Translations under genes and position numbers: made by a program | NCBI RefSeq assembly: GCF_002786295.1 | Contig: NZ_PGTC01000018.1 | Span: forward strand, 1 to 64,000 | Direction: 5' to 3' | DNA length: 64,000 nucleotides | From: Pseudooceanicola marinus | Lineage (GTDB): Bacteria; Pseudomonadota; Alphaproteobacteria; Rhodobacterales; Rhodobacteraceae | Notes under the pieces: generated by a model | What the model was told of the DNA's origin: nothing | Seen by the model: the letters and a program-made list of their open reading frames with translations, nothing else | Databases searched by the model: none | Part shown: in pieces, positions 1-64,000 of the stretch | Numbering within the stretch: position 1 is the first letter of the stretch | Layout: every line of letters begins with the position of its first letter

Positions 1-1
1 C

Positions 2-85
2 GGAAACTCCGTCTGCCCGCCCGTGGCCGCGGCTGTAGTGAGGGCGAATTGTGGGCAGTTGGCTGAGAAGGAGGCCGCAGCATGA
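2..85 (+). CDS. C-terminal end of a probable phage-type DNA cytosine methyltransferase (partial)
   Basis: An open frame enters from the left edge and stops at a TGA that overlaps the ATG of the next gene (ATGA). The 27 visible residues start with GNSVCPPVAAAVVRAN. This matches the GN-x-V-x-PPxA segment near the C-terminus of C5-cytosine methyltransferases, which lies just after the target-recognition domain. Only the tail is visible, so catalytic motifs cannot be checked. The tight coupling to two small ORFs and an integrase suggests an orphan methyltransferase carried by the integrated element. The family call rests on one short motif. Confidence 0.5.
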   Translation, partial: GNSVCPPVAAAVVRANCGQLAEKEAAA

Positions 86-276
86 CAGACCTGCACACCC
101 CTGACGAACTGGCCAAGGCGAAGGCTCACGCCGAGAGCCGCGCCGCCGAAGCGACGAAGCCCGCGCTGCGGATCTTCCTCCAAGCCTGTGCTGATGTCCT
201 GGCCGAAGCGCTGAAGAGTGAGAAAGGCGCCCTGATCCCAGCTGAGATTGACCGCCTCGACCGGGCTGACAAGTAG
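82..276 (+). CDS. small hypothetical protein of the integrated element
   Basis: 64 residues, acidic and alanine-rich, predicted to be mostly helical. A strong AAGGAGG ribosome site lies 7 bases before the ATG, which overlaps the upstream stop as ATGA. I do not recognise a family. Position between the methyltransferase tail and the recombination genes, with translational coupling, indicates an element-borne accessory gene rather than a host gene. Confidence 0.6.
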   Translation: MTDLHTPDELAKAKAHAESRAAEATKPALRIFLQACADVLAEALKSEKGALIPAEIDRLDRADK

Positions 277-303
277 AACTCTGACGACTGAGGGAAGTAC
301 TCG

Positions 304-480
304 ATGGACATCACATCACAGCGAACGGCCATGCGGCCTGCCGACATGCGCCGTGCAGTCTCCGAATGGGTCTCGAAAGGGTGCACGGTCAAGATCGGCC
401 CTGACGGCTCGATCGAAGTGAAACCGCCCCAGGTGACGATGGATGACGCCGACCTGGTTGACTGGACCCGCAAGGCATGA
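304..480 (+). CDS. small protein coupled to the integrase
   Basis: 58 residues, starting MDITSQRTAMRPADMRRAVS. A GAGGGAAG ribosome site precedes the ATG, and the stop overlaps the integrase start as ATGA. The residues RPADMRRAVSEWVSKGCTVK could form a helix followed by a short strand. Excisionase or directionality-factor genes often sit directly before integrase genes. A role as excisionase is therefore possible, but it is inferred from position only, and no MerR-like helix-turn-helix is evident. Confidence 0.55.
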   Translation: MDITSQRTAMRPADMRRAVSEWVSKGCTVKIGPDGSIEVKPPQVTMDDADLVDWTRKA

Positions 481-1484
481 AGCGGCACCTACCTCCCTAC
501 GTCTACGCAAAGGGCAAGAGGGGCTACCTCTACTTCGTGAGGGGCAGCATCTGCGAGCGGATCAAATCCAACCCGGGGACCCCTGAGTTCGCGGCCGACT
601 ACGCCCGCTTGCTGCGGGGGAGATCCATGGCACCGCGGCGCACGATCTCGAAGCTGATCGACGAGTTCATGAGTTCGCCCAAATGGGCTGGCTATGCATT
701 CAACACCCGACGCAGTCATGAACGGCATCTCGCATACATCCGGGATGTCGCCGGACACGTCGATCCGAGCCAGCTGCGAACTGTCCATGTCTACGAAATG
801 CGCGATGCCCTGGCAGACAAACCGACCGATGCAAACCGCAAGCTGGACACCCTGGCGGCGCTGCTGAACCACGGGAAGAGGATCGGCTGGCTAGACGGGA
901 ACCCAGCCCAGGGAGTGGAGCGGCTAAAGCCCACGGGGCGCAAGCGCCGACCCTGGCCAGTGGACCTGATTGAGGCCTTTAGGGCAAACGCATCCGGGCG
1001 CACTCTGCTGTTGTTCGAGCTGCTGCTAGGAACCGGACAGCGCATCGGTGATGTCCTCGACCTCAGGTGGTCCGACTTGGACGAAGACGGCTTCACCATC
1101 ACGCAAGGCAAAACTAAGACCGAACTCTATATCCCGCTTACGGATCGACTTCGCAGGGTTCTGGCAGCCGAGACGAAGAAGGGCTTTTTCATTGTCTGCC
1201 ATCCCGATGGCAGCCGGATCAGCTACCAGCTTGCGCACAAGAACATCATGGCCGTGCGCCGTGAGATCGGCGCCGAGGCCTACGATATTCATGGGCTGCG
1301 CTACGCTGCCGCCTCCGAAATCGCCGCGATTCCGGGAATGACCTCAGAGCATGTGAAGGCGATCACCGGACACGCTGATGCGGCCATGATCCGGCTCTAC
1401 GCCGGCGCGGCCGTCCAGAAGGCGCGAGCCCAAGAGGCCCAGAAAGCACGCACGGACAAAGACAGCACGAAACGCGAACTTTGA
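477..1484 (+). CDS. int: tyrosine recombinase / integrase
   Basis: 335 residues. An N-terminal arm and core-binding domain (about 55-150) is followed by the catalytic domain. The catalytic set is complete: R189 in [11 protein letters not shown]212/K214 in GKTKTE, H272 and R275 in HGLRYA, H299 in GHA and the nucleophile Y308 in RLYAGA. It catalyses site-specific strand exchange between element and host attachment sites. The gene ends 55 bases before the point where host ctrA homology begins, the usual layout of an integrase beside its own attachment site. Everything upstream to the window edge belongs to the element. Length and motifs suggest an active enzyme. Confidence 0.93.
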
Positions 1485-2075
1485 AACGCTTTTGAAATTG
1501 AAACGGTCTACCATTGATTTTAAAAGATAAACCCAGAAATACAGATGTTTCAGGAACATTTCCTTGGTCAGGGTCGTGCCCTTGCGCAGCGACAGCAGTT
1601 CCAGCATCTGGTATTCCTTGCCAGTCAGATGCACGGGCTTGCCGTCCACCTCCACTGTCTTGGCATCAAGGTTCACCTCGATCCGGCCGGTGCGGATGAT
1701 CGACTGCGAGTGCCCCTTGGACCGGCGGATGATCGCATGGATGCGCGCCACTAGTTCCTCGCGATGGAAGGGTTTCGTCAGGTAATCGTCGGCGCCGAAG
1801 CCGAAGCCCTTCAGCTTGTTCTCGGTATCGTCAGCGCCCGACAGGATCAGGATCGGCGTCTCGATCCGCGCCAGGCGCAGCTGACGCAGCACCTCGTGCC
1901 CGTTCATGTCCGGAAGGCCCAGATCCAGCAGGATCAGGTCGTAATCATAGAGCTTGGCAAGATCGATGCCCTCTTCGCCCAAGTCGGTCGTGTAGACGTT
2001 CAGGTTGGCATGGGTCAGCATCAATTCGATGCTCTTCGATGTGGTCGGATCATCTTCTACCAAAAGCACGCGCAT
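1344..2075 (-). pseudogene. ctrA: cell-cycle response regulator CtrA, 3' end replaced by an integrated element
   Basis: CtrA is the OmpR-family master regulator that the CckA-ChpT phosphorelay phosphorylates. In Rhodobacterales it controls motility and gene-transfer-agent genes. Residues 1-179 match the family nearly perfectly: receiver domain with phospho-acceptor D51 ([10 protein letters not shown]) and K101 in LTKPF, linker, and the first half of the winged helix ([11 protein letters not shown]). After [11 protein letters not shown] the frame runs into the element and adds about 64 unrelated residues encoded antisense to the integrase 3' end. The recognition helix and wing are lost, so specific DNA binding should be abolished. 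The missing ~60 codons should lie at the far end of the element, outside this window. Excision would restore the gene. Confidence 0.9.
1536..1560. other. element-chromosome junction (putative attachment site) inside ctrA
   Basis: Reading ctrA on the minus strand, homology to the family is continuous through [11 protein letters not shown] and stops at about 1539. CtrA proteins normally continue with GG-M-D-E-P and the recognition helix. Here AT-rich sequence of the element follows. The crossover core is therefore likely within or beside bases 1536-1560. The second copy of the core should lie beyond the left edge of the window, so the exact core cannot be defined here. Confidence 0.7.
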
Positions 2076-2128
2076 GCCAAGTTCTCTCCGTTAATCCCCT
2101 GGTTGCCTTGGATCGTGACGGCATTTGG

Positions 2129-2143
2129 TTAACCTCAGGTTAC
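2129..2143. promoter_or_regulatory. CtrA binding box upstream of ctrA
   Basis: The sequence TTAACCTCAGGTTAC fits the CtrA consensus TTAA-N7-TTAA with one mismatch in the last base. It lies 54 bases upstream of the ctrA start, between ctrA and sciP. This is the expected place for autoregulation, as known for alphaproteobacterial ctrA promoters. The site is read from sequence; occupancy is inference. Confidence 0.6.
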
Positions 2144-2170
2144 CGGGAAATCCCCTTTGCGGACAACAAC

Positions 2171-2449
2171 CTAAGATTGTCTGTACTTCTGCAATGCCGT
2201 CGCCTTCAGCGCCTCCTCGCCATGGTTGGCGACCGCGCTGACCCACTCCAGAAATTCCTCCGGTGAGAGCGAGTATCTCTCAAGCGCCTCGTCCTGGGAT
2301 ATAAGACCATGGACCACCCCCCGCACGACGGCCGCCTTGCGCGAGGCGACCCAGCGACGGGTCGTCGCCGGCGGCAGATCCGCCCGCGTCATCACCCGGC
2401 CATCCGGCAGGGTCACCGCCCGCGGCCCCTGGACTTTCTTTAGATACAT
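2171..2449 (-). CDS. sciP: SciP, CtrA inhibitory protein (DUF1153)
   Basis: 92 residues with the family signature: LPDGRVMTRADLPP near the start, then TTRRWVASRKAAVV and the helix-turn-helix-like LISQDEALERYSLSPEEFLEW. In Caulobacter, SciP binds the DNA-binding domain of CtrA and blocks activation of its targets; it also contacts DNA. The gene is directly upstream of ctrA on the same strand, the usual neighbour. I chose the ATG at 2449, which begins MYLKKVQGP as in relatives; a GTG five codons upstream (2464) is possible. Its partner here is truncated within the domain that SciP contacts, so its role in this strain is doubtful. Confidence 0.88.
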   Translation of the reverse strand: MYLKKVQGPRAVTLPDGRVMTRADLPPATTRRWVASRKAAVVRGVVHGLISQDEALERYSLSPEEFLEWVSAVANHGEEALKATALQKYRQS

Positions 2450-2621
2450 CGCTCCGGCCCTCACTGGCCCTCAGTAGATCCCCGCCATTCTTTGGGGCGG
2501 GTTTTAACGGCTGGTGAAACGGCGGGTTGAGAGTGTGTCGCATTTTCCTATATTCTCTTGATCTTCGAGCCGGGCCGACGAGTCGTCCCTCTCCCCCATC
2601 CCCGGCCGATCAGGAGCACCC

Positions 2622-3767
2622 ATGGCACTGGACACCGCACCCGAGCTGAATTCCCTGGGCTTCGCCAAGCCCCCGTCCGAGACCCGCGTGGTCGTCGCCA
2701 TGTCCGGCGGCGTCGACAGTTCCGTCGTGGCGGCGAAACTGGCCGAGGAAGGCTATGACGTCGTGGGCGTGACACTGCAGCTGTACGACCACGGCGCGGC
2801 CCTGGCCAAGAAGGGCGCCTGCTGTGCCGGCATCGACATCCACGATGCGCGCCGGGTCGCGGAGGAGATGAACTTCCCCCACTATGTCCTTGATTACGAA
2901 AACATCTTCCAGGATGCGGTGATCGACGAGTTTGCCGACAGCTACCTGGCGGGCGCCACCCCAGTGCCCTGCATCCGCTGCAACGAACGGGTGAAGTTCA
3001 AGGACCTGCTGGAGACGGCGAAGGATCTGGATGCCGACTGCATGGCCACCGGGCACTACATCCAGCGCAAGATGGGCGCGACCGGTCCCGAGCTTCATTG
3101 CGCGGCCGATGCGAACCGCGACCAGAGCTATTTCCTCTTCTCCACCACCCCCGAACAGCTGGCCTTCCTGCGCTTCCCGCTGGGCCACCTGCCGTCGAAG
3201 GACGCCACCCGCGAGCTGGCGGCGCAGTACGGCCTGGCCGTGGCGGACAAGCCCGACAGCCAGGACATCTGCTTTGTCCCGAACGGAAACTATGCGTCCG
3301 TAATCGAGAAACTGCGCCCCGGCGCGGCGGAGCCGGGCGAGATCGTCCATGCGGACGGCCGGGTGCTGGGCACGCATGAGGGCGTGATCCACTATACCAT
3401 CGGCCAGCGCCGCGGCCTGGGCATAGGCGGGCTGAGCGAGCCGCTTTACGTGGTGAAATTGGACGTCGACGCCAAGCAGGTGATCGTCGGCCCGAAGGAG
3501 CTCTTGGCCACCCGCCGCGTGCCAGTGCGGGAGATCAACTGGCTGGGCGAGGGCAAGATGACCGACAAGGCCGAACATCACATCTCGGTCAAGGTCCGCT
3601 CCACCCGCCCCCCGCGCGAGGCCATCCTGCGCCCGATCAGCGAGACCGAGGCGGAAGTGGAGCTGCTGAGTGCCGAGGAAGGCATTTCTCCCGGCCAGGC
3701 CTGCGTGTTCTACGAAACCGAGAGCAGCCGCATCCTTGGCGGTGGCTGGATTTGGCGCGGGTACTGA
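2622..3767 (+). CDS. mnmA: tRNA-specific 2-thiouridylase MnmA
   Basis: 381 residues, full length. It adds sulfur to C2 of the wobble uridine (U34) in tRNAs for Lys, Glu and Gln, using ATP to activate the base and sulfur from a relay protein. The PP-loop SGGVDSS is at 28-34. The nucleophile is C120 in [12 protein letters not shown] and the persulfide cysteine is C217 in SQDICF. A GGAGCACCC ribosome site precedes the ATG. The gene stands alone on the plus strand, and a clear hairpin terminator follows. Confidence 0.95.
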
Positions 3768-3790
3768 CCCCGGCGCCAAGAGAGAGAAGA

Positions 3791-3820
3791 AACGCGCGTC
3801 CCTCAGGGGGCGCGCGTTTT
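3791..3820 (+). terminator. intrinsic terminator after mnmA
   Basis: The stem AACGCGCG pairs with CGCGCGTT across a short loop and is followed by TTTTGCCTTTT on the plus strand. It starts 24 bases after the mnmA stop. Confidence 0.8.
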
Positions 3821-3847
3821 GCCTTTTGGGGCCCAGCAAAGGAGCGT

Positions 3848-3904
3848 GGGGGCTCTGCCCCCTTGAGCCTGCGGCTCAATTCCCCCCGGCATATTTCCGG
3901 CCAA
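3848..3904 (+). repeat. two-hairpin intergenic repeat, copy 1
   Basis: The first hairpin is GGGGGCTCTGCCCCC. A second perfect hairpin follows, TTGAGCCTGCGGCTCAA, then TTCCCCCCGGCATATTT. A second copy with the same layout lies at 48641-48694 on the opposite strand. Its second stem has a different sequence but is still perfectly paired. The element lies between mnmA and the 3' end of lpxB. Confidence 0.65.
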
Positions 3905-3960
3905 CAATAGGGGAAGAGGCTATGGGGCACCCGAAGACGCGGTCGGGCGCTGCGGAGACC

Positions 3961-5118
3961 CTAGAGACGGGCGAGGATGGCGCGGGCGGCGCGCAGGCCG
4001 GGGGCCTCGCCGCCGCGACCCAGACGATCCATCGTGACCTCGAGGGCCTCGAACTGGTCGGTCGGATCCTCCAGCACGGCGGAGAGGGCCGGGGCGATCT
4101 TCGCCGCATCACAGTCATCGCCGACGAACTCGGGGATCACCCGTGTGTCGGAGACCAGGTTGACCAAGGTCACCGTGTCGGTGATCAGCATCCGCTGCAT
4201 GATCATCCGCGTCAGCGGCGCCATGTCGTAGGCGATGACCATCGGCGTGTCATTGGCGGCCAGCTCCAGCGAGACGGTGCCCGAGGCGGCCAGCGCCAGG
4301 TCGGCGGCCCGGAAGGCAGCGCGCTTGATCCGGGCGAACTCCGCCGGGTCGGCGTCGCGCGGGTCGAGGATCATCAGCTCCGTGGGCCAGTCGCGCGTCA
4401 GCTCCTCCACCAGCGGGGCCACATGGGCGGCGGCGGGCAGGACAAAGCGCAGCTCCGGGTGGCGGGCGCGCAGCTCGCGCAGCACGGGGCCGAAGACCGG
4501 CGCCAGGCGCGCGACCTCCCCGCTGCGTGAGCCGGGCAGCACCAGCAGGATCGGGGCGTCACCGATGCCGCTTTGGACGCGAAAGTCGTGCACCTCCTCG
4601 ACGGTGGCGATCGGCTGGGTGGCGATCGGGTGGCCGACGAAATCGCATTCCATCCCGGCAGCCTGCATCAGCGGCGGCTCAAAGGGAAAGAGCGCCAGCA
4701 CCTGGTCGATGACGCGCGCCATCTTCACGGCGCGTTTCGGGCGCCAGGCCCAGACCGTGGGAGCGACGTAGTGGACAGTGCGGATCTGCGACCGCGCCTT
4801 CACCAGCTTGGCCACGCGCAGGCAGAAATCGGGGCTGTCTATCGTCAGCAGCAGATCCGGCGGATCGGCCAGCACCGCCTCGGCGCATTCGCGGATGCGG
4901 CGTTTCAGGTGGAAATACTTCGGCAGGATCTCCGCCAGGCCCATGACCGACAGTTCCGACATGGGAAAGCGCGAGGTGAGGCCCTCGGCCTCCATCGCCG
5001 GCCCGCCGACGCCTTCAAAGGTGACCTGGCCGCCCGTCAGCTCCTTCAGCCCGGCCATGACAGCCGCGCCGAGATTGTCGCCCGAAGGCTCGCCCGCGAT
5101 GACGAAGATGCGCATCAT
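3961..5118 (-). CDS. lpxB: lipid-A-disaccharide synthase
   Basis: 385 residues, normal for the family. A GT19 glycosyltransferase that joins UDP-2,3-diacylglucosamine and lipid X to make the lipid A disaccharide at the inner membrane. The N-terminus is MMRIFVIAGEPSGD, with GEPSGD the family start motif. Later motifs seen are APTVWAWRPKRA, FVGHP, LPGSRSGEV and ASGTVSLELA, which contact UDP-sugar. The open frame extends further upstream, but the ATG at 5118 overlaps the lpxI stop as ATGA and fits the family start. It is the last gene of the envelope cluster. Confidence 0.95.
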   Translation of the reverse strand: MMRIFVIAGEPSGDNLGAAVMAGLKELTGGQVTFEGVGGPAMEAEGLTSRFPMSELSVMGLAEILPKYFHLKRRIRECAEAVLADPPDLLLTIDSPDFCLRVAKLVKARSQIRTVHYVAPTVWAWRPKRAVKMARVIDQVLALFPFEPPLMQAAGMECDFVGHPIATQPIATVEEVHDFRVQSGIGDAPILLVLPGSRSGEVARLAPVFGPVLRELRARHPELRFVLPAAAHVAPLVEELTRDWPTELMILDPRDADPAEFARIKRAAFRAADLALAASGTVSLELAANDTPMVIAYDMAPLTRMIMQRMLITDTVTLVNLVSDTRVIPEFVGDDCDAAKIAPALSAVLEDPTDQFEALEVTMDRLGRGGEAPGLRAARAILARL

Positions 5119-5996
5119 GTCTCCTGCACCCAGATCGTGACGCCCAGATCCTCCGCCCGGGCCAGCAGCGCCGCGCGGTCCAGCAGCAGCACGGCCCCCG
5201 GGGCGATGGCGATGGCCGCCAGGCCCGCCGCATGGGCCCCCTCGACCGTGGCAGGGCCGATGGCGGGCATGTCCACGCGCAGGTCCTGCCCGGTCTTGGG
5301 GCGCTTGACGAAGACGCCGGGCGCCCGGCGCAGGTGCGCGGGCGTAGTGGCCACGTAGCGCAGGAGCGCATCGCTGCCCTGAAGGGTCTCGATCCCCAGG
5401 CACAGCCCGCCCGCCACGACGCAGGCCTGGCCGATGTCCAGCGGCGCCATATGCGCCAGGATTTCCGCCCCGCGGGTGGCATCGGCGCGGGCCTGCGCGT
5501 CAGGCGCGGGACCGGCCAGCAGGCCGGGCGTGGGCGCGATCAGCTCGGGAAGGACCTCATGCGCGCCCTGAACGGCAAAGCCTTCTTCCTCGAAGATGGA
5601 GATCACCAGCCGCAGCAGGCTGTCGTCCCCGCCCTGCCCCATGGCTTTCAGCAGGCGCGGGGCGAGCATCAGCATCTTGGCGTCCAGCGCCGTCTTGTCG
5701 AATTCTGGGCGCGCCAGGCTGCCGGCGAGCACGACGCGGGTCACCCCCGCGTCCCGCAGCCCACGGAACAGGCTGCCCAGTTTCTCGAAACGGTAGCGGG
5801 TCAGCGTCTCTTCCGGCAGGTCACAGTCGATACCCGCAAGGGACACGCGGAAGGCCTGCGGCTCGGCTTCGGCCAGAGCCACGGGCAACGCGCCGGCGCC
5901 GGCGATGATCGCGAGGCGCCCGTCTGGCGCCTCTGCCGCCGTCCTGTCCTGTGCTGGGGCCGCGCGGGCCCCGCCCCGCCTGCCGAAGAGCGCCAT
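5115..5996 (-). CDS. lpxI: UDP-2,3-diacylglucosamine diphosphatase LpxI
   Basis: 293 residues. LpxI (formerly DUF1009) replaces LpxH in alphaproteobacteria and hydrolyses UDP-2,3-diacylglucosamine to lipid X and UMP. Seen here: LAIIAGAGALPVALAEA near the N-terminus and the C-terminal segment with RRAPGVFVKRPKTGQDLRVD and PAIGPATVEGAHAAGL, both typical of the family. The first 28 residues (Ala/Arg-rich) are an extension compared with the core. It starts one base after the lpxA stop and overlaps lpxB as ATGA, so the three genes are translationally coupled. Confidence 0.92.
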   Translation of the reverse strand: MALFGRRGGARAAPAQDRTAAEAPDGRLAIIAGAGALPVALAEAEPQAFRVSLAGIDCDLPEETLTRYRFEKLGSLFRGLRDAGVTRVVLAGSLARPEFDKTALDAKMLMLAPRLLKAMGQGGDDSLLRLVISIFEEEGFAVQGAHEVLPELIAPTPGLLAGPAPDAQARADATRGAEILAHMAPLDIGQACVVAGGLCLGIETLQGSDALLRYVATTPAHLRRAPGVFVKRPKTGQDLRVDMPAIGPATVEGAHAAGLAAIAIAPGAVLLLDRAALLARAEDLGVTIWVQET

Positions 5997-5997
5997 T

Positions 5998-6798
5998 TCA
6001 GCCGCCCGGTGTCAGGAAGGAGCGGTCGCTTTCGCCGGTGATGAAATCGACGATCTCGCGCACATAGGCGCTTTCGGTTTCCTCGCCCAGGCGGCGGGCG
6101 CGGTCCTGGAAGGCGCCTTCGCCCTGGGCCAGCATCTGGAAGGCCGCGCGCAGGGCGGTGATGTCCGACCGCGCGACGCCGCGCCGTTTCAGGCCAACCA
6201 GGTTCAGGCCGTCGAGATGGCCCCGCGGCGCCTGCACCAACCCATGAGGGATCACGTCGTTGGTGACCATGGTCACCGCGCCGATGATCGCGCCGCGCCC
6301 GATGCGCACCCATTGATGAACGCCCGAGAGGCCGCCGATGATGACCTCATCCTCGATCACGCAATGGCCGGCCAGGGCGGCATTGTTGACGATGATGACA
6401 TGGTTGCCGACCTGACAGTCGTGGGCCACGTGGCACCCCGCCATGAACAACCCGTCGTCACCCACACGGGTCACGCCGCCCCCGCCCTCGGTGCCGGTGT
6501 TCATCGACACGTGTTCACGGATGCGGTTGCGCTTGCCGATGACCAGCGAGGTCTCCTCGCCCCTGAACTTCAGGTCCTGGGGAATGCCGCCGAGGACCGC
6601 GAAGGGGTGCACCAGTGTCTCTTCCCCGATTTCGGTCCGGCCCTGCACCACGACATGGCTCATCAGCTCGACCCGGGGGCCGATCACGGCCTTGGCGCCG
6701 ATGTGACAGAAGGGACCGATCCGCGCGCCGGGGCCGATCTCGGCGCCGTCCTCGACATGGGCGGAGGGGTGCACGAAGGCTTCGTGGCTGATCGCCAT
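5998..6798 (-). CDS. lpxA: UDP-N-acetylglucosamine acyltransferase
   Basis: 266 residues. First step of lipid A synthesis: transfers a 3-hydroxyacyl chain from acyl carrier protein to O3 of UDP-GlcNAc. The N-terminal two thirds are left-handed beta-helix hexapeptide repeats (for example IGPGARIGPFCHIGAKAVIG). The catalytic histidine is H126 in CHVAHDCQVG, matching H125 of the E. coli enzyme. A helical C-terminal domain follows. Three bases separate it from fabZ, and lpxI begins one base downstream. Confidence 0.96.
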   Translation of the reverse strand: MAISHEAFVHPSAHVEDGAEIGPGARIGPFCHIGAKAVIGPRVELMSHVVVQGRTEIGEETLVHPFAVLGGIPQDLKFRGEETSLVIGKRNRIREHVSMNTGTEGGGGVTRVGDDGLFMAGCHVAHDCQVGNHVIIVNNAALAGHCVIEDEVIIGGLSGVHQWVRIGRGAIIGAVTMVTNDVIPHGLVQAPRGHLDGLNLVGLKRRGVARSDITALRAAFQMLAQGEGAFQDRARRLGEETESAYVREIVDFITGESDRSFLTPGG

Positions 6799-6801
6799 GG
6801 C

Positions 6802-7278
6802 TCAGCCCTCGACCGCGTCGGCTGGCAGATCGAGCATGGCCATGAACTCGGCCTCGCAGGCCAGGTCCCCGTCCACGGTCGCCTTACCGCCGAATTTCCA
6901 CATTTTCGCGCCGGGCTTGCCGCGCAGGGTTTCGACCTGCAGCTCCAGCACGTCGCCGGGCACGACCATGCGGCGGAACTTCGCCTTCTCGATCGACATG
7001 AAGTAGATCAGCGCGTTCTTGTCTTCCAGGCCGAGGGCCGCGCCCACCATGACGCCGGCGGTCTGGGCCATCGCCTCGACGATGGTCACGCCGGGCATGA
7101 TCGGCTTACCCGGGAAGTGCCCCTGGAAATGCGGTTCGTTCATGGTGACGTTCTTGATGCCCCGCCCCGAGCTGTAGCCGTCGATGTCGACGACCTTGTC
7201 GACCAGCAGGAAGGGATAGCGGTGCGGAATAATACGCTGAATACGAGCGATATCGGCGGTTTGCAGCGTCTCGGTCAT
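6802..7278 (-). CDS. fabZ: 3-hydroxyacyl-ACP dehydratase FabZ
   Basis: 158 residues from [24 protein letters not shown] hot-dog fold dehydratase of fatty acid elongation that shares its 3-hydroxyacyl-ACP pool with LpxA. The active-site pair is H54 in [11 protein letters not shown] and E68 in VTIVEAMAQ. The frame is open 11 codons further upstream, but the ATG at 7278 has a GAGGAAAG ribosome site and aligns with relatives. It lies in the skp-fabZ-lpxA order usual in proteobacteria. Confidence 0.96.
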
Positions 7279-7427
7279 GAAATCTTTCCTCATGCGGCCC
7301 GGGAGGCGCACCCCTGGGCCGCCTCCGGGGAAGCCCCGTGTCCTTGTGTCCCTAGCAAGTCACCCGCGCGGCGGCAAGCGGCAGGGGCCCTGCCGGCGGA
7401 TGCGCGGTCCTCCCGTCCGGCGGCGGT

Positions 7428-8219
7428 TCAGTCGCCGGAGGTCGTGCCCTCGGGCGCCTGCTCCGGCACCTCCGGCAAGACATCGCTGTCAGGCGCGGTG
7501 ACGCCTTCGGCCAGCCCTTCCTCCGTCAGGCTGCCGCCGGTCAGCGCGCCTTCGGTTGGCCCCTCGGGCGCGGCACCGCTCTGCTGCGGCGGCTCTGCGC
7601 CTATGCCCGCCGCAGGGTCGGTCTCAGTGTCCGTGTCGGCGCCGTCCTCCGCCCGGGACAGAAGGGCGGCATCGATCCGGCGGATGGCCTCATCGGTCAC
7701 ATCCACCGCTTCCCGCGTGACGAAGACCGTCCGACGTTCGAGGATCACAGCCGTGCCAGCCTCCTGCATCAGGCGATCCAGCACGGGTTCAACGGACACC
7801 AGGAACTCTCGCCGAACCGCCTCGCTGTCCTCGCCGAGGCCCTGCGCCTCCAGGTCACGTTCACGGCGGATGCGGATCACCTTCTCGTCGAAGGCATCGG
7901 CCAGTTCCCGAAAGGCCTGCGGGTCCATCTCCGCGCGGCGCTCTGTCAGGGTACGTTCTTCCTCCGCCAGCTCGGCCTCGATCCGCCGGTTCTCCGCCGC
8001 GATCTCGGCGGCGCGGGCCTCCAGCTCCTCAGCCAGTTGCTGCGCGTAGTCGCTTTCGGAAAAGAGCCGTTCGCTGTCGATGACCAGCACCGGGGACCGC
8101 AACTGCTGCGGGGCCTGCCCCTGCGCCATCGACGGCGCTGCCCCCAACAGGGAAAACGCAAGGGCCCCGGCCAGCGCAAGCCGGACCGGGGCCCCGAAAA
8201 AGGTGGAAAATGCCGTCAC
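7428..8219 (-). CDS. skp: periplasmic chaperone, Skp/OmpH family
   Basis: 263 residues. A signal peptide (about 1-32, cleavage after SMA) is followed by PVLVIDSERLFSESDYAQQL, the OmpH start of the mature protein. A long charged coiled-coil follows (about 60-150), the tentacles that hold unfolded outer-membrane proteins. The last ~75 residues are an unusual low-complexity acidic tail rich in Glu, Gly, Thr and Pro. The tail makes this longer than the classical Skp of about 160 residues. It lies 8 bases downstream of bamA, consistent with joint expression for outer-membrane protein assembly. Confidence 0.9.
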   Translation of the reverse strand: MTAFSTFFGAPVRLALAGALAFSLLGAAPSMAQGQAPQQLRSPVLVIDSERLFSESDYAQQLAEELEARAAEIAAENRRIEAELAEEERTLTERRAEMDPQAFRELADAFDEKVIRIRRERDLEAQGLGEDSEAVRREFLVSVEPVLDRLMQEAGTAVILERRTVFVTREAVDVTDEAIRRIDAALLSRAEDGADTDTETDPAAGIGAEPPQQSGAAPEGPTEGALTGGSLTEEGLAEGVTAPDSDVLPEVPEQAPEGTTSGD

Positions 8220-8227
8220 GCCGGTCC

Positions 8228-10597
8228 TCAGAAATCCGTCCGGATGGAGAGGTCGAAGGTCTGCTCCTCGTCGAAGTCTTCCTTCTGCAGCGCCGTCGTC
8301 CAGTTGAAGCGCAGCGGCCCGACCGGCGTGTCCCAGAACAGCGAGACACCGACGACCTGGCGCAGCGAGAAGTCCTCGTAGAAGACGTCGCTGTCCGACT
8401 GGTCCAGCCCCCAGACAGAGCCGACGTCGTAGAAGACACCCCCGGTGATGCCCAGTTCTTCGGGCAGGCCCAGCGGGAATTCGGCATCGAACTGCGCCAC
8501 GGCGTAGGTGGTGCCGCCCAGGGCGTCGTCGTAGTTGCCGGGCGAATACTGCCGCGGGCCGATGCCGTCGGGGGTGAAGCCCCGCATGATCGAAGACCCG
8601 ATCCGATAACGGTCGGTCGCGATGGAATCGCTGCCGCCCAGCATCGAGATGTTGCCGGCGCGGAAGGTCGCCCGCAGGGTCACGTCCTCGTTCCAGACGG
8701 CGGTCTGCGCGATCGCCCGCGCGGTGGAGCGGATGAACTCCACGTCGCCGCCGACCCCGCCGAAGTCCTGGCCGAATTCCAGCAGGATGCCGGCGTTCGG
8801 GTTCAGACCCGTCAGACGCGTGTCATAGGCATAGGTGTAGCCCACTGAGGAGGAATAGCGCAGATCCTCTTCCGCCTCGGCCCGAAGCAGCGGGCCGACA
8901 TCGCTGTCGTCGTCAAGATTGATGTCCCGCGCGTTCAGCTTGTAGTTCAGGTTCAGGCTCGACCGTTCGCTCAGCGGGAAGGTCAGGCCGGTCGTGAAGG
9001 AGCCGCTGATCGCATCGTAGTCCGAATAGTCGGACTCGGATTCGCTGTAGGACAGCCCGAAGTTCAGCCGCAGATCCCGGCCCAGCAGACGCGGTTCGAC
9101 GAAGTTGATCGAGTAGTTGGTGTTGGAACTGACACCGGACACCGTCACGCCCAGGGTCTGGCCCCGGCCCAGGAAGTTGCGCTCTTGGAAGGCGACCTGA
9201 AGCCCGAAACCGTCGGTGGTCGAGTAGGTCCCGCCGAAGGACAGCGACCCGGTCGGCGCCTCTTCGACATCCACGTCGAGGATGACCTGATCCGGGCGGG
9301 TGCCCTCGCGCGCGTTCACGTCGGCGCTGGAGAAGAACCCGAGCGCGCGGATGCGCTCCGCGGTCTGGCGGATCTCACGCGGGTTGAAGGGGTCGCCCTC
9401 GGCCATGCGGAATTCCTGGCGGATGACACGGTCCAGGGTCGTGGTGTTGCCCTCGATGTCGATCCGCTCGACGAAAACCCGCGGGCCGCGCGACAGGACG
9501 AATTCCACATCCAGCGTCAGATCGCGGTCGTTGCGGGTGATGCGCGGCTCGATCCGCAGGAAGTCGCGACCCTGGCGCACGGCCAGGCGTTCCATCCGGG
9601 TGATCGAATTCTCGACATCGGTGGGGGTGTAGGTCTGGCCCGGCTTGATGCGCAGGGCCTCCTGGTAGGGGGCCGCGTCGACGCCTTCGTATTCGCTGAC
9701 CGTGGTGATCCGGCCGAACTCGAAGGGCTGCCCTTCCTGGACGTTGAAGGTCACGACATAGCCGTCGCGCTCGGGCGACAGTTCGGCAGAGACGCCGGTG
9801 ATCCGGAAGTCGACGTAGCCGCGCGACTGGTAGAAATCGTTCAGCACCCGGCGGTCAAACTCGATCCGGTCAGCCACGAAGGTGTCGGAGCGGAAGAAGG
9901 CCCGCAGCAGACCGGCCTGTTTCGATTCCAGCACCTGGCGCAGGCGACGGTCGGAATAGACGGTGTTGCCGACGAAGGAGATCCGTTCAACCTCGGCGTT
10001 GTCGCCCTCGAAAACCTCGAACACCAGATCGACACGGTTGTCGGAGCGGCGGATGATGCGCGGGGTGACGCGCGCCGCCAGCCGGCCCTGCTGGGAATAG
10101 GCCTCCGAGATCAGCGCGGCATCGGCTTCGGCCCGAGTCGGCGAGAAGACCTGGCGGGAGGTCGACTGCACGATTTCCGTCAGCGCATCGTCCTTGATCC
10201 GGCGGTTGCCCTCGAAGGAGATGCGGTTGATCGTCGGGTATTCGGTGACGCTGATGACCAGGGTGCCGCCGCGCGGCGTCAGCTCGACGGTCTCGAAGAG
10301 ACCGGAATTGACGATGTTCTGATAGGCGTCGTTCAGCTCTGCCGCCGTGACGGCCTCACCGCGCCCGATTCCCGCGTAGGAGACGACGGTGGCGTCGGGG
10401 ATCCGCTGGTTGCCTTCGATGGCGACCGCGTTGAACCGGTAGCTCTGCGCCAGAACCGCGTCCGGCGCGGTGAGAGAAACGCCTGAAACAATGGCGAAAA
10501 TCGCAGCTGCCAGAGGCAAGGAAAACTTGTTGCGGCGAACGGAGGGGGCAGCCCCGGCTCCAAAGGTATTCGTCATATTCCAAACCCAGTCAGACAT
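8228..10597 (-). CDS. bamA: outer membrane protein assembly factor BamA
   Basis: 789 residues. Central subunit of the BAM complex, inserting beta-barrel proteins in the outer membrane. An N-terminal signal peptide ends near VLAQS. POTRA repeats follow (about 52-395, with repeated GN-x-R/T-x-x motifs such as ISFEGNRRIKDDAL). The 16-stranded barrel contains the RGF motif in MRGFTPDGIGP near residue 670 and ends in phenylalanine (SIRTDF), the usual C-terminal signal. The start could also be the ATG seven codons later (10576); neither has a strong ribosome site. It sits between a small membrane ORF/rseP and skp. Confidence 0.96.
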   Translation of the reverse strand: MSDWVWNMTNTFGAGAAPSVRRNKFSLPLAAAIFAIVSGVSLTAPDAVLAQSYRFNAVAIEGNQRIPDATVVSYAGIGRGEAVTAAELNDAYQNIVNSGLFETVELTPRGGTLVISVTEYPTINRISFEGNRRIKDDALTEIVQSTSRQVFSPTRAEADAALISEAYSQQGRLAARVTPRIIRRSDNRVDLVFEVFEGDNAEVERISFVGNTVYSDRRLRQVLESKQAGLLRAFFRSDTFVADRIEFDRRVLNDFYQSRGYVDFRITGVSAELSPERDGYVVTFNVQEGQPFEFGRITTVSEYEGVDAAPYQEALRIKPGQTYTPTDVENSITRMERLAVRQGRDFLRIEPRITRNDRDLTLDVEFVLSRGPRVFVERIDIEGNTTTLDRVIRQEFRMAEGDPFNPREIRQTAERIRALGFFSSADVNAREGTRPDQVILDVDVEEAPTGSLSFGGTYSTTDGFGLQVAFQERNFLGRGQTLGVTVSGVSSNTNYSINFVEPRLLGRDLRLNFGLSYSESESDYSDYDAISGSFTTGLTFPLSERSSLNLNYKLNARDINLDDDSDVGPLLRAEAEEDLRYSSSVGYTYAYDTRLTGLNPNAGILLEFGQDFGGVGGDVEFIRSTARAIAQTAVWNEDVTLRATFRAGNISMLGGSDSIATDRYRIGSSIMRGFTPDGIGPRQYSPGNYDDALGGTTYAVAQFDAEFPLGLPEELGITGGVFYDVGSVWGLDQSDSDVFYEDFSLRQVVGVSLFWDTPVGPLRFNWTTALQKEDFDEEQTFDLSIRTDF

Positions 10598-10749
10598 CCC
10601 AGTTAGGACGTGAGTATCGGGTTAATAACCGCTTGTCAAAACAGGAAAACGCGCGGGACGTGTCGCCGCGCGCGTCGGGTCCGGCCCGGGTCCGAAGTGA
10701 GGAGAAGATGGCCGTTTTCAGCGCCCGCCAGGGCCCTGCGAGAGGCCGC

Positions 10750-10881
10750 TCAGAACAGGATCTGGCCCATGTAGGCACCCGCCGACAGCGCCAGCGCCGT
10801 CAGCCCCGCGTAAAGCAGCAGATCGACGTTCAGCTCGAACAGCACCGACAGACCACGGTAGCTTTTCTGGAGAAGCGTCAT
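10750..10881 (-). CDS. 43-residue predicted single-span membrane protein
   Basis: A short ORF on the coding strand of the cluster. It starts MTLLQKSYRGLSVLFELN and has one hydrophobic helix (about 19-38, LLLYAGLTALALSAGAY), then MGQILF at the end. Codons are strongly GC-biased like the neighbours. It lies in the unusually long gap (460 bases) between rseP and bamA, where no other gene fits. A purine-rich AGGAAAGG lies upstream but is somewhat far from the ATG. No family is recognised. Position suggests a role in, or near, envelope assembly, but this is inference. Confidence 0.6.
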   Translation of the reverse strand: MTLLQKSYRGLSVLFELNVDLLLYAGLTALALSAGAYMGQILF

Positions 10882-11057
10882 TGCGTTCCAACCTTTCCTG
10901 CACGCGATTTGGGCCCGTCGGGCCTACAATCACACGCATCTATTCCATTGGAATGCGGCAAAAATCGGGCGGCGATCCCCTGCCCCTTGTCGAGGCAGGA
11001 ACTGCCCCCTGCCGTGAGGGCCGCCGGTCCGTCGGGACGCGGCGCCGCGCCCGGGCC

Positions 11058-12416
11058 TCAGGGACAGAAAACGTCGTTGGTCAGGGCAAAGACCATGACC
11101 GACAGCACGATGGTCAGGCCGACGGCCATCAGAACCCGCAGCGCACCGTCCGACGGCGGCTTGCCCGCCACGGCCTCATAGGCATGGAAAACCAGGTGCC
11201 CCCCGTCCAGGATCGGCACCGGGAAGAGGTTCAGCAGGCCGACGCCCGTGGACAGGGCCGCGACGAACCACAGGAAGCTGGTGGTGCCCTGGCTGGCCAT
11301 GGCGCCGGAGGTCTTGGCGATGCCGATCGGGCCGGACATGTTGCAGGACGAAATCGCCCCGGTGATCATGTGCCAGATCCCCGACAACGAACTGGTGATC
11401 ACGCCCCAGGTCTGCAGCACCCCGCCCCAAAGCGATTCCAGCACCCCGGCCCGTTCGGTCGCCAGGTCGAAGGCCATGCCCCCGGCAATGCCGATCCGCC
11501 ATTCGGTGCGGAAGCCGCCTTCGGGCGCGGGTTCATCGACCCGGCGCGGGGTCAGGGCGAATTCCAGGGTCTCCCCGGTCTCGGGCCGCCAGACATCCAG
11601 CAGCAGCGTCGCCCCGTCGGAGCCTTCAACCCGTGTCTTCAGCTGATCGAAGGCGAAGATCTGTGTGCCGTCGATGGCCGTGATCACGTCGCCCGGCTTC
11701 ATGCCAATGTCATAGGCGGCCGAGTTGGGCGCCAGTTGCAGCACGATGGGCGGATAGGGATAGGGGCCGGGCACCGTCACCTCCTGGCCATCGCGGCGCA
11801 GCCGGTAGTCCAGCTGGGCCGCCTGCGGCAGCGCGTCGGAGAAGCCGGACATGCCCTCGGCATCGTCCATCGCCGGCAGGTCGACGCCACCGATGGCCAG
11901 GATCTCGTCCCCCGGGCGCAGGTCGGCGCCCTGCGACAGCGCGGGCGGCAGCGGGCGCAGCTCTCCCACGGCCAGCGGTTCGGCCACCTGGCCCCGTGCC
12001 AGGAAGAGACCGGCGAACAGCAGGATCGACAGGATGAAGTTGAAGATCGGCCCCGCCACCACGGTGGCCGAGCGGGCCCAGAGCGGCGCGCCCAGCATGG
12101 TGTGCCGGCGATCTTCCGCGCTGAGGCGCGAAATCGCCTCCTCATCGGGGCCGGAGGAGGCGGCATCGCCATCGCCCAGGAATTTCACGTAGCCGCCGAA
12201 GGGCAGCGCGGCCAGCTGCCAGCGGGTGCCGTGGCGGTCGACGCGGGAAAACAGGACGGGGCCGAACCCCAGGGAGAAGACCTCTGCCTTGATGCCCGAC
12301 ACGCGACCGATGATGTAATGGCCATATTCATGGATCGCGACGATGATCGACAGGGCGACGACGAAGGCGATGATCACGTAAAGGGTATTGCCGAACTCTG
12401 GCAGGAAACTGGTCAT
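11058..12416 (-). CDS. rseP: site-2 zinc metalloprotease RseP
   Basis: 452 residues. An intramembrane protease that cleaves membrane-anchored regulators (anti-sigma factors) and signal-peptide remnants. The zinc site is HEYGH at 29-33 in the first membrane segment, with the third ligand in LFPVPILDGGHL near the C-terminus. A PDZ domain lies between (around 150-280, with the ligand loop GMKPGDVITAIDG). Family length and topology are normal. It is downstream of dxr and upstream of bamA, the common proteobacterial order. Confidence 0.95.
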   Translation of the reverse strand: MTSFLPEFGNTLYVIIAFVVALSIIVAIHEYGHYIIGRVSGIKAEVFSLGFGPVLFSRVDRHGTRWQLAALPFGGYVKFLGDGDAASSGPDEEAISRLSAEDRRHTMLGAPLWARSATVVAGPIFNFILSILLFAGLFLARGQVAEPLAVGELRPLPPALSQGADLRPGDEILAIGGVDLPAMDDAEGMSGFSDALPQAAQLDYRLRRDGQEVTVPGPYPYPPIVLQLAPNSAAYDIGMKPGDVITAIDGTQIFAFDQLKTRVEGSDGATLLLDVWRPETGETLEFALTPRRVDEPAPEGGFRTEWRIGIAGGMAFDLATERAGVLESLWGGVLQTWGVITSSLSGIWHMITGAISSCNMSGPIGIAKTSGAMASQGTTSFLWFVAALSTGVGLLNLFPVPILDGGHLVFHAYEAVAGKPPSDGALRVLMAVGLTIVLSVMVFALTNDVFCP

Positions 12417-12448
12417 AAAGGTCTACGTCTTCCTATTTGAAAAGGCTC

Positions 12449-13630
12449 TCAAGTCACCGCCGCAACGCCGGAATTGACGTTTTCCCAGGCATAGGCCCTG
12501 GCGATCTGGTCCATCGAGAGGACGTTATCAAGGTCGAAGGCGGCATCAATGAGACCGGAATCGGTCTCTATCCGGTCAAGAACGCGTGTGACCACCTCGG
12601 CCATCTGCATGAAGCCGATGCGGCTGTCGAGGAAGGCGTCCAGCGCCACTTCCTTGGCGGCGTTCATCGCCGCGCCCGACAGACCGCCCCGGCGCATGAC
12701 CCGCTGCGCGATGGCCAGCGCGGGGTAGCGCGCGGGATCGGGCGCCTCGAAGGTCAGCTGGCCGATCTTCGCCAGGTTCAGACGCTCCACCGGCAGATCC
12801 ACACGGGCGGGCCAGTTCAGGGCGTAGCCGATGGCGTGGCGCATGTCCGCCGGGCCAAGGTGCGCCAGGATGCCACCGTCGATATGGCCGACGAGCGCAT
12901 GCACCAGGCTTTCGCGGTGCACGACCACCTCGATGATCTCCGGGTCGAGGTGGAAGAACTCCTTCGCCTCGATCAGCTCCAGCGCCTTGTTGAACATCGA
13001 GGCCGAATCCACGGTGATCCGCTGGCCCATGGCCCAGTTGGGATGGGTGGAGGCCTGTTCTGGCGTGGCCGCTGCCAGCTGCTCCAGCGGCCAGTCGCGG
13101 AAGGCGCCGCCGGAGGCGGTGATGATGACCCGCTCCACGCTCGCCATGTCTTCGCCCAGCAGGGCCTGGTAGAGGGCGGAATGTTCGCTGTCGACGGGGA
13201 TCAGATCGGCGCCAGACCGCGCGGCGGTCTCCAGCACCAGCGGCCCGGCGCAGACCAGAGTTTCCTTGTTGGCCAGGGCCAGGGCCGCGCCCCGCTCCAG
13301 CGCGGCCAGGCCGGGCGCGAGGCCCGCGGCGCCGACGATGGCCGACATGACCCAGTCGGCGGGACGCTGCGCGGCCTCCATCAGGGCGCCCTGCCCCGCG
13401 GCCACTTCGATGCCGGTTCCCGACAGCGCGGCCTTCAGATCAGCGTAGCGGTTGTCATGGGCGGTGACGGCCAGCTTGGCGCCCAGGCGCCGGGCGTCCT
13501 TGGCCAGCAGGTCGATGTTGTGTCCGCCGGTCAGCGCCTCGACGGTGAAATCGTCAGGCCGCCGGGCGATCAGATCGACGGTGTTCTGACCGATGGAGCC
13601 GGTGGCCCCGAGGATGGTGATCCCGCGCAT
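12449..13630 (-). CDS. dxr: 1-deoxy-D-xylulose-5-phosphate reductoisomerase
   Basis: 393 residues. Second step of the non-mevalonate isoprenoid pathway: NADPH-dependent rearrangement and reduction of DXP to MEP. The nucleotide motif GATGSIGQNT is at about 8-17. Family motifs ALANKETLVCAG, PVDSEHSALYQAL (metal/substrate) and ITASGGAFRDWP (active-site flap region) are all present. The product feeds undecaprenyl diphosphate made by uppS two genes upstream in the same operon. Confidence 0.96.
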   Translation of the reverse strand: MRGITILGATGSIGQNTVDLIARRPDDFTVEALTGGHNIDLLAKDARRLGAKLAVTAHDNRYADLKAALSGTGIEVAAGQGALMEAAQRPADWVMSAIVGAAGLAPGLAALERGAALALANKETLVCAGPLVLETAARSGADLIPVDSEHSALYQALLGEDMASVERVIITASGGAFRDWPLEQLAAATPEQASTHPNWAMGQRITVDSASMFNKALELIEAKEFFHLDPEIIEVVVHRESLVHALVGHIDGGILAHLGPADMRHAIGYALNWPARVDLPVERLNLAKIGQLTFEAPDPARYPALAIAQRVMRRGGLSGAAMNAAKEVALDAFLDSRIGFMQMAEVVTRVLDRIETDSGLIDAAFDLDNVLSMDQIARAYAWENVNSGVAAVT

Positions 13631-13631
13631 G

Positions 13632-14420
13632 TTACCCCGCGATGAAGAACAGGCCGGTCCAGGGACCGGTCAGAAGCAGCATGAGGGAGGCGCCCAGCAT
13701 GCCGTCGAAACGGTCCATCAGCCCGCCGTGGCCGGGGATCAGGTTCGAGCTGTCCTTGACGCCCACGCGCCGCTTGGCCGCGCTTTCGGCAATGTCGCCC
13801 ATCTGCGAGGCCATGGACAATGCGACCGAAACGCCCGCCAACTGCACGCCCTCGCCCATCCACAGACCGAAGGCCAGGCCGACGAAGCCGGCCACGACCC
13901 AGCCCGCGATGGTGCCTGACCAGGTCTTCTTCGGGCTGACACGTGGCCAGAACTTCGGCCCGCCGATCATGCGGCCGGCGAAATAGCCCGCCACGTCGGT
14001 CACCACGACCACCGCGACCAGCCAGCCCAGCCACAGCGCGCCCTGCCCGTCGCGCAGCCCGACCATGCCGTAGCCGGCGAGCAGGATCATGGCGCTGAAG
14101 GTCAGGAACAGCGCGCGCCGCTGCGGCAGCAGCGACAGCCCCACCATCGAGGGTGCCAAGAGGAAGGGCAGCGCGAAGCCCCCCGGCAGGTAGAGCGCCA
14201 GCGCCAGGCAACCGGCAGCCACGCCCCCCATCTGCAGCGGCACGTCACGGCGCAGCGGCGCGCACATCCGCGCCAGCTCCCACACCATGCCGCCGCAGGC
14301 CAGGGCGATGAAGATGCGGAACCAATGCCCGCCGGCCCAGATCAGGGCCAGCCCGCCCAGAACCATCACGATGCCCGACACCAGTCGCGGCGCCAGATCC
14401 GACCACTTGCGATCCGCCAT
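13632..14420 (-). CDS. cdsA: phosphatidate cytidylyltransferase
   Basis: 262 residues with about seven membrane helices. Makes CDP-diacylglycerol from phosphatidate and CTP, the branch point of phospholipid synthesis. The C-terminal family signature is complete: SAAKRRVGVKDSSNLIPGHG followed by GLMDRFD, with the catalytic aspartates. It is preceded by the conserved RVSPKKTWSG. The stop is one base before the dxr start, so the genes are tightly coupled. Confidence 0.95.
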   Translation of the reverse strand: MADRKWSDLAPRLVSGIVMVLGGLALIWAGGHWFRIFIALACGGMVWELARMCAPLRRDVPLQMGGVAAGCLALALYLPGGFALPFLLAPSMVGLSLLPQRRALFLTFSAMILLAGYGMVGLRDGQGALWLGWLVAVVVVTDVAGYFAGRMIGGPKFWPRVSPKKTWSGTIAGWVVAGFVGLAFGLWMGEGVQLAGVSVALSMASQMGDIAESAAKRRVGVKDSSNLIPGHGGLMDRFDGMLGASLMLLLTGPWTGLFFIAG

Positions 14421-14423
14421 GCC

Positions 14424-15185
14424 CTAGCCCTTCGCGCCGCCGAAACGGCGGTCCCGCTTGCCGAAATTGGCCAGCACTCCGGCGAAGACCTCGCGGGTGA
14501 AATCGGGCCAGAGGGTGTCTATGAACTCGTATTCCGCATAGGCCGACTGCCACAGCAGGAAGTTGGAAATGCGCGCCTCCCCGGAGGTGCGGATCACCAG
14601 ATCCGGGTCGGGTAGCACATAGGTATCGAGATAGCGCGGCAGGGTTTCCTCGTCGACGTTCTCGGGCAGCAGGCGACCCGACGCCACGTCCTCGGCCAGG
14701 CGCTTGGTGGCGCGGGCCACCTCGTCGCGGCCGCCATAGTTCAGGGCGATGGTCAGGTTGGTGCCGGTGCACTCTGCCGTCATCTCTTCCAGCTCATCCA
14801 TCAGCGCCTGCAACTTCTCGTCCAGTCCCGGACGATCCCCGATGAAGCGCACCCGCACGTTGCGGTCGCGCAGCGCGCGCGCCTCCTTCCGGATGTAGGA
14901 CCGGAACAGCGACATCAGACCCGCCACCTCGATCTGGGTGCGTTTCCAGTTCTCGGTCGAGAAGCCGAAGATGGTCAGGTATTTCACGCCCAGATCCGGG
15001 CAGGCTTCGACGATCTCGCGCACGCGGCGGGCGCCGGCGTGGTGGCCGAACAGACGCGGTCGCCCGCGCATCGTGGCCCAGCGTCCGTTGCCGTCCATGA
15101 TGATCGCGACGTGGCAGGGCCTGGGACGATCGCCCGGCGCGCCAAGGGAGATCTCCTCGGCCATGGCCTCTTCACTGTCCGCCAT
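14424..15185 (-). CDS. uppS: isoprenyl transferase (undecaprenyl diphosphate synthase)
   Basis: 253 residues. A cis-prenyltransferase that elongates farnesyl diphosphate to the C55 carrier lipid for peptidoglycan and polysaccharide synthesis. The pyrophosphate-binding start HVAIIMDGNGRW has catalytic D31. Further family motifs are FGFSTENWKR, NYGGRDEV, DLVIRTSGEARISNFLLWQ and ELxFxxxLWPDF-type YEFIDTLWPDF. The ATG at 15185 starts MADSEEAMAE; the open frame continues ten codons upstream without a good ribosome site. Three bases separate it from cdsA. Confidence 0.95.
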   Translation of the reverse strand: MADSEEAMAEEISLGAPGDRPRPCHVAIIMDGNGRWATMRGRPRLFGHHAGARRVREIVEACPDLGVKYLTIFGFSTENWKRTQIEVAGLMSLFRSYIRKEARALRDRNVRVRFIGDRPGLDEKLQALMDELEEMTAECTGTNLTIALNYGGRDEVARATKRLAEDVASGRLLPENVDEETLPRYLDTYVLPDPDLVIRTSGEARISNFLLWQSAYAEYEFIDTLWPDFTREVFAGVLANFGKRDRRFGGAKG

Positions 15186-15276
15186 GCGTGCTCTCTCCCC
15201 GTATGTCACAGGCAAAGGCGGGCCCGGGCCCGCCTCTCTCCGGTCTTCGGTTTTCGTCGCAGCCGCATGCCAGGTC

Positions 15277-15840
15277 TCAGACCTGCATGATTTCCTGCTG
15301 CTTGGTCTCCAGCGCCTGGTCGACCTTCTTGATGTAGGTGTCGGTCAGATCCTGCACCTCGGTCTCCCAGAACTTCTGGTCGTCCTCGGACAGACCGTCG
15401 GCCTTGGCCTTCTTGATCTGGTCCATGCCGTCGCGGCGCAGGTTGCGGATGGAAACGCGCGCATGCTCGGCATACTGCGCGGCGACCTTGGTCAGTTCCT
15501 TGCGGCGTTCCTCGTTCAGTTCGGGGATCGGCAGCATGATGATGGTGCCGTTCATCTGGGGGTTGATCCCCAGGCCCGATTCCCGGATCGCCTTTTCCAC
15601 CTTGTTCACCATCGACTTGTCCCAGACGTTGATGGTGACCATGCGGGGTTCCGGCACGTTGACGGTGCCCACCTGGTTGATCGGCGTCATCTGGCCGTAG
15701 GCCTCGACCATGACCGGCTCCAGCATGGAGGAGGAGGCCCGGCCGGTCCGCAGCGAGGCGAATTCCGTCTTGAGGTTCGCCATTGCGCCGTCCATGCGGC
15801 GCGAAAGGTCGTTGGTGTCGAGTTCGAAGTCTTCAGACAT
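15277..15840 (-). CDS. frr: ribosome recycling factor
   Basis: 187 residues, normal length. With EF-G it splits post-termination ribosomes. Typical features are a start with [23 protein letters not shown]-like three-helix bundle, the conserved [35 protein letters not shown], and the C-terminal helix ending KQQEIMQV. It is between uppS and pyrH as in most alphaproteobacteria, with an extra 445-base gap towards pyrH. Confidence 0.96.
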
Positions 15841-16049
15841 GGTGATTTTGCCCGCTGAGCTGGTTCTTCTTTCCGCAGCCTTCTAAGTCTTCGGGCCCGG
15901 GATGTATAGTGATTTGCGACAGATGCCCGGCGAGCCACCGCTTTCGCCCCCCTGCCCGACGACAAAGGGCGCACCGAAGGCCCTGGCCCGCGATGCGCCC
16001 CTGGTCCGGCTCTGCCGGCCCCCGCTGGGGACCGGGGTGCCCGGCTCTG

Positions 16050-16178
16050 TTACATCTTGCCGCCGTAGACGGGGAAGACACTGGCGTCGCGGCAGTGCTC
16101 GATCGGCTCGATGGTCTTCGGCGTGTGCATGTCCTCGTCGCCGCCGGAAACATCAAAGTACTCATGTGCAGAATACAT
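16050..16178 (-). CDS. 42-residue hypothetical protein between pyrH and frr
   Basis: A short ORF starting MYSAHEYFDVSGGDEDMHTP and ending VFPVYGGKM, with one cysteine (C29). It is acidic and hydrophilic, without a membrane span. An AAGG ribosome site lies about 6 bases before the ATG, and third codon positions are mostly G or C in the second half. It follows the pyrH terminator, so it may be expressed with frr or from its own promoter. No family is recognised. Confidence 0.5.
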   Translation of the reverse strand: MYSAHEYFDVSGGDEDMHTPKTIEPIEHCRDASVFPVYGGKM

Positions 16179-16220
16179 GAATGACCTTCGGTGCGTTCGG
16201 CCAGCCTGCCGTCATAGCGC

Positions 16221-16247
16221 AAAAGGGCCGCCCGTGGGGCGACCCTT
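16221..16247 (-). terminator. intrinsic terminator after pyrH
   Basis: On the minus strand, AAGGGTCGCCC pairs with GGGCGGCCCTT around the loop CAC and is followed by TT. It starts 40 bases after the pyrH stop and separates pyrH from the small ORF and frr. Confidence 0.7.
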
Positions 16248-16286
16248 GTCTCCGAACCGAAGGCCTGAACCGGGAAGGTGGCGCGC

Positions 16287-17018
16287 CTAGTCGCGGACCA
16301 CGGTGTAGGTGCCCTTGCCTTCCAGCACGCCCTTGAACCCGTTGGGCTCGTCCAGCGGGAAGACGATGATCGGCTTGTGATTATCGCGCGCCAGGGCGAT
16401 GGCCGAGGCATCCATGACCTTCAGGTGCTTCTGCAGCACCTCGTCGTAGGTCACATGCTCGAACCGCTTGGCGTCCGGGTTGGTCTTGGGATCGCTGTCG
16501 TAAACCCCGTCGACACCATTCTTGCCCATGAAGATGGCTTCGCAGTTCATCTCGTTGGCGCGCAGCGTGGCGGCGGTGTCGGTGGTGAAATAGGGGTTGC
16601 CGGTGCCGCCGGCGAAGATGCAGACCCGCTTCTTCTCCAGGTGACGCACGGCGCGGCGGCGGATATAGGGCTCGGCCACCTCGTTCATGGTGATGGCGCT
16701 GATGACCCGGGTGTAGACGCCCAGGCCCTCCAGCGAGCTTTGCATCGCCAGGGCGTTCATCACCGTGGCCAGCATGCCCATGTAGTCGGCCGTGGTGCGT
16801 TCCATCCCCTGGGCGGAGCCTGCCAGCCCGCGGAAGATGTTGCCGCCACCGATGACCATGCAGATCTCGACGCCCATGTCGTGAACGCTCTTCACCTCTT
16901 CGGCGATACGTTCGACCGTCGGCGGATGCAGGCCGAAGCCCTGGGGCCCCATCAGGGCCTCCCCCGAGATCTTCAGCAACACCCGCTTGTAGGTGGGCTC
17001 CTGCGCGGTTTCGGCCAT
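16287..17018 (-). CDS. pyrH: UMP kinase
   Basis: 243 residues. Phosphorylates UMP to UDP; it is a hexameric amino-acid-kinase fold enzyme, regulated in bacteria by GTP and UTP. Seen: [14 protein letters not shown] at the N-terminus, [26 protein letters not shown] and the C-terminal [18 protein letters not shown]. The ATG at 17018 is preceded by AAGGAG. It is the first gene of the cluster here, divergent from miaA; rpsB and tsf, often upstream, are absent. Confidence 0.95.
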
Positions 17019-17128
17019 GTTGCGCTCCTTCACGGCGGGGGACTAGGATCGCGCGCAAAATGTCGGAAAAGGCGGGCGGGTTCAATGCGCGAATTGGGAC
17101 AACAGGCAGGCTTGGCAAGGGGACGCGG

Positions 17129-18001
17129 ATGAGACAGGCGCCGGTGACGGATTGTGCCCGCCATGTGCTCATCGCGGGGCCCACGGCCTCGGGCAAGTCG
17201 GCCCTGGCGATGGAGATCGCGGCGCGCGATGGCGGGGTGATCGTCAATGCCGATGCGCTGCAGGTCTATGCGAACTGGCGCCTGTTGTCGGCCCGCCCCT
17301 CGCCGGAGGAAGAGGCCAGCCGGCCGCACCGCCTGTTCGGCCATGTCGGGCGCCTCGATCCCTACTCCACCGGCGCCTGGCTGCGCGAGGTGGCGGAGCT
17401 GCTGGAGGGGCCGGAGCGGCTGATCATCGTCGGCGGCACCGGCCTCTACTTCCGCGCCCTGACCGAGGGGCTGGTGGAGATCCCGCCGATCCCCGAGGCG
17501 ATCCGCGCCGAGGGCAATGCCCTGCGCGAGGCCGACCTGCCCGCGATGGTCGCGGATCTGGACCGGCAAAGCGCCGCGCGCGTCGACCTGGCCAACCCCG
17601 CCCGGGTGCAGCGCGCCTGGGAGGTCTTGCGCGCAACGGGCCGCGGCCTGGCCGCCTGGCAGGACGACACACCGGCACCGCTGCTGCCGCCCGAACAGGC
17701 CACGCGGCTGGTGCTGGAGGCGCCGAAGGACTGGCTGACCCCGCGAATCGAGCGCCGTTTCGACCTGATGATGGAGGCGGGCGCCCTGGAGGAGGCGCGC
17801 GCCAACCTGGAGGGCTGGGACCCTGCCCTGCCCTCATCCAAGGCGATCGGGGGGCCCGAGCTGATTGCCCACCTCCTGGGCGATATTTCACTGGACGAGG
17901 CCCGGGAGCGCGCCATTATCGGAACCCGTAGATACGCGAAGCGGCAGCGGACCTGGTTCCGCGCCCGCATGCGGGACTGGCAGCAGCTCACGCTTCCGTG
18001 A
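17129..18001 (+). CDS. miaA: tRNA dimethylallyltransferase
   Basis: 290 residues. Adds the dimethylallyl group to N6 of A37 in tRNAs that read codons starting with U. The P-loop GPTASGKS is at 17-24, followed by [11 protein letters not shown] (the D is the catalytic base), [11 protein letters not shown] and the C-terminal [14 protein letters not shown] and [12 protein letters not shown]. The frame is open further upstream, but the ATG at 17129 has an AAGGGGA ribosome site and gives the family start. It diverges from pyrH with 110 bases between. Confidence 0.94.
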
Positions 18002-18078
18002 TGCTTTACTTATCCCGGCTGAACCGTTCTATTCCCGTCTAGGGACACTCGGGACACATACCAGAACGCTATACGCCA

Positions 18079-18873
18079 TTGGCTGATTACACGCCTCCAA
18101 CGGTCAGAAGTCAGACCCTTTCACAGCTCTCCGGCCATGAAGACTGGCGGCTGACCCTGCCACACGCGCGCAGCACCCACCTGTTCCTCTACCTGTCGAA
18201 GGGCCAGGGGCGCACCATCGTGCTGGGCCGGCGGCGCGGGCTGACGATGAACACCGTCCTCTTCGTGCCCGCCGGCACGCTGATGATGCTGGACATCGGC
18301 AAGCAGAGCTACGGCCAGGTCGTTCAGATCCCCGCTGACGCGGGCCTCGTGCTGCCCGGCGATCCGGTGCAACTGCGGGTCCGCGAGAGCATGGCCCAGG
18401 CCGAGTTGATCGCGATCATCGACGCCATGCAGCGGGAACAGGCCACCCACCGTCCCTACGGTGCCGAGGCCCTGCAGGCCCATGCCGGGCTGCTGTCGGT
18501 CTGGTTGCGCCGCCTGCTGGCCTCCGAGCCGGCGCCCGTGGGCGCGGGCAAGGCCGCCGACCGGCTGGCCGCCGCTTTCTGCGCACTGGTCGAACGCGAC
18601 TTCCGCTCCAGCCAGTCGATGGCGGATTTCGCCGCTACGCTGGGTGTCACGCCCACCCACCTGACCCGCACCTTGCGCCAGACGGCGGGGATCACGGCGG
18701 CGGAAATCCTGACCGGCCGCACCCTGCACGAGGCCCGGGGCATGTTGCAGGACGGCAGCCTGCCCATCGGCCTGATCTCCGAGATGCTGGGCTTCTCCTC
18801 TGCCGCCTACTTCACCAGGTTCATCCAGAAACATACTGGCAAGACGCCGACCGCGCTGCGCCGCCGCCGCTGA
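18079..18873 (+). CDS. AraC-family transcriptional regulator
   Basis: 264 residues. The N-terminal half is a cupin-like sensor region (FVPAGTLMMLDIG). The C-terminal ~100 residues carry two helix-turn-helix motifs: SMADFAATLGVTPTHLTRTL and LPIGLISEMLGFSSAAYFTR, followed by FIQKHTGKTPTALR, the AraC signature. The start is a TTG at 18079 with no clear ribosome site, so the true start is uncertain. It lies 340 bases upstream of the ABC importer operon on the same strand. It may regulate that operon, but this is inference. Confidence 0.85.
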   Translation: MADYTPPTVRSQTLSQLSGHEDWRLTLPHARSTHLFLYLSKGQGRTIVLGRRRGLTMNTVLFVPAGTLMMLDIGKQSYGQVVQIPADAGLVLPGDPVQLRVRESMAQAELIAIIDAMQREQATHRPYGAEALQAHAGLLSVWLRRLLASEPAPVGAGKAADRLAAAFCALVERDFRSSQSMADFAATLGVTPTHLTRTLRQTAGITAAEILTGRTLHEARGMLQDGSLPIGLISEMLGFSSAAYFTRFIQKHTGKTPTALRRRR

Positions 18874-19214
18874 CGCGCCCGCACAAGGGGAGCCTGCGTC
18901 GCCTGCCCGGCCAGCGGATGGCGCCGGAGCGTCACATTTTTGCATTCAAGATCAGATATTTGCACAGTCAGATTCGCCGACGTCTGCCGCTCCACAGGGT
19001 GCGATGGTGTCGCTTTCAGATGGAAGGTATGTCGTTTTTAACCTATGAAAGCGCGGAGACATGAATTGACGGGCGGGTCTTTTCCTGCGGGAATGACCCT
19101 CACAACGAGGTCCGCACCCGGCGAGGGGCAAGCGACGGGCCGATACCTTCGCCTTCGGCATCCGGGCAGAGACCGCCCGCTGCGCCGGGGATCGAACGTC
19201 ACAGGGAGAACGAC
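18874..19214. other. intergenic region before the ABC importer operon
   Basis: 341 bases without a supported gene. The middle part (18940-19050) is clearly richer in A/T than its surroundings and probably holds the promoter of the importer operon. A CAGGGAGAACGAC ribosome region precedes 19215. No hairpin or operator could be defined. Confidence 0.4.
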
Positions 19215-20855
19215 ATGACGTATCACGACACCCCTCAGGGCCGCATTCACCCCGCGGCCCGCATGTATGCGGATGAATTCAAGGCCGGCAAGCTCAGCCG
19301 CCGCGAATTCATGGCCCGCACCTCCGCGCTTGGCGTCGCCTCGGCCGGCATCTACGCGCTTGGCGGGCTGGAACGTCCGGCGATGGCCCAGTCCACGCCC
19401 AAGCCCGGCGGCACCCTGCGCGTGCAGATGGAGACCAAGGCGCTGAAGGATCCGCGGAATTTCGACTGGTCGCAGATGGCCAACTTCGCCCGCGGCTGGC
19501 TGGAATACCTGGTCGAATACCAGAACGACGGTACCTTCAAGGGCATGCTGATCGAAAGCTGGGACGTGAACGAGGACGCGACCGAGTACATGCTGCACGT
19601 CCGCCCCGGCGTCACCTGGAACAACGGCGATCCCTTCACCGCCGAGGACGTGGTGTTCAACATCAACCGCTGGTGCGAACAGGGTGTCGAAGGCAACTCC
19701 ATGGCCTCGCGCATGGCCTCGCTGATCGACAGCGACAGCGGCATGGCGCGCGAAGGTGCTGTGACCGTGGTGGACGAACTGACCGTGAAACTGGTCTGCG
19801 CCTCCCCCGACATCACCATCATTCCCGGCTTCGCCGATTACCCGGCCGCGGTGGTGCACCCCTCCTACGCCGGCGAAGACCCTGCCGAGAACCCCATCGG
19901 CACCGGACCCTACCTGCCCGAAACCAACGAAGTCGGCGTGAGCCAGGTTCTGGTGAAGAACACCGAGCACGACTGGTGGGGGACCGGCGCCTACCTCGAC
20001 CGGATCGAGTTCATCGACTTCGGCACCGACATGGCCAGCTGGGTCGCCGCCGCCGACAGCGACGAGATCGACATGACCTACCAGTCGACCGGCGAGTTCA
20101 TCGAGGTGCTGGACGCCATGGGCTGGAAGAAGTCCGAGGCCGTCACCGCCGCGACCATCACCGTGCGGTTCAACCAGGGCCAGGAACCCTACACCGACCC
20201 GGAGGTCCGAAAGGCGCTGATCCAGGCGGTCGACAACGAGGTGATCCTGGAGCTGGGCTATGCCGGATACGGCACCGTTGCGGAAAACCACCACGTTTGC
20301 CCGATCCACCCCGAGTATGCCGAGGTGCCGGGCATCCCCACCGACCCGGCCGCCGCCATGGCCAAGCTGGAAGAGCTCGGCATGGCCGACACCGAGTTCA
20401 CGCTGATCTCGATCGACGACCAGTGGCAGTCGGAAACCTGTGACGCCGTCGCAGCCCAGATGCGCGACGCCGGGATCAACATCCGCCGAGAGATCCTGCC
20501 CGGCTCGACCTTCTGGAACGACTGGCTGGTCTATCCCTTCTCCGCGACCGAGTGGAACATGCGCCCCCTGGGCGTGCAGGTCCTGGCCCTGGCCTACAAG
20601 TCCGGCGCCTCCTGGAACGAGACGGCGATGTCGAACCCGGAGTTCGACAGCCTGCTGGACCAGGCGCTGTCGATCTCCGACGCCGACAGCCGCCGCGAGG
20701 TCATGGCCCAGCTTGAAACCATCATGCTGGATGACGGCGTCATGGTGCAGCCCTACTGGCGCTCGCTGTTCCGTCACGCCAAGGACTACGTGATGGATGC
20801 GGGCCAGCACCCGACCTTCGAGATGCATCACTACAAGTGGTGGCTCGACACCTGA
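19215..20855 (+). CDS. ABC transporter solute-binding protein, family 5, TAT-exported
   Basis: 546 residues. Periplasmic binding protein of the peptide/oligopeptide/nickel class (SBP_bac_5). A twin-arginine signal is set unusually far in, [20 protein letters not shown] at about 30-49, so the protein is probably folded before export. The mature part has the family segments [40 protein letters not shown] and [11 protein letters not shown]. It is the first gene of a four-gene importer. The substrate cannot be told from sequence; peptides, opines or sugars are all possible. Confidence 0.9.
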
Positions 20856-20968
20856 TCCGCGATCAGACCGGGGCTGTGGCGCAAGACAAGCCATGGCCCC
20901 TTTCACTTCCTGCGGCCGCCAAGAACGACAAGCCGGGCCCACCCGGACGCCACTGACAGGGACATTCC

Positions 20969-22012
20969 ATGCTTCTCTTCCTCCTGCGACGGATCGGGGT
21001 GATGATCCTGACGGCGCTCTGCCTCAGTTTCATCGTCTTCTTCCTGACCAACCTTCCGCCCAACCTGGAAAAGATCGCCAAATACGAAGGCAACGCCCGG
21101 ATGTCCGACGAGGAGGTCGCGGGCTGGCTGGAAAACAACGGCTTCAACCAGCCGACGCTGGTGCGCTACGGCGAATGGCTGGGCGTGGTGCCGGGCTGGA
21201 CGAACGACAGGGGCGACCGCATCACCGGGCGCTGCATCACGGGGGACCTGACGGCCCAGACGGCACCGGCGCGCTGCGGTATCCTGCAGGGCCACTGGGG
21301 CGAAAGCCGGGTCTTCCGCGACGACGTGTCCAACATCGTGGCCGTGCGTCTGTGGATGACCGGCAAGCTGATGCTCTGGGTGATGCTGCTGATGGTGCCC
21401 GCGGCGCTGATCATCGGCGTGCTGGCCGGCATGCGCGAGGGATCGAAGACCGACCGCACCCTGTCCACCGTCTCCATCGCCACGACGGCGACGCCGGAAT
21501 ATGTCTCCGGCGTGATCCTGATCGCGGTCTTCGCCTCCTCCGCCGTGGGGTTGAAATGGTTCAAGGGCACGGCGACCTCGGCGATGGACAACGCCACCTT
21601 CGAGAATTTCTTCCTGCCGGTGCTGACCATCTCGCTTTACGGGATGGGCTATATCGCGCGGATGACCCGGGCGAGCATGGCCGAGGTGATGACCGCGCAA
21701 TACATCCGCACCGCGCGGCTGAAGGGCGTGAGTTTCCGCAACATCGTGCTGAAACACGCCCTGCGCAACGCGCTGATCGCGCCCTTCACCGTCATCATGC
21801 TGCAGTTCCCCTGGCTGCTGAACGGGGTCGTCGTCGTCGAGACCCTGTTCAACTACAAGGGGCTGGGCTGGGCCCTGGTGCAGGCGGCGGGCAACAATGA
21901 CATCGACCTTCTGCTGGGCATTTCGGTCGTCTCGGTGCTGGTGGTCCTAGTGACGCAGCTGATCTCGGATATCGGCTATGTCTACCTGAACCCCCGGATC
22001 CGGATTTCCTGA
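20969..22012 (+). CDS. ABC transporter permease, DppB type
   Basis: 347 residues. Inner-membrane subunit. The first helix is LLFLLRRIGVMILTALCLSF, a DppB-like start. A ~75-residue periplasmic insertion follows before the second helix. The C-terminal half has the ATPase-contact loop YIRTARLKGVSFRNIVLKHALRNAL. ATG with AGGGACATTCC upstream. It pairs with the next gene to form the channel. Confidence 0.92.
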   Translation: MLLFLLRRIGVMILTALCLSFIVFFLTNLPPNLEKIAKYEGNARMSDEEVAGWLENNGFNQPTLVRYGEWLGVVPGWTNDRGDRITGRCITGDLTAQTAPARCGILQGHWGESRVFRDDVSNIVAVRLWMTGKLMLWVMLLMVPAALIIGVLAGMREGSKTDRTLSTVSIATTATPEYVSGVILIAVFASSAVGLKWFKGTATSAMDNATFENFFLPVLTISLYGMGYIARMTRASMAEVMTAQYIRTARLKGVSFRNIVLKHALRNALIAPFTVIMLQFPWLLNGVVVVETLFNYKGLGWALVQAAGNNDIDLLLGISVVSVLVVLVTQLISDIGYVYLNPRIRIS

Positions 22013-22025
22013 GGAGGCGCGGCAC

Positions 22026-23222
22026 ATGGAACCTTTGTCCTGGGGCCAGATCGCCCTGCAACTCGTGATCCGCTTCATCCCCGTCTGGGTGGCACTGATC
22101 GTGACCTTCACCCTGTCCATCGCCTACAAGCGCAAGCTGGGGCTTTACGGCAAGCTCTTTGACAATACCATCGGCATGGTGGGCTTCGTACTGGTGATGT
22201 TCTGGGTCTACACGGCGCTGGCCGTGGGGGTGTTCGACATGATCATGACCCATGATCCGCTGTCCACCGCCTTGGGCATGAAGAACGAACCACCCGGCAC
22301 GCCCCTGCGCAGCCCCGACGAGGGCGAATTCGCCTATTACCTGCTGGGCGGCGACACCCTGGCGCGCGATGTCTTCTCGCGCATGGTGGCTGGCGCCTGG
22401 GTGGTCATCCGCATCGCGCCGCTGGCGACGCTCTTCGCCTTCATGGTGGGGATCACGCTGGGCCTGCCGGCGGGCTATTTCGGCGGCAAGCTGGACAGCG
22501 CACTGTCCTTCCTGGCGAACCTGATCCTGGCCTTTCCGGTCATCCTGCTTTTCTACCTGCTGGTGACGCCTGAAATGGTGCAGACGGGCATTCCCAGCTA
22601 CATGGCGGTCGTGCTGTTCCTCTTCCCGATCATCTTCCTCGCCGTACTTATCAACTCGCGCTACCGCACCCAGCCGCCGAAGCGGAACGTGATGCTGGCG
22701 CTGCTGATCCTTGTGCTGGGCTGGGTCTACCTGTCGCTGATCTCGGACCCGGAAACACGGGTAGCCTTCCTGCCGCCCTGGCTTGACCTCTTCAACATCC
22801 CCGGGGGTATCTTGGTGGTCTTCGTCTCCGTGGTCTTCGTCAATGCGCCGACGGTCTTCCGCATCGTGCGGGGCCTGACGCTGGACATCAAGACACGCGA
22901 CTACGTGGCCGCCGCCCAGACCCGGGGCGAAGGTGCCTGGTACATCATGCTGTGGGAGATCCTGCCCAATACGCGCGGGCCGCTGATCGTCGATTTCTGC
23001 CTGCGCATCGGCTATACCACCATCCTTCTGGGCACCCTGGGCTTCTTCGGTCTCGGCCTGCCGCCCGAAAGCCCCGACTGGGGGACGACGATCAACCAGG
23101 GGCGCAAGCTGCTGTCGATCTACCCGCATCCCGCCATCGTGCCGGCCGTCGCGCTGCTGTCGATGGTGCTGGGCCTGAACCTGCTGGCCGACGGGCTGCG
23201 CGAGGAAAGTCTGAAAGATTGA
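22026..23222 (+). CDS. ABC transporter permease, DppC type
   Basis: 398 residues, longer than the usual ~300. The N-terminal part has two hydrophobic helices (about 10-35 and 48-72). The binding-protein-dependent transport domain follows (GGDTLARDVFSRMVAGAWVV), interrupted by an extra ~80-residue segment with two more hydrophobic stretches around 195-250. The coupling loop RDYVAAAQTRGEGAWYIML is intact. It starts 13 bases after the first permease stop. Confidence 0.92.
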   Translation: MEPLSWGQIALQLVIRFIPVWVALIVTFTLSIAYKRKLGLYGKLFDNTIGMVGFVLVMFWVYTALAVGVFDMIMTHDPLSTALGMKNEPPGTPLRSPDEGEFAYYLLGGDTLARDVFSRMVAGAWVVIRIAPLATLFAFMVGITLGLPAGYFGGKLDSALSFLANLILAFPVILLFYLLVTPEMVQTGIPSYMAVVLFLFPIIFLAVLINSRYRTQPPKRNVMLALLILVLGWVYLSLISDPETRVAFLPPWLDLFNIPGGILVVFVSVVFVNAPTVFRIVRGLTLDIKTRDYVAAAQTRGEGAWYIMLWEILPNTRGPLIVDFCLRIGYTTILLGTLGFFGLGLPPESPDWGTTINQGRKLLSIYPHPAIVPAVALLSMVLGLNLLADGLREESLKD

Positions 23223-23289
23223 GACGGCTGGCCCCCGCAGTATTTTTAGCCATCAAATGGGAACACGGCGGTTCCCGCGGAGAGGTGTC

Positions 23290-25374
23290 ATGAGCGACAA
23301 GCCCGACTATGACGGACCCATCCTGGAGATCGACCGGCTGTCGATTTCCTTCTTCACCCGCCTGCGGGAGATCCCGGCGGTGATGGATTTTTCCGTCTCC
23401 GTGCGCCCCGGCGAAGCCGTTGGCCTGGTGGGCGAGAGCGGTTGCGGCAAGTCCACCGTGGCGCTTGGCGTGATGCAGGATCTGGGCGTCAACGGCCGCG
23501 TCGTTGGCGGCTCGATCAGGTTCAAGGGCCGCGACCTTGGGGAGATGTCCGACGCCGAGCTGCGCCAGATCCGCGGCAACGAGATCGCGATGATCTACCA
23601 GGAGCCGATGGCCTCGCTGAACCCCGCCATGCGCATCGGCAAGCAGCTGATGGAAGTGCCGGTGATCCATGAGGGGATCTCGGAACGCGAGGCGCGGGCG
23701 CGGGCACTTCAGGTGATCGAGGACGTGAAACTGCCCGATCCCGAACGCATCCTGAAGGCCTTTCCGCACCAGCTGTCGGGCGGACAGCAGCAGCGGATCG
23801 TCATCGCCATGGCGCTGATGTCGAAACCCGCCCTGCTGATCCTCGACGAGCCGACCACGGCGCTGGACGTGACCGTCGAGGCCGCCATCGTCGAGCTGGT
23901 GAAGGATCTGGGCAAGAAATACGGCACTTCGATGCTGTTCATCTCCCACAACCTCGGGCTGGTGCTGGAGACCTGTGACCGCATCTGCGTCATGTATTCC
24001 GGCGAGGCGGTGGAACGCGGCTCGATCGAGGATGTCTTCGACCAGATGCGCCATCCCTATTCCCAGGCGCTGTTCCGCTCGATCCCGCTGCCCGGCGCGT
24101 CAAAGACCGAACGGCCGCTGGTGGCGATCCCCGGCAACTTCCCCCTGCCCCACGAACGCCCGCCCGGCTGCAACTTCGGCCCGCGCTGCGACTATTTCGT
24201 GGAGGGGCGCTGTGATGCCCAGGACATCCGCATGGAGCCGGTCAAAGGCGATGAGCGCCACGAGACCCGCTGCCTGCGCCAGGAGGAAATCGACTGGGAC
24301 GCGCCGCCGCAGGTCGGCGCCCAGCACCAGAAGGCCGAGGTTGGCCGCACTGTGTTGAAGATGGAGAACCTGAAGAAATACTACAAGGTCGCTGCCTCCG
24401 CCCTGTTCAAGGGCGGCGAGAAGAAGGTGGTGAAGGCCAACGAAACCCTGACCTTCGAGGCGCGCGAAAGCGAGACCCTGGCCATCGTCGGCGAGAGCGG
24501 CTGCGGCAAGTCGACCTTCGCCAAGGTCCTGATGGGGCTGGAGACGGCGACCGAGGGCCGCATCCTGCTGGACAACCGCGAGATCCAGGACACCCCGATC
24601 GAGAAACGTGACACCAAGACCGTTGCCGACGTGCAGATGGTGTTCCAGAACCCCTTCGACACGCTGAACCCCTCGATGACCGTCGGCCGCCAGATCATGC
24701 GCGCGCTGGAGATCTTCGGCGTGGGAGCCAACGAGGCCGAGCGGCGCGAGCGGATGCTTACCCTGCTGGACCTGGTTAAGCTGCCGCGCGAGTTCGCCGA
24801 CCGGATGCCGCGCCAGCTGTCAGGCGGGCAGAAGCAGCGCGTGGGCATCGCCCGGGCCTTTGCGGGGGATGCGCGCATCGTCGTGGCGGATGAGCCCGTC
24901 TCGGCCCTGGACGTCTCGGTGCAGGCCGCCGTCACCGACCTGCTGATGGAGATCCAGCGCGAGCAGAAGACGACGCTTCTGTTCATCTCCCACGACCTCA
25001 GCATCGTGCGCTATCTCAGTGACCGGGTCATGGTGATGTACCTGGGTCACGTGGTCGAGCTGGGCACCACCGAAGAGGTCTTCGCGCCCCCCTATCACCC
25101 CTATACCGAGGCGCTGTTGTCGGCGGTGCCCATTGCCGACACCTCGGTCCGGAAGAAGCACGTGGTGTTGGAGGGCGACATTCCCTCGGCGGTGAACCCG
25201 CCGCCGGGCTGTCCATTCCAGACCCGCTGCCGCTGGAAGGACAAGGTGCCGGGCGGGCTATGCGAGCGTGAGGTGCCCCCGATGCGCCAGTTCGGCGGCC
25301 ATCAGATCAAGTGCCACCTGAGCGAGGCTGATTTCGCCGAGATGGAACCGGTGATCCAGGTCGCTGCGGAATAA
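23290..25374 (+). CDS. fused double ABC ATPase (DppD-DppF type)
   Basis: 694 residues, two ATPase domains in one chain. Domain 1 has Walker A GESGCGKST at 48-56, signature LSGGQQQR near 160 and Walker B LLILDEP. It ends with the oligopeptide-transporter C-terminal domain, including cysteines in GCNFGPRCDYF. Domain 2 begins near 355, with a second GESGCGKST around 400, LSGGQKQR, IVVADEP and a second Cys-rich tail, GCPFQTRCRW. The Cys-rich tails resemble iron-sulfur-binding ends known in some Dpp ATPases. The ATG at 23290 has AGAGG upstream. Energises the importer encoded by the three genes before it. Confidence 0.94.
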   Translation: MSDKPDYDGPILEIDRLSISFFTRLREIPAVMDFSVSVRPGEAVGLVGESGCGKSTVALGVMQDLGVNGRVVGGSIRFKGRDLGEMSDAELRQIRGNEIAMIYQEPMASLNPAMRIGKQLMEVPVIHEGISEREARARALQVIEDVKLPDPERILKAFPHQLSGGQQQRIVIAMALMSKPALLILDEPTTALDVTVEAAIVELVKDLGKKYGTSMLFISHNLGLVLETCDRICVMYSGEAVERGSIEDVFDQMRHPYSQALFRSIPLPGASKTERPLVAIPGNFPLPHERPPGCNFGPRCDYFVEGRCDAQDIRMEPVKGDERHETRCLRQEEIDWDAPPQVGAQHQKAEVGRTVLKMENLKKYYKVAASALFKGGEKKVVKANETLTFEARESETLAIVGESGCGKSTFAKVLMGLETATEGRILLDNREIQDTPIEKRDTKTVADVQMVFQNPFDTLNPSMTVGRQIMRALEIFGVGANEAERRERMLTLLDLVKLPREFADRMPRQLSGGQKQRVGIARAFAGDARIVVADEPVSALDVSVQAAVTDLLMEIQREQKTTLLFISHDLSIVRYLSDRVMVMYLGHVVELGTTEEVFAPPYHPYTEALLSAVPIADTSVRKKHVVLEGDIPSAVNPPPGCPFQTRCRWKDKVPGGLCEREVPPMRQFGGHQIKCHLSEADFAEMEPVIQVAAE

Positions 25375-25403
25375 TCGCCGCGGACTGACGGCCCCGGGAC
25401 ACG

Positions 25404-25432
25404 CAAAAGGCCCCTGCCGATGGCAGGGGCCG
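25404..25432 (-). terminator. intrinsic terminator between convergent genes
   Basis: GGCCCCTGCC pairs with GGCAGGGGCC; on the minus strand it is followed by TTTTGCG. It serves the minus-strand gene at 25470-25955 and may also limit transcripts from the ABC operon. Confidence 0.75.
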
Positions 25433-25469
25433 GAACAGAGCTTGCTCTGCTGGTCGCGAAGGCGACCTA

Positions 25470-25955
25470 TCAGTCAGCGGCGGCTTCGCCCACGATCGAC
25501 TTCTCGTCGTTGACCGGCAGGTCGGCCACATGTTCCGCAGAGATCGTGGCGAACTTCTCGATCATCGGACCGTAGTAGGCTTCGGGATCGGTGTTGCCGG
25601 CCACGGTGTCGGCTTCCAGCTCGACCAGGAAGGTATCAAGGATCTCGGAGTCGGCACCAAAGACGGCAACCTGACCTTCCATGGTACCCATCGTCGGGTC
25701 GATTTCCATGGACAGCACCGAGGCTTCGAGGCGCAGGCCGAAACCGCCATCCGTGGGTTTGTCGAACTTGTCGCGCAGGGCGGCTTCGACGTCGCCGGTG
25801 ATGGTGTCGATGTAGGCGGCCGGCACTGCGCCCTCTTCAGCGGCGCCAGCGGGCACGTCGACGGAAATATCGGAGATCGGGCCGTCGTAGGCGAAGGCCG
25901 GAATTGCGGTCAGGGAAGCGGCGGCGATGGCGGGAATGATCAGTGCGTTGCGCAT
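25470..25955 (-). CDS. secreted protein of unknown function
   Basis: 161 residues. A signal peptide with likely cleavage after AFA (MRNALIIPAIAAASLTAIPA) is followed by an acidic ~140-residue mature part. It has no cysteines and no membrane segment, and ends EKSIVGEAAAD. The ATG at 25955 has GAAAGGACACC upstream. A segment EIDPTMGTMEGQVAVFGADSEI suggests beta structure. No family is recognised. It is monocistronic, bounded by a terminator. Probably periplasmic. Confidence 0.75.
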   Translation of the reverse strand: MRNALIIPAIAAASLTAIPAFAYDGPISDISVDVPAGAAEEGAVPAAYIDTITGDVEAALRDKFDKPTDGGFGLRLEASVLSMEIDPTMGTMEGQVAVFGADSEILDTFLVELEADTVAGNTDPEAYYGPMIEKFATISAEHVADLPVNDEKSIVGEAAAD

Positions 25956-26122
25956 GATGGTGTCCTTTCTTTCTTCCTTGGGTGACACCGCCATCGGCCC
26001 TGAGTGAGCGCTGTGTCTGCGGCGGCGTCGTCATGTGGAGAGACAACACCGCCCCCTGTCCCGGGTTCCGGAGAGAACCGAAATTTCCGCCTGCCCCCGG
26101 CCCGACACCGCGCAAACGCAAC

Positions 26123-26146
26123 GAGGCGCCCCGGATGAGGCGCCTC
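26123..26146 (-). terminator. hairpin after the lytic transglycosylase
   Basis: GAGGCGCC and GGCGCCTC form a perfect 8-bp stem with an 8-base loop. On the minus strand it is followed only by GTTGCGTTTG, so it is a weak or factor-assisted terminator. Confidence 0.5.
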
Positions 26147-26184
26147 AAAAACCATCTGTTTCCAGCGGGTTGCAGGGAAGTGGA

Positions 26185-26820
26185 TCAGCTTCCCCAGATC
26201 GTCTTCACGTAAGCTTGAGTTTCCGCATAGGGCGGGATGCCGCCGTGCCGCTGCACTGCCTTGGGGCCGGCGTTGTAGGCGGCAAGGGCCAGGGGCCAGC
26301 TGCCGAAGACGCGATATTGCTCAGCGAGGTAGCGCGCTCCGCCGTCGAGGTTCTGGTAGGGATCGGTCGCATCGACCTTCAGCAGCCGTGCCGTATCCGG
26401 CATCAGTTGCGCCAGGCCGACGGCTCCCTTGTGTGAGACGGCGGCGGCGTTCCAGTTGCTTTCCTGCTGCACCAGCCGCAGGAAGACCCCTTCGGGCACG
26501 TTGTGGCGCTGCGCAGCGGAGCGCGCCATGTCCAGGTAGGGCCCGGAATAGGCGCCATCCCACACGTCATCCCACTTGGTCGGCGTGCGGATCGCCTGCG
26601 GGGTCAGTCGGACCGAGGCCGCGTATTGCGATGCCGCACGTTGATCCAGCAGCCGGGTCTGCGCGCCGAATTGCTTCTTGCGGGCCTGTGAGGCCAGGAC
26701 ATCCGCCGCCGCGGGTGCGGCGAGACCGGCGGCCAAGGCACAGCCGATTGCGACGGTCACGGCGCGGGGGGCAGAACGTCCCGAGGGCCTGCGTGGCGTG
26801 GCAAGAAAGCGGCTGAACAT
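26185..26820 (-). CDS. soluble-type lytic transglycosylase (SLT domain)
   Basis: 211 residues. Cleaves the glycan strands of peptidoglycan, forming 1,6-anhydro ends. An N-terminal signal or anchor segment (about 17-40, [19 protein letters not shown]) is followed by the goose-lysozyme-like domain. The catalytic glutamate is E120 in QQESNWN. Other motifs are [25 protein letters not shown] and [12 protein letters not shown]. Compact for the family, without a LysM or a toroidal domain. Stands alone between convergent and divergent neighbours. Confidence 0.9.
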
Positions 26821-27112
26821 GCGGCATCCCTCCGGAAATTGTCGAAACCTTGATAAATCGGCGCGATCCTAGCCGCGGCGGATGGTTTTTGCACCCCTTT
26901 CCTGGCCCGGCGGCGGCTCTTTGCCCTTCGCCGGCCTGCCCGCCCCGGCGGCATCACCGCCGTCCTGCGCCGGGTTAACCCGAACACCCACAGCAAGCGG
27001 CTTGCCCTTTCACGCCCGCTTTGATGTAACGCTCTGAACATCGGCCCTGACTCGGGGCCCCAATGCGGGGTACGCTCCCCGGGACAGTACGAAACACGAG
27101 GGGAGACGCACC

Positions 27113-27658
27113 ATGGCAGGTTCCGTCAACAAGGTCATCCTGATCGGCAATCTGGGGCGCGACCCCGAAGTGCGGTCGTTCCAGAACGGCGGCAAGGTCT
27201 GCAACCTGCGGATCGCCACGTCGGAGAACTGGAAGGACCGCAACACCGGCGAACGCCGCGAACGCACCGAATGGCATTCGGTCGCCATCTTTTCCGAGCC
27301 GCTGGTCCGCGTGGCCGAGCAGTATCTGCGCAAGGGTTCGAAGGTCTACATCGAGGGCAAGCTGGAAACGCGCAAGTGGCAGGACCAGTCCGGCCAGGAC
27401 CGCTACTCGACCGAGATCGTGCTGCGCCCCTACCAGTCCGAGCTGACCATGCTCGACGGTCGCGGTGAAGGCGGCGGCGGTGGTGGCGGCAGCTACGGTG
27501 GCGGCCAGGGTGGCGGCTACGGCGGTGGCGGCGGCGGTTACGACGGTGGCGCCGGTGGCGGCTACGACGACCGTGGCGGCTTCGGCGGCGGGTCCGGTGG
27601 CTCGGGTGGCGGCGGCGGTGGCCGCAACAGCGACCTGGACGACGAGATCCCGTTCTGA
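27113..27658 (+). CDS. ssb: single-stranded DNA-binding protein
   Basis: 181 residues. The OB fold (1-112) starts [20 protein letters not shown], with [20 protein letters not shown] and [16 protein letters not shown] glycine-rich linker (about 116-170) is followed by the acidic tip DDEIPF, which binds partner repair and replication proteins. ATG with GGGGAGACGCACC upstream. The Gly repeats are long for SSB but usual in Rhodobacterales. Confidence 0.96.
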
Positions 27659-27671
27659 TCCGCCCCCCGGC

Positions 27672-27815
27672 CTAGCGCCACAGCGCCTCGGCCAGGGTCA
27701 GCGCCAGCCAGACCGGCGGCGCCAGACACAGAAACACCAGCAGGGCCGCCCGCCACGTCGGGCGGCCCTGTTGCGTTTCGGGCAGGGACGTTGGGGATCG
27801 GGCGCGCGGTTTCAT
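27672..27815 (-). CDS. 47-residue predicted membrane protein, uncertain
   Basis: Starts MKPRARSPTSLPETQQGRP, followed by one strongly hydrophobic stretch (AALLVFLCLAPPVWLALTL). Basic N-terminus and a hydrophobic C-terminus suggest a small single-span inner-membrane protein. Convergent with ssb. A GGCGGG sequence lies just before the ATG. The frame is open upstream, so the start could be at 27863. No family is recognised, and it could be a chance ORF. Confidence 0.4.
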   Translation of the reverse strand: MKPRARSPTSLPETQQGRPTWRAALLVFLCLAPPVWLALTLAEALWR

Positions 27816-27861
27816 CCCGCCATTAACCCTGAGATAGGTTTTCACGCCCTTAACATGGGTC

Positions 27862-28734
27862 ATGCTGCACGCCCGCCCCCCTGCCGCGCAGGCCCCCCCT
27901 GCGTCCCCAACTCCCTCCGCCCCAGAGGACACAGGTGCCTGGCGGATGCACCGTCACCCGCATTACGCCACGACGCTGGCCCAGATCGGCGCGGGAGTTT
28001 CCCGGCGCCCCGATGGGGCCCTGGTTGTGACCCGCCGGCTGGGACCGATGCGCATCCTGTGGCTGCCCGACCCCGCCGTCCTGCCTGAGCTTCGGCCCCT
28101 GCCCGGCCCGGCCCTGATCTCGGCCGGCGATGCCGCAATGGATGCCGCCCTCATGGGCAGCGGCGCGATCCGGGTGATGACGCCGCAATCGCGGGCGGTG
28201 CTGGCCCTGTTGCAAGACGAAGGCCGGCAACGCGCCGGGCTGGCCCAGAAATGGCGCAACCGCCTGAACCGGGCGGACAAGGCCGGGCTGCGCCTGCGGC
28301 ACGGCCCCCTGCCCCGCAATCCCCAGCACTGGCTGCTGGCGGCAGAGGCCGCACAGCAGCGCGCGCGCAGCTATCGCGCCCTGCCCCCCGCCTTCGCCCT
28401 CAACTGGCCGGAGACGCGACTGTTCACGGCGACCTGGAACGGCGAGGCGATCGCCGCCATGCTTTTCCTGCTTCACGCCCCCGGCGCCAGCTACCACATC
28501 GGATGGAGCGGAGAGGCGGGCCGCCGCCTGTCGGCGCACACCATGCTGCTGTGGACCGCGATGCGCTGGCTGGCGGCGCGGGGCATCACGCGGCTGGACC
28601 TCGGCCCGGTGGATCGCGACCGTGCCCCGGGCCTGCTGCGGTTCAAGCTGGGCAGCGGCGCCCATGTCATGGATACGGGCCACACCTGGTTCCATAGCCG
28701 GTTTTCTGCACCGCTTGGCCGCTGTCTCGGCTGA
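27862..28734 (+). CDS. GNAT/FemAB-like acyltransferase
   Basis: 290 residues. The C-terminal half resembles the FemAB-like acetyltransferase fold (often annotated GNAT family): KWRNRLNRADKAGLRLRHG, then YHIGWSGEAGRRLSAHTMLL, WLAARGITRLDLGPVDRD and RFKLGSGAH. The N-terminal 120 residues are less conserved and Pro/Ala-rich at the start. Substrate unknown. The start may be later, for example the ATG at residue 29. It lies alone before typA. Confidence 0.75.
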   Translation: MLHARPPAAQAPPASPTPSAPEDTGAWRMHRHPHYATTLAQIGAGVSRRPDGALVVTRRLGPMRILWLPDPAVLPELRPLPGPALISAGDAAMDAALMGSGAIRVMTPQSRAVLALLQDEGRQRAGLAQKWRNRLNRADKAGLRLRHGPLPRNPQHWLLAAEAAQQRARSYRALPPAFALNWPETRLFTATWNGEAIAAMLFLLHAPGASYHIGWSGEAGRRLSAHTMLLWTAMRWLAARGITRLDLGPVDRDRAPGLLRFKLGSGAHVMDTGHTWFHSRFSAPLGRCLG

Positions 28735-28805
28735 TCCCCGCTTTGGGCCTTTCTTTTCTGGCCATACCGGGCTAGGGCCTGCGCGAGACCCTAAGAGGAC
28801 CCCAC

Positions 28806-30620
<1,815 letters not shown>

Positions 30621-30628
30621 TCGGGTCT

Positions 30629-30673
30629 GGCCGCGCCTCAGCGCGGCCATGCCTTCGGCGAGAGTATTTTCAG
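30629..30673 (+). repeat. hairpin plus AGTATTTT tail after typA
   Basis: GGCCGCGC-CTCA-GCGCGGCC forms a perfect 8-bp stem 9 bases after the typA stop. It is followed by CGGCGAGAGTATTTTCAG, which resembles the tail of the two-hairpin repeats at 3848 and 48641. It may act as the typA terminator. A similar tail, CCCCGCAGTATTTTTAG, lies at 23234-23250 between ABC genes. Confidence 0.5.
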
Positions 30674-30698
30674 CTTTCGGATATTGGAGAGGCGCGGA

Positions 30699-31481
30699 TC
30701 AGATGGTCCGCGCCTTTTCCGTGGCTGCCAGCAGCGCCTCCGACAGGGCCGCATCGAACCCGCCCCGGCGCAGATGGGTCAGACCGGCAGCGGTGGTGCC
30801 GGCGTAGTCCACCATCTCCTGCACCTGCCCGGCGGGCGTGGCCCCCTCCTTCAGCATCTGGCCCGAGGCGAGGAACAACTGGCGAATGGCACGGGTCGCG
30901 ATCTCCTCGGGGATGCCTTGGGCCGTGGCATGGCGGATCATGCTGTCGGCGAAATAGGCGACGAAGCCCGGCACCGGGCCGGTCAGGGCGGTGAAATCGT
31001 CGATATGGGCCTCATCGGTGATCTCATCCGTGACGCCGATGGCACCAAAGATGGCCGTGGCCGTGGCCCGGTCCTCAGCGGTGACGGCGCCGCCCGCGAC
31101 CCAGGGGGTATAGGCTAACCGCCGCTCCGCCGCCGGGTTGGACATGGCCCGGATCACCCGGTGGGCGCCCGTGGCGTGCCGCATCCCGTCGAGCGTTAGC
31201 CCCGCCACCACCGACAGGACCAGCCGGTCGCGCAGTTCCAGCGACAGGGAAGGTACCACGGCGGGCGGCACCGCCAGCACCACCACGTCGCAGGCCGCGC
31301 CGAGGGCTGCCAGGTCGGTGGTCTGGGTGACCGCAGCGCCCCCCTCCAGCGTGACCGGGGCGCCGCTACGATTGGCCAGCCAAAGATTTGATCCGGGTAA
31401 GCCGCCCATCAACAGCCCCTGCGCCATGGCGCGCCCCAATTGCCCGGTGCCGATGACGCCGACCGTGATCTCTGACAGCAT
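30699..31481 (-). CDS. proC: pyrroline-5-carboxylate reductase family protein
   Basis: 260 residues. Last step of proline synthesis: NAD(P)H reduction of pyrroline-5-carboxylate. Rossmann motif VGVIGTGQLGRAMA at 7-20, LANRSG for cofactor choice, and the C-terminal dimerisation domain with ALTGPVPGFVAYF and TPAGQVQEMVDYAGTTAAGL, where family members have TSPGGTT. The TSPGGTT-like motif is altered, so a role as a ProC paralogue is possible. Separate from the DUF1330 gene by a terminator. Confidence 0.85.
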   Translation of the reverse strand: MLSEITVGVIGTGQLGRAMAQGLLMGGLPGSNLWLANRSGAPVTLEGGAAVTQTTDLAALGAACDVVVLAVPPAVVPSLSLELRDRLVLSVVAGLTLDGMRHATGAHRVIRAMSNPAAERRLAYTPWVAGGAVTAEDRATATAIFGAIGVTDEITDEAHIDDFTALTGPVPGFVAYFADSMIRHATAQGIPEEIATRAIRQLFLASGQMLKEGATPAGQVQEMVDYAGTTAAGLTHLRRGGFDAALSEALLAATEKARTI

Positions 31482-31529
31482 GGTGCCCTCTTCTATCTCG
31501 CCCCAAGCGTAGCAGGAGGGTGCAAACGA

Positions 31530-31558
31530 AAAAAGCCGCGCCCGGGGCGCAGCTTTTC
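31530..31558 (-). terminator. intrinsic terminator between DUF1330 gene and proC
   Basis: AAAAGC-CGCGCCC-GGGGCGC-AGCTTTT: a near-perfect stem with A and T runs on both sides, functional on the minus strand after the DUF1330 gene. Confidence 0.8.
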
Positions 31559-31592
31559 TGGGTCTCTCGATGATCGGGCCGGGCCCGGAGGA

Positions 31593-31886
31593 TCACTCCT
31601 CGAAGGCCTCGACGATCATCAGGTCGCGTTCCGAGGCGCCGCGGGCATGGCTCAGGGCTTCCTGGTAGTCGGGGCCGTGGTAGCAAGCCTCGGCCTCTTC
31701 CAGCGAGGGGAAGACGGCGACGACATTGCGCGACTTCTCGTTGCCTTCCAGCCAGGTGTAGCGGCCGCCACGGGCCAGGAACTTGCCGCCATGCTTGGCG
31801 ATGGCGGGGCCGGCCAGCTTGGCGTAGCGGCCATAGGCCTCTTCGTCGGTCACATGCACATGGGCAATCCAGTAAGCCTGGGGCAT
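31593..31886 (-). CDS. DUF1330 family protein
   Basis: 97 residues. Ferredoxin-like dimeric alpha/beta barrel fold. Seen are the family pattern YWIAHVHVTDEEAYGRYA, GGKFLARGG, FPSLEEAEACYHGPDYQEA and a C-terminal ERDLMIVEAF. No enzymatic role is established for the family. It starts 11 bases downstream of the alaS stop on the same strand and is probably co-transcribed. Confidence 0.9.
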   Translation of the reverse strand: MPQAYWIAHVHVTDEEAYGRYAKLAGPAIAKHGGKFLARGGRYTWLEGNEKSRNVVAVFPSLEEAEACYHGPDYQEALSHARGASERDLMIVEAFEE

Positions 31887-31897
31887 CGTCTCTCTCC

Positions 31898-34552
<2,655 letters not shown>

Positions 34553-34775
34553 TCTTGGCGGCCCTTGTCCCGGTTGCCTGACGGTTCCGTCGATTTAACG
34601 GGCGCAGGGGGCAGTGTCTACCGCCCCCGGGGACGCGCGCGCGGATTTGACAGGCGACGCGCGCCTTCCCTGCGGGCACGGGCCGGGACAACGGCATTTC
34701 AGACATTGCGCCCGCCGGGTCAGCCCCCCGGCGTGCGGTGCGCGACCTTCCACAGACACCAGGGCCGCAAACGCA

Positions 34776-34799
34776 AAGAGCGGCCCCGGTGGCCGCTCT
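34776..34799 (-). terminator. intrinsic terminator after recA
   Basis: AGAGCGGCC pairs with the minus-strand GGCCGCTCT. The minus strand continues TTGCGTTTGCGG, a modest T-rich tail. It is 27 bases after the recA stop. Confidence 0.65.
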
Positions 34800-34825
34800 C
34801 TACCAGGTCGTTCTGACGGCGGGCC

Positions 34826-35902
34826 TCAGCCCTCCATCACGTCGCCATCGTCATCCTCGGAGAACTTCTCCCCGAACTCCAGCCCGTGGGCGGCGCGGAT
34901 CTTGTCCTCGATCTCGAAGGAGATGTCGGGATTTTCCTTCAGGAAGGTCTTGGCGTTCTCACGCCCCTGCCCGATCCGTTCATCGCCGTAGCTGTACCAG
35001 CTGCCCGATTTCTCGACCACGCCGGCCTTCACGCCCATATCGATCAACTCGCCGGTCTTCGAGATGCCTTCGCCATACATGATGTCGAATTCCACCTGCT
35101 TGAACGGCGGCGCCACCTTGTTCTTCACCACCTTGACGCGGGTGGAGTTGCCGACCACCTCGTCACGGTCCTTGATCGCGCCGATGCGGCGGATGTCCAT
35201 GCGGACGGAGCTGTAGAACTTCAGCGCATTACCGCCCGTCGTGGTCTCGGGACTGCCGAACATCACGCCGATCTTCATGCGGATCTGGTTGATGAAGATC
35301 ACCGTGCACTTGGTGCGGCTGATCGAGCCGGTCAGCTTGCGCATCGCCTGGGACATCAGGCGGGCGTGGACACCGACGGAGCTGTCGCCCATGTCGCCTT
35401 CCAGTTCCGACTTCGGCGTCAGGGCCGCAACCGAGTCGACGATGACCATGGAGACGGCGCCCGAACGCACCAGCGTATCGGTGATCTCCAGCGCCTGTTC
35501 GCCAGTGTCGGGCTGCGAGATCAGCAGCTCGTCCAGGTCGACGCCCAGCTTGCGGGCATAGCCCGGATCCAGCGCATGTTCGGCGTCGACGAAGGCGCAG
35601 ACGCCGCCCTTTTTCTGTTCCTCGGCCACGCAATGCAGCGTCAGCGTCGTCTTGCCCGAGCTTTCGGGCCCGTAGATCTCGACGATGCGCCCCTTGGGCA
35701 CGCCGCCGATCCCGAGCGCGATGTCGAGGCCCAGCGAGCCGGTCGACGTGGCCTCGATCTCCTGGATGGCGTCCTTGCCCCCCAGCTTCATGATCGAGCC
35801 CTTGCCGAACTGGCGTTCGATCTGGGACAGCGCCGAATCCAGCGCCTTCTGCTTGTTGGGGTCTTTTTTGGAGTTCATGGAGAGTAGATCTGCCGTTGCC
35901 AT
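34826..35902 (-). CDS. recA: recombinase RecA
   Basis: 358 residues. Forms filaments on single-stranded DNA, drives strand exchange and triggers LexA self-cleavage. Walker [10 protein letters not shown] at about 78-86, [13 protein letters not shown], Walker B region [13 protein letters not shown], and loops [11 protein letters not shown] and [12 protein letters not shown]-like L2. The acidic tail ends DDDGDVMEG. The ATG at 35902 has AAGGAAG upstream. An SOS box lies 51 bases upstream. Confidence 0.97.
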
Positions 35903-35952
35903 TCTCTGCTTCCTTATTTCACACCCTGCCTGGGGCAGCAATGAGCGCTTAT

Positions 35953-35967
35953 GTTCGCCTCTTGTTC
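35953..35967. promoter_or_regulatory. LexA (SOS) box upstream of recA
   Basis: GTTCGCCTCTTGTTC fits exactly the alphaproteobacterial LexA operator GTTC-N7-GTTC known from Rhodobacter. It lies between recA and the divergent sulfotransferase-like gene, 51 bases from the recA start. Confidence 0.85.
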
Positions 35968-36093
35968 CTCACTGTATGGGGGCAAAAAGAGAACATTTCA
36001 ATCGAATTCTTCAGGATCCGACTTTGCGAAGCCAGGGTTAAGGAGTAGTTTACGGTCGCGAATGCAGGGGTCGGGATGGCCAAGGGGGTTGAA

Positions 36094-36693
36094 ATGATGG
36101 TATTTTCCAAGGCCCGGCTGGTGTTCTTGTCGGTGCCCAAGACCGGAACGACCGCCTACGAATCCGCCCTGGGCCCGCTGGCCGACATCCTGGTGTCGAA
36201 TCCGCCCGAGCTGAAACACGCCCCCGTCTATCGCTACAATCGCTTCTTCCGGCCCATGCTGGAGAAGTTCGTGGCCGAGGATCTGGAGATTCTGGCCGTG
36301 GTGCGCGAGCCGATCTCCTGGCTCGGCTCCTGGTATCGGTTCCGTCAGCGGCCCTTCATGGCCGGCAAACCCAATGCCACCCATGATCTGAGCTTCGACG
36401 ATTTCGTCGAGGGCTATTGCCAGGGCCAGCGCCCGGGCTTTGCCAATGTCGGCAGCCAGGCCAAGTTCCTGGAACCCGCCGGCAACGGCACCTGTGCCAC
36501 GAAGCTGTTTCGCTACGAGGATCAGGCCGGGCTGCGTGCCTGGCTGGAAGAGCGACTGGAGACCCGGATCGAGACGGCGCGAGAGAATGTATCCCCCGAG
36601 ATGGACCTGGCCCTGTCGCCCGAGGTGGAGGCCAAGCTGCGGCGCAAGCAGGCCGAGGAATTCGCGCTCTACGATAGCATTCCCGTCCGCTGA
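36094..36693 (+). CDS. sulfotransferase-like protein
   Basis: 199 residues. The 5'-phosphosulfate loop motif is LVFLSVPKTGTTAYE, and the 3'-phosphate motif appears in VVREPISWLGSWYRFR, both typical of PAPS-dependent sulfotransferases. The acceptor is unknown. I placed the start at the ATG preceded by AAGGGGG (36094); an upstream ATG at 36076 is also in frame. It diverges from recA, and the SOS box lies in the shared spacer. Confidence 0.75.
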   Translation: MMVFSKARLVFLSVPKTGTTAYESALGPLADILVSNPPELKHAPVYRYNRFFRPMLEKFVAEDLEILAVVREPISWLGSWYRFRQRPFMAGKPNATHDLSFDDFVEGYCQGQRPGFANVGSQAKFLEPAGNGTCATKLFRYEDQAGLRAWLEERLETRIETARENVSPEMDLALSPEVEAKLRRKQAEEFALYDSIPVR

Positions 36694-36735
36694 CGCCGGC
36701 AGGCGAACCGCCCGGACAGCCCCTGCCTGGCCCGG

Positions 36736-39141
36736 TCAGTCGCCCGACACGGCGCCGCGCGCCAACTGGCGCTGCACCGTTTCTGTCAATTCGGCCAGGG
36801 AAAACGGCTTGGGCAGGAAGACCGACCCGCGGATGCGCCGGGCCGAGTCGGCGAAACTGTCCTCGGCATAGCCGGAGACGAAGACCACCCGCGTGCCGGG
36901 CCGGGTTTTCAGCGCCTCGCGCACCCAGCTGGGCCCGTCCATGCCGGGCATGATCACGTCAGTGACGAAGATGCCGATGTCGCGGTCGGTGGCGGCCAGC
37001 ACCTCCAGCGCCTGTTCGCCGCTTTCGGCCTCCAGCACGTCATAGCCGCGCAAACGCAGGGCCCGGCCGGCAAAGGCACGCACCGGCGCCTCGTCCTCCA
37101 CCAGCAGAACCACGCCTTCGGCCCGCGCGGGAATCTCCGCCTCGGCCGGTCCGGCAGGGGCCACATCGCACGACGCCTCCGCCTCCCGCGCGGGGAAGAG
37201 CAGCGTGAAACAGGTGCCCTCACCCGGGGTGCTGTCGATGAAGATGAAACCGCCCGACTGCTTGATGATCCCGTAGGCGGTCGACAGGCCCAGCCCGGTG
37301 CCCTCGCCCACGCGCTTGGTGGTGAAGAAGGGCTCGAACACCTTCGGCAGCTTGTCGGGCGGAATGCCGTGGCCGGTGTCACTGACCCGCAGTTGGACGT
37401 AATCCCCGGGCGCCACCACGGCGCGGTCGCGGCGCATTTCGCCGTCGAGGTGCAGCACCTCGGTCTGGATGCGGATCTCTCCCCCCTCGGGCATCGCGTC
37501 GCGGGCGTTGACCACCAGGTTCATCAGCACCTGTTCCAGCTGCCGCTTGTCCGCCCGGATCTGCGGCAGCAGCGGATCATGGCTGAGCGACAGGGTCACC
37601 TTCTCCCCCACCAGGCGGTTCAGCAGATGGGTCAGATCCGACAGCGTGTCGCGCAGGTCCAGCGGTTCAGGCCGCAGGGTCTGCTTGCGCGAAAAGGCCA
37701 GCAACTGCCCGACCAGGGACGCGGCGCGGTTGGCGTTCTGGTTGACCTGGATGAGGTCGGCGTAGTCCGGATCCCCCGGATCGTGGCGCAGCAGCAGCAG
37801 GTCGCAATGGCCGGTGATCGCGGTCAGCAGGTTGTTGAAGTCATGCGCCACGCCCCCGGCCAGCTGGCCGATGGCCTGCATCTTCTGGCTCTGGACGAAC
37901 TGCGCCTCCAGCGTCTTGAGCTCGGTCGCGTCCGACAGTACGGCGATCAGCGCGTTGCGCCCCTCGTGTGGCACCGGCTTCACCGCCACCTGAACGAAGA
38001 CCTCGCGATCGGAATGCGACAGACGCAGGAACTCCGAGTGCGGCTTGCTCTGCCCGTCCACCGGCTGCCCGGCGGCCTCGGCCAGCCATTCCGGGATCGA
38101 CCGACCCAGCCCCTCCATCAACTCCCCCAGCACCGCGTCGGGGCGCGGACCGATGGACAGCAACTGGCAGGCGGCGGCATTGGCCAGCTCGATCTCCCCC
38201 TCGACCGACAGGCGCAGGATCGGCACCGGCAGGGCGTCGACCATGGACCAGATCAGCTCGCTGCCCCGCGCCACGGGCTGCGCCCGGTCGGCGGGCAGCA
38301 GCAGCACCTCGCGCCGGCCGCCGACGCGGGGAGCAGAGCGCAGGAACCGCTCTTCCGTGCCGCTAGCGGTGCGGATCACCACGCGCCCCTCGGCGCGCTC
38401 CGGATCCTCCGGCCCCTCGATCACCAGGTCTTCCAGGTGCTGCACCCGGCCGCCGGCCAGCGCGCGCGCTGCGTCATTCATGTAAAGCACCGCGTTGCCC
38501 CGCCCCAGCGACAGCATCGGCAGCGCGCCGCCCTCCGCGGCCAGGGGGCCGCCCAGCTCCTCCAGGCGCCAGAGGATACGATGCGCAGCGCGCCCCTCCG
38601 CCCTGTCCAGAACCTGTGCGCTGAGACGCAGGTGCCCGACCCGGCCCACCAGGTCCTCACGCACGGAGCTTCGATCCTGCAGCTCCATCCGCAGGCGCCG
38701 CAGCACGGCCGCCGGCTGTTCCAGGCGTGGCTCCAGCGCCGCCTCCAGCGTCTCGGCCGTGCCACCGGGCAGCATGTCGCGGGCAACACGGTTGGCGAAG
38801 AGAAGATCGTTTTCCGGGCCGGTGATCAGGACCGAGGCGGGGTCGTTTTCCAGCACGGCCTCGACGGAAGCGCGGACGCCGTGCCGCATGGCAGCCCCCT
38901 GCGGCGCCGCGGCCTGCGCCTGCTGTGGCCAGAAGGCCAGCCAGCCCAGCACCAGGGCCAGGCTCACCCCGCTCAACAGGAAGGCCAGGGTCAGGATCGG
39001 GTCGGGCACCACGACGGCGACGATGACGAAAACCAAGCTGAGCCCGAACAGCAGCGGCGCCCGCGCGCCGAGGGCACGCCGGGCCAGCTCCGTCCGTTCC
39101 GCTGCCAAGCCGGTCTGGGCCACCTTGCCTCCTGTCGCCAA
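36736..39141 (-). CDS. cckA: hybrid sensor histidine kinase CckA
   Basis: 801 residues. Two membrane helices near the N-terminus (about 29-46 and 49-72), then PAS-type sensor regions (about 95-420). HisKA follows with phospho-acceptor H433 in [17 protein letters not shown], then the ATPase domain ([43 protein letters not shown]). A C-terminal receiver carries D728 in [15 protein letters not shown]. This architecture and the [10 protein letters not shown] motif are those of CckA, which starts the phosphorelay through ChpT to CtrA. The kinase is intact while CtrA at 1344-2075 is truncated. CckA also phosphorylates CpdR in relatives. Confidence 0.9.
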
Positions 39142-39249
39142 ACGCCCCCGCAGCTTGCGCCGGCAGGATTTAAGCGATGGTTAACAGGACCCAGAGTAAC
39201 GTCGCCGCGCCGGGCAGAACACGCCCGCAAGCCGCACAGGGATGGGACA

Positions 39250-40413
39250 TTAGTCGCGCAATAGTTGCGATACGTAGAAGCCGTCACCGCCGTCCAGCGG
39301 TGTCAGGCGTCGTTCGCTGTCCTGCCGCCAACCGGGCGTGCGCTCCAGGAAGGCACGGATCTGCGCGGCGTTCTCGGCATCAAAGAGCGAGCAGGTCGCA
39401 TAGGCCAGCCGCCCCCCCGGGGCGACCAAGGGCGCGGCCGTATCGAGGATCTGCGCCTGGATCGCCGTCAACTCCTCCAGCCGGTCCCGGGTCAGGCGCC
39501 ACTTGCCCTCAGGCGCGCGTCGCCATGCGCCGCTGCCGGAACAGGGCACGTCGCAGAAGACCAGATCGAAGGGGCCATGAGCGGCCAGATCATCGCTGTC
39601 CAGCAGGGTCACACGCAGGCCCGCACGCCGGGCGCGGGCCGGCAGGTCCTTCATCCGCTGGGGCGCCGCGTCATGGGCGTGCAGGCGCAGCTCGGCCCGG
39701 GCGCCGAGGGCCAGCGACTTGCCGCCGCCGCCCGCGCAGTAATCAAGCACCCGCTGCCCGTCGGCGACCGGCACCGCTTCGCAGATGGCCTGGCTGCCCG
39801 CATCCTGCATCTCGAACCGGCCATCCTCGTAGGCGGCGGTGCGTTGCAGCTTGCGGGCCCCCTCCGTGACTTCCAACGCGGCCCGGGCCAGCTCCATCGG
39901 CTGCGCGGTGATGCCCTCGTCGGCCAACTCCGCCTGCAGGGCACCGCGGGTCGACAGACGGCGGTTCACCCGGATCTGCACCGGGGCCCGGGCGCGCAGC
40001 GCCTTGGCCACGGCCAGGGCATCCAGGCCCAAAGAAGCCTCGAAATCGGGGCGGACCCAGTCGGGGATGTCGGCCCAGGCGGCCTCGTCGTCGCTCAGAC
40101 TCTGCCCGGTCTCGGCCTCGGTCAGCGGCGCCGGCGCATGCCCCTCGCCGGTGAAGACCTCTGCCGGGTCCTGCCCGGCGTCGCGCAGCATCCCAGCCAT
40201 CAAGCCGCGCCCTGTCCGCGCGCCGCCCAGCACGGCGAAGGAGCCCATGCAGCGTAGCGCGTCGAACACGTGGTCCCGGATCGCCGCGCGATCCTTAGAC
40301 CCGGCAAAGCGGGCGCCCCGCGCCCAGGAGGTCAGCGCCTTCTCGGCGGCCTCCCCCTCCAGTACGCGGTCGAGGATCTCGGCGGCGGCGGCGATGCGGG
40401 CGGCGGGCTGCAT
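39250..40413 (-). CDS. rsmB: RsmB-family 16S rRNA (cytosine-C5) methyltransferase
   Basis: 387 residues. SAM-dependent m5C methyltransferase of the RsmB/NOP2 family. The N-terminal NusB-like helical region covers about 1-80. Catalytic motifs are VLDYCAGGGGKSLAL (SAM site), VFCDVPCSGSGAWRR and YATCSLFDAENA with the nucleophilic cysteine. The target position (C967 in E. coli) is assumed from the family. The ATG overlaps the stop of the FAD oxidase as ATGA. Confidence 0.88.
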   Translation of the reverse strand: MQPAARIAAAAEILDRVLEGEAAEKALTSWARGARFAGSKDRAAIRDHVFDALRCMGSFAVLGGARTGRGLMAGMLRDAGQDPAEVFTGEGHAPAPLTEAETGQSLSDDEAAWADIPDWVRPDFEASLGLDALAVAKALRARAPVQIRVNRRLSTRGALQAELADEGITAQPMELARAALEVTEGARKLQRTAAYEDGRFEMQDAGSQAICEAVPVADGQRVLDYCAGGGGKSLALGARAELRLHAHDAAPQRMKDLPARARRAGLRVTLLDSDDLAAHGPFDLVFCDVPCSGSGAWRRAPEGKWRLTRDRLEELTAIQAQILDTAAPLVAPGGRLAYATCSLFDAENAAQIRAFLERTPGWRQDSERRLTPLDGGDGFYVSQLLRD

Positions 40414-41825
40414 CAGGCGGCCCCGTCGGTCATGGCGAAGATCTTGCCCGGGTTCAGGATACCCTTGGGGTCCAGCGCCGCCTTCACCGCACGCATGGCG
40501 ACCAGCGCGGGGCCGACCTCCTCGGCCAGGGCGCCCATCTTGCCCTGCCCGATCCCGTGTTCGCCGGTGCAGGTGCCCCCCGCCGCCTGAGCGCGCAGGG
40601 TGATCGCATGCAGGAAGTCCTCGACCCGCGCGGCCTCCTCCGCATCCTCCGGGTCGGTCATCAGAACGACGTGGAAGTTGCCGTCACCCACGTGGCCAAG
40701 GATGGTGCCGATCAGCCCCTTGGCCTCCAGGTCCGCCTGGGCGGCGGAGATGTTCTCGGCCAGGGCAGAGATCGGTACGCAGGCGTCACTGACCAGTCCC
40801 TTGCAGCCCGGTCGCAGCGCCAGCGCGGCCCAGTAGCTATCGTGGCGCGCGGCCCACAGCTTGTTGCGGGTATCGGGATCGGTCGACCAGTCGATATGGG
40901 TCGCCCCGGCATCGCGGGCGATCTCGGCGAAGGTTTCGGCGGTGTCCTGCGCCACGACCTCGGTGCCCGTGCATTCAAAGAACAGTGTCACGGTCTCTTC
41001 GAGGTCCAGCTTAGAATAGGCATTGCAGGCGCGGATCTGCATGGCGTCCAACAGCTCCACACGGCCGATGTCCAGCCCCATCTGAACCAGCAGGATGACG
41101 GCGGAGACGGCGCTGTCGAGATCGGGGAAGGCCGCGATGCCCCCCAGAACGGTTTCCGGAATGCCGCGCAGGCGCAAGGTTGCCTCGGTGATGACCCCCA
41201 GGGTCCCTTCGGAGCCGATCATCAGCCGTGTCAGATCATACCCGGCGGAGGATTTCGCCGCACGCGAGCCTGTGCGGATGACGGTGCCATCGGCCAGAAC
41301 CACCTCCAGCGCCAGCACGTTGTCGGCCATGGTGCCATAGCGGACGGCATTGGTGCCGGACGCCCGGGTGGCGCACATGCCACCGACCGAAGCGTCGGCG
41401 CCGGGGTCGATGGGGAAGGTCAGGCCGGTGGCCCGCAACTCCTCGTTCAGGCGCTTGCGGGTGATACCTGGCTGCACCACGGCCAGCAGGTCCTCGGGGT
41501 GGGTTTCCAGAACGGCGGCCATGCGGCTCATGTCCAGGGACACCCCCCCCTGGGGCGCGTTCAGCTGCCCTTCCAGCGAGGAGCCCGCGCCGAAGGGAAT
41601 GACCGGCACGCCCTGAGCCCAGCAGGTCCGCAGGATCAGCGACACCTCTTCAGTGCTTTCCGGCCAGACCACCATGTCGGGGGCCTGGGTGCCGCGGCCC
41701 GTCGCCGTGTTGGCGTGCTGCGCACGGATCGCAGCGCCGGTTTGAATCCGGTCGCCGAAGGCCTCGGCCAGGGTCGCGTGCACGGTGGCGATTGCGGTTT
41801 CACGCGGTTGTACCGTCTGGGTCAT
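40413..41825 (-). CDS. FAD-linked oxidase, D-lactate/glycolate dehydrogenase family
   Basis: 470 residues. FAD-binding type 4 domain: VIPFGAGSSLEGQLNAP, VQPGITRKRLNEEL, PIDPGADASVGGMCATRASG and AGYDLTRLMIGSEGTLGVIT. The C-terminal FAD-oxidase domain has HVGDGNFHVVLM and CTGEHGIGQGKMGAL, with conserved histidines. Related to D-lactate dehydrogenase (LDHD) and GlcD; the exact 2-hydroxy acid is not clear. ATG with AGGAGG five bases upstream. Transcribed with rsmB. Confidence 0.9.
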   Translation of the reverse strand: MTQTVQPRETAIATVHATLAEAFGDRIQTGAAIRAQHANTATGRGTQAPDMVVWPESTEEVSLILRTCWAQGVPVIPFGAGSSLEGQLNAPQGGVSLDMSRMAAVLETHPEDLLAVVQPGITRKRLNEELRATGLTFPIDPGADASVGGMCATRASGTNAVRYGTMADNVLALEVVLADGTVIRTGSRAAKSSAGYDLTRLMIGSEGTLGVITEATLRLRGIPETVLGGIAAFPDLDSAVSAVILLVQMGLDIGRVELLDAMQIRACNAYSKLDLEETVTLFFECTGTEVVAQDTAETFAEIARDAGATHIDWSTDPDTRNKLWAARHDSYWAALALRPGCKGLVSDACVPISALAENISAAQADLEAKGLIGTILGHVGDGNFHVVLMTDPEDAEEAARVEDFLHAITLRAQAAGGTCTGEHGIGQGKMGALAEEVGPALVAMRAVKAALDPKGILNPGKIFAMTDGAA

Positions 41826-42020
41826 CAAAGCCTCCTGCGCTGCGCAAACGATCTACCGGGCGCAGTCGCGGGCCAGGCCGCCTGCGCGCGGGATCAGAGG
41901 CCTTTCCCCTAAACCGCCCGCCGGGGGGAGGCAAGCGGGACCGCCCGCGCCGAGCCGCCAGGGGCGCGTGCCCCACGGTCGCGCACCGACCCGGACCGGA
42001 GAGTGGCGCGCGCCCCAAGA

Positions 42021-42463
42021 AATCCGCAATGATACTTTTTTCTATATATTTTATATACTTAAATCTCATATCTAACAAATTCCATCAAGCACCACCGCCT
42101 TTTCCCGTTTCCGCGACCGTATCCACCGGCTCGACAAGTTGATGCACTTTCCACCGTTAAACCTTTTCCAGGGCCGCGAAAAACATATCCACCTTGTCTC
42201 CACATCTCGATCCCGCGACCGTCCACAGATCCAGGCCGGCGGCACCAGTCAAACAGCGCCGACCCGCATAGCTTCACGCGGAGCGACAGCTTGTCGCCAC
42301 AACAGATTGCAATTGGGACATTTCCAGCAAGGCGCCGTCACCTCGTTCAGTCTGAAAAATGGCGACCGCAGCGGAGGCAAGATCCGCCCAAGCCCCCTGT
42401 TCCGCCAGCCTTTTCCACGTCGGGGCCGCAAAACATACCAGCCCATCCCCAGAGTTATCCACA
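42021..42463 (+). other. candidate replication origin or DnaA-binding region
   Basis: 754 bases between the oxidase and the kinase contain no supported gene. An AT-rich tract (42021-42083, including TATATATTTTATATAC) stands out in GC-rich DNA. Downstream lies a series of DnaA-box-like 9-mers, all in the same orientation. One is perfect: TTATCCACA at 42455. Near matches are GTATCCACC 42119, ATATCCACC 42185, GTCTCCACA 42196 and TTTTCCACG 42411 (each 7 of 9). Weaker ones are CTTTCCACC 42147 and CCGTCCACA 42219. An unwinding tract next to a box array is the layout of an origin. A DnaA-titrating locus is an alternative. No origin-marker gene lies beside it. Confidence 0.5.
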
Positions 42464-42579
42464 GGCTTCTCCCGAGTGGGGATGACCCGGCTTGGTAGCG
42501 ATAACGCTTTCTCTCGCCCCGCGCGTCGGAATACCGTATGCCTGCCCGCGAAACACCCATCCCGGAGGAGGACCCGCCG

Positions 42580-43506
42580 ATGCTGATCTGTTGTGGCGAA
42601 GCCCTGATCGACATGATCCCCGCCAAGACAAAGGACGGCCAGGACGCCTACGTGCCCCACGTTGGCGGTGCCGTCTTCAACACCGCCATCGCCCTCGGCC
42701 GCCTGGGCACCGAGGTCGGCATGATCTCCGGCATTTCGACCGACCCCTTCGGAGAGCGGCTGAAGGAGGCCCTGGGCGCATCGGGGGTCGACACCACCCG
42801 CCTGATCCGCGCCGATCGGCCCACCACCATGGCCTATGTGACACTTCAGGAAGGCAGTGCAAGCTACAGTTTTCACGACGAAAATTCTGCCGGCCGCATG
42901 ATTGCGCCGGAGGACCTTCCAGCGCTGCCCGAGACCTGCGAGGCGCTTTATTTCGGGGGGATCTCCCTCGCGGTCGAACCTGGGGCGGAGACCTACGCGA
43001 CCCTCTGCGCGCGGGAATGCGCGGACCGCGTGGTGATGGTCGACCCGAACATCCGCCCCGGGTTCATTCGCGACGAGGCCGCCTTCCGGGATCGCATGGA
43101 CCGGATGCTCGGCCAGGCCGATATCATCAAGATTTCGGACGAGGACCTGGACTGGCTTCAGCCCGGGACCCAAGGCTCCAGCGAGAAAGCCCGCGCCCTG
43201 CAGGCGCAGACCGGCGCGCTGGTGATCCTGACGCGGGGCGCGCGCGGGGCCGAGGCCTTCCACGCCGGGGGCGAGCTCCAGGTGCCGGCCCGCACCGCCG
43301 AGATGGTCGATACCGTGGGCGCCGGGGATACCTTCAACGCCGGTGTCCTTGCCGAGCTTTCCGCGCGCGGCCGGCTCAGCAAGGACGACCTGGCCGCGAT
43401 CGACGAGACCGATCTGCGCGCGGCGCTCGACTTCGGCGCACGGGTCGCCGCCGTCACCGTCTCTCGGGCCGGCGCAAACCCGCCCTGGCGATCCGAGCTC
43501 GACTGA
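42580..43506 (+). CDS. PfkB-family carbohydrate kinase (fructokinase-like)
   Basis: 308 residues from MLICCGEALIDMIP. Ribokinase fold; the first PfkB region is HVGGAVFNTAIALGRLGTEVG. The C-terminal signature DTVGAGDTFNAGVLAEL contains the catalytic aspartate and anion hole. The frame continues 14 codons upstream, but a GGAGGAGG ribosome site favours the ATG at 42580. The sugar is not certain; fructose is likely by overall resemblance. The convergent SorC regulator may control it. Confidence 0.88.
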   Translation: MLICCGEALIDMIPAKTKDGQDAYVPHVGGAVFNTAIALGRLGTEVGMISGISTDPFGERLKEALGASGVDTTRLIRADRPTTMAYVTLQEGSASYSFHDENSAGRMIAPEDLPALPETCEALYFGGISLAVEPGAETYATLCARECADRVVMVDPNIRPGFIRDEAAFRDRMDRMLGQADIIKISDEDLDWLQPGTQGSSEKARALQAQTGALVILTRGARGAEAFHAGGELQVPARTAEMVDTVGAGDTFNAGVLAELSARGRLSKDDLAAIDETDLRAALDFGARVAAVTVSRAGANPPWRSELD

Positions 43507-43520
43507 CAGATCCCGACCTG

Positions 43521-43554
43521 TTGTCATTTCCGGCATTTCGGCCGGAAATGACAA
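43521..43554. terminator. perfect inverted repeat between convergent genes
   Basis: TTGTCATTTCCGGC and GCCGGAAATGACAA form a perfect 14-bp stem around the loop ATTTCG. It begins 15 bases after the kinase stop and lies before the 3' end of the convergent SorC gene. No T-run follows, so it may act as a bidirectional terminator with help, or be an isolated repeat. Confidence 0.5.
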
Positions 43555-43629
43555 GCTCGGTCACCTGCGCGCCCGCAAAGGCGCTTGTTCTTTCTGAACA
43601 TTCACCGCTTCCTTGGGGCGATGATCGGT

Positions 43630-44583
43630 TCAGTGGTCGAGCAGCGCGCGCGCCGTCGCCTCGTCGGTCACCAGCCCCTGCAACAGCCCGCCCCGCAGCG
43701 CCGCCTTCAGCGGGGCGACCTTGTTGGGGCCCGCCGCCAGGCCGATCACCCGCGTGCGGCCAAGCGGCATGCGGATGCTCAACATGCGGCGATTGCAGGG
43801 ATGGTCGATATAGCGGCCTTCGGCATCGAAAGCATGACCGCAGAGCTCTCCGACCGCACCCGACGCCCTCAGGCTCTCCACATCCGACGGGGTCAGGCTG
43901 TCGGCCAAGGGCAGTGGCGCGGCAATGACGCCAACCCCGACGAAGGCGGTGCCAGCCGTGGCGACCAGATCCCGGGCCTGGCGCACATGGGGCATCTGGC
44001 TGTACTGGGCCACCTCCCCCGCCTCACGCGCCATGAGCGGCACAGGCAGAAGATGCGGCGGGGCACCAACCCGTTCGGCGACACGCATCAGGGCCTCGTG
44101 GAACCCCGCCGCCCCATCCGGAGCGACATTTCCAACCAGGGACACCAGCCGATGGTGGCGCGCGTCCATGCTGTGCATTTCCTCCGCCATGGCGTTCATG
44201 GCTTTGCCGCAGGCAAGTCCCACGACCTGGGGCGTCTCATCCGCCAGGATCCGCTCCAGCACCTGGGCAGCAAAGGGCGCGATGGCCGCGACCGGGTCAG
44301 CGCCCTCGCCCAGCCCCGGCGCCACCCTGACCAGCGCCAGCCCGAAACGCGCGGCTAGATCGCGCTGCAGTTCCTCGCAAGCGGAGATCGGATGCTCGAC
44401 CCGCACCTGGACCAGCCCCTCCTGCGTTGCACGTGCCACCAGGCGCTGCACGCGCTGGCGAGAAATCCCCATTTCACGCGCGATCCGATCCTGCCGCATC
44501 CCGCCACGATAATATAGCCAAGCCGCCCGCGCCGCATCATCATCGCGCGCGCGATCCCCGTCCTCTGCGTGTCCCGTCCCCAT
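43630..44583 (-). CDS. SorC/DeoR-type sugar-binding transcriptional regulator
   Basis: 317 residues. An N-terminal helix-turn-helix (MRQDRIAREMGISRQRVQRLV at about 29-49) is followed by the sugar-phosphate-binding SorC domain (QVVGLACGKAMNAMAEEM, VSLVGNV, HPCNRRMLSIRMP, VIGLAAGPNKVAPLKAAL). Probably a repressor or activator responding to a sugar phosphate. Convergent with the PfkB kinase. Likely targets cannot be seen. Confidence 0.88.
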   Translation of the reverse strand: MGTGHAEDGDRARDDDAARAAWLYYRGGMRQDRIAREMGISRQRVQRLVARATQEGLVQVRVEHPISACEELQRDLAARFGLALVRVAPGLGEGADPVAAIAPFAAQVLERILADETPQVVGLACGKAMNAMAEEMHSMDARHHRLVSLVGNVAPDGAAGFHEALMRVAERVGAPPHLLPVPLMAREAGEVAQYSQMPHVRQARDLVATAGTAFVGVGVIAAPLPLADSLTPSDVESLRASGAVGELCGHAFDAEGRYIDHPCNRRMLSIRMPLGRTRVIGLAAGPNKVAPLKAALRGGLLQGLVTDEATARALLDH

Positions 44584-44751
44584 GGTACCCTTCAGTCAAA
44601 TTTTGTCCCCGGCGGCACAATGCTGTATACTCGTACAAAGTGCAAAGGCTTACCGGCGACATTAGCTGTGCAGGACACCACAGGTTGCTCTGCCTCAGAG
44701 CGCATAGTCGACAAACGGGCGTCAGCTGTATAACTCCCTGCCATTCCTAAT

Positions 44752-44788
44752 AAAAAAGGGCCGGTGCGCGCCTGCGCAACCGGCCCTT
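44752..44788 (-). terminator. intrinsic terminator after guaB
   Basis: On the minus strand, AAGGGCCGGTT pairs with AACCGGCCCTT-like ACCGGCCCTTT and is followed by a TTTTTTATTA run. It is 28 bases after the guaB stop. The strongest terminator in the window. Confidence 0.9.
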
Positions 44789-44815
44789 CCGGGATATTGT
44801 CTGTGAGGTCGCGCC

Positions 44816-46285
<1,470 letters not shown>

Positions 46286-46511
46286 TCACTTGGCGCCTCC
46301 CTATTACATGTCTCGGACGCAGGGGAAAGGCGAAATCATGCCCCTGCGGACCTTGCATGACGGGCATGCGAAGAGGCGGTTCCGACGGCCCCGGGCATCG
46401 GCCCGTTCGAGGCGCCCATGTCGGGACTGCGCCCCGGCGCGTCGGGGACAGGCCCGCGCCGCCCCGCGCCACCGCCTAGGCTGGGGGCAGGACAACCCGC
46501 GGAAGGCCCCC

Positions 46512-48560
46512 ATGACCGATCCCGACCCGCTCGTCATCTTCACACCCTCGGGCAAGCGGGGACGGTTCCCCGTGGGCACGCCGGTGCTAACTGCTGCGCG
46601 CCAGCTGGGGGTGGACCTCGATTCCGTCTGCGGCGGGCGTGGCATCTGTTCCAAGTGCCAGGTGACGCCGGCCTATGGCGATTTCCCGAAACACGGGGTG
46701 CATGTCACCGACACGGCCCTGTCCCCCTGGAACAGCGTGGAGGAGCGGTACGACAGCACCCGCGGCCTGCCCGAAGGGCGGCGGCTGAGCTGTCAGGCCC
46801 AGGTGCAGGGCGACGTCGTCATCGACGTGCCGGCCGAAAGCCAGGTGCACCGCCAGGTGATCCGCAAGCGGGCGGAGACCCGCGCCCTGACCATGAACCC
46901 CGCCACCCGGCTGCACTACGTCGAGGTGGCGGAGCCCGACATGCACGACCCCTCCGGCGATTTCGAGCGGCTCGCCGCGGCGCTGGAGGCGCAATGGGGC
47001 GTCACCGGACTGACCGTCGACCTGTCGATGCTGGCGGCGCTGCAGGGCGTGCTGCGCAAGGGCAACTGGCGGGTGACGGCGGCGGTCTACCGAGACCACA
47101 CCGGCGCCGCGCCGCGCCTGCTGCACCTCTTTCCCGGCCTGCACGAAGACGGGTTTTATGGGCTGGCCATCGACCTCGGCTCCACCACCATCGCGGCGCA
47201 TCTGACGGACCTGGAGACCGGCGAGGTGCGCGCCGCCTCCGGGCTGATGAACCCGCAGATCCGCTTCGGCGAGGACCTGATGAGCCGCGTATCCTACGTG
47301 ATGATGAACCCCGGCGGCGACACCGAGATGACAAACGCCGTACGCGGCGCGCTGTCGGACCTCGCGGCGGAGCTGGCGCGTGACGCCGGGATCGACCCGG
47401 CGCTGATCGTCGAGGCGACGTTGGTCTGCAATCCGGTGATGCACCACCTGGCGCTTGGCATCGACCCGACGGAGCTGGGCCAGGCGCCCTTCGCGCTGAC
47501 CACCTCCTCCGCCCTGTCCCTTCCCGCCTCCGATCTTGGCTTTGCCGCCATCAACCCGCGCGCGCGGCTCTATATCCTGCCCTGCATCGCGGGCCATGTG
47601 GGGGCGGATGCCGCTGCCGTCGCCCTGTCGGAAGCGCCTGAGAAATCCGAGGACCTCGTGCTGATCATCGACGTGGGCACCAACGCGGAGATCCTGCTGG
47701 GCAATACCAGCCGCGTGCTGGCCTGCTCCTCTCCCACCGGGCCGGCCTTCGAGGGGGCGCAGATCTCCTCCGGCCAGCGCGCCGCGCCGGGGGCCATCGA
47801 GAAGGTGGAGATCGACCCGGTGACGAAGGAGCCGCGTTTCCGCGTGATCGGGATGAAGCGTTGGTCCGACGATCCCGGCTTCGCGCCCCGGGTGGTGGCC
47901 ACCGGGGTCACCGGGATCTGTGGCTCCGGCATCATCGAAGCCCTGGCCGAGATGCGCATGGCCGGCATCATGGATGCCTCGGGCCTGATCGGATCGGCCG
48001 AACAGACCGGCAGCGCGCGCTGCATCCCCGACGGACGCACGCATGCCTATGTGCTGCACGATGGCCGGGCCGAGGGCGGGCCGCTGATCACCGTGACCCA
48101 GGGCGACGTGCGGGCGATCCAACTGGCGAAATCCGCGCTCTACGCCGGCGCCCGGCTGCTGATGGATGAGATGGGTGTAGATCGCGTTGACCGCGTGGTG
48201 CTGGCCGGGGCCTTCGGCGCCCATATCTCCGCCAAACACGCCATGGTGCTGGGCATGATCCCCGATGTCCCGCTGGAGCGTGTGACCTCGGCCGGCAATG
48301 CCGCCGGCACCGGTGCCCGGATCGCGCTGTGCGACATCGCGGCCCGCGCCGCCATCGAGGGCAACGTGGCCCGCATCACCAAGATCGAGACCGCCATCGC
48401 GCCCGCCTTCCAGGCCCATTTCGTCGCCGCAAACGCCCTGCCCCACGCCAGCGATCCCTTCCCGGAACTGGCCAAGGTGGTGCAACTGCCCGATGTCAGC
48501 TTCAACACCGGCGGCAGCGGCGCAGACGGCAGTGGGCGGCGCAGGCGGCGGCGCGGCTGA
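46512..48560 (+). CDS. RACo-like reductive activator of corrinoid proteins (DUF4445)
   Basis: 682 residues. An N-terminal [2Fe-2S] ferredoxin domain has C40, C46 and C49 in VCGGRGICSKCQ and C94 in RLSCQ. A linker and a large ASKHA-type ATPase domain follow (FYGLAIDLGSTTIAAHL, LIIDVGTNAEILLGN, SCSSPTGPAFEGA-like segment, TGICGSGIIEALAEM, VVLAGAFGAHI). Such proteins use ATP to reactivate Co(II) corrinoid in methyltransferase systems. No corrinoid protein or methyltransferase gene is nearby. The C-terminal end is a basic GRRRRRRG tail. Many upstream in-frame codons exist; the ATG at 46512 begins MTDPDPLVIFTPSG as in relatives. Confidence 0.85.
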   Translation: MTDPDPLVIFTPSGKRGRFPVGTPVLTAARQLGVDLDSVCGGRGICSKCQVTPAYGDFPKHGVHVTDTALSPWNSVEERYDSTRGLPEGRRLSCQAQVQGDVVIDVPAESQVHRQVIRKRAETRALTMNPATRLHYVEVAEPDMHDPSGDFERLAAALEAQWGVTGLTVDLSMLAALQGVLRKGNWRVTAAVYRDHTGAAPRLLHLFPGLHEDGFYGLAIDLGSTTIAAHLTDLETGEVRAASGLMNPQIRFGEDLMSRVSYVMMNPGGDTEMTNAVRGALSDLAAELARDAGIDPALIVEATLVCNPVMHHLALGIDPTELGQAPFALTTSSALSLPASDLGFAAINPRARLYILPCIAGHVGADAAAVALSEAPEKSEDLVLIIDVGTNAEILLGNTSRVLACSSPTGPAFEGAQISSGQRAAPGAIEKVEIDPVTKEPRFRVIGMKRWSDDPGFAPRVVATGVTGICGSGIIEALAEMRMAGIMDASGLIGSAEQTGSARCIPDGRTHAYVLHDGRAEGGPLITVTQGDVRAIQLAKSALYAGARLLMDEMGVDRVDRVVLAGAFGAHISAKHAMVLGMIPDVPLERVTSAGNAAGTGARIALCDIAARAAIEGNVARITKIETAIAPAFQAHFVAANALPHASDPFPELAKVVQLPDVSFNTGGSGADGSGRRRRRRG

Positions 48561-48640
48561 GGCCGCGCCCGGATCTTGCGCCAGCCCTCCGTCCAAGGGC
48601 GCGCGCCTCGGCCTTGCGCGCCCCGCCCCTGCTTCACCTC

Positions 48641-48694
48641 GTCCAAAATACTCCGGGGGGAGTCGCGCCCCGCGCGACGGGGGGCGGAGCCCCC
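48641..48694 (-). repeat. two-hairpin intergenic repeat, copy 2
   Basis: Read on the minus strand: GGGGGCTCCGCCCCC, then the perfect stem GTCGCGCGGGGCGCGAC, then TCCCCCCGGAGTATTTTGGAC. The order matches the copy at 3848-3904. The second stem differs in sequence but keeps full pairing. Lies between the RACo-like gene and the tRNA. Confidence 0.65.
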
Positions 48695-48791
48695 TCCTCC
48701 ATTTCCCCCGTAGCGCCACCGCCAACCGCCTGACGCCTATCACTTCCCGCTTGACGCGACCGGGGGCTTGGCATACCTCAACTCTCGCGCG

Positions 48792-48865
48792 GCGGGTATG
48801 ATGTAATGGTAGCCTGTCAGCTTCCCAAGCTGAACGCGCGGGTTCGATTCCCGCTACCCGCTCCA
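48792..48865 (+). tRNA. tRNA-Gly (anticodon CCC)
   Basis: Acceptor GCGGGTA pairs with TACCCGC, followed by T and an encoded CCA. The anticodon stem TCAGC/GCTGA encloses the loop TTCCCAA, anticodon CCC. The T arm has GCGGGTTCGATTCCCGC. All arms fold. The DNA to the right is accessory in character, so this tRNA may have served as an integration site. Confidence 0.95.
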
Positions 48866-49457
48866 TTCCCGATCACAAAATCATTTTATTTCCGTCTCTT
48901 AAGCGCCAAAGTGCCCCTTCAGAATTTGCACGTGGGACACACAGGCCTCTGACCATCCGCGAGATGGACGCGACCGACGGACCGGCCCCTCCCTTCCCCC
49001 GCTTCACGACGTGAAGTCTGAGACCGATCCTCGGATCGAGGAGGTCAATTAGTCTCTCCCCTCTCCGCCAAAGCTCCGGGTCAGTATCAGTCACCCAGCG
49101 GACAATAGCGGCCTTGGCCCACCTACGTCCGCACAACGACTAAGGCGTGGCCCGAGGCCTGATCGGCCATCCGACGTTCCAGCTAGTTCAGCCAATGCGA
49201 GGTACGAAGTGGCGCACCGGAGAGGATCAGCCGAACCATGCAACGCCAAGGGCTTAGCTTGAGAACGCCCACGTGAAGGGGCACATGAAGTCAATAGCTT
49301 AGCAGGCGGATCGGAACGGTAACGGACCAGAAGACCGGGGAGCTACCGTTCACTGCGCTCCGGACGAACAGCAGCTGCGCGGATGAAGCTGTCGGTCTAC
49401 CCGCACGCGGATCCAGCAAGAATTGCCGTTCACAGCTTTGGCGCGCCATGGGCGAGT
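48866..49457. other. non-coding stretch after the tRNA
   Basis: 592 bases without a convincing gene. Codon structure and GC bias differ from flanking genes and stop codons are frequent on both strands. A minus-strand frame (48873-49136) starts only from TTG and uses many rare codons. It may be degraded island DNA. No duplicate of the tRNA 3' end was found to the right. Confidence 0.4.
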
Positions 49458-49889
49458 TCAGCCCCTTATCGTCTCCACAGTAAGATGCGGCGTGCCATTC
49501 GACGTCCGCCGAACACTGCGGCCGTCTTTGCCAAGCGTGCCCCGGATGCGCTGACGCCAGTTCGAGAAGCTGTCGAACTCAACGGTGTCGACCGGCTTGT
49601 CGAGTGCGATCTCCACATGGCGATGCCCCGCAGCCCCGGAAAGTGCGACGATCTTTCCGCTGTAGGCATGGCCAAGGTAGTGCCCCGTGACTTTAGCCCC
49701 CAGGACCAGCTCCCCCGGGGCGTCGCGATGGCCGATGCGGGCATGAAGCGTATTCCAGTCTCGTGCCCCGTGCTGTCGAGCGATGAGTTCGAGCGCATGG
49801 GCATGGCTGACCGCCATACCCTTGGCTTCTAGGGCCTGCCGGAGCGCCTTGGCCTGCGCCTTGACCGTTTCGAGAGATGGCTGTGTCAT
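49458..49889 (-). CDS. glyoxalase-superfamily-related small protein
   Basis: 143 residues. The N-terminal part (SLETVKAQAKALRQALEAKG, HALELIARQHGARDWNTLHA) matches the helical glyoxalase-related domain found in many alphaproteobacterial hypothetical proteins. The C-terminal half (VTGHYLGHAYSGKIVALSG, VDTVEFDSFSNWRQRIRGTL) is a probable beta domain. No catalytic metal ligands are evident. The start ATG overlaps the MATE gene stop (ATGA), and AAGGAGG precedes it. Confidence 0.75.
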   Translation of the reverse strand: MTQPSLETVKAQAKALRQALEAKGMAVSHAHALELIARQHGARDWNTLHARIGHRDAPGELVLGAKVTGHYLGHAYSGKIVALSGAAGHRHVEIALDKPVDTVEFDSFSNWRQRIRGTLGKDGRSVRRTSNGTPHLTVETIRG

Positions 49890-51259
49890 GCTGCCTCCTT
49901 GGCGGGTGATTTCACGGAGTTGATGGCGAGGACCAGGGCCAGAACAAGCAGCACGGCATCCGCGATGGGAAAGGCATACCACAGTCCATCGATCCCAGAG
50001 ACCTTCCCCAGGACAATGAGCAGCGCGGGGGTCAGCAGCCATGGCTTTGCCAGCGTCAGCACCGCGGTCCGGACGGGGAAGCCCAGGGCCTGGAAATGCA
50101 TGGCGAGGACAAGAACCGGGCCGGTGATGACATATAGGGCCGTCATCGGACGCAGGATCGTGACGACTGCCGCGACGACTTCCGGATCGCCCGAAAATAG
50201 CGCGCCCAGTTGCGCGCCGGCCAACGCGCCGGCCAGAGTCACGCCCATGCACCAGAGGAACGCGCTTCCCATCGCAAGCCGCAGGGCGGCGCCGGCCCGA
50301 TCCATGCGGCCTGCGCCAGCGTTGTTGCCGGTGATGCTCTGGGTGGTCAGAGCGATCGCCATCTGCGGCAGGAAGGCCAGCCCGAGGATCCGCGTCACCG
50401 CACCGTAGGCGGCGATATAGGCGGCGGATTCGGCGCCAGCGGTGCCGATGATACGAAGGACCGTGCTGGCCACCAGGGCCATGCCGACAAAGGTCAGGCA
50501 GAGCGGAAGGCCGAGCGAAAGCATCCGCCCCCAGCCTGACAGCCAGCTCGCCTGCCGCAGGACCCCAAGGGGCAGAAGCTCGTGATCGCAGGCCCGCAGC
50601 CCCAGCAACAGCGCCAGGCCAAGGGCCTGCGCGACCACGGTGCCAAGGGCCGACCCGGCCACGCCGAGCCCAAGAAGCACGATCGCGACATAGTTGGCTC
50701 CGGCATTCAGCAAGTTCACCAGCACCGAAAGCAAGGCAATGTGCCCGGCCCGCCCTTCACTGCGCAGGGCGTCGGCGTGCAGGCCCAGACCGAACTGGAT
50801 CGGGGCGCCAAGGATCAGGATCAGCAGATAGCTCTGCGCAGACCCCGCCACCGCCGCGTCTCCGGCGGCAAGCGCGGAGAGTATGGCAGGGCCAAGGCTC
50901 AGCGCTGCCGCGATCAGCACCGCGCTCAGGGCGAGCGCGAGGCCATGGCCTCCTGCGAAGACCTCTCCCGCCTCTCGGCGCGCCCCGGCCCCCAGATGGC
51001 GGGCAAGCAGGCTGGCCATGCCGCCCCCCGCCAGAGTGGTCAGAGCCGTCAGCAACATGACGACCGGAAAGGCCAGGCTGACCGCCGCCAGGGCCTGGGC
51101 GCCGACGAAACGACCGACGAAGATCCCGTCGATCACGTTCAGCAGGCCGCCCGTCGACATCACGACGGCCATGGGCAGGGCATTCGATAGGAACAATCGC
51201 CCGACGGGCCGGGTCAGAAAGCGGTTCTCGATTCTATTAGGGGCAGGTCCTAAGGACAT
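49886..51259 (-). CDS. MATE family efflux transporter
   Basis: 457 residues with about 12 hydrophobic helices in two similar halves. Na+ or H+ driven multidrug/toxin antiporter. Typical N-terminal region: LPMAVVMSTGGLLNVIDGIFVGRFVGAQALAAV, with the family G-x-x-VD-x-x-F-x-G pattern. The second half has GLAFLPQMAIALTTQSITGNNAGA. Substrate unknown. Translationally coupled to the glyoxalase-related gene downstream. No regulator is adjacent. Confidence 0.9.
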   Translation of the reverse strand: MSLGPAPNRIENRFLTRPVGRLFLSNALPMAVVMSTGGLLNVIDGIFVGRFVGAQALAAVSLAFPVVMLLTALTTLAGGGMASLLARHLGAGARREAGEVFAGGHGLALALSAVLIAAALSLGPAILSALAAGDAAVAGSAQSYLLILILGAPIQFGLGLHADALRSEGRAGHIALLSVLVNLLNAGANYVAIVLLGLGVAGSALGTVVAQALGLALLLGLRACDHELLPLGVLRQASWLSGWGRMLSLGLPLCLTFVGMALVASTVLRIIGTAGAESAAYIAAYGAVTRILGLAFLPQMAIALTTQSITGNNAGAGRMDRAGAALRLAMGSAFLWCMGVTLAGALAGAQLGALFSGDPEVVAAVVTILRPMTALYVITGPVLVLAMHFQALGFPVRTAVLTLAKPWLLTPALLIVLGKVSGIDGLWYAFPIADAVLLVLALVLAINSVKSPAKEAA

Positions 51260-51763
51260 TGCTCACTCCTCCGGGGGAGGCATTTCGGATCGGGAGGGAG
51301 CCTGCATTACCCACCTGCGAAATGCTTCGAGGGTGAGATGTCGTCTTGCTCCGGGCTTCACCGTGACTCGCGTCCGCAGGCGGCAGGTGCCCGGCACCTT
51401 GTGCGCTCGATAGGGCGAAATTCCCCGAAGGGCAAGATGGCAAACCGGCACGTAGAAGGTGCATCTGCCCAGATGCCCAAAAGCAGCGGCATGGAACCCG
51501 ACCAACGCTTTGGGCGCCGTGTGGACCTCTGCCGCAACCGTCACCGATGTCAGCTTCGGACTGGCTACGGTCATTCGCCGCGCCTGAGACTGACGGCAGC
51601 TTTGCGCAGGAAACGGCCCTCGCAGCACGCGCGTCTGTCCCTCGGCTTCTCGGTCCTTCCGGCCCACACTGGACTTCCATGCAATCCGCGGCCAAGGTCT
51701 GCTTCGAGCCCTACCTACGGCTCCGATGGCCTTGCCGAACGCGGATGTTCCCTTTGTGTTTCC
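51260..51763. other. non-coding stretch with a degraded dispersed repeat
   Basis: 504 bases. No gene is supported; long frames here have atypical codons. Contains GGTCATTCGCCGC at 51569-51581, a motif that recurs in three other gaps of this accessory region (58385, 60133 and, inverted, 63152). Confidence 0.4.
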
Positions 51764-52015
51764 ATGAGTACATCCAAGACCGGAAGAAGCGAATTTACAA
51801 TGCGCCAATCGTTACGAACTAAAGCAATCGGAATCTGCAACGACAAGATTGCCAAGAGAGGCGAGACGGTAGGTCTTTCTATGCGTCTTTTTGCGAACAA
51901 GAATGATGACCCAGAGCTGCTCATGGAAGCAGCCGAATGGTGGATCAAGACCCATGAACTTGATCATTTCGAGAAGGCGACGAAGATCCGGGACATGATC
52001 CGTTCGGGCGTTTGA
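51764..52015 (+). CDS. small hypothetical protein
   Basis: 83 residues; a start at 51800 (MRQSLRTKAIGICNDKIAKR) is also possible. The protein is predicted helical: SMRLFANKNDDPELLMEAAE, then WWIKTHELDHFEKATKIRDM. The sequence looks like a conserved cytoplasmic protein rather than a chance frame, but I cannot name a family. Lies alone between non-coding stretches. Confidence 0.55.
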   Translation: MSTSKTGRSEFTMRQSLRTKAIGICNDKIAKRGETVGLSMRLFANKNDDPELLMEAAEWWIKTHELDHFEKATKIRDMIRSGV

Positions 52016-52306
52016 GTAACGGCAGCTTCATCCGCATAGCAGACCTCGGTGTAAACTGCAGCGAAGATCCGGTTCCCGCCCTTCTTGTCAGCACTGTGCG
52101 TCATGCTGCGGCTTGCACGAATGTCGTGGAAAGGCTGTTTGGTGGATTGACGCGCATCAGAATGGCCAGGGCAAGCTTTGCGCTGTCGTCACCGGCGGCC
52201 AGGGCCACTCCCTTTTGGCCAGACGACGCCTTGCCCCTTTGAGATCGCCTATGCCAACCTTGAAACCTCCTGTAGTGCCTACCTGAATCCAGTCGCTTCC
52301 GAGATC

Positions 52307-53098
52307 GTGTCCGCCAGAGCCAGCATATTGTCCCGCCTCCATCTTCAGGGGCTGCGCCACTTCGAACCTGTGGTGCGCCTCGGGACGTTTGAGGCGGCGG
52401 CGCGCGAGCTAAATGTCACTCCCGGCGCAGTCAGCCAGCAAATTCGTCGGCTGGAAGACGGTTTGGGCGTGTCCTTGTTTCACCGGTACGGTAACCGTTC
52501 GGAGCCTACCGACGCGGCGCGGCAGATCGCGCAGACCCTTTCCGATGCCTTCGAGCAGATCGAACAGGCACTGGAGATCGGCACCGGAAAGTCCGGCTCT
52601 GCTTCGGTCAAGATCAAGCTCTATCAGACGTGGGCGAACCCCTGGCTCATTCCTCGGCTGGAAGCGTTCTCACAGCAATATCCGGACATCTCCGTCGAAT
52701 TCGAAACCGGTATCGAGAGTGTCGACGCGGGATGGGCTGACCTTGACATGGCGCTCAGCATGCGGCCATAGGAGTCGCCCGACATTACCCGCGTGCCACT
52801 GTTCACGCCGCACCTTCTGGCGGTCTGCACGCCCGCTGTCGCCGAGCGGCTGGGTCCAAAGGTGGACCTGTCGCTCACGACGCGGATCGCCTCGCGCAAC
52901 CGCATGGAAGACTGGCCCAACTGGATGGCCGCCGCCGGACGGACCTGGGATGACAAGAAGCCCCTCATGGTGTTCTCGAACTCGACGCTGGTCTACGAGG
53001 CTGCCTTGGCCGGGAACGGGGTGGCAATTGCTCAGTTGGAGCTGGTTTTGCAAGACCTTGCCGAGGGGCGGTTGGTGCGCCCCGCCCGCTTGTCGCGC
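52307..53098 (+). pseudogene. LysR-family regulator, nonsense codon and 3' truncation
   Basis: The N-terminal helix-turn-helix is clear: RHFEPVVRLGTFEAAARELN then VTPGAVSQQIRRLEDGLG. The effector domain begins SVKIKLYQTWANPWLIPRLE. An in-frame TAG at 52769 interrupts it after ALSMRP. The same frame then continues with family-like sequence (FTPHLLAVCTPAVAERLG, FSNSTLVYEAALAGNGVAI, LAEGRLVRPARL). Homology ends at about 53098, where the frame runs into an oppositely oriented hydrolase fragment. One point mutation and one deletion have broken it. The start (GTG at 52307) is approximate. Confidence 0.8.
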
Positions 53099-53298
53099 CG
53101 TTGCCAGGCCCCGGGATGGAAGAAGACAACGACAGGCAACGGACGCTCTGCGCCTTCCGGCAGATACACGTCGTAGGCCTGACGTTCGTGGGGCCCGAAC
53201 GAGACGTCATGGATCACCTCGACGCCCGGAGGAACCTCCGGCAAGGGGATGACGGTCCCGGTATGTTGCGGTTTTGCTGGGGTCTGCGTATCGGTCAT
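53099..53298 (-). pseudogene. alpha/beta hydrolase, 5' fragment only
   Basis: About 65 residues remain: MTDTQTPAKPQHTGTVIPLP, then VEVIHDVSFGPHERQAYDVY and LPVVVFFHPGAW. The last piece is the oxyanion-hole region (HGGGW-like) of esterase/lipase-type hydrolases. Homology stops at about 53100, at the junction with the LysR remnant. The nucleophile elbow and rest of the enzyme are missing. A deletion between two convergent genes explains both truncations. Confidence 0.7.
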
Positions 53299-53352
53299 GG
53301 GAAGTCCTTTTGAAAGCCCGGACCTGTGTCGGTCCGAGCATGTCTGCGATCA

Positions 53353-54423
53353 TCAGGGCAGCTTGAAGCCGACCTTTTCGGCATACCAATCTGCCAGCCA
53401 GGCGCGGGCCTCGGGCGACATGCCCGTCACGGTGCCCCAAAGAGCCTGGGCGTCCTCCCCGGTGTAGAGGTCGTAACCGCCGAGCGACTTTTCGTTGGCC
53501 GCACGGAAATCCGGATCGGCGATGACCTTCTCGAAGGCGCGGCTGCAGGCTTCGACCACCTCGGGGGAGGCCGTAGACGGCAGAACGATGGCCTTGCCGA
53601 CGGTGATGGCCGAGCTGGTCAGCGCGTAGTAGGCCTCATAGGCGGGGCCGCTTAGCGGTTCGCCATGGACCTCCTCGTAGAGCTCGATGAAGGTCGGCAC
53701 GTCGGGGAAGTTCGGGTCGCGCACGATCTCACCCGAGGGGGCGATGACACCGCCGGCCATCATGGTGATCGCCTTGCCCTCGTCCACCAGCGGCTGGACG
53801 CTGCGCGTGTAGGCCGCGGTGGTCTGGTGGTCGACATTGAACTCGCCACGCTCAAATCCGATGCGGCCGCCCCCGCGCTCAAGTCCCCAGACGGATTTGA
53901 CGTCGAAACCAAGCAGGTCGAAGGACAGCACGGTCAGAATGTCGGCCGAGTCCTGACGCCCGCCGCCGAACACGAGATCCGCGCCTTTCATGCCCTCGAT
54001 GTCGCCCGTCTCCGTCGCGCCGGTGGTCGGCGAAACGTAGTAGAGGGGACCCATCGGCGCGATGAACACCGGTACGAACTCATCCAGCGTGAAGCTGATC
54101 TGCGGCGCCCCCAGCGTCTTGGCGATGAAAATCGACGAGGACATGGCCAAGAAGTCCGATCCATCCGAACTGGCGCGTTTGCTAAAGCGGTTGGCAGCAG
54201 GAATACCGCCGCCGCCCGGCTCGTTTCGGACAAGTATCGTAGGTTCGTTCTCGAACGCCTTGGACAGATAGGGCGCAACCGCGCGGACCAGCGTATCGCT
54301 GCCGCCGCCTTCGCCAAACGGCACGGTGGCGTTGATCCGGTTCAGACCCAGATCCTGCGCGGTGGCAGGCAGGCTGGCCCCAAGGGCAACAGCCCCGGCA
54401 AGCAAGATGGTTTTGAGTTTCAT
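53353..54423 (-). CDS. tctC: tripartite tricarboxylate transporter substrate-binding protein (TctC family)
   Basis: 356 residues. A signal peptide (MKLKTILLAGAVALGASLPA, cut after TAQ) precedes the Bug/TctC fold: NRINATVPFGEGGGSDTLVR, ILVRNEPGGGGIPAANRF and, near the end, PEVVEACSRAFEKVIADPDF. Captures carboxylates in the periplasm for the TctAB membrane part. The ligand is unknown. The gene starts 16 bases after the tctAB frame ends. It appears intact although its partner is broken. Confidence 0.9.
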   Translation of the reverse strand: MKLKTILLAGAVALGASLPATAQDLGLNRINATVPFGEGGGSDTLVRAVAPYLSKAFENEPTILVRNEPGGGGIPAANRFSKRASSDGSDFLAMSSSIFIAKTLGAPQISFTLDEFVPVFIAPMGPLYYVSPTTGATETGDIEGMKGADLVFGGGRQDSADILTVLSFDLLGFDVKSVWGLERGGGRIGFERGEFNVDHQTTAAYTRSVQPLVDEGKAITMMAGGVIAPSGEIVRDPNFPDVPTFIELYEEVHGEPLSGPAYEAYYALTSSAITVGKAIVLPSTASPEVVEACSRAFEKVIADPDFRAANEKSLGGYDLYTGEDAQALWGTVTGMSPEARAWLADWYAEKVGFKLP

Positions 54424-54439
54424 GATCGTCTTCTCCTCC

Positions 54440-56386
54440 TCAGAAGTAATCCCACGGGTTCAGTGACAGGACCCAGCCATCAGGCAGGAAGGTCCCGGAT
54501 TGATAGGTCAGGAATAGGTAGACCCCGATGATGCTCACCACGCCCAAGGCCACGGCCCATGGCTTGGCGCGGGCCTCGACCGTCAGGAAGGCCGCCATGA
54601 AGAGCGCCGCTCCGGCGAAAAAGCCGAAACAGGCGATGGACAGCACTGCCGCGATCAGCCACGCCGCCGTGTGCCAGAAGGACACCGAGTAGCGCGGGCC
54701 GGTGACATGGCTGTCCTCCAGAGCCGAGGGCGCGCCGCGGCCCAGTTGCAGCAAGATCACCGCGCAGGCCGCCAAGCCAACGCCGCCGGCGACCATCGGG
54801 AACATGCGCCCCAGCGGTTGCAGGTCCTTCACCATCCACAGCGCCGCCGCAAAGAACACCGCCAGCAGTGCGGGCAGCACCAGTTGGGTTGGGCGGGTCT
54901 GGCGGATCCGGTCGATTTCCTCCGGATTGCCGGCGATCTTCGTCATCTGCTGCTTGATCGAGGCCCCCAGGATCAGCAGAACCACGGCCAGCAGGATCAG
55001 CACGATGGGCCGCGACAGGAAGTCGGTCAGGCTATAGAGCTGGGCCGTCTGGTAGAGCGACTTCTCAAGGTTCTGCTGCAGGACAAAGCCGATCAGGAAG
55101 GCCGGGCGGGAAAAACCGAACCGCCGCATCGCGACGCCGATGACGCCGAAGAGCAGGATCAGAAACAGGTCGCGCGGGTCTCGGTTGATCTGCAGCGTGG
55201 CAAAGGAGATCGCCACGATCAGGAAGGGTGCAATTCAGCTGAAGGGGATCAGCGTCAGCTTGGCCAGATGCCGGGAGAACAGGAAGCAGGCTCCCGCGCC
55301 GAGGATATTGGCCAGAGCGAGGCTCCAGATCATAAGGTAGGTCAGGTCGATATCCTGCGTCAGCATGCCCGGCCCCGGCTGGATGCCGATCAGGATCAGG
55401 GCCGACAGCAGCAGCGCGGTGGAGCCGGACCCCGGCACGCCGAACAGCAGCGTCGGCACCAGCGCCCCGCCCATGACCGCGTTGTTCGAGCTTTCGACGC
55501 CGATCACGCCGCGCACGTCGCCCTTGCCGAACTGACTCTTGTCCTTGGCCGACCGAACAGTCTGGCCGTAGACGATCCAGTCCACCACCGCGCCACCGAC
55601 ACCCGGCATGGCGCCGACCAGGCAGCCTACGGTTGCCGATCGCAATACGATCCACTTGTTGCGCAGGACGTCGATGACCCCTTGCCGGGTGCCATTGCCA
55701 AGGCTTGGGCGATCCGAGATCGAACGGTTCTGCTGGATCAGGTCGGCGATCTCGGGGATAACGAAGACCACGATCACGCAGGCGATCAACGGCAGGCCGT
55801 CCCCCAGATAGAACAGCCCCAGATCAAGCCGTTGCTCGCCGCTGGCAGGCGCAAAGCCGACCGAGGCCACGACCATGCCGAAGGCGCAGATCGCCACACC
55901 CTTGGGCAGACTCTTGCCCGAAAGCGCCGCCACGCTGGCCACCCCAAAGAGGATCATCATCAGGATTTCGGGAATGCCGAACCACAGGATAACCTGCTTG
56001 GCCGACTGCAGAGTCAGGGTCAGGACAAGCGCCCCGAACAATCCGCCAATCACTGAACTGAGAAAGCCGGCCGACAGCGCCCTTGCCGCCTGTCCCTGTT
56101 TGGCCATGGGGAAGCCATCCAGCACCGTGGCCTGGGACGAGGCCGATCCCGGCACGCCCAAGAGGACCGAGGTGATGGTATCGCCCGTGCTGACCGTGGC
56201 GAGCATCCCGATGACCATCGCCATCGCCGCGCTTGGCTCCATGCCGTAGATGAAGGTAAACAATAGAGAAAGGCCCGCTGCCCCACCAAGCGCTGGCAGG
56301 ATGCCCACCACGAGCCCCAGCAAAGCGCCGAACATCAGATAAAGAACCGCCGACGTACCCCTCAGCGCCTGGAACGCCTCGATCAT
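54440..56386 (-). pseudogene. tctA: TctA-TctB fused transporter membrane subunit with one in-frame TGA
   Basis: Reading from 56386, TctA is normal for 384 residues: GLVVGILPALGGAAGLSLLF, LGVPGSASSQATVLDGFPMA, GALVPTLLFGVPGSGSTALL. A TGA at 55235-55237 follows LTLIPFS. The same frame continues at once with IAPFLIVAISFATLQINRDP and the rest of TctA, then a TctB-like four-helix domain up to 54440. The total would be ~648 residues, a TctA-TctB fusion. A TGG to TGA change (Trp to stop) fits best. Re-initiation at an internal start would give only the C-terminal part. Sequencing error is possible. Confidence 0.8.
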
Positions 56387-56650
56387 GTATCCTCCCTCAT
56401 CGGCTCTCCCTGCCGACCGGGCCTACCGTGTCACTCGGGTAGGATTAGTGAAAATGAAAAAATCTACTTGTTGCGTTAGTTTTTCTAAGTCTTTCAGATC
56501 TAACCGAGGTGAGGGTTCAACGGTTGCTAGGGCCGCGAGAATAGGTGTTCGAGACCGGAAATATCCAGTAAAGTGCTGCCGTTTCTGGCCTATCCAGCGA
56601 AAGACCGCTCACTGAGTTTGCTGCCTATTGCCTTTGCAGTCGCAGCGAAC

Positions 56651-56722
56651 ATCGCTCATCCGACCGCGCTGCGTGACCACGATCAGGTCGACCCCGCGGA
56701 CGGTTGAGAGGCGGTGCGCGGT
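56651..56722 (-). pseudogene. remnant of an ABC exporter ATPase
   Basis: One minus-strand frame reads TAHRLSTVRGVDLIVVTQRG. This is the H-loop and following strand of exporter-type ABC ATPases (consensus IAHRLST..AD.I.V...G). No Walker motifs, start or longer frame are present. The fragment lies within 160 bases of the left end of the insertion sequence. The rest of 56387-56805 has no gene; 56440-56500 is AT-rich and may hold the tct promoter. Confidence 0.55.
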
Positions 56723-56805
56723 GTGCATTTGCCACCATCTGAGTGGCCGCTCCCGCCAGCCAAGCTTGATAAGCGCGCATCCGCGGCGAAGGTCCAGAAT
56801 GGGCG

Positions 56806-58374
56806 GATGGTGTTGAAAAACTCCGCGCTTGCCGGGGGCCGAAGCTTCTGATTCCCTTTATTTACGGGAGCGGGAGGGCACGGGATGCTGGGAACTCAAA
56901 AGGCGCATGCGCGGCTGTTCTACGAGTTCGATCTCGAGACGCATATTCCGGCGAACCACCTCGTGCGCGGGATCGACCGGTTCCTCGATCTACGCGAACT
57001 GCACGCAGATCTTCGCGGCTTTTACAGTCACACCGGGCGGCCATCGGTCGACCCGGAACTCATTATCCGCATGCTCGTCATCGGCTATGTGATGGGGATC
57101 AGGTCGGAACGCCGGCTGTGCCAGGAGGTCCATCTCAACCTGGCGTATCGATGGTTCTGTCGCCTCGGTCTCGAAGACAAGATCCCAGATCACTCGACCT
57201 TTTCGAAGCTGCGCCACGGCAAGTTCCGTGAGAGCGACCTGTTCCGCCGCCTGTTCGAGGACGTCGTCGCGACGTGCATTACCGAGGGCCTCGTTGGCGG
57301 AACCGGGTTCGCCGTCGATGCCAGTCTGATCAGCGCGGATGTCCAGAAGCAGAGCTCCAGCAGAGCCGAGGACTGGGATGCCGATGCGATCGATCCTTTG
57401 GAGGCTCCGCGCGCCGTTCGCGAGTATCTCGACGCGCTCGACGAAGCGGCGTTCGGCGCGGCCACGACGGTGACGCCGAAGTTCACCGCTCATGCCGATC
57501 CGGCAAGCCAGTGGACGGCCGCGCGCAAGGGTCCGGCCTTCTTTGCCTATTCCGACAACTACCTGATCGACACCGATCACGGGATCATCATGGACGTCGA
57601 GGCGACGAGGTCGGTCCGGCAGGCAGAGGTCGGGTCGGCCCGCACGATGCTGGACCGGACCGAACGGCGTTTTGGTCTCCGTCCGGACTGGCTGGCTGCC
57701 GACACGGCCTACGGTTCGGAAGAGAACCTCGTCTGGCTGACGCTGAAGCGGCAGATCCTTCCCTTCATCCCGGTCTTCGACAAGTCCGAGCGCACGGACG
57801 GGACCTGGTCTCGGTCCGACTTCACGTGGGATGAGGAAGGCGATCGCTACCTCTGCCCCGAGGGCAAGGAGCTCCGGCATTCCCGGCGCAACTATTCCGA
57901 TCCGGGCCGCTCGGCGACAGGGATGAGGCCGCGGCGGTATCGCGCGCTGAAGGCGGACTGTCAGGACTGCCCGTCAAAGGCCAAGTGCTGTCCGAAGAGC
58001 GACGTGCGCAGCATCAATCGTGAGAAATACGAGATCGTCCGGGACCTCGCCCGAGCCTGCACGGCTTCCGCATTTAACGAGGTGGCACAGCGGCGGCGGA
58101 AAAAGGTCGAGATGCTGTTCGCTCACCTGAAGCGGATCCTGGGCCTCGGGAGACTCCGGCTCAGGGGCCCGCTTGGCTCGAAAGACGAGTTCACCTTGGC
58201 CGCAACGGCCCAAAACCTCCGGAAACTGGCGAAACTCCGGCCACAGAGCTCCAATGGAGCGGCGCCCGCATGAAGCGGACGAGTGCGCCCCGTCAAAATC
58301 CCCGATCCTCTCGCTGACCCGTCATTCCGCGGCCAACTCGACCAGCGCCACAACAGGCGTTTTTCAACATCATC
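56806..58374 (+). mobile_element. IS1182-like insertion sequence
   Basis: About 1.57 kb with one transposase gene. The ends are inverted: GATGGTGTTGAAAAAC on the left (56806) and GATGATGTTGAAAAAC read inward from the right (58374). GGCG occurs directly outside both ends (56802-56805 and 58375-58378) and may be a target duplication. The element is complete and the gene is intact, which suggests a recent insertion. Confidence 0.8.
56885..58273 (+). CDS. IS1182-family transposase
   Basis: 462 residues. The N-terminal DUF772-type domain reads YEFDLETHIPANHLVRGIDR, GRPSVDPELIIRMLVIGYVM, then NLAYRWFCRLGLEDKIPDHS. A DDE nuclease core follows: VDASLISADV (first Asp), WLAADTAYGSEENL (second Asp) and RRKKVEMLFAHLKRILGLGR with the Glu. 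A Cys cluster (DCQDCPSKAKCC) precedes it, typical of the family. Start ATG at 56885. No frameshift, so probably active. Confidence 0.92.
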   Translation: MLGTQKAHARLFYEFDLETHIPANHLVRGIDRFLDLRELHADLRGFYSHTGRPSVDPELIIRMLVIGYVMGIRSERRLCQEVHLNLAYRWFCRLGLEDKIPDHSTFSKLRHGKFRESDLFRRLFEDVVATCITEGLVGGTGFAVDASLISADVQKQSSSRAEDWDADAIDPLEAPRAVREYLDALDEAAFGAATTVTPKFTAHADPASQWTAARKGPAFFAYSDNYLIDTDHGIIMDVEATRSVRQAEVGSARTMLDRTERRFGLRPDWLAADTAYGSEENLVWLTLKRQILPFIPVFDKSERTDGTWSRSDFTWDEEGDRYLCPEGKELRHSRRNYSDPGRSATGMRPRRYRALKADCQDCPSKAKCCPKSDVRSINREKYEIVRDLARACTASAFNEVAQRRRKKVEMLFAHLKRILGLGRLRLRGPLGSKDEFTLAATAQNLRKLAKLRPQSSNGAAPA

Positions 58375-58711
58375 GGCGGGAAGCCGTCGTTCGCCGCACC
58401 ATGGGCGAACGACCGGACTGCGCAGGAAGCAGCCGACCTGCTCCCTGCTTTGATCGCCTCTGACGTCGCTTAGACTTGTTTCTGATCCCTCTACGCGGCA
58501 CGCGCCCGACATTGCGAAGCGCGCGCTCGCACCGACCGGCGTCGCGCGACAAGCAGAGGAAAATCGCGCTGTCGCGTGCGTTCGAGGCTGTGTCGCTTTC
58601 CGCCATGTGTTCTGATCCGCCAAAGATAGCATCCGGTGAACGAGGCCCTGCATTCCGCGGCATGCCGACATGCGGAGTCTCGCCTGTGCAAGATCTATGG
58701 AGGAGACGCAC
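58375..58711. other. non-coding stretch between the IS and fdhA
   Basis: 337 bases without a supported gene. GTCGTTCGCC and GGCGAACGAC (58386-58413) form a perfect 10-bp inverted repeat. The 16-base sequence GCGAACGACCGGACTG at 58405 recurs exactly at 63155. The fdhA promoter should lie towards the right end. Confidence 0.45.
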
Positions 58712-59893
58712 ATGAGCAATATCGGTGTTGTTTATACAGGCCCCGGGGCCGTCGAGGTTCAGAAGATCGATGATCCGAAGCTTCAGGCCCCCGACGGGCG
58801 CAAGCTGGAGCACGCGGTGATTCTCAAGGTCATCTCGACCAACATCTGCGGCTCCGACCAGCACATGGTACGCGGACGCACGACCGCAGAGCCGGGGCTT
58901 GTCCTCGGCCACGAGATCACGGGGGAGGTGATCGAGACCGGGTCGGACGTGGAAATGCTGAAGGTCGGCGATGTCGTCTCGGTGCCGTTCAACGTGGCCT
59001 GCGGTCGCTGCCGCTGCTGCCGCGAGGGCGATACGGGCGTCTGCCTGACGGTGAACCCGGAACGCGCGGGCGGCGCATATGGCTATGTCGACATGGGCGG
59101 CTGGATCGGCGGTCAGGCCCGCTACGTCACCGTGCCCTACGCGGATTTCAACCTGCTGAAATTCCCGGACCGCGATCAGGCGCTGGCCAAGATCCGAGAT
59201 CTGACCATGCTGTCCGACATTCTCCCGACCGGATTTCACGGGGCGCTGACGGCGGGTGTCGGCGTCGGCTCCATCGTCTATGTCGCCGGTGCAGGTCCCG
59301 TGGGCCTTGCGGCGGCGGCCTCGGCGCGCATTCTCGGCGCAGCCATGGTGATGATCGGCGACTTCAACAAGGAGCGACTGGAGCACGCGGCGAAGGTGGG
59401 CTTCACACCGGTCGATCTGTCCAAGGGCGACAACCTTCCCGAGATGATCGCCGAGATCACCGGCTCTCCGGAAGTGGACGCCGCCATCGACGCCGTGGGC
59501 TTCGAGGCGCGCGGTCATTCGGGCGGCGAGCAACCGGCCATCGTGCTGAACCAGATGATGGAGATCACCCGCGTCGCGGGCGGCATCGGCATCCCCGGGC
59601 TCTATGTCACCGAGGATCCGGGTGCGGTGGATGACGCCGCGAAATCTGGCAACCTGTCGATGCGGTTCGGCCTTGGCTGGGCCAAGGCGCAGAGCTTCCA
59701 CACCGGTCAAACTCCCGTGCTGAAATACAATCGCCAGTTAATGCAGGCGATCCTGCACGACCGCCTTCCGATCGCGGACATCGTCAACGCCACGATTATG
59801 CCGCTGGACCAGGCCGCCGAAGGGTACAAGAGCTTCGATAGCGGTGTGGCTAAGAAGTTCGTGCTCGATCCGCATGGTATGCTTGCGTCTTGA
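58712..59893 (+). CDS. fdhA: glutathione-independent formaldehyde dehydrogenase
   Basis: 393 residues. Zinc-dependent medium-chain dehydrogenase that oxidises formaldehyde to formate with bound NAD. Catalytic zinc ligands are C46 (NICGSDQHMVRGRT) and H67/E68 (LGHE). The structural zinc set is C97, C100, C103 and C111 in ACGRCRCCREGDTGVC. The Rossmann motif is VAGAGPVGLAAAASA. The specific GGAYGYVDMGGWIGGQARYV and GFEARGHSG segments distinguish this subfamily from class III enzymes. AGGAG precedes the ATG. A terminator follows, so it is a single gene. Confidence 0.93.
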   Translation: MSNIGVVYTGPGAVEVQKIDDPKLQAPDGRKLEHAVILKVISTNICGSDQHMVRGRTTAEPGLVLGHEITGEVIETGSDVEMLKVGDVVSVPFNVACGRCRCCREGDTGVCLTVNPERAGGAYGYVDMGGWIGGQARYVTVPYADFNLLKFPDRDQALAKIRDLTMLSDILPTGFHGALTAGVGVGSIVYVAGAGPVGLAAAASARILGAAMVMIGDFNKERLEHAAKVGFTPVDLSKGDNLPEMIAEITGSPEVDAAIDAVGFEARGHSGGEQPAIVLNQMMEITRVAGGIGIPGLYVTEDPGAVDDAAKSGNLSMRFGLGWAKAQSFHTGQTPVLKYNRQLMQAILHDRLPIADIVNATIMPLDQAAEGYKSFDSGVAKKFVLDPHGMLAS

Positions 59894-59914
59894 CCCAGAT
59901 CGGTTGCCGACCAG

Positions 59915-59944
59915 CCGCCGCCCCTAAAGGGCGGCGGTCATTTT
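59915..59944 (+). terminator. intrinsic terminator after fdhA
   Basis: CCGCCGCCC-CTAAA-GGGCGGCGG forms a perfect 9-bp stem followed by TCATTTT, 22 bases after the fdhA stop. Confidence 0.85.
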
Positions 59945-60291
59945 ATGCGCGACGTGGCGTAGGGACGGCGGGGGCTTCTCGATCTGTGATCGCCCTACAG
60001 AGGCAGAAGCTCTCGCCTTGCATCCGTAGCATCGCAGCACTGACTCAGGTCCAACCGGCTGCAGTCAGCCCCAAGCTGCCAGTCGTGGCAGGCCTGGTAT
60101 CGCGCCAATTTCCGACACGATGGGCTGGGTCAGGACATTCGCTGCGCCTATCACGAAGGGCCGCAATGGGCCGGAATTGACGGCGCACCTGACGGACCTG
60201 TGCCCCCCCCCGCAGCGCCGCATTGCCGTTCCGAGACCAAATTCGACGTTGCCCAAGGACTGGTGACAGACGCAGGGGGTCCGTAACCAGC
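59945..60291. other. non-coding stretch between fdhA and an AraC gene
   Basis: 347 bases; neighbours are convergent, so no promoter is expected. Frames here look random. GGACATTCGCTGCGCC at 60133-60148 is another copy of the dispersed motif seen at 51569 and 58385. Confidence 0.4.
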
Positions 60292-61203
60292 TTAACGCCT
60301 GACCTTGTTCGCGAACGCTCCGGGCGACAGGCCCTCGTGACGGACAAAGGCCAGTCCGAAGGCGCTGGCGGACCCGTAACCGACCCTCTGAGCGATCTCG
60401 GCATTGGTCAGCCCGCCCGCCCGCAGCAAGGTCTTGGCCACGGCCATGCGCCACTCGGTGGCGTATTCCATCGGCGCGCGGCCAACCTGCCTGCGGAATC
60501 GTTCGAAAAAGCCGGAGCGCGACATGCCCGCCGCCTTCGCCATTTGTGAAACGGAGAGTGGGCCGCCCGTCTCGGCGTGGATACGTTGCAGTGCACCGGA
60601 CAGCTGCGGATCCGACAGGCCGCGCAGCAGCCCGGGCGGCAGGGTCGTCGCCTGATCAGACCGCAGGGCCTCGATTAGAAGGACCTCCAGCAATCGCTCG
60701 AGGATCAATCCGCGCCCTGGACGGTCGGCGCGGGTTTCCTCGTGGATCATGGGCACAAGGGCCGTCAGGCGGTCCTGATCAGAGACATGGATCATCTCCG
60801 GCAGCAGTGACACGAGGAGGCTCCTGGCCGGCGTGTCAAAGCTGCAATGCCCGACGAGGGCGCGCACATCGACCGGGGCCTCAGTCGCGCCAAGCCGGAA
60901 CTGCCCGGGACCGGTTTCAAGCGGCAGGCGGGGCACGTGAGGCGGCGGGGGCACCTCGCTGGACATGGTAAAGCCCTGCAGGTGGGGGATCAGCACGAAA
61001 TCACCAGCCCTCAGCGTGACCGGATCGCGCCCGGTGACGTGCAGCCTGCACTGCCCTTCGACCATCGCACAGTAAAAAGGGCTGACCATGTCGTGACGCT
61101 CCACCAGCCACTGGCCGCCAGCTTCGACCATCTTGGAGACGGAGACCGCAGGCTTCAGCAGGGTGACGATTCTGGAAAGAGGATCCAAGGAGCTATCGAG
61201 CAT
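60292..61203 (-). CDS. AraC-family transcriptional regulator (cupin_6 sensor)
   Basis: 303 residues. The N-terminal cupin-type region is PLSRIVTLLKPAVSVSKMVEA, then ALVGHCSFDTPARSLLVSLLPEMIHV. The C-terminal AraC domain has two helix-turn-helix motifs: LSVSQMAKAAGMSRSGFFERF and LTNAEIAQRVGYGSASAFGLAF. RQVGRAPMEY lies between them. It diverges from an SDR-hydrolase pair with 97 bases between, the standard layout for a regulator and its target operon. Confidence 0.9.
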   Translation of the reverse strand: MLDSSLDPLSRIVTLLKPAVSVSKMVEAGGQWLVERHDMVSPFYCAMVEGQCRLHVTGRDPVTLRAGDFVLIPHLQGFTMSSEVPPPPHVPRLPLETGPGQFRLGATEAPVDVRALVGHCSFDTPARSLLVSLLPEMIHVSDQDRLTALVPMIHEETRADRPGRGLILERLLEVLLIEALRSDQATTLPPGLLRGLSDPQLSGALQRIHAETGGPLSVSQMAKAAGMSRSGFFERFRRQVGRAPMEYATEWRMAVAKTLLRAGGLTNAEIAQRVGYGSASAFGLAFVRHEGLSPGAFANKVRR

Positions 61204-61300
61204 CTATTCGGACGATCTATGGATGATTATGGATTTTTCTGTATATCAAGGCCGAACTTTGCCGTCTATCTCTCTGTCACACAAGACAAGGAGACCTCAA

Positions 61301-62059
61301 ATGCCCCGCATCCTCATTACGGGTTGTTCCTCCGGTTTCGGTCAGGCTATCGCCGCGCAGTTCCTCGATCAGGGCTGGGACGTCGTCGCCACGATGCGCA
61401 CTCCCTCCGTCGAAGGGCTGCATGAGTCCGACCGTCTGCAGGTGCTGTCCCTGGATGTCACCGACCCCGAAAGTATTGCGACTGCGATTGACGAGGCGGG
61501 CCAGATCGATGCGCTGGTAAACAACGCCGGTGTCGGCATGCTCAATGTGCTGGAAGGTGCCGACATCGCCCGGGCCCGTGAGCTGTTTGAAACCAATGTG
61601 CTGGGCGCCATGGCCATGACCCGCGCCGTGATGCCCGCCATGCGCGCGCGCCGCGCTGGCGTCATTGTCAACGTCAGTTCCAGCGTGACGCTGCGCCCAT
61701 TGCCTGCCCTGTCGATCTACAGCGCCAGTAAGGCCGCCCTGAATGCCTTCACCGAAAGCTTCGCGCTTGAGGCCGCTGAATTCGGCATAAGTGCCCGGTT
61801 GGTCCTGCCCGGCAGCGCACCCTCGACATCCTTCGGACGCAATGCAGTGGCGCGGATGGGCATGGATGTGCCCGAGGTCTATGGCCCTTTCGTGCAGGCC
61901 TATTTCCAGAGCCTCCAGTCCGCGGCCGAGAAGACCGAGCCGCAGGATGTCGCGCAGGCTGTCTGGCGGGCCGTCACGGACGAGACGGCGCCGATGAAGC
62001 TGCCTGCAGGCGCGGACGCAGAGACCTGGTTCCGCGAAGCCCGCCTTGGCACAGCGTGA
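61301..62059 (+). CDS. short-chain dehydrogenase/reductase
   Basis: 252 residues. Classical SDR. Cofactor motif TGCSSGFG at 7-14, NNAGVGML, catalytic S near 127 in VNVSSSV, Y140 and K144 in IYSASKAA. NADP preference is likely from the basic context. The ATG at 61301 has AAGGAGACC upstream; the frame is open further but without family similarity. First gene of a pair with an alpha/beta hydrolase, divergent from AraC. Substrate unknown. Confidence 0.9.
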   Translation: MPRILITGCSSGFGQAIAAQFLDQGWDVVATMRTPSVEGLHESDRLQVLSLDVTDPESIATAIDEAGQIDALVNNAGVGMLNVLEGADIARARELFETNVLGAMAMTRAVMPAMRARRAGVIVNVSSSVTLRPLPALSIYSASKAALNAFTESFALEAAEFGISARLVLPGSAPSTSFGRNAVARMGMDVPEVYGPFVQAYFQSLQSAAEKTEPQDVAQAVWRAVTDETAPMKLPAGADAETWFREARLGTA

Positions 62060-62098
62060 CGCGTCCGATGCTGATCTCCCTCTCGAACGGAAACTCCC

Positions 62099-63037
62099 AT
62101 GAACAGACTTATTTCTCTCTCCCGCGCACTGCCGACACCAGAGCCAGAGATCACCGTCGCTTATACCCCGATCCGGCTGCCCATGCCTGGCCGCCAGCCG
62201 CTTGAGCTGCGCCTGACGGCCCCGGCCGTCGGGTCGAACCTGCCTATCGTGATCCTGTCGCATGGCTTCGGCCCCTCCAACTACATCCCCTCCAAGGACG
62301 GCTATGCCCCGCTTGCGCAGTTCTGGGCCGAACGGGGTGTGGCCGTTATCCAGCCCACCCACGCCAGCTCACGGGTCGGCGGGCGCGACCCGGATTTGCC
62401 CGGCGGGCCCTTCTTCTGGCGCGAGAGGGTGGCGGAAATACGCGCCATCCTCGACCAACTGACCGAGGTCGAGCGGCAGGCCCCGGCAGTGGCAGGGCGG
62501 CTTGATCATGAGCGGATCGCGGTGGCCGGGCATTCCTTTGGCGGGTTCCCCTGCAGCCTGTTGCTTGGCGCGCGCCTGCAGGGGGAGGACTTTTCCGATC
62601 CGCGGATCCGTGCCGGCATCCTGCTGGCCTCTCCGGGCCGTGGCGGTGCGGACCTGACCCCGGAAAACGCCACACGCTTTCCGTTCTTCGATGTGGACTT
62701 TAGCGGCATCAGCACCCCGACGCTCGTGGTTTGCGGAGCCGATGACGACCCGCATTTCACGCCGCGCGGTCCCGACTGGCATGCCGATCCGTACCACGAC
62801 GCCGCCGGCGCCGAGGCTCTGCTGACGATCAACGGCGTCGGCCATGGCCTGGGCGGTATCGCAGGGTGGGACGCGCGCGAAACCGAAGCAGAAGACCCAG
62901 ACGCGCTGGAGGCCACGCGGCGGCTCACGCTAGCCTGGTTGAGGAGCACATTTGCAATAGACCCTGCCGCTTGGATGCAAAGCCGGTCCGCACTCAAGAA
63001 AAGCGCGGCATCAATTGCGGAGATCACATCAAGATAG
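62099..63037 (+). CDS. alpha/beta hydrolase (dienelactone hydrolase / PAF-acetylhydrolase-like)
   Basis: 312 residues. Nucleophile elbow GHSFGG with S146; VILSHGFGPSN is the oxyanion-hole loop. The acid is probably D in VVCGADDDPHF and the histidine in NGVGHGLGG. The layout (long N-terminal strand region, lid between 90 and 130) resembles predicted dienelactone hydrolases. No signal peptide, so cytoplasmic. AAC-rich spacer of 39 bases from the SDR, likely one transcript. Confidence 0.85.
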   Translation: MNRLISLSRALPTPEPEITVAYTPIRLPMPGRQPLELRLTAPAVGSNLPIVILSHGFGPSNYIPSKDGYAPLAQFWAERGVAVIQPTHASSRVGGRDPDLPGGPFFWRERVAEIRAILDQLTEVERQAPAVAGRLDHERIAVAGHSFGGFPCSLLLGARLQGEDFSDPRIRAGILLASPGRGGADLTPENATRFPFFDVDFSGISTPTLVVCGADDDPHFTPRGPDWHADPYHDAAGAEALLTINGVGHGLGGIAGWDARETEAEDPDALEATRRLTLAWLRSTFAIDPAAWMQSRSALKKSAASIAEITSR

Positions 63038-63325
63038 AGGTGACCGTCAAAGGCAGCTTCGTCCCGCTCTGCCAAACTTGGCCTGCACGATCATGCTGCA
63101 CAATGCCGCCGATGTCTGGCTTGGAGAAGCCGCCCCGCCTCAAAGCTGCACCTCGCGAACGACCGGACTGGGCCGCAAGTTACGGCACCTAGGGGCGAGA
63201 GAGAGCGCCCCGCCTCAGCGTCGCTCCGAGCACACTTTGATCGGTGCAGCAAGGTCCGGCACTGTCCGCTTCAACGAGACGGCCCGAGGCTTTGCCTCGG
63301 GCCTCTGGGCGCATCCGACGTTGCG
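63038..63325. other. non-coding stretch with a perfect hairpin
   Basis: 288 bases between convergent genes. GGCCCGAGGC-TTT-GCCTCGGGCC (63281-63303) is a perfect 10-bp stem with a 3-base loop, possibly a shared terminator without a T-run. The exact 16-base repeat GCGAACGACCGGACTG lies at 63155-63170. Confidence 0.5.
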
Positions 63326-64000
63326 CTACCTCGCTGGGCTGTGCCCGGGCATGGGCGCCTTCGGAGCGCCATTGCGGAGCGCGTGCTGCCCGAGCCAGAC
63401 GCTCACCAGGACCAGAACCATGCCGCTGCTCTGAAGGAGGCTCAATGTTTCGCCCAGAAGGATCAGCCCGAGCAGTGTCGCGGCTATGGGACTGAGGAAG
63501 CCCAGTGGCGCCACGGCCGCAGGGCCAAGCCGGGCAATCCCGCGGAACCAGAAGAAGTAAGTGAAAGCCCCGCCAATCAGGCTCAGATAGAGGAACCCAA
63601 GCACCGTCTTCAGATCAAGCGGCGGCAACGCAGGTTCCGCAAAAAGCGCCACGGGCAACAGCAGCACACCACCGGCGGTAAGCTGCCAAGATGTGAAGGT
63701 GAGTGCAGGGACCGGCGGCTGCCATTTCCGCGTCAGCACGGTGCCGAAGGCCATGGAAACCGCGCCACCAAGAGCCGCGAGAACGCCCAGGCCATCCAGC
63801 GCAGCGCCAGGTGTCAGGACCAGGAGCGCCACACCAAGAAGGCCGGTGACCCCTGCGGTCACCGCAGCCGGCGGGGTGCTCTGCCCCAAGAGCCATTTCG
63901 ACAGGTAAAGCACGATCAGCGGCTGGATGGCGCCAACCGTCGCCGCGACGCCGCCGGGTAGTTGGTAGGCAGCGACAAACAGCAGCCACCAAAATATCGA
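63326..64000 (-). CDS. EamA/DMT-superfamily transporter (5' end outside the window)
   Basis: Open frame to the right edge, 224 residues visible. About seven hydrophobic helices remain, including the whole second EamA repeat: LGVLAALGGAVSMAFGTVLT, then TFTSWQLTAGGVLLLPVALF, YLSLIGGAFTYFFWFRGIAR and LGPAAVAPLGFLSPIAATLL. Metabolite exporter of the RhaT/YdcZ/EamA type; substrate unknown. The N-terminal helices lie beyond base 64000. Confidence 0.88.
   Translation of the reverse strand, partial: SIFWWLLFVAAYQLPGGVAATVGAIQPLIVLYLSKWLLGQSTPPAAVTAGVTGLLGVALLVLTPGAALDGLGVLAALGGAVSMAFGTVLTRKWQPPVPALTFTSWQLTAGGVLLLPVALFAEPALPPLDLKTVLGFLYLSLIGGAFTYFFWFRGIARLGPAAVAPLGFLSPIAATLLGLILLGETLSLLQSSGMVLVLVSVWLGQHALRNGAPKAPMPGHSPAR

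Follow-up and report, generated by a model that had tools for sequence, protein, structure and literature searches.

The stretch analysed here (the window: 64,000 nucleotides of Pseudooceanicola marinus, genome G000, contig C18:1-64000) holds, close to its left edge, the gene of CtrA, the best-known master regulator of the alphaproteobacteria. The gene appears to be cut by an integrated element, which raises the question of whether the cut is real, how it came about and what it would mean for the functions under CtrA control. The interruption, as claimed in a preliminary description of this DNA, is borne out by both junctions in the genome and by related cases in seven other genomes.

The split gene in the window

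The interrupted gene forms a fused open reading frame of 243 aa at 1344-2075 (reverse strand), in which a truncated CtrA runs into an element-encoded tail. Residues 1-179 are 98-99% identical to the ctrA product of the seven closest genomes and the ctrA part of the window is matched at E = 2.3e-115; since the junction also recurs in seven other genomes, chance is excluded. The preliminary description had taken the protein to be native up to residue 179, with an abrupt change to element DNA thereafter. The abrupt change stands, while the native end has to be moved back to about codon 175: native codons 1-175 occupy 1551-2075 (reverse strand) and encode the receiver domain and the N-terminal part of the winged-helix domain. 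In Pfam searches, the truncated product contains the full receiver domain (3-112) and only positions 1-35 of the 77 of Trans_reg_C; the intact ctrA of the sister genome G018 covers positions 1-77 of 77. The recognition helix and wing are missing, as had been stated, and the C-terminal part of the domain lies on another contig, C8. On the host side, ctrA is flanked by its usual upstream neighbour, a DUF1153 gene (2171-2464, reverse strand; PF06627), and by a gene at 2622-3767 (forward strand) that we take to be mnmA, both of which occupy the same place in G018. The split of ctrA in the window is thus real and confirmed.

The integrase end of the element

The tyrosine integrase that had been noticed beside ctrA was recovered by profile searches. 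Its frame (477-1484, forward strand, 335 aa) matches PF00589 at 2e-19 over profile positions 15-169 of 172, by which the catalytic domain is mostly covered, and phrog_1 at 4.4e-41. The integrase faces the truncated ctrA frame across a gap of 54 bp. Directly before it stands a 58-aa frame of the element (304-480, forward strand), which shares 52% identity with the frame preceding the integrase in G133 over a stretch of 48 residues, and further out a 64-aa frame (82-276, forward strand); neither of these small frames has a match in Pfam or PHROGs. Two copies of TTGAAAC (1481-1487 and 1498-1504, forward strand), read from the sequence, are candidate arm-type integrase sites, and GTTTCA-type repeats are found at the matching place in most of the other genomes with such an insertion (hereafter integrants).

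The left edge of the window is base 1 of C18 and lies inside the element, and therefore the interior of the element is outside the window. Positions 1-80 (forward strand), cut by the contig end, contain the apparent 3' end of an element gene which, from its GNSVCPPVA motif, we presume to be DNA cytosine-5 methyltransferase-like. Similar stretches occur on five other contigs of the genome (C9, C21, C24, C28 and C29), and on C24, C28 and C29 it is followed by another integrase. It seems that several prophage regions are present in the genome, and the methyltransferase-like repeat at the end of C18 probably broke the assembly. A contig that begins at a repeat common to other prophage-like regions of the genome invites the suspicion of a chimera, in which assembly had joined an integrase to ctrA by error. 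This reading is opposed by the core common to both junctions, with the expected neighbour on each flank (described below), and by the recurrence of the junction in seven other genomes.

The missing half and the site of exchange

The preliminary description had expected the missing ~60 codons of ctrA, with a repeated core, at the far end of the element; both were found on contig C8. With the CtrA C-terminus of a relative as query the match is C8:7554-7754 (91% identical), and with the full CtrA protein it is C8:7539-7754. On C8, the C-terminal half is followed by a gene that is presumably ligA. In the sister species G018, mnmA-DUF1153-ctrA-ligA stand unbroken in a row; MnmA and DUF1153 of C18 are 99% and LigA of C8 is 98% identical to their G018 counterparts, and C18 and C8 therefore represent the two flanks of one insertion. 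Both ends of the element are found at the split target. A second intact ctrA, which would have spoken against the claimed loss, was looked for in G000 and none was found, the remaining full-length matches being response regulators of about 30-35% identity.

Comparison of C18 and C8 with the seven other integrants narrows the site to a 7-bp core, TCCTGAA in the ctrA sense (1549-1555, no strand assigned), which corresponds to ctrA codons 174-176 and is common to both G000 junctions. Seven bases are a usual overlap for tyrosine recombinases. Across all eight integrants, G000 included, the core lies within ctrA codons 174-176 at both junctions, with at least T(C/T)CT(G/C)AA common to the two. The adjoining bases (1539-1548, reverse strand) are DNA of the element's att arm that mimics ctrA codons 176-179, and the native continuation is on C8. 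The window reads KHLY at residues 176-179 and nine relatives translated in frame read NHLY; residue 176 is K instead of N because codons 176-179 belong to the ctrA-like arm of the element.

It is very probable that a phage integrase splits ctrA. The window would show one end of an element that is a prophage or derives from one and has a tyrosine integrase with ctrA codons ~173-180 as its attachment site, and exchange within the ~7-bp core would split the gene. The promoter-proximal half, i.e., the receiver domain with a stub of the winged helix, would stay in place, and the recognition helix and wing would be carried to the other end of the element, where they have no start. Because the element does not supply a new 3' end for the gene, DNA-binding CtrA would be absent as long as the element is in place.

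In G000 the interior of the element is missing from the assembly, and the C8 side of the insertion is less phage-like in content. Some 0.9 kb from the junction stands a DDE transposase (5858-6631), and farther out are LysR, M20 peptidase and TRAP-transporter genes, which are not phage genes; this content of C8 1-7540 may be cargo or the result of rearrangement. G009 and G010 also carry copies of the IS stretch, and C8:1-471 is repeated at the ends of other contigs. When the contig ends and small contigs of G000 were searched with 67 ORFs of the G133 region, a phage body was not found, and what matched was the integrase with its paralogues, a single small ORF and the flanks, besides one large ORF with weak matches. 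In G018, an ~85% relative of the element end on the C-half side lies at C9:146523-146966, away from the intact ctrA. The G000 element may be rearranged, fixed and unable to excise. The IS and the non-phage genes of C8 favour permanent pseudogenisation, by which a decayed or rearranged element would have cost G000 its ctrA for good, with nothing being switched. Such a permanent loss is compatible with the splitting of ctrA by a phage integrase, and the evidence from the other integrants and from the state of the gene halves is taken up below.

Recurrence in other genomes

Integrase relatives beside a split ctrA had been anticipated elsewhere and are present in seven further genomes. Each has the ctrA junction and a related integrase, 52.5-77% identical, facing the N-terminal half of ctrA: Salipiger bermudensis AmN7-7 (the same record as G133), DP6N14-6 and HTCC2601, Salipiger thiooxidans DSM 10146, Paracoccus denitrificans DSM 413, Paracoccus methylarcula VKM B-2159 and Paracoccus cavernae CECT 8482. 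With G000, the integrants number eight. The C-terminal half of ctrA was found in all of them; it lies on the contig and strand of the N-terminal half in five, at a distance of 47.2 kb in G133, 39.7 kb in G441, 49.9 kb in G445, 40.0 kb in G446 and 10.5 kb in G443, and the halves are on different contigs in three (G000, G442 and G444). A second close ctrA was found in none of the eight, the next best match being at most 40% identical. The truncated frame measures 179-184 aa in seven integrants and 243 aa in G000. In five genomes a single contig carries both halves, which lie 10-50 kb apart around the insert; this argues against an assembly artefact, one of the doubts that the preliminary description had left, and we regard a chimeric contig as exceedingly improbable.

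The distribution of the integrase was followed in 394 genomes of the family, a selection from a larger group at about one per genus. The integrase was detected at E<=1e-70 in seven of them, and ctrA is split in two of these, G000 and G133; in the remaining five, ctrA is retained over codons 1-234 or 1-238. Within the genus, represented by 22 genomes, a close copy of the integrase occurs only in G000 (next best, 44% identical). The window integrase alone as query returned no relative in the genome-contig or viral-contig collections; the integrase of Paracoccus phage Pkon1 (see below) returned four in the viral-contig collection, and an alignment of five integrases returned 12 genome-contig and 10 viral-contig loci. 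The integrase faces the ctrA N-terminal half at seven of the 12 genome-contig loci, and the remaining five comprise one site at a gene that we take to be rlmJ-like and four loci of 43-47% identity that lack ctrA.

Among the viral contigs, ctrA was present in the fetched flank of one of the 10 loci, many records ending at the integrase. In this record (IMGVR_UViG_2636415977_000005, 5900-6360), the integrase adjoins the ctrA C-terminal half, with the site flipped relative to the integrase. Two IMG/VR records, this one included, carry the C-terminal half, which in L054 is at the far end. A further record (IMGVR_UViG_3300049828_000349, ~4980-5160) carries a stretch resembling the ctrA core, with no ctrA around it, 80-100 bases after an integrase of 56% identity; it is possibly an unintegrated attP. 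MT839622 (H1) was considered as a second split and rejected: the match starts at the junction, but the ctrA frame continues unbroken across it.

Integrase clade and contents of the inserts

In a tree of 24 integrase rows, whose outgroup row L050 is badly translated (nine stops) and sits on a very long branch, 11 ctrA-linked rows and the rlmJ row form one clade with support of 100/99.9, and the window integrase falls inside this ctrA-targeting clade. The rlmJ row is a second clade integrase of S. thiooxidans DSM 10146 (L169, 6001-7400), 74% identical to that of the window and located at the 5' end of the rlmJ-like gene, the start of which resembles the ctrA core. The site is perhaps a secondary one, used when ctrA is occupied. 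This element and the viral record with the flipped site count against the simple picture.

PHROGs scans covered 25 of 30, 23 of 24, 29 of 31 and 28 of 28 ORFs of at least 170 aa in four regions, most of the omitted ones being integrase, ctrA and flank genes, and 9 ORFs at a smaller cut-off in a fifth. Among the matches listed, terminase, portal, head and tail families occur in G133 (25 ORFs) and G445 (29 ORFs), terminase, head and ejection families in G441 (23 ORFs), and terminase and tail families together with transposases in G446 (28 ORFs). The best terminase families differ (phrog_3717 in G133, phrog_979 in G441 and phrog_15 in G445), and therefore a single lineage of integrase is combined with different phage bodies. 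For the 10.5-kb insert of P. denitrificans (9 ORFs), the matches listed include endolysin, major head and spanin families, and by its gene content the insert looks like a remnant. Its small size and few phage families, as well as the transposase matches in the P. cavernae insert, add to the case for permanent loss in individual strains.

Relation to known systems

Prophages that interrupt a gene and may restore it on excision are known from comK in Listeria and hlb in S. aureus under the name of 'active lysogeny'. The present insertion resembles these in lying inside a coding sequence, in bringing no replacement 3' end and in leaving the gene off. It differs in its target, the alphaproteobacterial cell-cycle regulator CtrA, and reversal by excision is here putative. 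In a literature search, mostly outside subscription papers, no mention of ctrA as an attachment site for phages was met with.

The closest published case is Paracoccus phage vB_PkoS_Pkon1 (MK291442), which is inducible with mitomycin C and whose integration disrupted an OmpR-family regulator gene, with an att core given as GTTTCTCAA(G/C)CAT (Decewicz et al., 2019, PMC6536676, main text). The MK291442 record likewise marks the att site in an OmpR-family gene. The Pkon1 integrase is 54% identical to that of the window, the core GTTTCTCAA(G/C)CAT fits ctrA codons 173-177, including the N/K ambiguity at 176, and the integrase-proximal side and the orientation agree with the ctrA integrants; in what was comparable, the window element has only the integrase end in common with Pkon1. 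We infer that the Pkon1 target is ctrA, a word that is absent from the main text of PMC6536676. The same text places prophage vB_PpaP_PD15 of P. pantotrophus J46, with a recombinase 92.7% similar, also in an OmpR-family regulator gene. Psul1, Pthi1 and Pyei1, described there as targeting tRNA genes or 3' ends, share with these elements the tyrosine integrases of temperate Paracoccus phages, but their target gene is restored intact (PMC6536676). The insertion described here splits the host gene ctrA without restoring it, and ctrA stays split.

Age of the insertions and presumed effect on CtrA functions

Substitutions were counted by the Nei-Gojobori method with G018 as reference. The N-terminal half of G000 ctrA shows 28 synonymous and 2 non-synonymous changes (dS 0.250, dN 0.005) and the C-terminal half 6 and 0, with similarly low dN/dS in intact relatives. 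The four Salipiger integrants have dN of 0.008-0.019 and dS of 0.34-0.76, and the three Paracoccus integrants are looser (dN 0.069-0.154). The GTA_TIM (PF13547) and flagellin (PF00669) families were found above the family cut-off in all 12 genomes tested, eight of which are integrants; of the P. cavernae matches, the one to GTA_TIM is spread over two frames and the one to flagellin is weak (1.5e-6). As GTA and flagellin genes are kept and the ctrA halves look constrained, the insertions appear young and are perhaps reversible. Retention of these sampled regulon genes fits, as far as gene content goes, either a young or a reversible insertion and is proof of neither. Together with the inducibility of Pkon1 (PMC6536676), the two non-synonymous changes of 30 in one half of G000 ctrA and none of six in the other, and the genes kept in all eight integrants, weigh against a permanent loss of ctrA in G000, which we consider plausible, though on balance somewhat doubtful.

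The loss of the recognition helix and wing would entail the loss of CtrA output. The strain would be a CtrA null for DNA binding while the element is present, as follows from the missing domain, and control of flagella, the gene transfer agent (GTA) and other targets would be lost, so that the whole regulon would be switched off; precise excision would bring the function back. A different outcome would be that truncated CtrA still works, as a phosphate sink or a dominant-negative receiver in the CckA-ChpT relay, whereby its function would be changed and not removed. The receiver domain is indeed complete, in seven of the eight integrants the frame ends shortly beyond the junction, and the Paracoccus N-terminal halves, although more changed, are open. 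The stop positions, however, follow from the att-arm sequence, and young insertions would give an equally low dN; a working truncated protein thus seems improbable, and loss of CtrA output is the reading followed here.

Other losses of ctrA

Apparent losses of other origin were also seen. In G015, of the same genus, ctrA is present in pieces of codons 1-158 and 155-238 (L163 and L187; C13:1-521 and C44:1-297), which stop at contig edges in the inverted repeats TGACCTGCCCCC, with the 4-base target repeat GATG. The inverted repeats and the target repeat suggest that an IS cut this gene near codon 157, as read from short contig edges. In G027, only codons 118-238 are present (C58:48133-48808, L162), with a transposase-like frame up to codon ~118 at a short contig edge, and the N-terminal half was not found in a search of the genome. 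The IS-broken appearance of both genes lends weight to permanent loss as an outcome. About 29 of the 394 family genomes, counted by hand and including G027, lack a ctrA match better than E = 1e-60, and some of these are near-complete assemblies; genomes with lower ctrA scores include G067, G261, G292, G369, G398 and G414. Natural loss of ctrA may be commoner than thought.

Significance for phage-host biology

Deletion of ctrA makes R. capsulatus resistant to phage Jorvik, and complementation reverses this (PMC10589892). CtrA is described as controlling GTA production and, ancestrally, motility (PMC9756655), and also as binding promoters of several alphaproteobacterial phages (PMC9437464). Such binding cuts both ways: some phages need CtrA. 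We tentatively consider, with more doubt than confidence, that ctrA serves as a recurrent attachment site which different temperate phages with one integrase lineage use as a switch, in which lysogeny would silence CtrA and with it the GTA, flagella or pili and CtrA-dependent phages, and excision would return CtrA. Flagella and pili are entry points of rival phages. If the switch exists, lysogeny would shield the host and its prophage from GTA lysis and superinfection.

If phages of several kinds dock at the DNA-binding codons of CtrA, there are sequenced strains, P. denitrificans DSM 413 and S. thiooxidans DSM 10146 among them, that would be without DNA-binding CtrA through phage insertion, which matters for what is concluded about CtrA-dependent traits from integrant strains. 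The insertions would thus offer a natural experiment on phages versus gene transfer agents, motility and superinfection, directly testable with the inducible Pkon1 lysogen.
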